Positions 1 to 29,894 of a DNA stretch of 29,894 nt are shown here, one piece after another. The translations under genes were made by a program, and so were the position numbers. The DNA comes from a virus, in IMG/VR virus record IMGVR_UViG_3300008116_000485, positions 1-29,894 of that record; one strand, 5' to 3'. The notes beneath the pieces were generated by a model that did not search any database, was not told the origin of the DNA, and saw nothing but the letters and a program-made list of their open reading frames with translations. Positions within the stretch are counted from its first letter, which is position 1. Each line of letters begins with the position of its first letter.

Positions 1-99
1 AGATGCATATTGTGGATTTGGGTTTCCCACAGCAACAAACTTGCCGTAGGCTTCAACCTTAGATCCATACATTGTTACTGGTCCAACTGTTCCATTCAT
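1..99 (-). CDS. N-terminus of a partial FG-GAP-like structural protein
   Basis: The minus strand opens with ATG at 99 and stays open to the window edge, giving 33 residues. It starts only four bases after the stop of the PKD/LRR adhesin, so it is probably the next gene of the tail operon. The visible segment contains YGSKVEAYGKFVAVGNP, which resembles one blade of an FG-GAP/beta-propeller repeat (G-S-x-V, then V-A-V-G-x-P). If so, the full protein may be another exposed tail or adhesin component. With only 33 residues the assignment is weak. No Shine-Dalgarno sequence is visible before the start; the leader is an AT-rich TAATTTT. Confidence 0.5.
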   Translation of the reverse strand, partial: MNGTVGPVTMYGSKVEAYGKFVAVGNPNPQYAS

Positions 100-103
100 A
101 AAA

Positions 104-2887
104 TTAGTTTGTATTTACCGTCCAACCTTTTGCCAACAAATTGTTCTTGGCTGTAATACCGGTTCCTGTAGGCGCTGCGTTTGTTCCACCAGCCAATGCA
201 ACTTGTCCTCCTGTAATTCCATTAGCATCCAATTTAGTCAAAATACTATTGACCTCAGCAACGGTCAATGCACATTCATAACCGTAGACCAATTTCAATT
301 GAGGTACGTTTGCTGGTAAATTAAATGTGGTTATTAACGAACACTTGGTTATCACAATTTCTTTCAACTTAGTACAGGTACTTAAGTTAACTGACGGAAC
401 ATTAGTATCACTATCACCACATGAGAATGTCTCCAAATCAACAAATGGTGTACAATCAATTGGAACCGTAATTCCACATTGTGCCATTGCCAAGTTTTTC
501 AATTTCGTCAAACCACTAAATCCGGTTGGTATACCAACACTAGTGTTTGCATATATGTACAAGAACGTCAAATTTGTATTATTTGATAAATCCAAAGAAG
601 TCAATGAATTACCATTTATAGCCAAAGTTTGTAAATCCGTGTTGTTACTTAGATCAATCGATGACAATCCGTCGTTTTGACAATACAACTGTCTCAATTT
701 TGTATTGTTAGTAACATCCAATACAGCAAGATTTGCATTTCCACTAGCCTGTAAAATAATCAAATTAGTTAACGTACTAACATCAAATGGAGTTGGTCCC
801 GTTCCACGTAAATCACAGTTCCAAACTTGCAATACATTTAATGCAGTACAACTTGTCAATCCCGTGATTTGTGTCAAGTTAGAACACAAATATGTGTACA
901 ACGTTGTCAACGATGTATTTCCTGTAACGTTTAAAGCGGTAATAGCATTATTTGCTACAGATAATAACGTTAATGGAGTTCTGGAGCTTAAATTCAAAGT
1001 GCCGGCCAGAGCATTGTTATCCAAATTAATGTATGTTAGATTTGGAAGATCTGTGATTGTGACAGAACTCAATGAAGCATTATTTTTCAACGAAAGAGAA
1101 GTTAATCCCGTCACACCAATTCCACTAATTGATGTTAACGCTTGATTTTCTATACCCAAATATTCTAATGATGTATAATAGTTCGTATTTGATATTGTCG
1201 TAATTGGATCGACGGTAGAATCTATCTTAATAGCCTTTATGTTTGAAGGATCAATAATAGATTTAAAATTTGCCAACGTGACATTAGAATTAGAAATGAC
1301 AGTTCCACCACCATCAGTGCTCCAATTCATCAATTGAGTCGATGGACTATAATCTAATCTATCTGCTGGATCATACGCAGTAACCGTTGTTGTAGCAGGA
1401 GTCGATGACCCAGCAACGTTTGTGGCGGTCAATGAAACTGTATAGGTTCCTTTAGTTGAATATGTATTTGGTGATGGATTTTTACTGGTGCTTGTGTTTG
1501 TATCTCCAAAATTCCATGCCCAACTATATGGGTTGAATACAGCATTCTCTGATGTTGTATTCGTGAATGCAACTGAAAGGGGAATGTCTCCTACGGACGG
1601 TGTTAATGTAAACGAAGCAACTGGAACAATAGCGGATGAAACATTAATTATGTTGGTCTTAACCTTTGTACCGCTTCCACCTGCATTTGTTGCAGTAAGT
1701 GTTACTGTGTAAGTTCCTGACGTAGAATATACGTGAGTTGGATTTTCTGACGTGCTTGTGGTTGAATCTCCAAAATCCCACAAGTAAGTAATTGGACCAA
1801 CGCCCGTTGTTAAATTCGTGAAAGTAATTGTAGTAATAGAAGCGTAGATACCCGTAATAGGAGTCTGATCGAAATCGACAGTTGGAGCTGGAACCGTCAA
1901 TGCAGTAATGTACGAAGGAATTGTTAATGTCGTACTTCCGCCTGCATTAAGTGCAGTTAATGTTACGTCGTAAATACCAGCAGATGTATAAATATGAGTT
2001 GGATTTTCAGATACGCTTCCTGACAAATCTCCGAATGTCCACACATAAGATGATGCACCCGTTGTGTTGTTATCGAACGTAACAGAAAGTGGAATATATC
2101 CACTTAATGGAGTTCCGGTGAAACTCACGACTGGAACTGGTACTACAGCGTTAGCAGTAATATAGCCTATTCTGGTTTTTTTAGATGTTCCACCAAATCC
2201 AGTGGCAGTAAGTGAAATGGTATATGTGCCAGGTTCAACATATACGTGGGTAAATGAGGTTGATGAAGTGGATGTATTACCATCTCCAAGATCCCATAAA
2301 TATTCGGTGACGTTTCCGGACACAATAGGAGTAAATGTTGTTGAAAACGGTGCAAATCCTGAAAGAGGTGTTGCTGTAAAATTAACAGTTGGAGCTGGAT
2401 ACAAACTAGAGGTAGTATCGGTATAGTCTATAAAATGCGTTCCATCAACATACAAGTTACCGTATGTATCATCATAAATTGTATAGTCTTTATCTTTGGA
2501 ACGATCAATCAAAAGAACAGAATCACGTAGTATTGATTCGCCAAAATAGATTCGTGGCAAAGTAATTCTTACACAAGTATTTTGTAGTATTTTTACAACT
2601 TTATCGGTATCTGTCGTTTCCAATCCAAATGACTGCGCTATGTTTGGATTGTAATACGCATTTTTTACCAATTGATAAACGAGTCGTTTATACGATCCGT
2701 TTGTATTTTGTTCATCAACAACGAATCCATACTGAGCAGCTGATGCAGAATCAAAAAAGTTATAACTACTACTGACAAAAAAACCTTCTTCCACCGTTTG
2801 GACCGAACTGGAAGCACTTAGTGTCCATGATTTGTTCGAACTAAAAGGTGTATTGAAAATCTCATTAGACTGTATAGACTTTATCAT
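104..2887 (-). CDS. Tail adhesin with four PKD domains and a leucine-rich repeat domain
   Basis: This 927-residue protein is probably a receptor-binding tail fibre or virion adhesin. Residues 1-165 look like a phage-specific attachment domain. Four PKD domains follow at about 167-250, 251-334, 335-418 and 420-505. Each has the typical core: a P-L-S-G segment, then Y-x-W-x-F/L-G-D, then T-H-V/I-Y and G-T-Y-T/D-V-T-L-T-A. Residues 520-880 are irregular leucine-rich repeats of the BspA-like kind (LTSLSLKNN, LTYINLDNN, LDVTNNTKLRQLYC). The end, running to GWTV, resembles the C-terminal motif seen after such repeats in bacterial surface proteins. It lies five bases downstream of the 412-residue structural gene, at the distal end of the tail operon, where adhesins are usually encoded. 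PKD and LRR modules mediate protein or carbohydrate contacts; the actual receptor is unknown. Confidence 0.85.
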   Translation of the reverse strand: MIKSIQSNEIFNTPFSSNKSWTLSASSSVQTVEEGFFVSSSYNFFDSASAAQYGFVVDEQNTNGSYKRLVYQLVKNAYYNPNIAQSFGLETTDTDKVVKILQNTCVRITLPRIYFGESILRDSVLLIDRSKDKDYTIYDDTYGNLYVDGTHFIDYTDTTSSLYPAPTVNFTATPLSGFAPFSTTFTPIVSGNVTEYLWDLGDGNTSTSSTSFTHVYVEPGTYTISLTATGFGGTSKKTRIGYITANAVVPVPVVSFTGTPLSGYIPLSVTFDNNTTGASSYVWTFGDLSGSVSENPTHIYTSAGIYDVTLTALNAGGSTTLTIPSYITALTVPAPTVDFDQTPITGIYASITTITFTNLTTGVGPITYLWDFGDSTTSTSENPTHVYSTSGTYTVTLTATNAGGSGTKVKTNIINVSSAIVPVASFTLTPSVGDIPLSVAFTNTTSENAVFNPYSWAWNFGDTNTSTSKNPSPNTYSTKGTYTVSLTATNVAGSSTPATTTVTAYDPADRLDYSPSTQLMNWSTDGGGTVISNSNVTLANFKSIIDPSNIKAIKIDSTVDPITTISNTNYYTSLEYLGIENQALTSISGIGVTGLTSLSLKNNASLSSVTITDLPNLTYINLDNNALAGTLNLSSRTPLTLLSVANNAITALNVTGNTSLTTLYTYLCSNLTQITGLTSCTALNVLQVWNCDLRGTGPTPFDVSTLTNLIILQASGNANLAVLDVTNNTKLRQLYCQNDGLSSIDLSNNTDLQTLAINGNSLTSLDLSNNTNLTFLYIYANTSVGIPTGFSGLTKLKNLAMAQCGITVPIDCTPFVDLETFSCGDSDTNVPSVNLSTCTKLKEIVITKCSLITTFNLPANVPQLKLVYGYECALTVAEVNSILTKLDANGITGGQVALAGGTNAAPTGTGITAKNNLLAKGWTVNTN

Positions 2888-2891
2888 TGAA

Positions 2892-4130
2892 TTAGAAATC
2901 CAGGCGTACTTTGATCAAAAGTTCATTAGAGAAGGTCTTTTGTGCTGGTCTACTCAATTTAGCGACGGCAACAAGTTCATTGTTGCTATTATACAATCCA
3001 ACTGAAGTAGGATACACTTTTGGATCAGTCAAAAAGTCTGATTGTTTAATATCACCACGTTGACGAATTTCACCAGTAACAGCATCAGTTGTAGCTGTAG
3101 AATACGTAAACGTAGGATTGTTACTATAGTTAAAATCACGATTCTTTACACGTACAAAATAGTGACGTGAAGGAACGTATTCACTACGTCTTATCCGCAT
3201 ATTATCAGATGATGCACGTATAAGATTATACACCGCTTCTTTATACAATTGGTTGTTCAAATACGTTCCGGCAGCAGGGGCATTTGTACGAGCATTACCG
3301 CTTGTTCCGGTACTTGGAATCGTAATTTTTGCAGTGGTTGAAGTTACTGAATTCAAAAATTCAGCATTCAAAATCACAATACCCGCCTTAGGAAATACCA
3401 ATCCAATACCGGTTGTAGGATGATATTGTGCAACACTCTTATCACCAGTATAATTTGCAGTACCAGCACTACTCAACAATCCAGTTGCTAGTGATGTGTA
3501 GTTATTGTATGACGCAGCACCCGTGGTTTCATCGTATTGACCCAAGATCAAATTGTAATATCCAGCAGATCCGCTTTGGGCAGTAATTGAAGAATCATCG
3601 ATTAAACGAACATATTGAGCACTAGCACTAGCATCATTCTTTAGTGTTAGTTGAAATTGCCCAGCGTCAATACCATCTCGGAGTTTTTGAGAATTGAATG
3701 ACAACACAACAAAATCCGTTGAAAGAGATACCGATGTCACAGATGATGCTGGCGACGTTTGTGACTTGACAGAAAAGGCTTCACCGTTGTTCAAGATGTT
3801 AACATACTGTGACCAAATAGCTTTGGTTGGACTGACCTTGATGTTTGTATACTCATCGTAACTGGTTGCGTAACCATTTGCATTACCATATGCAATACTA
3901 AACAATGCATCATTAGAACTTGATGTAGCACCTAAAGTAGGATACACATCCAAGTAATAATATCCATTATATACGTCAAATCTATTGGAGCCAGAAATGG
4001 TGGCTTGAAGACTTCCTGTTGCTACACTGCTTTGTATCTGAAACAGTGAACCAGTACTAAACAGACCAGTCGATACCTTGGTAGATCTTCCGGCAACAAT
4101 ATCAGATTGTTCAAATTGTTTATAAATCAT
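2892..4130 (-). CDS. Phage structural protein, unknown function
   Basis: A 412-residue protein rich in Ser, Thr, Ala, Gly and Asn, with no membrane segment and no motif I recognise. Its composition and beta-rich look (alternating polar and hydrophobic residues, repeated TGSL/SGS stretches near residues 26-50) match virion proteins. It is flanked four bases away on each side by another structural gene, so it is most likely a tail or baseplate component expressed in the same late operon. The start at ATG 4130 lacks a clear Shine-Dalgarno sequence. It could be an adaptor between the baseplate and the adhesin encoded next, but that rests on position only. Confidence 0.7.
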   Translation of the reverse strand: MIYKQFEQSDIVAGRSTKVSTGLFSTGSLFQIQSSVATGSLQATISGSNRFDVYNGYYYLDVYPTLGATSSSNDALFSIAYGNANGYATSYDEYTNIKVSPTKAIWSQYVNILNNGEAFSVKSQTSPASSVTSVSLSTDFVVLSFNSQKLRDGIDAGQFQLTLKNDASASAQYVRLIDDSSITAQSGSAGYYNLILGQYDETTGAASYNNYTSLATGLLSSAGTANYTGDKSVAQYHPTTGIGLVFPKAGIVILNAEFLNSVTSTTAKITIPSTGTSGNARTNAPAAGTYLNNQLYKEAVYNLIRASSDNMRIRRSEYVPSRHYFVRVKNRDFNYSNNPTFTYSTATTDAVTGEIRQRGDIKQSDFLTDPKVYPTSVGLYNSNNELVAVAKLSRPAQKTFSNELLIKVRLDF

Positions 4131-4134
4131 ATAA

Positions 4135-4767
4135 TTAAGAAATTCTCACTGTTACTGGAATAGTAATAGATCCACCACTTTCGTTTCCTACCACCGTAAT
4201 TGTAGCAGATGTTGTTACTGTCAATGAGGTGTTTGGAATGAACTTAAATCTATTTCCAACTACAACCTGCGATGTGGTACTGATCAAGTCATTAGCAAAT
4301 GAAGGCACCGTACTGGTACTGGTATTTGCTGAATTGGTTTGATCTACAACCAAGGTTCCTAACTTCTTGTTTGACAAAATGGCAGTATAACCCAAAGTCA
4401 AATTGTATGCTGGATTTGTTGTTGGCGAAATAACGTTGTCAGACTTGTTATCCTTTTGAACGTCAATCGATTGAATGTTCAAACTAATTACAGGTATCGA
4501 TGTTACACCCTGTGCAAGTGTGACCAACTTGTACTTCATTGTCTGAGTTTCGTCAGACAGTGGTTGAAACACGGGTGTGTTTCTAATGGCGATATCGTAG
4601 TATGCACTTCCCTGTGGATGATTTGGATTGTACAAGTTGTAATCAACTTCATCATCGGCAAGAGCAAATGAAGTAATATTCAAATTACCGGTCTGTGCCA
4701 ACAGTTCTCTTCCTCTTTTTGTTAGAACTGCATCTACAGTTATAGTTTTGTTATCTACGTATGCCAT
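4135..4767 (-). CDS. Phage structural protein, baseplate/tail operon
   Basis: A 210-residue protein starting MAYVDNKTITVDAVLTKRGRE. The opening, an 'all copies of X' style stretch with LTKRGRELLAQ and ITSFALADDEVDYNLYN, is reminiscent of a conserved protein found among tail genes of marine T4-like phages, but I cannot name its role. It has no transmembrane segment. The C-terminal third is a Thr/Val/Ser-rich beta region (residues 165-210). It follows the 1424-residue tail protein after a 55-base AT-rich gap without a terminator, so it is probably cotranscribed, although an AATACTTATAG element in that gap could give an extra start. Confidence 0.7.
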   Translation of the reverse strand: MAYVDNKTITVDAVLTKRGRELLAQTGNLNITSFALADDEVDYNLYNPNHPQGSAYYDIAIRNTPVFQPLSDETQTMKYKLVTLAQGVTSIPVISLNIQSIDVQKDNKSDNVISPTTNPAYNLTLGYTAILSNKKLGTLVVDQTNSANTSTSTVPSFANDLISTTSQVVVGNRFKFIPNTSLTVTTSATITVVGNESGGSITIPVTVRIS

Positions 4768-4822
4768 ATGTGTTTTTCTTTTCTATAAGTATTGTTTTAC
4801 CTGTCTTTTTATTTATTATTTT

Positions 4823-7800
4823 TTACTGAACTGTCAAAACTCCGTTGTTTCCGGTTGATATAGAAGTATTAGTTACAACGGTACTAATTACTGGCAAACT
4901 CTTATCTGGGTTGCCACATGAATCCACAGTATAATTAGTAGTCTGTTTTGATTTAACAAAATATCCGTATTTGACGCCATCATCAGATACAGCAATACTC
5001 AAATCCCACCGAATAGGATTGTGTCTGGTTCCCAAGAAATTTTGAGTTGATCCTCTAAAAATCGTGGCTGGTTCATACGGATATGCACTGTACGTATCCT
5101 TTTTGGCAATTGAAAGTTTGTTCAAAATCTTCGTATATGAGTCGATTGTACCCATAAAGTTGTATTCTTGTACGGAAGCACTATATGGAATCATCCATGT
5201 ATAATGTGGAACTGACTCTGAAATGTTTTCATAGTTTGATCCAGAACCTAACACATCAACATAGATAATACCAAATCCTGTACCCGAGTCCAATGTACTT
5301 TCAACCCACAATTCTTCATATGAAGTTACATCATTAATATAACTGTATGTTCCTTGGAAGTTGTTTTGCAATATCAATGACTGTGATACAGGATATGCTG
5401 ATATGGATTTCTTATCAACAAACTGACCAAAACTGCTAGAAGTTTGTGTTTGGTATTGATCGTTTCTCCAAACAGTAACGTTATCAGCAGAACTGGATCT
5501 TACTAAATTTGTAAATTCTACAGTTTCTTCTACGATTTCACTATCAATTGGCTTAAGAGGAAACTTGATTCTTTCCAAAATTGTTGGTTCAATCAAAATA
5601 CCGTTTAACAATTGATTACGAGCCGCCACCACATTTCGAATCGATTCAAAAATACTAGAATCAAAGTACAACTTATAAATACTAGTAAACTCTTGATACA
5701 AAATTCGTCCACTTGCTTTTGGCGATCCATCAGAATAATATGATGCTCTCATATCTTCCAATACTGAATAACTTGAAGAAAACTCTTGACGTGGATCGCC
5801 CAACTCTCCAACAACATCTTTGTTACCAAAGTATCTCAAGATTTCTTCATTCTTACTTGATACCGGTGACATAAAGATGCCTACCAACGGAGAATCGGTA
5901 TCTGTATTAAATGGAGTATTTTTATCAAACGGTGTTAAAGCAGAAGTGTTATGATGATCCTTCACTGCAATCTTGTTGTTCCACAACAAGTTAGGACCAT
6001 AGTTTGACATTCTGTAAGACTGATTAACACTGTACTCAATAAAGTTGTATGGAAACGCAGAAGATACTTCGCCAAGACATACATTTGCATATGGATATAA
6101 CGAACTGGTAGAATAACTACCAGAATACATTGAACGTATGACCAACGTATCATCGTACAAATCTGGATTTTCAGACAACGAGTTGTATGTCGTTTCAGAT
6201 CCAACAGATACAGTTGGGAGATTGTACAAATAGGCATACAATGCAGTTCCACCAGGCATTGACCCACTCTTCTCGTATGTGTATGTTTCAACCGACGTAC
6301 TCAATTGACGTGGATAATTATAAGCCAATCTAAAATACAGATTGTCTCTTATGAATGCGTCATTTGTTTCGTAGTACGAATCAAAGTTATTAGCGTGTTC
6401 AGTGAGATTGTCAAACGAAATTGGAACTTTCCATAGGTTCAATTTATCAATTGACCCACTAAAATCTGTAGATCCCAACTTCAAAAACTTAGCTGTACCG
6501 CTTCTGAACGATACATTTTGTTGATATTCAAACAATTGTGAATTGATCGACTTCAATCTGTTTTCACCCTCATCATTGATCGTCACAACCAAATCATACA
6601 CAGTTGGCATTTCGTCAATGTTTGCAGATTGTGAATAGTATGATGATGGATGATTTTTACGTATCATCACGCTATATACGTTTCCATCAAAAATTGGTAA
6701 AGAATCAGAGTAAATTTCTTCATCCCCGATTTCAAATACAATTTTGCCGTTATCGTTCAACGATTCTTTATATGCATAAACTCTGTAGTCATAACCAGAC
6801 GAACCATCTGGATACTTTCTAAGCAAATCAATTTTGGTCAATTGACCATACATTTTGCTGTATCTATTGCTAAACGCAAACTTAAACTCTACAGTATCAA
6901 TATCTTCACTGTAAGGAGTGAGTATATAAGATTGTGGGTTAAGGTTTAACAAATATACATTCTTGTCAAATGTATATCTTGACTGTGATACATCTGAGTA
7001 TGCTCCAAACTCTCTTACGTTGATGATATTATTGGGAACACCGTAACATGCCAATAACAATTTAACACTTTCAACCGTTCCTTTTGCCTTTAATATAGCA
7101 GGAAGACTGTTTAAAATACGATTGTTAATTATGTTGGTTTTATCAGCGATAGACGCATAATTGGTTCCAGCAATGTAATTAGACAACAATGTTGCATCAT
7201 TGACCGACGATTGCATTTTCCAACCAAATGATGACAATAGACCATCCAACACTTTGTTTGGAATAGTTGTATTTACACCAGAGTTATTGAATGACAACAT
7301 CGGGAACTTATCAATGTAGATGTAAATGTTATCAAAATGATGACCTATCATGGATAGGAAAATCAAAAAGTCGTCGTTATTTACGTCTGACAAAAGATAC
7401 GTTGGCAGATTGTTAATCAAACTGTCTCTGTTATTTGCATCATATTCATCAGCTTCATCTTCATATGATTGAGGAAAACGATCCACATTGTTGTACAAAT
7501 CGTTGGTCCACAAATAGTACTCAAACCCATCAAACGAAAGTTTGATATCATTGATTTCACCCGTCAACTGTTCAATTTTCTGTACAGTATATTGATCAGA
7601 GTATGAAGCAGCATTCAATTCATCAATAGATGAATTTTTAGATTTGATCGACATCAACTTATTTTTGTAAATAATGATGCGTGTTTTTGCTGAGGAGTAT
7701 ACAATGAAATTCTCAAAATTAGTATAGTCTACATTGATATTTGAAAACCGTTGTTTCAAAATCAAATCGATATCTTCTACGCTAGTTGAATCAGTTAAAG

Positions 7801-9097
7801 TATATTCTACTGAAAGAGATGTTTTTTTATCATTAACCTTCAAATTTAAATTTGCAGGTTTGATAGAAAACGTGTTATACTTCGGAGTAGTTACCAATAC
7901 AATATCCTGTACAACTGGACTCAAAGAAGTATTTACAATCCAAAAAGTGCTGTTAACACCAATTGTATTTGGTAGAGCTTCTTGTAACTTGATTACAAGA
8001 GTTCCATCTGAAAATTGTTTTTGTGACAGAATCTTAATCAATTGATTCTGACCAAAGTTGATAGAGTTCTTTAACGGACCCACGTATTTCTTATCGTACT
8101 CAAACTTGATATCCGATAGATACTGTTGAATTTGTCCATTGAAAACGCTATACAAATAAGAATAACATACGATTGTATCGTTGTCATCTACGTCATGAAT
8201 ATTCTTTAGACGTATCTTGATAGTCTCTGATACAATGGTGTCTAAAATTTTAACGTATTGATCGTATGAATAACATTCTGCATAGTTTTCATACAAAAAT
8301 GTAGTGATGTAGCTAGAAATACCAATGAAATTAATATCTTTTGCCAAACCATTAAGTGATGTTGCTGGAATGACAAATCCGTTATAAATCTCATTCATCA
8401 ACTTATACAGTCCATCGCTTCCGATTACCGAATAAGCTTTATCAAATGAATTCAAAATACTGTCTGATGCAGTATTGACAAAATTCAATAAATACGTTTG
8501 TTTTAGATAATATTCGAAGTATGGAATGATATCCCGGCATTCGATTTTACCCGACACAAAACAGTCATACTCACTTTGAAAATCAACTTTGTCTTGTTGG
8601 TTAAAATTCTCCTTGTCAAGAATCAATGAAGTTTTGATTTCTTTTCTTGAAGGAGAAACTTGTTTGATGATAAAGCATTGTTTATCAGCACTTCCAACAA
8701 TGTTCGACAAAAAGTTGTAAACGACCTTATAACTTCCATTTTGAATGCCATATCGTGAAAGATCTACACGTGGATCCAACAAAATCTTGGAGTTGTTATA
8801 AAGAGTAAAGGTTGGAATAAACTCCTGATACGTTACAGATATTGTATTATTTTGAGCATCCTGATATTCAACATTACGAGATTGAAAGTTCGAAGGTTGA
8901 TAAATTGGTTGCCAGGTATTTAAATTATTCTCAACATCAAATACAGAAAACTCAATGTAGTCGTCAATTTGAGATCCATAAAATTTTTCCGATGACGATG
9001 GAGCTTTTTTCATCAATGCTGAAATTTCAGCTGGTAAATAAGATGAACTATTTACCTGATCCGTGAACTCCGTTGTAGTGGGAAATGGATATGCCAT
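4823..9097 (-). CDS. Very large tail/baseplate protein with gpI-like and lectin-like regions
   Basis: This 1424-residue protein is the largest product in the window. Around residues 580-690 it resembles the P2 gpI type of tail protein: a YLLSDVNNDDFLIFLSMIGHHFDNIYIYI helix region, then ILNSLPAILKAKGTVESVK and a short LLACYGVP helix. Residues about 725-900 look like a concanavalin/LamG jelly roll, ending in SGSIDKLNLWKVP, a typical last strand of that fold. The rest is Tyr/Ser/Asn-rich and unassigned. In P2-like phages gpI follows the gp25-like and J proteins, and here it lies downstream of both, which supports the reading. It probably helps form the baseplate periphery and may bind glycans. 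It starts at ATG 9097, after an ATATATATT leader with no Shine-Dalgarno sequence. Confidence 0.75.
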   Translation of the reverse strand: MAYPFPTTTEFTDQVNSSSYLPAEISALMKKAPSSSEKFYGSQIDDYIEFSVFDVENNLNTWQPIYQPSNFQSRNVEYQDAQNNTISVTYQEFIPTFTLYNNSKILLDPRVDLSRYGIQNGSYKVVYNFLSNIVGSADKQCFIIKQVSPSRKEIKTSLILDKENFNQQDKVDFQSEYDCFVSGKIECRDIIPYFEYYLKQTYLLNFVNTASDSILNSFDKAYSVIGSDGLYKLMNEIYNGFVIPATSLNGLAKDINFIGISSYITTFLYENYAECYSYDQYVKILDTIVSETIKIRLKNIHDVDDNDTIVCYSYLYSVFNGQIQQYLSDIKFEYDKKYVGPLKNSINFGQNQLIKILSQKQFSDGTLVIKLQEALPNTIGVNSTFWIVNTSLSPVVQDIVLVTTPKYNTFSIKPANLNLKVNDKKTSLSVEYTLTDSTSVEDIDLILKQRFSNINVDYTNFENFIVYSSAKTRIIIYKNKLMSIKSKNSSIDELNAASYSDQYTVQKIEQLTGEINDIKLSFDGFEYYLWTNDLYNNVDRFPQSYEDEADEYDANNRDSLINNLPTYLLSDVNNDDFLIFLSMIGHHFDNIYIYIDKFPMLSFNNSGVNTTIPNKVLDGLLSSFGWKMQSSVNDATLLSNYIAGTNYASIADKTNIINNRILNSLPAILKAKGTVESVKLLLACYGVPNNIINVREFGAYSDVSQSRYTFDKNVYLLNLNPQSYILTPYSEDIDTVEFKFAFSNRYSKMYGQLTKIDLLRKYPDGSSGYDYRVYAYKESLNDNGKIVFEIGDEEIYSDSLPIFDGNVYSVMIRKNHPSSYYSQSANIDEMPTVYDLVVTINDEGENRLKSINSQLFEYQQNVSFRSGTAKFLKLGSTDFSGSIDKLNLWKVPISFDNLTEHANNFDSYYETNDAFIRDNLYFRLAYNYPRQLSTSVETYTYEKSGSMPGGTALYAYLYNLPTVSVGSETTYNSLSENPDLYDDTLVIRSMYSGSYSTSSLYPYANVCLGEVSSAFPYNFIEYSVNQSYRMSNYGPNLLWNNKIAVKDHHNTSALTPFDKNTPFNTDTDSPLVGIFMSPVSSKNEEILRYFGNKDVVGELGDPRQEFSSSYSVLEDMRASYYSDGSPKASGRILYQEFTSIYKLYFDSSIFESIRNVVAARNQLLNGILIEPTILERIKFPLKPIDSEIVEETVEFTNLVRSSSADNVTVWRNDQYQTQTSSSFGQFVDKKSISAYPVSQSLILQNNFQGTYSYINDVTSYEELWVESTLDSGTGFGIIYVDVLGSGSNYENISESVPHYTWMIPYSASVQEYNFMGTIDSYTKILNKLSIAKKDTYSAYPYEPATIFRGSTQNFLGTRHNPIRWDLSIAVSDDGVKYGYFVKSKQTTNYTVDSCGNPDKSLPVISTVVTNTSISTGNNGVLTVQ

Positions 9098-9112
9098 ATC
9101 TAATATATATTA

Positions 9113-10792
9113 TCACGACACTGTTTTTTGGATAAGTACTCGTCCACCACTACCATATTCAGTTGGACGAGCTGATCTACCCACACCCGTAGGAATATTA
9201 GTAATAACGGCTTCAACCAACTGCTTTGGTCTAAACGGAGGTTTGCTGCATTTCAATTGTAACACCTCAAGGTTATATGTGCCCTCACTACCTCTTCCAT
9301 CGAAAATGTCTATAATCGCAGTATAATTATTTGAAGAATTTGGTTGTTGTGAAACTTTGACTTCACCACGACCTGTCCACTTTAACACCAAGTTTGTATT
9401 GTATGGACCTACGCCATTGTTAGTTACTTCACTTACCACTCTTGGTAAAGTTCCACGATATACCTCATTGGAATATGTAACTTTATTTGATTGTAATGTA
9501 ATTCTCAATGTGTGATCTACGTTTCCTTGGAATTTGAAAATGCTTATAGGATTAACACAATCTTCAGATGGACCCGTATTCTCAACAGGTCCACGGCAGT
9601 TGTTATAGTCTAACTGATTGTATGCATCACGACTTGTCCAAACAATTCGACCATCGTAAATAATAACGGCGGCAACACTATGAGGACCGCCCCAGTTCTT
9701 GTAGAACAATTCCACATTCTTCCAACCTTCAGTGAGTTGAACCGTTTTTGGATGGTCTGATTGATATACATCCAACTGTACATTATATGGAGATTGTGCA
9801 GTGACATTTGTCAAATCTATCTGACGTACACCATCAATAGCGAAATAACCGCTGTTATCTGCCGCAAATTTCAACGTGTATGTTCCAGTATATGGAAAAT
9901 AAACTTGATAATTCAATGTGTCCGATGATTCAGTCTGAAATGACTCACCTACTTTTTCACTGTACACACCATATGCATACATTATTGGGCTCTTACCCAC
10001 ACCGTATGTTGGCCATACAGTATCATATTTACCATATAAGTAAAACAACTCTTTACATTCTTTTACAGGTGCAACAACCTTTTGTACTGCAAGTTGATGT
10101 ACAGGAACAGAAGTTGTTACCACTGTTACTTGAACAGGCATTGACACTGGTGTCACCGGTTTAAGAACAGAAGGCGTTGGTACCGCAAAATCCAAAGGAG
10201 GAGACAGCTGAATATCTTGTTGACGTTGACATTGTTCAGACGGTATCAAACCAGATTGTGCACCAGTCAATGTAGTGGATGGTGCCTCTGATTGAACTTC
10301 CGTGTTAGTTGTCGTAGTCTCAGCTGTGCCAGATCCCAAACCAGTGGATGACGCATCAGATTGAATTGCATCTTGTGACTTTAACGGTAGATATGGAAAC
10401 ATGGTATTAAAGTCACTGACGGCTTTACCCTCTCCAGCTTTGATACGCAACTGAATGATGGTATCTTTACTTGCTGAAATCAAAGCATCTTTTCCAGACG
10501 AATTACTCATTTTTGACAATTCGGTTGTCAATGTTGTAATTTTATCTTGGAGAGTTTTCTTCTCTGATTTAAGAGTTGTAACTTTTGAGTCTTCTTTTGG
10601 TTCAATATCCTTAAACTCAGAGACATTGATATCGTAGACGTTTGTTATAGAATTGAGTTCATAAACATCTTGAGTTAACGTAACAGCAAAATATTTCTCT
10701 GTCGAATCAACAATAATCAAATTACCAAACTCGTCAAATTGATTATCATATGATCCATCCCTTTTAAATGCGTTTTGAGTTTCAGTGATCAT
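9113..10792 (-). CDS. Tail protein with coiled coil and PA14-like domain
   Basis: A 559-residue protein. Residues 70-96 form a short coiled coil (repeated Lys/Leu/Thr heptads). Residues 145-235 are a Thr/Ser/Val/Pro-rich linker. Residues about 245-385 resemble a PA14 sugar-binding beta-barrel: YTLKFAADNSGYFAIDG followed by LTEGWKNVELFYKN, the usual pair of strands in this family. A further beta region runs from 400 to 559. PA14 domains are common in adhesins and glycosidases, so the protein may touch the cell surface or decorate the baseplate. Its ATG overlaps the stop of the DNRLRE gene by four bases, so the two are translationally coupled. It could also be an assembly scaffold with a lectin-like fold. 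Confidence 0.7.
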   Translation of the reverse strand: MITETQNAFKRDGSYDNQFDEFGNLIIVDSTEKYFAVTLTQDVYELNSITNVYDINVSEFKDIEPKEDSKVTTLKSEKKTLQDKITTLTTELSKMSNSSGKDALISASKDTIIQLRIKAGEGKAVSDFNTMFPYLPLKSQDAIQSDASSTGLGSGTAETTTTNTEVQSEAPSTTLTGAQSGLIPSEQCQRQQDIQLSPPLDFAVPTPSVLKPVTPVSMPVQVTVVTTSVPVHQLAVQKVVAPVKECKELFYLYGKYDTVWPTYGVGKSPIMYAYGVYSEKVGESFQTESSDTLNYQVYFPYTGTYTLKFAADNSGYFAIDGVRQIDLTNVTAQSPYNVQLDVYQSDHPKTVQLTEGWKNVELFYKNWGGPHSVAAVIIYDGRIVWTSRDAYNQLDYNNCRGPVENTGPSEDCVNPISIFKFQGNVDHTLRITLQSNKVTYSNEVYRGTLPRVVSEVTNNGVGPYNTNLVLKWTGRGEVKVSQQPNSSNNYTAIIDIFDGRGSEGTYNLEVLQLKCSKPPFRPKQLVEAVITNIPTGVGRSARPTEYGSGGRVLIQKTVS

Positions 10793-11793
10793 CTTACAAC
10801 TTTGAAATAAGTATTATTGTCAAACACGTCAACAGCACCATTTAATTCTGTCTTGATCAAAATCTTAAAGTACCGTTCTTGTGGTAATCCCGACATATCC
10901 AACATAAAATAATTACCAGAAGAATCACAACTCAACTTTGTACCCTCATCAAAATCAATAATGACTTCTTCAGTCTCAGTATCTTTAATTGAATAGTATG
11001 ATGTTGTTGGCAAATACTTAGGTGTCAAATGTGCACTTTGTTGTGTAGCTTTAACAAAATTCTTGAGTGGGAACTTTTCTCTTGCAAACACGTTTATTCT
11101 CACAACACTGTTGCTCTTGTATTCTTTCTTGACATTCTTTAATATCACAGCAAGTTGCGTATCATCAGTTATTGGACTCAAACTGCCTGTTACGAATAGA
11201 GAGTCGTCATAAACTACATCTACATACGGAGTATAAATCGTGTTGGTTTCTTTTCCATAAAATCCAAGATTTCCGTTGCTTACGTTTTGGGTGTTTAACT
11301 CTTCGGAAGTTAATAAAATGAATCCTTCGTTTGGAACGCATCCACACATCCATGACTTGACGATAGGAGTAACATCCATTTTGATGTCAGATGATTCGTA
11401 TCCAAAACTCTGTGACATGATCAACGAACTTCCAGTATAAAGAGTTGAACAAAAACTAGATGTTGGTACTGTCGCTGAATTTGGTACAGAATAATACCAA
11501 GTTCCGCCGCCGTTTCCAAATGCAATAGATTTATTCGATTCGTTGGTCAGATAATCATAAAGATCTTTGGTTGGATTTGAAGGATACCACCGTGTTCCTC
11601 CAGTAGAACTATAGTCTCTATAGTTCCAACTTGCGCCAGTTGTAGAACCATTGTCAGCAAATCTACCATTTCCCATTTCCCAACTTTGACTTATAGGATA
11701 TGCGTAAAGTGTGTATGTCAATGGAAGTTCTTTTTGTTGAAGTACTTTCATGTTCAATACAAACTTGGGATCAGAAATATCCGTAAATATCAC
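10789..11793 (-). CDS. C-terminal part of split DNRLRE-domain tail protein
   Basis: This frame carries 334 residues from a GTG at 11793, but its real beginning probably lies in the preceding gene. The segment LPLTYTLYAYPISQSWEMGNGR, then GASWNYRD, MDVTPIVKSWM and GFILLTSEE, is the middle and end of a DNRLRE beta-sandwich, a domain seen in phage structural proteins. The first strands of that domain (SKDTYVTN, NFGIDELL) are encoded upstream at 12355 in another frame. A +1 shift at the TTC before the upstream stop would join them into a 521-residue protein. Residues 200-330 form a second beta-rich region that may contact neighbouring tail proteins. If GTG is instead a true start, a GGAA-rich stretch ahead of it could serve as ribosome site. 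Confidence 0.7.
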   Translation of the reverse strand: MIFTDISDPKFVLNMKVLQQKELPLTYTLYAYPISQSWEMGNGRFADNGSTTGASWNYRDYSSTGGTRWYPSNPTKDLYDYLTNESNKSIAFGNGGGTWYYSVPNSATVPTSSFCSTLYTGSSLIMSQSFGYESSDIKMDVTPIVKSWMCGCVPNEGFILLTSEELNTQNVSNGNLGFYGKETNTIYTPYVDVVYDDSLFVTGSLSPITDDTQLAVILKNVKKEYKSNSVVRINVFAREKFPLKNFVKATQQSAHLTPKYLPTTSYYSIKDTETEEVIIDFDEGTKLSCDSSGNYFMLDMSGLPQERYFKILIKTELNGAVDVFDNNTYFKVVR

Positions 11794-11800
11794 CTTCCAT
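11770..11800 (-). other. Candidate +1 ribosomal frameshift site
   Basis: On the coding strand the upstream frame ends GGA TAT TTC TGA T. If the P-site Phe tRNA slips one base, skipping T at 11773, the next codon is GAT and translation continues DPKFVLNMKV, the expected continuation of the DNRLRE domain. A shift-prone pyrimidine codon followed by TGA and a pyrimidine is the same logic as bacterial prfB (CTT TGA C) and eukaryotic antizyme (TCC TGA T). A GGAAGG stretch lies about 16 bases upstream, further than the prfB stimulator. No experimental proof is available from sequence alone. Confidence 0.5.
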
Positions 11801-12355
11801 ATTTCCAGAAATACCGTACAGACTTCCCGAAAGATTTGTCACAATACCTGTCAAACTGCCAGAAATATTTCCACTGATAGATGACCCGGATATATCGCCT
11901 GAGAAATCAGTTACACTACCACTAGCGAACAAAATAGAAACTGTTTCATCTGTGTACGTATTACCATTCAACAAAGCGCTTGCAACGTGGCCAGAAACGC
12001 TTCCAGTTACAGTTCCAGTGAAACGTGTCGTTGTGAAGTTGGCACACGATGCCGTTGGATTTGCGTACGCCACCACAGTACCGTAAACTACGGATATTTC
12101 GTTGGGTGTATCCAACGCAATAACGTTGGTGGTACTGCCTGTAAAATATCCTACCAATGATCCACTGAAATTTACAACATTATTGATGATGTAATTGTCT
12201 GAATCTAAACTGCCTGATTGATATTTGACAACAGATTTGACGCTTGACGCAACCGAACTGATATTCAACAGTTCATCAATACCAAAATTTTTGTTTTCAA
12301 AGTTGGTAAAGTTAGTTACGTATGTGTCTTTAGATGGAAAAATAAAGATATGCAT
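11771..12355 (-). CDS. N-terminal part of split DNRLRE-domain tail protein
   Basis: A 194-residue frame starting at ATG 12355. Residues 1-40 (FPSKDTYVTN, then NKNFGIDELLNISS) match the usual opening strands of a DNRLRE domain. The remainder, residues 60-194, is a low-complexity insertion of repeated S-G-S-L/V-x-G and S-G-N/D-I units, likely a beta-helical or spike-like excursion. The frame ends at TGA (11771-11773), 23 bases inside the next frame, which resumes the same domain. It starts immediately after the gp6-like gene. Either it makes a separate short protein or, more likely, ribosomes shift +1 near its end. Sequencing error is the main alternative explanation. Confidence 0.7.
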   Translation of the reverse strand: MHIFIFPSKDTYVTNFTNFENKNFGIDELLNISSVASSVKSVVKYQSGSLDSDNYIINNVVNFSGSLVGYFTGSTTNVIALDTPNEISVVYGTVVAYANPTASCANFTTTRFTGTVTGSVSGHVASALLNGNTYTDETVSILFASGSVTDFSGDISGSSISGNISGSLTGIVTNLSGSLYGISGNMEGDIYGYF

Positions 12356-12356
12356 A

Positions 12357-14312
12357 TTATACTGATGTGGCTTTTATGTCTACGTCTGGGTATTTAAGTT
12401 CAAACACACACGGATCAAGAGATGGATAAACGATTTTATTTACGGTTGCAGCATCAATGTTATATTCTACATCCGAGTACGTTCCATTTCTTGATGTCAA
12501 ATTATTGATCTTCAGATACGCAACAGATTGAACTCCTTCCACTTTGGCGATTTCTAATTCCAATTGACTCAAGTTAATTGGTTGATTGAATCCCCACAAA
12601 TCAATATTAAAGAAATCCTTGATAGTCTGTACACAATTTGCCAACACTTCTTTTTTGTTGAAATTGTTGTAAGTGACAATCTTAAAATCCACACCAATAT
12701 TGATGATATAACCATCAATCAAATTGATACCGTCAGTCATCATACGATATCTACTCAAATATTGACGAAGATTATGCAACAATGCTTGATTTGGCTTTGT
12801 CAAGTTTTTGTTTTCATCATAACTCAACAAATACAAATTAACTGAAAATGGATTCTTCAGATTACCACTAATTTGTCGATTGCTGATCACTTCATTGTTT
12901 TGTGTCAACTGTCCCTCGACAATAGAATTAGCGTTCAAGTTGTTGTCGGATATTACCGTTGCTTTAGCTACCGATCCAAACTTGGCGGGCATAGCGTAAC
13001 TACGAGCAATATAATCATCAGCAGTCACAACACGATTTTGAGCTGCAAAAAACGCAGTGGCGTTTTGTTTAACTTCGTCACTTGATTCGGGTCCGTCACC
13101 ACCAACAGCAGGAACATTGTTTTCTGCTGCCAATGAATTACGTACTACCTGAAACAAACTTTGTTCTGCATTTGACAATACCGAGATGTCATTTTCGTAT
13201 TCAACACTGACGATTTTGTTGATATCTCCAGTTTGACTGTTTGATTCAACTCCACCACCAACCAAATATTTGACCGTAAATTGAGTACCTTGTTTAGGAT
13301 ACACACCAAACGAATCAGAATTAACAATGTTTGACGGGTCAATATTGACATTCAAGTTGTTCAAATTTGACAAACTCACACCAAGAATTTCAGCTGATGG
13401 AATAACAATTTCATCATTCACACCCTGATTTCCCGGTCCAAATTCTAAATACGTCAAATTGTTTTGGTCAATATTTGTAACAAATTTGCGTTGAGTTCTC
13501 AACAACTTAACGATATTTGGAACGGAAGATTGATATTGAATGAATCGATCATCGTTCAAAGATACGTTTTCATATGATGTTAACACAATATCTTGAGCAA
13601 GATATTCAACTTCATACCAAGGTACGTTGTCTTGATCACGTACATCCAAAATTTCAAGAACGTTTGGTTCATCCAAATACAATTTGTAGTATGGAGTACT
13701 TTCGTTAACAATAAAAGTCTTAGTTACAATTTGTCCAGAAATTCCGTTTGCGGTTTTCTTTATCAAAAAGAACTGTGGAATACCATATTCATCTCTGGAA
13801 CTTACCGTTATTTCTCTTGGAGAATTAACAGTATCCATAGAAAAATCAATAACATCAGCTGTAACAAATGCTACTCCAGCACTGTTAATTAACTGCATTC
13901 CAGATTTGATACGTAGAGTATACTTTTCATCAGGAACATATTCACCCACGTCGTTTTTAATTGATGGCACCAATTGATACACATCAAAGTTGGTTAACGA
14001 AGGACGAGATACCTTTGGCTTATATCCCAAGAATTTGGATAATGCTAGTACGTTTTTACGTTCTTCGGTGTATGGAAACAAACTTTCCTTGAACTGTTGA
14101 TCCAAGTAAAATGAAAGTACATCTCCAACATAGGCAGCCATATCAATGAAGATGGTACCGGGAGAAGAGTCTGAAAAATCCTGATAGTTCTTTGGAAAAT
14201 ACGTCTTGGTATACTCAATCAGGTTCTTCTTAAACTGAGAAAAATCTCTGTTCAAATAAGATATGTCCTTATTTGTTAGAGGTTTAAATGTTTTCTGTGT
14301 AGTCGATGCCAT
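12357..14312 (-). CDS. Baseplate wedge protein, T4 gp6 / P2 J-like
   Basis: A 651-residue protein that should build the inner baseplate ring. The N-terminus is diagnostic: SYLNRDFSQFKKNLIEYTKTYFP, then SSPGTIFIDMAAYVGDVLSFYLDQQFKESLFPYTEERKNV (written here in parts), LALSKFLGYKP, which is the conserved opening of gp6-type wedge proteins. Around residues 410-440 the segment AFFAAQNRVVTADDYIARS is the second conserved J/gp6 motif. The C-terminal part (residues 500-640) has the alternating beta/helix pattern of the family. It is directly downstream of the gp25-like gene, the order found in P2 and many myoviruses (W then J). The length matches T4 gp6 (about 660). Start at ATG 14312 with a weak GGAAAATAACTAATT leader. 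Confidence 0.93.
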   Translation of the reverse strand: MASTTQKTFKPLTNKDISYLNRDFSQFKKNLIEYTKTYFPKNYQDFSDSSPGTIFIDMAAYVGDVLSFYLDQQFKESLFPYTEERKNVLALSKFLGYKPKVSRPSLTNFDVYQLVPSIKNDVGEYVPDEKYTLRIKSGMQLINSAGVAFVTADVIDFSMDTVNSPREITVSSRDEYGIPQFFLIKKTANGISGQIVTKTFIVNESTPYYKLYLDEPNVLEILDVRDQDNVPWYEVEYLAQDIVLTSYENVSLNDDRFIQYQSSVPNIVKLLRTQRKFVTNIDQNNLTYLEFGPGNQGVNDEIVIPSAEILGVSLSNLNNLNVNIDPSNIVNSDSFGVYPKQGTQFTVKYLVGGGVESNSQTGDINKIVSVEYENDISVLSNAEQSLFQVVRNSLAAENNVPAVGGDGPESSDEVKQNATAFFAAQNRVVTADDYIARSYAMPAKFGSVAKATVISDNNLNANSIVEGQLTQNNEVISNRQISGNLKNPFSVNLYLLSYDENKNLTKPNQALLHNLRQYLSRYRMMTDGINLIDGYIINIGVDFKIVTYNNFNKKEVLANCVQTIKDFFNIDLWGFNQPINLSQLELEIAKVEGVQSVAYLKINNLTSRNGTYSDVEYNIDAATVNKIVYPSLDPCVFELKYPDVDIKATSV

Positions 14313-14314
14313 AA

Positions 14315-14704
14315 TTAGTTATTTTCCAAAAACATTTCGATTTGAGCCTGATCGTTATTGACAGAAATGGTCAAATTAATGTATAATCTATAAATATCCA
14401 CGTCTTCTTTTTTTAAAACTTTAATGTCAATATTATCAATAGTTGCAACTGGAATCCAAAAGTTGATGTCAGTTGTCAAAGATTGTTTAACACGTTGTGG
14501 TAACGTTGTGTCATTTGGATCAAACACAAAGTTATTCAATGAGTGTCCAAAGGTAGGTTGCATACGACGTTCTCCCTTTCGTGTGTTCAAAAGGTTAATT
14601 ATGTTCGTTTTTACCTGTTCCAAAGTGTAAATGGTCTGGTTGAAAAATCCTCCAGCACCATTTTGAATAGGTAATGTCAACCCAATTGGATATAATGTTG
14701 CCAT
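14315..14704 (-). CDS. Baseplate wedge protein, T4 gp25-like
   Basis: A 129-residue protein of the gp25/lysozyme-like (W) family, which nucleates sheath assembly on the baseplate and is homologous to a type VI secretion component. The hallmark segment is INLLNTRKGERRMQPTFG, with the conserved G-E-R-x-M-x-P-x-F-G near residues 43-54, followed by LNNFVFDPND. The C-terminus has the expected beta strands IDIKVLKKEDV and YINLTISVN. Length fits the family (about 130). It sits two bases upstream of the gp6-like gene. Despite the 'lysozyme-like' name in some annotations, this family is structural. Confidence 0.93.
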   Translation of the reverse strand: MATLYPIGLTLPIQNGAGGFFNQTIYTLEQVKTNIINLLNTRKGERRMQPTFGHSLNNFVFDPNDTTLPQRVKQSLTTDINFWIPVATIDNIDIKVLKKEDVDIYRLYINLTISVNNDQAQIEMFLENN

Positions 14705-14705
14705 A

Positions 14706-15125
14706 TTACATCATTGATACAGACCCAGATGAAAGTCCACCAGACTTCTTTTTATCAATTGCCTTCATCAATGCTGAATAATTCTTTGTTAATGCTTGTG
14801 CTACAACGGGTGGTGCTTGTTCAACATTATCCATTACAGATGGTGCAGCCAGTTCCGATGTTACCATACCACCTTCTTTTGGAAGTCCACCAACAGTCTC
14901 ATTCAACGCCTTATTTAGAAGTTCGTTACTTGTATACTTCTTATACTCTTTCTTTGGTTGAACAACAGGTTGTACTGGAGTAGATGTGGTCTTTATCTTT
15001 GGAGCAGTATTGATCACCTGTTGTTCAGGTTTAGCAAAAATCTCTGAAAGAACTTCAGGAATTGCTGCACGTACTTCTTCCTTAACCATCTCTCTAATCA
15101 TTTGTCTTAGTAGGTCTTTTGTCAT
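14706..15125 (-). CDS. Small helical tail-operon protein, unknown function
   Basis: From ATG at 15125 this gives 139 residues. A longer form from TTG at 15143 is possible, but the ATG version starting MTKDLLRQMIREMVKEEV is the better start. Residues 1-35 are an amphipathic helix rich in Arg, Glu and Ile (LLRQMIREMVKEEVRAAIPEVLSEIF). A Pro/Thr/Gln linker follows at 40-65. The C-terminus contains NYSALMKAIDKKKSGG. The domain is not recognised. It lies between the spike gene and the gp25-like gene, a place where baseplate hub adaptors or tape-measure chaperones may be found. Confidence 0.7.
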   Translation of the reverse strand: MTKDLLRQMIREMVKEEVRAAIPEVLSEIFAKPEQQVINTAPKIKTTSTPVQPVVQPKKEYKKYTSNELLNKALNETVGGLPKEGGMVTSELAAPSVMDNVEQAPPVVAQALTKNYSALMKAIDKKKSGGLSSGSVSMM

Positions 15126-15164
15126 ATTATTATTAAATATCAAGATTTATAGTTCAAAATGTAC

Positions 15165-16865
15165 TTATGTTTCAGTTTCCAAAACATCTACAACTTGTCT
15201 ATTACGACGATCTATACCGAAAAATCCACCCGGAACACCATCACCCGTCTCAACGTTAACACTAACGGGTTGTGATCCATCCTGTATTGTTGCACCATCT
15301 TGACCCGGAGCATATCCACCACCGGTCAAAAATACACGTCTGCTCATCAATGTTGACAATCGGTTTTGCAATTCCTGTAAATCAAATAACTGAACTGGAA
15401 TTTGGGTAAATGGAAGTGAAGCACCTCCAGCGTCAGGATGTGAATGAAAATACCAATGTACGTGAGTTTTTAACCATTCACACAAATCAAACAACCAATC
15501 AACCGTAGTTTGTCCTAACAGTGCAGGTTCGTTGGTTTCATTGTATTGTCCCAAATAAATCACAGGACTGTTAAATACTGTTTTAGTATTGGTAGTCATT
15601 ACAATCTGTTCGTGAGCATCAACTGTATATTCACTGTCTGTAACAATAGCATATCGTTTCTTAGAAAAATGTATGGTCTCAGAGAATCTGCTACTTAAAA
15701 TCAACCGATCCGTGTTTACTATCAATTGGTCTTTATTTAGTATCGGATAGTTAAACGTTGTAGCACCATCAGGACAAAATGCGGCAACCTCTTCACGTAC
15801 ATCATTACCAAATAGCTTTTTGTAACACGTTGTAACGTATTTAGAAATAGTACAACCAGAAGTGATGTGAATTGAAGTACCGTCATTGTTAATATCTTCC
15901 AGCAAAAATCCACCAGTATTTCTTTCTGGATGTGTCAGATCAGATGGATCAATTGGTGGAATGGGTGGCAACCTATCATGAAGTTTGATTTCTTTGTCTT
16001 TTCTCAAAGGACGTTGACGGTTTCTAAATAAAATCATTGGATTTCCACCACCAACTTCATATACATTATTGTAGAAGTTATTGGTTTTCTTTTGTCCAAT
16101 GTTATAATCAGCATATCCCTTTTCAAAATCGTGTGCGGGATTTGTGCTATATGCTTTATCGTTTTCACGATTATCGTCATATCCACCAAATCGAATTGAT
16201 TGACCGAATCTACTTTCAATCAACGTATCACCTTCAAAACGTTTCAATGAACGAATGTAAGGATTGTGCAAAAAATATCTACCTAGAGATCCTTCAAACC
16301 CATAACCACCTTCAGCCCTTAGTTTGCTTACTGGTCCTTTGTAATCAATAAATGGATCATCTGGTGACTTATACTCTTCACGGTTGCCCATGTTAGCACC
16401 ATACGTTTGTTCAAAACCAATATCAGCATTATTGTTTATGAAATTTTTGTAGTTGATTTTACGAGTATAATACAAGTTTTCGTTATATTTTACTACACCG
16501 ACAATTTCGTTTACAAGAGGATATTCTGATATATTGTTTTCTAAAGGAAGTGCCCATGGAAGTCCTTCTTTAGGTAAAGTTGTTTGTGTATTTAACAATC
16601 GCAACTTAACACGTCCAACCCACGTATAATCAAAGTCATCTATGGATGGTTTTTTTCCAATGTAATTTTCTGGCCATTGATCTGGATCCAAATAATGTCC
16701 GTTTTCACTAATTTCAGGATGCGTTTCATCCAGAATGATATCAAGAACTACAGCTGGTTCAAACTGCGGTGTCTGTGAAACATCTGTAAGTAAAAACTTC
16801 AGGTCTCTTTTTGTTGCCAAAAGATTTACATCTTTTGACTGATCCATTGCGATAGGAGCATTCAT
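15165..16865 (-). CDS. Baseplate spike/hub protein with OB-like domain
   Basis: A 566-residue protein, probably the central spike or hub. Residues about 79-125 (YTWVGRVKLRLLNTQ, then LPWALPLENNISEYPLVNEIVGVV) have the look of the OB-fold found in gp5 and gpV spike proteins: a Trp-Ala-x-Pro-Leu turn followed by a P-x-x-x-E-x-V strand. Residues 350-440 are beta-rich and end in repeated hydrophobic strands. Near residues 466-485 the sequence HVHWYFHSHPDAGG carries the clustered His residues typical of spike or baseplate proteins that bind metal. I see no lysozyme domain, so peptidoglycan cleavage would need another protein. It precedes the gp25 and gp6 genes as in P2-like clusters (V, W, J). Confidence 0.75.
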   Translation of the reverse strand: MNAPIAMDQSKDVNLLATKRDLKFLLTDVSQTPQFEPAVVLDIILDETHPEISENGHYLDPDQWPENYIGKKPSIDDFDYTWVGRVKLRLLNTQTTLPKEGLPWALPLENNISEYPLVNEIVGVVKYNENLYYTRKINYKNFINNNADIGFEQTYGANMGNREEYKSPDDPFIDYKGPVSKLRAEGGYGFEGSLGRYFLHNPYIRSLKRFEGDTLIESRFGQSIRFGGYDDNRENDKAYSTNPAHDFEKGYADYNIGQKKTNNFYNNVYEVGGGNPMILFRNRQRPLRKDKEIKLHDRLPPIPPIDPSDLTHPERNTGGFLLEDINNDGTSIHITSGCTISKYVTTCYKKLFGNDVREEVAAFCPDGATTFNYPILNKDQLIVNTDRLILSSRFSETIHFSKKRYAIVTDSEYTVDAHEQIVMTTNTKTVFNSPVIYLGQYNETNEPALLGQTTVDWLFDLCEWLKTHVHWYFHSHPDAGGASLPFTQIPVQLFDLQELQNRLSTLMSRRVFLTGGGYAPGQDGATIQDGSQPVSVNVETGDGVPGGFFGIDRRNRQVVDVLETET

Positions 16866-16866
16866 A

Positions 16867-17232
16867 TTACGACTTATTAATCTTTATTTCGGAAGATGTG
16901 TTAATAACTTCAATTTCTTTCATGAGTTGACGTTTTTCATCTTCTGTCAAAAACCCAGTCATTTCTCCGTCAGCACCAACTGTCTGTTTGGACAAAATAC
17001 GTTGAATTACTGCTGCCAATTTAACCAACTGTTCATCGTTCTTTACTTGCACATCCAAGTATTCTTTTATCAATGGAACAATCATTAATGCGTCATTTGC
17101 TGTCTTAATCAATGATCTAAGATCACTAATAAGAATATCAAGTTGATCCCGATTATTTTCGGAATTTTTTACAATATCCTTGCAAAGATCCGAAAACTTC
17201 TTGTTTTTGTATATTTCAATATCGTTATCCAT
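16867..17232 (-). CDS. Small helical protein at the head of the baseplate operon
   Basis: A 121-residue protein that is almost entirely helical by composition. It has a KKFSDLCKDIVKNSENNRDQLDILISDLRSL region at residues 11-42 with heptad-like spacing, a second helix at 49-90, and a Lys-rich end. No catalytic motif or membrane segment is visible. It is the first gene after the terminator at 17260, with a TATTTATA element 16 bases before its ATG, so it opens the transcription unit that continues into the spike and wedge genes. It may be a structural or assembly factor; I do not recognise the family. Confidence 0.7.
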   Translation of the reverse strand: MDNDIEIYKNKKFSDLCKDIVKNSENNRDQLDILISDLRSLIKTANDALMIVPLIKEYLDVQVKNDEQLVKLAAVIQRILSKQTVGADGEMTGFLTEDEKRQLMKEIEVINTSSEIKINKS

Positions 17233-17248
17233 GCTAAGTATCTATTGT

Positions 17249-17256
17249 TATAAATA
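17249..17256 (-). promoter_or_regulatory. Candidate phage promoter octamer TATTTATA
   Basis: On the coding strand TATTTATA lies directly after the terminator of the sigma-factor gene and 16 bases before the ATG at 17232. This is the likely start of the baseplate transcription unit. The same octamer class occurs before six other unit starts here. Confidence 0.5.
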
Positions 17257-17259
17257 GAA

Positions 17260-17283
17260 AAACCACTCTTTTTGGAGTGGTTT
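17260..17283 (-). terminator. Intrinsic terminator after the sigma-factor gene
   Basis: Coding-strand stem AAACCACTC / GAGTGGTTT, nine perfect pairs with a six-base loop, followed by TTC. It is 25 bases after the stop of the sigma-like gene. The flanking A-tract also gives U-richness on the other strand, but no gene ends there. Confidence 0.85.
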
Positions 17284-17307
17284 TCCTTATTTTATTTTAA
17301 AACACTA

Positions 17308-18228
17308 TTACAACTTACCAGTATCAACGTAAGCTCTAGTGATGTTATTCTGATAATTCTTCATACGATTGATCACCTTTGTGATTTGTTGCGTCTTACA
17401 AGATGAAATCTCTCGGATGTAAAGATACAGTGCTTTTTTGTTGAAAGCATCAATTCTATCACTGTTACGAAACAGTTCAATAACTGCATTAGCAATATTG
17501 ATGTCACGTTGTTTGGTGAAGATCTTGTTCACATTCTTTTCCCAGTAACTCACCATAAGGTCAAGAAACTCACGGTTTTCTTCATCCTTGTAATAACCAT
17601 CTTCCTGTTGCAACTTGTAAGTGTTTTCACCAGAATCATCACCGATTTCAACATGTTGATTGAAACGTTTGTAGTTGGTGTTGTTCTGGAAAATCAGATA
17701 ATTCTTGGCAATAATACTAAAATAACTAAATGCCTTACCCTTTCCACTTTCAAACTTATGAATGTTTGCAACCAAATGTGCGACAGTTTCCTTTTGTACC
17801 TCAATAGGACTTGTTTCAAAGTAGCAGAACTTAAACGTATTAAACACGTTTTCTACCAACTTTTCAAACGCATACTTGATCTTGATGTTATAAATTTCAT
17901 CTCTGATCGATTGATCCTCAGTCGAGTTGTATTCATTAATAGCGTCTTCGGTATCAGATGTAAAATACATCTTTTCCTTAGGCTTACGAGCCTTTCTCTT
18001 CTTAACGTTTGAAGAAATGACAGGTTCATCAGAAATAGTCACAATAGCAACCGGATTTTCGGTTACAGTCTTTGTCACGGATTTCTTTTTGGATGTAGTG
18101 ACTGGCTTCTTTTTTGTCAAACGAGTTACCAGTCTGGGCGCTGGCTTCTTGCCCTTTTTAGTCGGTTTAGTCTTAGGTGATGTCTTCTTTGTCTTCTTGG
18201 TTTTGATTTTGGTTTTGGTTTTTGACAT
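17308..18228 (-). CDS. Late sigma factor, T4 gp55-like
   Basis: A 306-residue protein. The core (residues about 105-290) looks like a phage sigma-70 family factor. LVANIHKFESGKGKAFSYFSIIAKNYL (in parts) is the sigma region 2 helix pair: 'F-x-x-x-K-G-K-A-F-S-Y-F' and 'A-K-N-Y-L' as in gp55-type factors, followed by NNTNYKRFNQHVEI. The gene is longer than T4 gp55 (about 185) because of a Lys/Thr/Pro-rich N-terminal tail of roughly 95 residues. That tail is probably disordered and DNA- or polymerase-binding. It overlaps the upstream membrane-protein gene by 56 bases, and ATG 18228 is preceded by GAAGAAA. It would direct host polymerase to phage late promoters; the TATTTATA/T elements nearby are candidates. 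Confidence 0.8.
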   Translation of the reverse strand: MSKTKTKIKTKKTKKTSPKTKPTKKGKKPAPRLVTRLTKKKPVTTSKKKSVTKTVTENPVAIVTISDEPVISSNVKKRKARKPKEKMYFTSDTEDAINEYNSTEDQSIRDEIYNIKIKYAFEKLVENVFNTFKFCYFETSPIEVQKETVAHLVANIHKFESGKGKAFSYFSIIAKNYLIFQNNTNYKRFNQHVEIGDDSGENTYKLQQEDGYYKDEENREFLDLMVSYWEKNVNKIFTKQRDINIANAVIELFRNSDRIDAFNKKALYLYIREISSCKTQQITKVINRMKNYQNNITRAYVDTGKL

Positions 18229-18484
18229 TTTCTTCTATCCTTTGATTGAGTTTTTGGATTATTAAATATAAATCTGAAAAGATCGATCCCACTTCATCGT
18301 CTTTTTCAAATAACTGTTTATCATCGATTAATTTAATCTGTTGATAAACTTCACTAACATCATTCTTGAATTCTACTATCCAACCCTCATAAATGTCAAT
18401 TTTATTTTGACAAATATAAACGATATAACCTAATATAACTGTTGTGGCAAAAAACAGTCCCAACAATAGACTTAATATAATCAT
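18173..18484 (-). CDS. Small single-pass membrane protein
   Basis: A 103-residue protein with one clear transmembrane helix at residues 2-24 (IILSLLLGLFFATTVILGYIVYI). A Glu/Asp/Lys-rich soluble segment follows, with coiled-coil character at 35-90 and a terminal Asn-Gln repeat. The topology suggests an N-terminal anchor with the rest in the cytoplasm. The last 56 bases overlap the start of the sigma gene in another frame, so the two are probably coupled. No family is recognised. It might hold a partner at the membrane or modify lysis, but nothing in the sequence decides that. Confidence 0.7.
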   Translation of the reverse strand: MIILSLLLGLFFATTVILGYIVYICQNKIDIYEGWIVEFKNDVSEVYQQIKLIDDKQLFEKDDEVGSIFSDLYLIIQKLNQRIEENVKNQNQNQNQEDKEDIT

Positions 18485-18487
18485 AAC

Positions 18488-18625
18488 TTATTCTTCTTCA
18501 TCTTCTTCACATTCATCACAATAGTTTGTTAGATATATGAGAGCTTCATCAACCATATCCCAATCTTTGGTTGTTTTGGCTTCTCGTAACATTTGTACAA
18601 TTTCACAGATTTCTTCTTGACTCAT
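18488..18625 (-). CDS. Small acidic protein, 45 residues
   Basis: Direct translation from ATG 18625 gives MSQEEICEIVQMLREAKTTK, then DWDMVDEALIYLTNYCDECE and EDEEE. It is predicted as two short helices ending in a very acidic tail. The three cysteines, two of them in a C-D-E-C pair, could bind metal. The stop is three bases before the next start at 18484, so it is probably in the same transcript. It looks like the small acidic proteins common in T4-like phages, but I know no function for it. It was too short for routine ORF calling. Confidence 0.75.
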   Translation of the reverse strand: MSQEEICEIVQMLREAKTTKDWDMVDEALIYLTNYCDECEEDEEE

Positions 18626-18639
18626 AGAAAGTTAACTTA

Positions 18640-18660
18640 AACAACCTGCTATTGGTTGTT
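18640..18660 (-). terminator. Weak hairpin between the EF-hand membrane protein and the acidic protein
   Basis: AACAACC / GGTTGTT, seven pairs around a seven-base loop, followed by TAAG rather than a T-run. It may attenuate rather than stop transcription, or may have no role. Confidence 0.3.
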
Positions 18661-18709
18661 AGTTAAAATTAAATAGTGTCAATGATTGTAAACGACAAAA
18701 AATTTTGAT

Positions 18710-19777
18710 TTATCTGTGAGTGAAGTATCGTTTAAAAAATTCATCGCCGTGATTTTCCATTTTCTTAAACTCTTCAGCAGACATTGTTTTGGCTTCATCC
18801 GTATCAATTTTACCATCATTGTTTGTATCATATTTTTCAACAATATCAACAACTTCGGTGTTTACGGTTTCAGTTGGTTGTGGAATAGACTGTTGTGGAG
18901 CTGGTTCGGTTACAAACTTTTCTTCTTTTTTAACAACTGGCTCTGGTTCCTTTTTTGGTTCAGGAGCTTCCACTTTTGTATATATAGCATATTCTTTACT
19001 GATAGCCATGTTGTACGCCAATATCAAAGCAACTGCAAGAGGATCAAATACAAAGATCAATACTAGAATAAACCATTTGACGACAGTATTAAGACTTACA
19101 TTCAATTCATCAGCAACAAACTTAAACGTTTGAATATCTTTATTAGACGCAGTGTTTAGTTTCAAATCAACTATCTTTTTATCAATAGTGTCAATTGTTG
19201 TTGAATAACCAGACGATTTGGTATTTTCAGCTTGAATGTTTTTGTCAGTTTGATCAATCAATTCCATTGTTTGATCTTGTACTTGTCTAAACTGAATAGG
19301 ATTTCTAGCAAGCAACGCATTGGTATTGATTTCGCTAAGTCTTGCTTCTTGTGTTTTACGTAGTGCTGATAAAGATTCAATACGAACTTTGACATCTTGT
19401 ATTTTAACAAGTTCCTGTTTCTTTTGATCTTCCAACGTCTTAATTGTATCCATCATCATTCCGTATTTCACAGACGATTGTTGATATGCACTGGTAAGAT
19501 ATCCGAAAATACCCAAAGATGTAATCAACATCAATACAAATACAGCACCGCACAAATAAGACTTCAACATCCACTGAGACCGTTTCCAAAACCTATACAA
19601 AAACGATGTAGCAACAAGTTTACCCAATTCCAATGATGATGCCATTACCATAGCAGCAATAGACGCCCCAGAAAATAACAATCCGATACCCCAAATGGAA
19701 AAGAATGCAGCACATCCTGCAATGAATAGTGCTGAAAATCCAAGTAACAGATTAAAATTTAGTATGTTTCTGTTCAT
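18710..19777 (-). CDS. Four-helix membrane protein with coiled coil and EF-hand-like tail
   Basis: A 355-residue membrane protein. Hydrophobic segments lie at about 8-29, 32-52, 73-94 and 232-256. The second one (ASIAAMVMASSLELGKLVATSFLYRFW) and third one (VLMLITSLGIFGYLTSAYQ) match a conserved-looking phage membrane protein, possibly of the DUF4407 type. Residues 105-220 form a long coiled coil between the third and fourth helices. After a Pro/Glu linker at 268-305, residues about 314-326 (DTNNDGKIDTDEA) form a textbook calcium-binding EF-hand loop with Asp, Asn, Asp, Lys, Asp and Glu at the expected positions. The C-terminal side is probably cytoplasmic or periplasmic depending on topology. 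Preceded by a terminator and TATTTATA, it starts its own unit. Its role is unknown. Confidence 0.75.
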   Translation of the reverse strand: MNRNILNFNLLLGFSALFIAGCAAFFSIWGIGLLFSGASIAAMVMASSLELGKLVATSFLYRFWKRSQWMLKSYLCGAVFVLMLITSLGIFGYLTSAYQQSSVKYGMMMDTIKTLEDQKKQELVKIQDVKVRIESLSALRKTQEARLSEINTNALLARNPIQFRQVQDQTMELIDQTDKNIQAENTKSSGYSTTIDTIDKKIVDLKLNTASNKDIQTFKFVADELNVSLNTVVKWFILVLIFVFDPLAVALILAYNMAISKEYAIYTKVEAPEPKKEPEPVVKKEEKFVTEPAPQQSIPQPTETVNTEVVDIVEKYDTNNDGKIDTDEAKTMSAEEFKKMENHGDEFFKRYFTHR

Positions 19778-19781
19778 AGTA

Positions 19782-19789
19782 TATAAATA
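19782..19789 (-). promoter_or_regulatory. Candidate phage promoter octamer TATTTATA
   Basis: TATTTATA lies between the terminator at 19801 and ATG 19777, with only four bases from the octamer to the ATG. If it is a -10 element, the transcript would be nearly leaderless. Confidence 0.5.
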
Positions 19790-19800
19790 TCTAAAAAAGT

Positions 19801-19826
19801 AAAAAACCCCACCTTTAACAGGTGGG
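19801..19826 (-). terminator. Intrinsic terminator after the Hsp20 gene
   Basis: Coding-strand stem CCCCACCT / AGGTGGGG, eight GC-rich pairs with a five-base loop, then a T-tract. It lies 25 bases after the Hsp20 stop. Confidence 0.92.
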
Positions 19827-19850
19827 GTGACATAACTTATTATATTTGGG

Positions 19851-20339
19851 TTACTTTACAGTAATCTTTTTAACTTCAGGTTTGTTTGGCTTGATTTTAT
19901 GTAAAGTAACTAACAAAATTCCATTTTCAAACTTGGCATCAATAGTATCTTTAGAGATATTATCACCCAATGTAAAACTTCTACGGAAACTAGAACGTTT
20001 CAATTCACGACGTAGATATGTGCCAGTCTGATTCGAATCACGTTCCACGTTAACCGCTTTGTTTCCTAGAATGGTCAATACGTTTGATTCTACCTCAACA
20101 TTAACGTCTGACTTGTCAAGACCAGGCACTTCTGCCTCAATCACAATCTTTTCAGAAAAATCAATAATGTTAACCTTTGGATATGATCCCTTTTCAAAAA
20201 AGTCTACCCCGAAATCTTGGGAAAAACTGGGAACATTTGCTGCGAAGAATTCATCGAAAATTCTATCAAACGGTGTCAAGAATTCATCACGATGAAGTGC
20301 ATGAAGTGTATTTTTATCGAACTTACGAACGTTACTCAT
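19851..20339 (-). CDS. Small heat-shock protein, Hsp20/alpha-crystallin family
   Basis: A 162-residue ATP-independent holdase chaperone. Residues about 48-155 form the alpha-crystallin domain: YPKVNIIDFSEKIVIEAEVPG, a central NVEVESNVLTILGNK strand, the LRRELKRSSFRRSFTLGDNI region and the family signature AKFENGILLVTLHK near residues 130-143. The C-terminal IxV/I-like motif is represented by KKITVK. The N-terminal 45 residues are a phage-specific variable arm. T4-like cyanophages also carry Hsp20 genes, where they are thought to help fold structural proteins. The start at 20339 has a good Shine-Dalgarno-like AAAGGAAATATAAT leader, one of the few in this window. A terminator follows the gene. 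Confidence 0.93.
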   Translation of the reverse strand: MSNVRKFDKNTLHALHRDEFLTPFDRIFDEFFAANVPSFSQDFGVDFFEKGSYPKVNIIDFSEKIVIEAEVPGLDKSDVNVEVESNVLTILGNKAVNVERDSNQTGTYLRRELKRSSFRRSFTLGDNISKDTIDAKFENGILLVTLHKIKPNKPEVKKITVK

Positions 20340-20406
20340 ATTATATTTCCTTTCATTAATAGTCCATTTGGACCTATTATCTCTTACTCTATTATAGACC
20401 TAAGAG

Positions 20407-20427
20407 GATGAAACACTTTGTTTCATC
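20407..20427 (-). terminator. Hairpin downstream of the DUF5672-like gene
   Basis: GATGAAACA / TGTTTCATC, nine perfect pairs around a three-base loop, 45 bases after the stop at 20472. No T-run follows on the coding strand, so it may slow or process the transcript rather than terminate it. A TATAAT hexamer at 20391-20396 just below it could be a -10 box for Hsp20, but no convincing -35 is seen. Confidence 0.4.
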
Positions 20428-20471
20428 AATCAATATATAGTTGAAATTAACGAAAAAATCAATACAAATAA

Positions 20472-21158
20472 TCAAGGAGCATATTCTGGAATCCATACTC
20501 CCATAGGACCATGAACTCCAAATGTTTTTCTTTGTAGATTAGCATCCACTGTACATTCTCTCGAAAATTTACATGCAATTTCATATGGCGCAAACACACA
20601 GCCATATTGTTCATATATGTGAGCGTTGTGTACACAAATGTTAAGATCCTCCGCAAAATACCCATTTCCATGGTGTTTGTAGAAGTCACCATGAGTTGTT
20701 GCAACGCAGGGAATATGTTCATGTGTAGACACTTCCAATAACTTTTTTGATCTAAAGCTAAATCCACCATTACCAACACGACGTACTTTACCAAATGGAT
20801 CCACAAAATGATTATCTATAGACGGCCAAGGAGCGCCAATATAATCATAATTGTAAAAGTTATCATCCCACATTTCAGGATCTACAATGAATCCGTCATG
20901 TTGAATTAACAAACAGTATTTAGTGTCAATGTGTTTGTGTAAATCAAACATTAAAAAATAACTATAGGCTTCGCTTGATGTTAAATTACGACACCGTTCA
21001 ACCAATACACCGTCTTTGTTTGCTACTGTATTATCATGAGTAATAAACTTTACAGCATCAAACTCCATTTGATTCATGCAATATCTCAAAGTCATCCAAG
21101 ATTCTTTGATCTTGATTGATGAAACACAAACCAACGTTACATCAGTTAATTTTCTCAT
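20472..21158 (-). CDS. DUF5672-like putative glycosyltransferase
   Basis: A 228-residue protein resembling the DUF5672 family, which sits near sugar-transfer genes in bacteria and phages. The key segments are QHDGFIVDPEMWDD at 86-99, YDYIGAPWPS at 104-113 and RVGNGGFSFRSKKL at 127-140. The G-N-G-G-F-S-x-R-S motif and the QHDG turn are the family hallmarks, likely nucleotide-sugar and metal contact sites. Its ATG overlaps the upstream GlcNAc-transferase-like stop by four bases, so the two are coupled and may act on the same acceptor. An assignment to enzyme activity is by family resemblance only. Confidence 0.8.
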   Translation of the reverse strand: MRKLTDVTLVCVSSIKIKESWMTLRYCMNQMEFDAVKFITHDNTVANKDGVLVERCRNLTSSEAYSYFLMFDLHKHIDTKYCLLIQHDGFIVDPEMWDDNFYNYDYIGAPWPSIDNHFVDPFGKVRRVGNGGFSFRSKKLLEVSTHEHIPCVATTHGDFYKHHGNGYFAEDLNICVHNAHIYEQYGCVFAPYEIACKFSRECTVDANLQRKTFGVHGPMGVWIPEYAP

Positions 21159-22441
21159 ACGTCTACTCTGTTCGAATATATTACTCTATCAAACTTATCA
21201 GATGTATAAAACTTACAATAGTAAGATGTCTCATTCAAGGTGTCAAAGTTTAGTGTGAGTGTTAATACATCCAATGATTGACACATAGCAGTAATAATTT
21301 TCTTTTCAAATGATTGAACCACTATCAACTTATTAGTAGAATCATACAACTCTATCTTTACGTTATCAACATCATCTGAAAGAAAATGATAAGATGGAAT
21401 TGATACATTCTTACTAATCGTTTTTATCTCAGATACATCAATATGTTTTCCCGATACGTAGTTTTGGTTGTATGGTGTAGGTGCAAACTTTCCACTCAAC
21501 GCATACAACGCAACTTCTTGTGATTTAAACTTGATTCCTGCATATCGTTCATATTCGTCTAATGTACGAATTTTTCCAAAACCATATTTCTTTGGAATCA
21601 CCACAGAATCATCGGTTTCTATACCAAACAATATGCGATTTCGTTTCTGAGATTGTGAGTCTCTTTGCCACCAAGATTTTTCATATCCACGATAAATATC
21701 TTTTGTAGAATCATGGTCATCCCAATGTTTCATACGATTATTTCGTGTGTATTCGTGCCATGCAATCACCTTGTGTGGATGGTACAAATCGTATCCGTGA
21801 GTAAAAGCTCTGACAGAGATGCTGATTTCCTCTCCATAAAAGTAGTATTCAGGATCATGAGGTACTTCTTCACAAAACTGACCATCAGTAAATGCAAAAT
21901 GGGCAGAATAAAATCTGGCTGGTATTGGCTTTGTGTATGACTGATGTTTGACAATTAAATTTGGAATAAATATAACTGTGCCTTCATCCGTGAATGTATG
22001 AAAATCCATTCTCCACGGTACCATTTCATAAGTCTCTTTTGAACGTAGAGGATCAAATGCTGGTATATATGATGTAATTAGAGGTTTACTACTGCCCATC
22101 GATACACATTGCTGGTACATGTTTTTCAACTCTGTATCCCACCCCTGAACAAATCGGTGGTGAGAATCCAACTGCAATGTGTATCTTTCGCCGTTGTATT
22201 GTCGTTGAATCAAATTTCTTGCCCAACAAGCTCCACGACTTTCCTTATACGGAACGTCAATGATTTGAATGTTTGGATACGTTTTAAAAATATCCAAGTT
22301 TTCAATATCATCATGTTGCCAACAGATACAAACCTTTAAATTTTCAGGTTTTTCTGCCGTCTCAAACATGTCCAGAATAGTTGGAACCAACTCTGGATCT
22401 CTATACGAAGCTATTTGTACAAAAATTGATTCATCGTTCAT
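21155..22441 (-). CDS. GlcNAc-type glycosyltransferase (PF11397-like)
   Basis: A 428-residue protein similar in shape to the GlcNAc transferase family PF11397. It begins IFVQIASYRDPELVPTILDM, the conserved start of that family. YKESRGACWARNLIQR at 65-80 and YTLQLDSHHRFVQGWD at 87-102 follow; the D-S-H triad at 92-94 stands where the catalytic DxD/DxH metal site belongs. The segment YFYGEEISISVRAFTHGYD, near residue 200, is also a family motif. A C-terminal region from about 345 is beta-rich and not recognised. It follows the HD gene after three bases and overlaps the DUF5672-like gene. The target could be a virion protein, host surface polysaccharide or glycosylated DNA base. Confidence 0.85.
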   Translation of the reverse strand: MNDESIFVQIASYRDPELVPTILDMFETAEKPENLKVCICWQHDDIENLDIFKTYPNIQIIDVPYKESRGACWARNLIQRQYNGERYTLQLDSHHRFVQGWDTELKNMYQQCVSMGSSKPLITSYIPAFDPLRSKETYEMVPWRMDFHTFTDEGTVIFIPNLIVKHQSYTKPIPARFYSAHFAFTDGQFCEEVPHDPEYYFYGEEISISVRAFTHGYDLYHPHKVIAWHEYTRNNRMKHWDDHDSTKDIYRGYEKSWWQRDSQSQKRNRILFGIETDDSVVIPKKYGFGKIRTLDEYERYAGIKFKSQEVALYALSGKFAPTPYNQNYVSGKHIDVSEIKTISKNVSIPSYHFLSDDVDNVKIELYDSTNKLIVVQSFEKKIITAMCQSLDVLTLTLNFDTLNETSYYCKFYTSDKFDRVIYSNRVDV

Positions 22442-22444
22442 AAC

Positions 22445-23104
22445 TTAATTTTCTAACTTCCACATGTCATACTCACATCTACATGATATATAGTCAGCAA
22501 CGTGAACAATACGGGGCAAATTTGTTTTCAATTCGTGGTCCGGATTATATGACATCAAGTAGGAAGAATTGGCCTCATGATATAGACCATCCGACAACTT
22601 GATAGCCAACGTCTCCTTCCAAGTACAAGTGATCTGGTACTGTTGAAGAATAAACAACGCCCTATCAGTAACATCCATGTACTGTAGATTTGAGTTGAAC
22701 TTGTACACTTCACCCTTGTTCTTCTTATGCCATTCACTCTCTTGAATCAGGTAATACTCTCCCTGTTCCTTGTCACCCAACTTTCCAAGATCGTGGTGAA
22801 TAGTAGCGAACGCCAACTCTTCATCGGTGAAGTCAATTGTTCCCCCACGGGCTTCATACAACTTCTTGACACCAAATGAAGTGGTCAACACATTCATGAT
22901 GTGGTCAAGATAACCACCAGCGTAAGCATTGTGATAGTGTTCCTTAGCACTGGCTGGTGCCATAATAGCACGGTAACCATATTCATTTTCACTATAAAGG
23001 TGCTTCAACTTTTCAAGTCGGTCACCGGAAAAGAATTTCTCAAGGTGTTTTAGGAATTTTTCGTAATTAGCAAAAAGCTCTTTTTCGTTATAAGATTTAG
23101 TCAT
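22445..23104 (-). CDS. HD-domain phosphohydrolase
   Basis: A 219-residue protein with an HD metal-dependent phosphohydrolase core. The metal ligands are visible: His68 in YLDHIMNV, His103/His104-Asp105 in TIHHDLGKLGD, and Asp204 in VHVADYI. The stretch between them is helical, as expected. Substrates in the family include nucleotides, cyclic nucleotides and nucleic-acid ends; the substrate here is unknown. It opens a three-gene unit with two glycosyltransferase-like genes and has a sigma70-like promoter upstream. The start ATG 23104 lies inside a 45-base stretch bordered by a perfect inverted repeat. Confidence 0.87.
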   Translation of the reverse strand: MTKSYNEKELFANYEKFLKHLEKFFSGDRLEKLKHLYSENEYGYRAIMAPASAKEHYHNAYAGGYLDHIMNVLTTSFGVKKLYEARGGTIDFTDEELAFATIHHDLGKLGDKEQGEYYLIQESEWHKKNKGEVYKFNSNLQYMDVTDRALFILQQYQITCTWKETLAIKLSDGLYHEANSSYLMSYNPDHELKTNLPRIVHVADYISCRCEYDMWKLEN

Positions 23105-23132
23105 GAACCAAATCCTACATCGAAAAAGAGCT
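23076..23132. repeat. 12-base perfect inverted repeat around the HD-gene start
   Basis: AGCTCTTTTTCG at 23076-23087 is matched by CGAAAAAGAGCT at 23121-23132, separated by 33 bases that include the ATG. The right arm falls in the spacer of the sigma70-like promoter, so it is not in the transcript from that promoter. The repeat may be an operator. Confidence 0.55.
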
Positions 23133-23140
23133 TACGTCAA
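23112..23140 (-). promoter_or_regulatory. Sigma70-like promoter of the HD/glycosyltransferase unit
   Basis: Coding strand TTGACG, 17 bases, TAGGAT, ending eight bases before the ATG at 23104. The spacing is ideal. The short remaining leader would make a nearly leaderless transcript. Confidence 0.5.
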
Positions 23141-23153
23141 TTTTTTAATTTAG

Positions 23154-23663
23154 TTATACAACTGGTTCAGCAGGTGTAAACGAAACAGATCCATTTGGAG
23201 TCGTCAATACAATTGATGCAACTTGATCGGCTATATCAACCTTGGCAAATCCACCGTGGTCAACCGTATAAACAAATACCTCTACAGTTTTACCATCATA
23301 CTCAATTGTGGTTTGACCCGAAACAAATTCGGTACCATCAACATATACCCAATTGACATCGGGATTTGGATGATCTCTCAAATCAGTTACAGTTGGAGGC
23401 AATGATGGTGAACCAACAGTGTATTCAATATCACTGGTGAATTCACCTTCTGGAGTTACCACTTTAAAGAAACCAGAACCCGTAGCTTCTGAATTCAAAT
23501 AAAATCCAATCTGCGTTGTGTTAAAAACGGCAACTGGATCACAGACCAATTCGTTAAAATAGATCTGGGTCTGACCATCAACGAAGTCGGTGCCAAATAT
23601 ATAAATCCATTGATTAGCAGGTCCAATTGTAGTAGACAATGATGTAATTGTTGGTGCAGCCAT
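23154..23663 (-). CDS. Two-domain IPT/TIG protein
   Basis: A 169-residue protein built from two IPT/TIG immunoglobulin-like folds, at about 1-82 and 88-165. Each starts PTIT/PTVT-x-L and contains a G-T-D/E-F-V-x-G-Q-T strand pair (GTDFVDGQTQIYF and GTEFVSGQTTIEY). IPT/TIG domains occur on virion surfaces and in adhesins and often bind carbohydrate. There is no signal peptide, so it is probably a decoration on the capsid or tail rather than a secreted protein. It lies after PhoH and before the HD unit, away from the main tail cluster, with its own TATTTATA element upstream. Confidence 0.85.
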   Translation of the reverse strand: MAAPTITSLSTTIGPANQWIYIFGTDFVDGQTQIYFNELVCDPVAVFNTTQIGFYLNSEATGSGFFKVVTPEGEFTSDIEYTVGSPSLPPTVTDLRDHPNPDVNWVYVDGTEFVSGQTTIEYDGKTVEVFVYTVDHGGFAKVDIADQVASIVLTTPNGSVSFTPAEPVV

Positions 23664-23681
23664 AATTTATGTATGTTTGGT

Positions 23682-23689
23682 TATAAATA
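23682..23689 (-). promoter_or_regulatory. Candidate phage promoter octamer TATTTATA
   Basis: TATTTATA four bases before the end of the PhoH stop region and 18 bases before the ATG at 23663, giving the IPT/TIG gene an independent start. Confidence 0.45.
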
Positions 23690-23692
23690 TAA

Positions 23693-24415
23693 TCAGACAT
23701 TTGTTTGTTTCAGTTTTTTTATTATAAACCGAACCAATGCACTTCTAACAATATCGTCTTCATCAAACTTAAACGTGTGAATACCATTTTCACGACTTTC
23801 AGTGTCTTCAAAGTGATTCATCATTTTAATGAACCCGCTCTTTCCATTGATATCACTTTGATCTGGATCACCCAAAATAAATACTTTACTGAACTCACCA
23901 ACACGGGTGACTAAAGTTACCAACTCTTTGTAAGTCATGTTCTGCGATTCATCAGCAACAATACATCTAGCGTTCCAGTTCAATCCTCTCAAGAAGCCGA
24001 TTGGTATGCTATCAATTCGTTGTTCTTTCTGAAGAGTATCTATGCTTGCCTTGGTAGTAAGTTCTGACAATTTTTCCAACAACGGCTGTATATATGGTGC
24101 CATTTTTTCATCAGCTTCACCTGGCAAAAATCCAAGTTTACTATCAGAACTTTCAACTGCACTTCTCAAATACAACAAATCGCTTACCCTTTTTTGATTC
24201 AAAAGAATAAGCGATGCTAAAATTGCCATGTATGTTTTTGAGGTTCCAGCAGGACCACTAACAAACATTACCTTTGTATTTTTGTCTAATGCAACATCCA
24301 AAAACTGTTTTTGTTTACTTGTCAATTCCCGTTGATGTATTTCAATCTCATTTTTGATTTTGTGTTTTTGTGGCACAATAGGACTCTTGTCTTCAAGGTG
24401 TTTTTTCTTTTTCAT
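23693..24415 (-). CDS. phoH: PhoH-like P-loop NTPase
   Basis: A 240-residue PhoH-family ATPase/RNA helicase-like protein, common in marine phages. Walker A is GPAGTSKT at residues 54-61. Walker B is CIVADESQN at 151-159, with Ser in place of the usual Ala of DEAQN. The segments LGFLPGEADEKMAPYIQPL at 94-112 and LGDPDQSD at 181-188 are the other family signatures. The N-terminal 30 residues are Lys-rich. Only the PhoH ATPase core is present; there is no PIN domain. The start ATG abuts the stop of the 106-residue gene directly upstream. Its role in phages is unproven but linked to RNA handling or phosphate stress in hosts. Confidence 0.93.
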   Translation of the reverse strand: MKKKKHLEDKSPIVPQKHKIKNEIEIHQRELTSKQKQFLDVALDKNTKVMFVSGPAGTSKTYMAILASLILLNQKRVSDLLYLRSAVESSDSKLGFLPGEADEKMAPYIQPLLEKLSELTTKASIDTLQKEQRIDSIPIGFLRGLNWNARCIVADESQNMTYKELVTLVTRVGEFSKVFILGDPDQSDINGKSGFIKMMNHFEDTESRENGIHTFKFDEDDIVRSALVRFIIKKLKQTNV

Positions 24416-24736
24416 TCAGTGTTTTGGTTTTACTGTATTATCTAATAACGATTCGATTCGTTTAACCCTACTACACAGTTCGTACTTTTCCTCTTTAAGA
24501 TAAAAGTCATACACATTTTGAATATTGTCACGAAATGCTTCTCTGGCAATAGTAATAACGAAGTCAGAATTTTTGAAATTAAATACTTCAGCCATTGGTA
24601 AGTTTTTTTCAATAGCGAATTCGATTGAGGATATAACACATTCTGTCAAATCGGTTTTATGCGATTTGACATACGATTCCAACTCTTTAAAATCAGAGGG
24701 CAACACAAAAGGTTTATATTTTTGCTTCTTTGCCAT
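24416..24736 (-). CDS. Small phage protein upstream of phoH, unknown function
   Basis: A 106-residue, mostly helical protein. It has a basic start (MAKKQKYKPF), a central amphipathic helix NLPMAEVFNFKNSDFVITIAR (20 residues shown in part), and a charged end ESLLDNTVKPKH. The pattern EKNLPMAEVFNFKNSDFVI resembles small phage helper proteins, but I cannot name the family. It begins a unit with phoH right after a terminator and a TATTTATT element. It may therefore act with PhoH or be expressed at the same time. Confidence 0.7.
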   Translation of the reverse strand: MAKKQKYKPFVLPSDFKELESYVKSHKTDLTECVISSIEFAIEKNLPMAEVFNFKNSDFVITIAREAFRDNIQNVYDFYLKEEKYELCSRVKRIESLLDNTVKPKH

Positions 24737-24744
24737 ATAACATT

Positions 24745-24752
24745 AATAAATA
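24745..24752 (-). promoter_or_regulatory. Candidate phage promoter octamer TATTTATT
   Basis: TATTTATT lies between the terminator at 24778 and ATG 24736, eight bases before the start. Confidence 0.45.
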
Positions 24753-24777
24753 TTTCCACGACTGATGTTAAACCAAT

Positions 24778-24803
24778 AAAAAACGCCATCGAAAGATGGC
24801 GTT
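24778..24803 (-). terminator. Intrinsic terminator after the 73-residue gene
   Basis: Coding-strand stem AACGCCATC / GATGGCGTT, nine pairs around the tetraloop TTTC, followed by TTTT. It lies 31 bases after the stop at 24834. Confidence 0.92.
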
Positions 24804-24833
24804 TGTAAATTGCAGTTATTTGTTTATGTTCTG

Positions 24834-25055
24834 TTACTTATTCTTAACAGTCTTCTTTGTAACCTTCTTAGGGGTATCCGAAGGAGCAGGTTGTGACGGA
24901 ATCGTGGTGCTCAATTCAGCGATTCGGAACTTGGCGGTAGACTTCCAAGAATTCTTGGTTCGATCAGATGCCCATTCATATGTCTTACCCTTTGAGACCA
25001 ATTCTGCGATCTCGGCTTCTGACTTAGCATTTTTGATTTGTTCTCGTAGACCCAT
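24834..25055 (-). CDS. Small basic protein, unknown function
   Basis: A 73-residue protein, MGLREQIKNAKSEAEIAELV at the start, with an amphipathic helix at 5-20 and a Lys-rich end (KKVTKKTVKNK). Residues 25-45 (YEWASDRTKNSWKSTAKFRIA) are helical with Trp and Arg, suited to binding nucleic acid or a protein. It lies six bases after the 59-residue gene and before a strong terminator, so both share the transcript that starts at the sigma70-like promoter near 25300. I do not recognise the family. Confidence 0.75.
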   Translation of the reverse strand: MGLREQIKNAKSEAEIAELVSKGKTYEWASDRTKNSWKSTAKFRIAELSTTIPSQPAPSDTPKKVTKKTVKNK

Positions 25056-25061
25056 AACAAT

Positions 25062-25241
25062 TTACCAGATACGATGTTTCTTTTCGTCCTTTTCAACGAC
25101 AGCAACAACTGACCCATCAGGCCAACGTTTGATGACAGACTTCCAATGTTCCAACTCTTGCGTGGCCTCGGCTGGAGAGTCGTACTCCAGATCTGACACA
25201 CGTAGACCACTACGAACAACTACATACTTCTTCTTTTCCAT
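25062..25241 (-). CDS. Small protein, 59 residues, unknown function
   Basis: Direct translation from ATG 25241 gives MEKKKYVVVRSGLRVSDLEY, then DSPAEATQELEHWKSVIKRW and PDGSVVAVVEKDEKKHRIW. It reads as a compact alpha/beta fold: strand YVVVRS, helix PAEATQELEHWKSVI, strand SVVAVVEKD. The codon pattern and conserved-looking layout support it as a real gene. The overlapping 102-residue open frame on the same strand is low in structure and is rejected. It is the first gene after the sigma70-like promoter at 25292-25319. No known function. Confidence 0.75.
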   Translation of the reverse strand: MEKKKYVVVRSGLRVSDLEYDSPAEATQELEHWKSVIKRWPDGSVVAVVEKDEKKHRIW

Positions 25242-25291
25242 AAGTATAACTTAGTTTATTTGTTAATGTTTAGACTGCAACTTACACGATC

Positions 25292-25319
25292 AGAATACCA
25301 CACAACTTACAAATGTCAA
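25292..25319 (-). promoter_or_regulatory. Sigma70-like promoter for the small-gene pair
   Basis: Coding strand TTGACA, 16 bases, TATTCT, about 50 bases before ATG 25241. The -35 is perfect and the -10 matches at four of six positions. This contrasts with the TATTTATA/T class and suggests early expression by host polymerase. Confidence 0.6.
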
Positions 25320-25326
25320 CTACTTT

Positions 25327-25635
25327 TTACCAGTATCTATGATTTTCACGCACCACTTCGTAACCATCTCGTTCTGACAAGTGCCAATTACGAACGGTTC
25401 TACCCAACTCGTCTTTGGTTTCCAACTCATCTGGCACAGAAAGAACACGAAGATCAGCACCCTCACCATTCACACGTTCTTGAAGAAACTCAACGACATC
25501 AATGAGTTTCTGGAGAGTTCGATCTTCATACGCATAAAATGAATACGGCTCCGTCACTCCAAGCATATCACATGCTTCAGGTGACAATTTATACCCACAG
25601 TCTGGTCCTTTAGATCTATTTACGACGATTTTCAT
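25327..25635 (-). CDS. Conserved-looking small phage protein
   Basis: A 102-residue protein beginning MKIVVNRSKGPDCGYKLSPE. The form M-K-I-V-x-N-R, then a C/G-rich turn, then L-S-x-E-A, is shared by a widespread small phage protein family of unknown function; a match to that family is my recollection, not a search. The middle has an acidic helix, LQKLIDVVEFLQERVNGEGADLR. The end contains DELETKDELGRTVRNW. It lies alone between the sigma70-like promoter and the Lys-rich protein gene, with a TATTTATT element three bases before its ATG. Confidence 0.75.
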   Translation of the reverse strand: MKIVVNRSKGPDCGYKLSPEACDMLGVTEPYSFYAYEDRTLQKLIDVVEFLQERVNGEGADLRVLSVPDELETKDELGRTVRNWHLSERDGYEVVRENHRYW

Positions 25636-25638
25636 GAC

Positions 25639-25646
25639 AATAAATA
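25639..25646 (-). promoter_or_regulatory. Candidate phage promoter octamer TATTTATT
   Basis: TATTTATT ends three bases before ATG 25635, the shortest spacing of the set. Confidence 0.4.
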
Positions 25647-25661
25647 TTGTATAAAAACACT

Positions 25662-26078
25662 TTATGTCTGGAATTTATACATTCCTCCTTCTGGGTGTAT
25701 CGCAACACTATCATAGTAAAAATACTGCATAGTCTCGTAATTGGCATTATATACCATGACTCCTCCATTTGGCCAACTTGGTTCTCCTGCTCTATGCGTC
25801 TTATACAAATAAATTTTGTAAAAATCAGGATATCTGGCAACTAAAAGTCTAGTTCCCTTGGCAGTAAAATTATCTACCTTGTGCGTGGCATCAACATCAT
25901 TAAACACCCAGTGAGTTACATTTGATGTGGGTGAAACAACTCGTTGAGTACATTTAAAGTATTTACTGCCACCGCCGTCTTCAACATCTTGAACCACTTT
26001 CTTTGTAGCCTTTGATTGCTTTTTGGCTACAACCTTTTTTGGATTCTTTTCCTCTTTATTTTTCGATTTGGTTTTCAT
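25662..26078 (-). CDS. Lys-rich N-terminal protein of unknown function
   Basis: A 138-residue protein. Residues 1-33 are Lys/Glu/Ser-rich and probably disordered (MKTKSKNKEEKNPKKVVAKK). A small beta-domain follows at 37-138: YFKCTQRVVSPTSNVTHWVF, then a repeat-like TRLLVARYPDFYKIYLYK segment and a terminal YFYYDSVAIHPEGGMYKF strand. The Tyr/Phe-rich pattern suggests a structural beta-barrel or sandwich. The start overlaps the GT2 stop by one base, so it is likely cotranscribed with it. No function is recognised. Confidence 0.65.
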   Translation of the reverse strand: MKTKSKNKEEKNPKKVVAKKQSKATKKVVQDVEDGGGSKYFKCTQRVVSPTSNVTHWVFNDVDATHKVDNFTAKGTRLLVARYPDFYKIYLYKTHRAGEPSWPNGGVMVYNANYETMQYFYYDSVAIHPEGGMYKFQT

Positions 26079-27379
26079 TAAGATGTCAGTTTAGAAAAAA
26101 CTTCATAGTTAATCTTTATACGTTCATGTTCATATTCTGGTGCTAAGTGTAAATTATCAATCATCTGTTTACAAGTTATTTTAGCTTCTTCATAGTATCC
26201 TAACTTATATGCAGCAAACGAATGTAAATCTAACAGTGAATATCCAGTATCAGGATAACAAGCACTCTCAACCAAAAAATTACGATGTTGGGTTACATTT
26301 ACATTTCGGTTTTTCATAGCAAGACTAGTATACAAATACACCATCTTCTCATTTTCAGTGACATGAAAGTGATTTGCCAAATGATATAATCCTTCATTTC
26401 TAAGAGGATCAAACTCGTAACTTTTTACCAAATATTTTATACCCTCGGATACATCAATATATCGTAAATGCATAAGACCAATGTAAACAATAGCAACGTA
26501 AGCCATTTGATTGACGTAATTAAACGCCCTCAAATTATCATGATCATAACATTTAGCAAAATTAGTGTCGTCATCAATGTTCATCGCTAATTTCAAATAC
26601 TTCTTATAGTAGAATATTCCACGTCTGGCCATTTCTGCTTCGTGATCTTTTCCAAAAAATAGTTTGGTTTTTCCATTACGACAATCCTCCAAAAAATCAA
26701 TATATGATTTTGCTAAATACCAAACATAATATGCATCCAAATTATAATCCAAATGTGATCTATCTTTTGGTTCATATTTCATAACCTGTTGTTCCAACTC
26801 AATAGAATCTACATAGTACTTATGTGGATTTTGCCATGTCGCTCCACCCGGCAACATTATCTGTCTGAATGACTTAGACAACTCATATCTACGCCAATCT
26901 TGACGTGATTTACGAAGCAAAACCTCATGACGTTTACTAAGAGAATATTCCCAATCGATGTCAGCTTTCCACATCCACGGTCTAGTCAAAACCACATCTC
27001 TGTTAGCAGATTCAGCGTGAACATAAATTTCATCGCCACGTCGTAGTTCTTCCCAATCAAAATCTTCATCAACTTCTAAGATTTCATCCGCATCTAATCT
27101 CAAAACATATTCACATCCATGATTGGATTCTGCACACTTTTGTAATGCGTGATTTCGATTGTAGCCAGGATATTGCCATGGTTCAAAATATAAAACGCCG
27201 GGAATGTTCTTTTCTTTGAAAAAATTCTCAATGATTGATTGAGTACCATCTGTAGACCCGTTATCTTGAATTACCCAATAATCGATATATTTGTATGCAG
27301 ATTCTAACATTCTAAGAATGATTTTTGACTCATTCTTTACCATTGCGTTTAATACAATTTTAACAGTACGTTGCTTCAT
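26078..27379 (-). CDS. GT2-family glycosyltransferase
   Basis: A 433-residue protein starting MKQRTVKIVLNAMVKNESK. A longer form from ATG 27442 adds 21 residues, but that stretch is the terminator of the upstream gene, so the ATG at 27379 is chosen. The N-terminal domain is a GT-A fold of family GT2: IVLNAMVKNESKII, then WVIQDNGSTDGTQ at 35-47 and YVLRLDADEILEVDED at 91-106, where D-A-D is the metal-binding DxD motif. After about residue 200 comes a long helical C-terminal region with TPR-like segments. It joins three other sugar- or sulfate-transfer genes in this half of the window. Acceptor unknown. Confidence 0.88.
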   Translation of the reverse strand: MKQRTVKIVLNAMVKNESKIILRMLESAYKYIDYWVIQDNGSTDGTQSIIENFFKEKNIPGVLYFEPWQYPGYNRNHALQKCAESNHGCEYVLRLDADEILEVDEDFDWEELRRGDEIYVHAESANRDVVLTRPWMWKADIDWEYSLSKRHEVLLRKSRQDWRRYELSKSFRQIMLPGGATWQNPHKYYVDSIELEQQVMKYEPKDRSHLDYNLDAYYVWYLAKSYIDFLEDCRNGKTKLFFGKDHEAEMARRGIFYYKKYLKLAMNIDDDTNFAKCYDHDNLRAFNYVNQMAYVAIVYIGLMHLRYIDVSEGIKYLVKSYEFDPLRNEGLYHLANHFHVTENEKMVYLYTSLAMKNRNVNVTQHRNFLVESACYPDTGYSLLDLHSFAAYKLGYYEEAKITCKQMIDNLHLAPEYEHERIKINYEVFSKLTS

Positions 27380-27410
27380 AACAATTCCAACATAACTACA
27401 TTTCAAAAAC

Positions 27411-27436
27411 AAAAAACCACAAACTTTCGTTTGTGG
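27411..27436 (-). terminator. Intrinsic terminator after the 75-residue coiled-coil gene
   Basis: Coding-strand stem CCACAAAC / GTTTGTGG, eight pairs with a GAAA loop, then TTTTTT. It lies 23 bases after the stop at 27460 and within the 5' extension of the GT2 frame. Confidence 0.92.
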
Positions 27437-27459
27437 CTTCATGTATTATGAACTATAAA

Positions 27460-27687
27460 TTATCCATCCATTTCAATTGTATCAGATTGAGGCAACACTC
27501 CGATATCCGACAAAGGCAACCCTCCAGCATCCTCTACAACCGCTTTGATTTCACTTTCCAACTCTTTGATACGTTCCTTATATCCAGCTGCTACGTCCTT
27601 GAAATCCTTCTTAGTATGCAACAACTTTTCTGTAAGTTCGTAAACTTTCTTTTGTGCTTCTAGCTTTGACAATTTAATGTTACTCAT
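27460..27687 (-). CDS. Small coiled-coil protein
   Basis: A 75-residue protein with a coiled coil over residues 5-52 (LSKLEAQKKVYELTEKLLHT, then KERIKELESEIKAVVED). It ends in a Gly/Pro/Ser/Leu segment. It is probably a structural or scaffold helper that dimerises. It stands alone between the divergent plus-strand gene and a strong terminator. Its ATG at 27687 is about 13 bases from the octamer shared with the plus-strand gene. I do not recognise the family. Confidence 0.75.
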   Translation of the reverse strand: MSNIKLSKLEAQKKVYELTEKLLHTKKDFKDVAAGYKERIKELESEIKAVVEDAGGLPLSDIGVLPQSDTIEMDG

Positions 27688-27699
27688 AGTTCGTATACA

Positions 27700-27707
27700 T
27701 ATTTATT
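27700..27707 (+). promoter_or_regulatory. Candidate phage promoter octamer between divergent genes
   Basis: TATTTATT lies five bases before the plus-strand ATG 27713, the same arrangement as on the minus strand. Read on the minus strand the same bases are AATAAATA, so the minus gene would need another element. Confidence 0.45.
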
Positions 27708-27712
27708 GTTGC

Positions 27713-27931
27713 ATGAAAGAAGTAACTTTTCACGATATAAATATTAAGGATCACCATATCACAATTTGGGCAAACCAATTTATCATATTGAGACATCCTG
27801 AAAAGTGTGACCTTTACGAAGACGATCATTGCCGTGAATCTATGTTAAACTATTTGGAGAAAGAAGGTTACATAGATCCAAATAAATGCAACTGTTTGGT
27901 CGTGGACAGTTACATTGACTTCGAACCATAA
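27713..27931 (+). CDS. Lone plus-strand small gene, unknown function
   Basis: The only convincing plus-strand gene. ATG 27713 gives 72 residues, MKEVTFHDINIKDHHITIWA, then a Cys/His/Asp-rich middle (HPEKCDLYEDDHCRESML) and an end NCLVVDSYIDFEP. A longer start at 27677 would run through the promoter octamer and the neighbouring start, so it is not used. Three cysteines and several histidines could bind metal. It reads toward the tmRNA terminator and is divergent from the coiled-coil gene, so it may be an early or regulatory gene. No family is recognised. Confidence 0.7.
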   Translation: MKEVTFHDINIKDHHITIWANQFIILRHPEKCDLYEDDHCRESMLNYLEKEGYIDPNKCNCLVVDSYIDFEP

Positions 27932-27932
27932 C

Positions 27933-27956
27933 AAAAACCCCGAGCATAGCCCGGGG
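27933..27956 (-). terminator. Terminator after the tmRNA (possibly bidirectional)
   Basis: On the minus strand CCCCGGGC pairs with GCTCGGGG through one G-U, with a TAT loop, then TTTTTG. It ends the tmRNA transcript 14 bases after its CCA. On the plus strand it also follows the small gene stop at 27931, but has one A-C mismatch and fewer T residues. Confidence 0.9.
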
Positions 27957-27969
27957 TTATAATGTAAAA

Positions 27970-28354
27970 TGGTGGACGTGGCGCGAGTCGAACGCGCGTC
28001 TTCAAACATCGTTATACATCAGACTACACGCTTATCTGTTTTTCAATACAATGGTTGTAAATCTAAAACATCAAACTTTACATCAAGGTTGTTCAGTAAG
28101 ATTTAAACAATAAACCCGAACATTTTATTGTCTAGCCTGATAGTTTACACCTTCCACAATTATCAGACATCATTGTGAAAGATGTGCAGCACTTAGGCTG
28201 CGAGTGCGACTTCCTTACGTGAAGTAAAGTTGTAGCTGATTACCTTGCTCTTCTTAGTAGCAGTTAATTTTTTGATAGATGATTAAAGAGGCCAACTATC
28301 GTCCTCTACGTGCCTAACATACACTAATCTTTGAATCGAGACCAGTACACGCCC
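27970..28354 (-). ncRNA. ssrA: tmRNA (complete)
   Basis: This rescues stalled ribosomes by acting as alanyl-tRNA and then as a short mRNA. The 5' end GGGCGTG pairs with CACGTCC before A-CCA, giving a seven-pair acceptor stem with one G-U. The T arm is GCGCG-TTCGACT-CGCGC and the D-like region CTGGTCTCGATTC matches the tmRNA consensus. Pseudoknots are visible: one with AGAGG/CCTCT and GATAG/CTATC just before the reading frame, one with CTGATA/TATCAG, one with ACAATAAA/TTTATTGT and TGTTC/GAACA; a fourth is possible. The tag frame runs 28261 down to 28193, 22 codons starting A-T-K-K-S and ending E-V-A-L-A-A before TAA. A host protein SmpB would be needed. A TATTTATA element lies 16 bases before the 5' end and a terminator follows. 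Confidence 0.96.
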
Positions 28355-28370
28355 ATGAAAAAGAACTAAT

Positions 28371-28378
28371 TATAAATA
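28371..28378 (-). promoter_or_regulatory. Candidate promoter octamer of the tmRNA
   Basis: TATTTATA 16 bases before the mature tmRNA 5' end, the distance left after RNase P trims a short leader. As the gene is noncoding, this is the best evidence that the octamer class acts in transcription and not translation. Confidence 0.6.
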
Positions 28379-29015
28379 TCAGATAAACTCTCTTGAGTAT
28401 CCAAATTCATTGAACACATCTTCGTATATTTCCCACACAAAGTCAAGTTGTTTCTGTGTGTAGTAGCTTTTATAATCCGTCATAGAAATATTGTTTGCAT
28501 CTCTACGCAAGTCAAACTTCAAATTTCTATTTTCTACACAACCTTCGGAGGTATAATTATTGACTTTAATCCAAGATTCTACAATGGAATTTGTGACGGG
28601 ATCGTCAAAATTAATAAACTTAACCTTACGTAAGTCTTCAACTAAATGTTCTACACGTACATACAAATCGGGTTTACGTGGATATCTTAGAATATCATGC
28701 TCTTCTGTATTTTTAGTTAATGCCCTCAAATAGTCGTCGAATGGCAATTCGATAATGAGATCGCCCGTTTTTGGGTCTTGTTTAAAATGACGTAAATGCC
28801 ATGTAGATAAAACTTTGGCATAAGGGTTACGGATATTACATATTACAGTGTAATCACTTGCGTTTGGAGGTACACCAATGTGTATGTTCTTGAGTCAATG
28901 GAACGTTTAACATCGCATTGTAAAACTTGTAGTAAGCGAGAATTTCGGCTACTGATCTACTAGCGGTTCGTGTAGGTAACCACCATATAACCTTTAATGC
29001 GTCGTTAACATTCAT
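28379..29015 (-). pseudogene. Frameshifted sulfotransferase
   Basis: A PAPS-dependent sulfotransferase-like gene broken into two frames. From ATG 29015 the first frame gives MNVNDALKVIWWLPTRTASR, where PTRTASRS at 14-21 is the 5'-phosphosulfate loop. It stops at 28854-28856. The second frame, open from 28894, holds the 3'-phosphate site region DYTVICNIRNPYAKVLSTW and the end DYKSYYTQKQLDFVWEIYED of phage sulfotransferases. The frames overlap at 28857-28894; removing one base there, near 28878-28884, gives EHTH-GVPPNASDY, which fits the family. The whole would be about 211 residues. Either the gene is decayed, the assembly has one extra base, or a +1 shift is used. The start is one base after the stop of the next glycosyltransferase. 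Confidence 0.75.
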
Positions 29016-29016
29016 A

Positions 29017-29778
29017 TTATTTGTAAAACTTTTTGTAAGGGTGAACTATTTTTGATCTAATGTTTGTTTTACCAAGAATATACAAATCATTTTGATATTC
29101 GTAGGTGTTATCCAAATAAAATGGTAGATTCAACGATAAAATATAATCCTGATACCATGTCATTTTATATGTCCAAAGCCCAACAGGCTCGTCGTAGATT
29201 TTTTTGATTTGATATATCGTGGAGATGAACTTATCCCAATTATTAAATATGCGGGTAAAGAAATTTTTATTGTATATAAATCCCCCACCACCAACCAATA
29301 TATCCAAAAATTGACGCTTTGTACATACGTTATATTGATTATACAACCTAATCATTCTTGGAAGAATAAAGTCTCTCAGAGGTTCATTTCCATAAAAATA
29401 GAATGACCACATGGGAACTATATTAGAAATCAAAATTGCATTATCAGTATCAATCATTAATTGATCTGTAACCAAACAATCAGATTCTAAATTTATGTAG
29501 TAATTTTCTTTTATAAGTTGCGCACAATTGAAAAATCGATGCAAATATTTTAAAGGAATATCAATATTTTCAGAAGCAGGATATCCAATTTTTTCGTGAT
29601 AAATTACCGATGTACAATTATAGTCTTTGCAGATTTGATTTATATTATGTACAATACCATCTGTATATATTACGATGCTTGATTGTGGATTGTTTTTTCG
29701 AAACGATTTAATCATTTCGATTCCAGATTCTAACTGTTCTTCGTACAGTACTGTTAATGCCCCCACTGGTTGTAACAT
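29017..29778 (-). CDS. Putative glycosyltransferase, GT-A-like
   Basis: A 253-residue protein starting MLQPVGALTVLYEEQLESGI. A longer open frame from 29826 runs into the tRNA gene, so ATG 29778 is taken, four bases after the tRNA CCA. The N-terminal part resembles a GT-A nucleotide-sugar transferase: ALTVLYEEQLESGIEMIKSF, then SSIVIYTDGIV, and INLESDCLVTD at about 95-105, where E-S-D stands at the usual DxD site. The rest has repeated aromatic strands and a C-terminal KIVHPYKKFYK. Its neighbours are the broken sulfotransferase and tRNA-Gly. The family is not certain, so the function is inferred. Confidence 0.7.
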   Translation of the reverse strand: MLQPVGALTVLYEEQLESGIEMIKSFRKNNPQSSIVIYTDGIVHNINQICKDYNCTSVIYHEKIGYPASENIDIPLKYLHRFFNCAQLIKENYYINLESDCLVTDQLMIDTDNAILISNIVPMWSFYFYGNEPLRDFILPRMIRLYNQYNVCTKRQFLDILVGGGGFIYNKNFFTRIFNNWDKFISTIYQIKKIYDEPVGLWTYKMTWYQDYILSLNLPFYLDNTYEYQNDLYILGKTNIRSKIVHPYKKFYK

Positions 29779-29782
29779 ATTT

Positions 29783-29856
29783 TGGAGCGGGTAGCCGGAA
29801 TCGAACCGGCACATCGACCTTGGCAAGGTTGCAGGCTACCACTACATCATACCCGC
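29783..29856 (-). tRNA. tRNA-Gly (anticodon GCC)
   Basis: A 74-base tRNA with the CCA encoded. Acceptor stem GCGGGTA/TACCCGC has seven pairs, the T arm is GCCGG-TTCGATT-CCGGC, and the anticodon loop TTGCCAA centres on GCC. The D stem has a mismatch and a G-U, and the anticodon stem has one A-C mismatch, so it is degenerate but probably usable. GGC/GGT glycine codons match its specificity. Confidence 0.93.
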
Positions 29857-29894
29857 GCTCTCTGATTGAAAATATATAGTATTTGATTTACTAT

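Follow-up and report, generated by a model that had tools for sequence, protein, structure and literature searches.

The window analysed here, the whole of a 29.9-kb viral record, contains a complete one-piece tmRNA gene (ssrA) of 385 nt at 27970–28354 on the minus strand, which is also the strand of all parts of the tmRNA described below. ARAGORN places a tmRNA at exactly these coordinates, with the tag ATKKSKVISYNFTSRKEVALAA, and a search with the Rfam covariance model RF00023 gives a full-length match (model positions 1–374) of 132.8 bits (E 4.8e-52), far over the gathering score of 47. The preliminary description of this DNA had read a complete tmRNA with an intact acceptor stem, a T arm and at least three pseudoknots; all of these are present, and the pseudoknots number four.

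The tRNA-like domain consists of the acceptor stem, the T arm (27981–27997) and a genome-encoded CCA end (27970–27972). The 5’ half of the acceptor stem, GGGCGUG (28348–28354), holds the G3-U70 alanine signal and, according to the pair counts, pairs with the 3’ half, CACGUCC (27974–27980). Pseudoknot PK1 (28274–28307), with stems at 48–52/64–68 and 55–59/77–81 in tmRNA numbering, lies immediately 5’ of the resume codon. The tag reading frame (28193–28261) runs from a GCU resume codon through the 22 residues of ATKKSKVISYNFTSRKEVALAA to a UAA stop, which lies inside helix H5 (28186–28201). Three further pseudoknots follow: PK2 (28135–28185), PK3 (28090–28134) and PK4 (28037–28083). The tRNA-like domain, the tag frame with its stop inside H5, and PK1 with further covariation-supported pseudoknots place the RNA in the RF00023 family.

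The structure was compared within a 15-member family alignment containing 14 distinct sequences. A low model score or a loss of pairing in relatives had been named as grounds for doubt, and neither was found: 94.6% of cells pair in the structure with four pseudoknots, versus 36–47% in register-slid controls, and the covariation score is 0.344, versus at most 0.098 out of register. Among the 14 distinct sequences, 37 pairs have changed on both sides, and such paired changes occur in every pseudoknot and in most helices. Both stems of PK1 are 100% paired. The 14-bp and 8-bp stems of PK2 are 99.0% and 98.2% paired, with six pairs changed on both sides, while the stems of PK3 are 90.9% and 81.6% paired, with seven. 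PK4 is the weakest of the four, its first stem being 76% paired, and H5 is 98.6% paired. Four of the five pairs of the T stem are doubly changed. The G3-U70 pair is invariant (14 of 14 distinct sequences), and two other acceptor pairs are doubly changed – the T stem and the acceptor pairs near G3-U70 do change, pairwise.

The 22-residue basic tag ending in ALAA is as first read. Across the family, the tag core V-[IV]-[SA]-Y-[ND]-F and the C-terminal AA are conserved, and pN in the core and end is 0.095 against a pS of 0.385, a sign of purifying selection that fits a real tag function. A scan of viral contigs for the 5’ end of the tmRNA found about 50 contigs with 19 distinct tags. These are 19–30 residues long and range in charge from about −5 to +8, with the core and the end constant, and the differences in length among relatives are whole codons. 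The basal tags of the family are acidic, as in AEDNVISYDFSYDDVAVAA; those in the subclade of the studied phage are basic and longer, the most extended being ATKKSKVISYNFTSKKSSKTFKKSGLALAA. Phage tmRNAs were already known; this family of tags had no earlier description, and a literature search for its tag strings found none. The comparison of relatives shows selection on the structure, the alanine-charging signal and the tag peptide.

The tmRNA gene borders a large tRNA cluster. The closest member of the cluster upstream is a tRNA-Gly(GCC) gene (29783–29856, minus strand) identified by ARAGORN and Rfam. Most relatives have the same neighbour, and in one contig (L461) the tmRNA comes straight after an apparent tRNA-Gly end. 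A 111-kb relative (G018) has 37 tRNAs. These include one with a CUA anticodon (L240, 11347–11422), and TAG is rare as a stop. Amber recoding, which this tRNA suggests, is not supported: reading TAG as a sense codon barely alters ORF coverage in structural genes, with a modest rise elsewhere.

The gene had been credited with its own promoter and terminator, of which only the terminator withstood analysis. This Rho-independent terminator 3’ of the tmRNA (27936–27958, minus strand; −21.3 kcal/mol for the stretch, z −4.2) is real and mostly not conserved. Among the other relatives whose sequence downstream of the 3’ end was read, a comparable hairpin follows the tmRNA only in L213 and L210, the first of which is identical to the studied sequence over this stretch. 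A promoter scan gave 7 promoter-like sites versus 5.9 ± 2.5 expected, which is the chance level, and none of them is directly upstream of the tmRNA. Since the tmRNA has no visible promoter and, in most relatives, no terminator, it is likely to be cut from a longer transcript.

Downstream of the tmRNA is an ORF of 75 residues (27460–27687, minus strand), which is found in 48 of 50 family contigs and has no family match in Pfam, PHROGs or NCBIfam. It is probably a coiled-coil protein. An obligate tie between this ORF and the tmRNA was rejected, since the ORF persists where the tmRNA has been lost. On the plus strand, an ORF of 84 residues (27677–27931) converges on the tmRNA terminator and is ~70% conserved in several relatives. 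A match to the STnc50 sRNA (24720–24812, plus strand) is below threshold, with 34 bits against a cut-off of 55, and is probably due to chance.

T4-like genes in the record include gp25, a gp6-like baseplate wedge gene, phoH and glycosyltransferases, and the 111-kb relative has gp23, gp20, an S77 prohead protease and a terminase. The phage is placed among the T4-like phages (Caudoviricetes) by gp25 and gp6 in the window and by the other genes in this relative. As a clue to the host, the terminase does not decide, being almost equally close to Microcystis phage Mel-JY01 (53%) and to Flavobacterium immuto phages (52%); nor did searches with the tmRNA 3’ end or the tag core lead to a host. The gp6-like gene (12357–14312, minus strand; phrog_219, E 6e-23) served as the marker for synteny and co-divergence. 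A full tmRNA was found by the RF00023 search in 15 of 42 contigs of gp6 relatives. Among the 17 informative contigs – those with a gp6 at least 54% identical and with the tmRNA stretch covered – 15 have the tmRNA, always 11–14 kb upstream of gp6 and on the same strand. In a 303-kb relative (G191), it lies ~15 kb upstream of gp6. The two informative contigs without it (G016 and G023) form one subclade and keep both flanking genes side by side, which indicates that the gene was lost there and therefore that it is dispensable in some hosts. Identities of gp6 and of the tmRNA are correlated (Mantel r 0.87, 0 of 2000 permutations), and the tmRNA is maintained among relatives from 99% down to 47% gp6 identity. 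The tmRNA is a phage gene, inherited with the phage genome.

This phage RNA is very probably a working tmRNA, because all of its pseudoknots covary, G3-U70 is constant and the tag is under purifying selection. No smpB (PF01668) was found in 16 + 10 related records, among them the 303-kb relative; most of these 26 records are fragments, and an smpB could lie in parts beyond them. The RNA is accordingly not assigned to a phage tmRNA-SmpB system, and host SmpB is presumably used. During infection, the tmRNA would be made together with the adjoining tRNA cluster and its 5’ end trimmed by host RNase P. Host alanyl-tRNA synthetase would charge it with alanine, and host SmpB and EF-Tu would deliver it to ribosomes that have stalled on broken mRNAs. 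Such a ribosome would then switch to the tag frame, add alanine and the 22-residue tag, and be freed at the UAA, while the ALAA end would mark the tagged product for Clp-type proteases. Late in infection, the phage would gain from the freeing of ribosomes and the recycling of amino acids; alternatively, the gain would be a safeguard against defences or toxins that cut mRNA. In either case the tmRNA would belong to a set of phage translation genes that includes some 37 tRNAs. We infer such ribosome rescue during infection, with support from the precedent of mycobacteriophage Wildcat, in which the tmRNA is the most highly expressed lytic gene (PMC7474061).

A second reading, possible if unlikely, is that the long tag itself is what matters: as a label specific to the phage, it would alter the fate of rescued proteins, rather than serve plain host-like trans-translation. 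It would do so by one of two routes, either evading the host adaptor and protease or leading the proteins to a different protease, perhaps a ClpP of the phage. The preliminary description had offered such redirection, or the replacement of host tmRNA during takeover, as possible roles. The argument begins with length. The preliminary description held that the tag is longer than the usual 8–15 residues, which holds against 123 sampled bacterial one-piece tags (all 8–15 residues, in a set from which Cyanobacteria and Chlamydiae are absent), though, against this second reading, the tag of Chlamydia trachomatis also has 22 residues (PMC12493166). Of the distinct viral one-piece tags, 8 of 24 have 21–31 residues, and none of the 123 bacterial tags has at least 21, in sets that were drawn differently. 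Among distinct permuted viral tags, 13 of 58 have 24–31 residues by ARAGORN calls that were not individually checked. Six phage records with a tmRNA have tags of only 10–13 residues, and length is therefore no rule for phages. Seven other viral contigs have very long tmRNA tags (27–31 residues), and some of the very long viral tags form related pairs, such as ANNIVDMAPSLDEADAILAKFGWAEEAAVAA and ADNIVDMAPSLDEADAILAKFGWTEEAAMAA.

The tag family itself, with its wide range of length and charge around a constant core and end, also favours this second reading. A search of 85,000 bacterial species with the tag-core pattern gave 40 chance matches with no tmRNA among them by ARAGORN, though a single resume context and a single type of serine codon were fixed in the pattern, so that divergent spellings would be missed. 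Also in favour, the 303-kb relative, which has the tmRNA, encodes two ClpP-like (S14) proteins (L497, 405–1025, and L495, 15204–15767), but both are below all NCBIfam cut-offs, none was found in the 111-kb relative, and the only other phage in which such proteins were seen is Microcystis phage Mel-JY01, which has no tmRNA. Against this reading, the tags still end in AA, like an ordinary Clp signal. By eye, a Ser-His-Asp triad is plausible in the L497 protein. It is unlikely, too, that several phage lineages independently lengthened the tag to 20–31 residues and that here the product is a charge-reversed, core-kept relabelling signal, read differently by host or phage Clp. If true, long tags would be a phage-made class that controls protein fate during infection.

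It is much less likely that the RNA acts as a decoy, blocking trans-translation in the host by binding SmpB or alanyl-tRNA synthetase. There is a precedent in phage DS6A, whose RNA has a tRNA-like domain only and is reported to have such an inhibitory effect (PMC4131195, PMC11915505), and the apparent lack of smpB in related phage records would agree with it, as would the huge phage LR756508, which besides its full tmRNA has a 112-nt RNA corresponding to the tRNA-like part only. A decoy, however, could do without purifying selection on a tag frame and without four covarying pseudoknots. The 112-nt RNA (LR756508.1, 414804–414915; 58 bits to RF00023) has an acceptor stem with G3-U70 and no tag frame, and resembles the inhibitory RNA of DS6A.

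That the gene is a useless passenger, captured once from a host and retained by chance, is highly improbable: its loss in one subclade is what a passenger might show, but covariation, a pN below pS in the peptide and maintenance over gp6 identities from 99% to 47% are not. Phages often use bacterial ssrA genes as attachment sites, yet host contamination of the assembly or a prophage attachment-site remnant of bacterial ssrA can be rejected as having a negligible chance, since the gene is complete, is flanked by phage genes in synteny in ~50 viral contigs, co-diverges with gp6, and has a 3’-end pattern with no exact match in the GTDB species genomes (an 85,000-species collection).

A working tmRNA of phage inheritance is the preferred reading, and with about 50 contigs and 19 tags, it represents a conserved family of phage tmRNAs, for which the alignments give strong evidence of function. 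The family lives in jumbo-sized T4-like phages that also have dozens of tRNAs. Its tags form a natural series, from acidic 19-mers to basic 30-mers, that could serve to test how far a tmRNA tag can vary and still work. The gap in length between the sampled viral and bacterial one-piece tags raises a testable question: do phages alter the fate of rescued proteins?

The family shares with bacterial one-piece tmRNAs the G3-U70 acceptor stem, the encoded CCA, the T arm, H2, PK1, a GCU resume codon after UAACU, H5 with the stop, PK2–PK4 and a tag ending in AA. It differs from them in being a phage gene that adjoins a tRNA cluster, with a tag of 19–30 residues around a V[IV][SA]Y[ND]F core, versus 8–15 residues in the 123 sampled bacterial tags. 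The tmRNAs of the mycobacteriophages Bxz1, Catera and Wildcat are likewise complete and phage-borne, and the tag of Bxz1 also has about 25 residues, but the phage group, the host and the tag are different. Bacillus phage G also has a tmRNA within a tRNA cluster, with a short tag of 13 residues (AKLNITNNELQVA) and a score of 67.6 bits. The 22-residue tag of Chlamydia trachomatis (AEPKAECEIISFADLEDLRVAA; PMC12493166) is bacterial; like basal family tags such as AEDNVISYDFSYDDVAVAA, it contains [IV]IS[FY] and ends in AA, a short likeness that may be due to chance.

The rarity of phage tmRNAs had been overstated: 402 of 18,146 phage genomes (about 2%) have one (PMC9004378), a 2025 tmRNA database holds 79 unique phage sequences, and tmRNAs are known from huge phages. 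Methylophilales phage Melnitz and the pelagimyophages are also T4-like aquatic phages with a tmRNA, but theirs is two-piece, permuted and under a glutamine riboswitch (PMC9004378). A search of phage records with the DNA of this tmRNA gave no match. For the full tmRNA of huge phage LR756508 (LR756508.1, 92434–92880), the ARAGORN tag, GRRKPLSW, looks wrong, and frame 0 has an open tag of 32–36 residues with ADYESAGFTAEDFAQMDGESLYHGSERKPAAV at its end. Although this tag and the neighbouring genes have no sequence likeness to those of the family, the tmRNA is on the same strand as a gp6 gene of 38% identity and ~12 kb upstream of it, an arrangement like that in the phage studied here.
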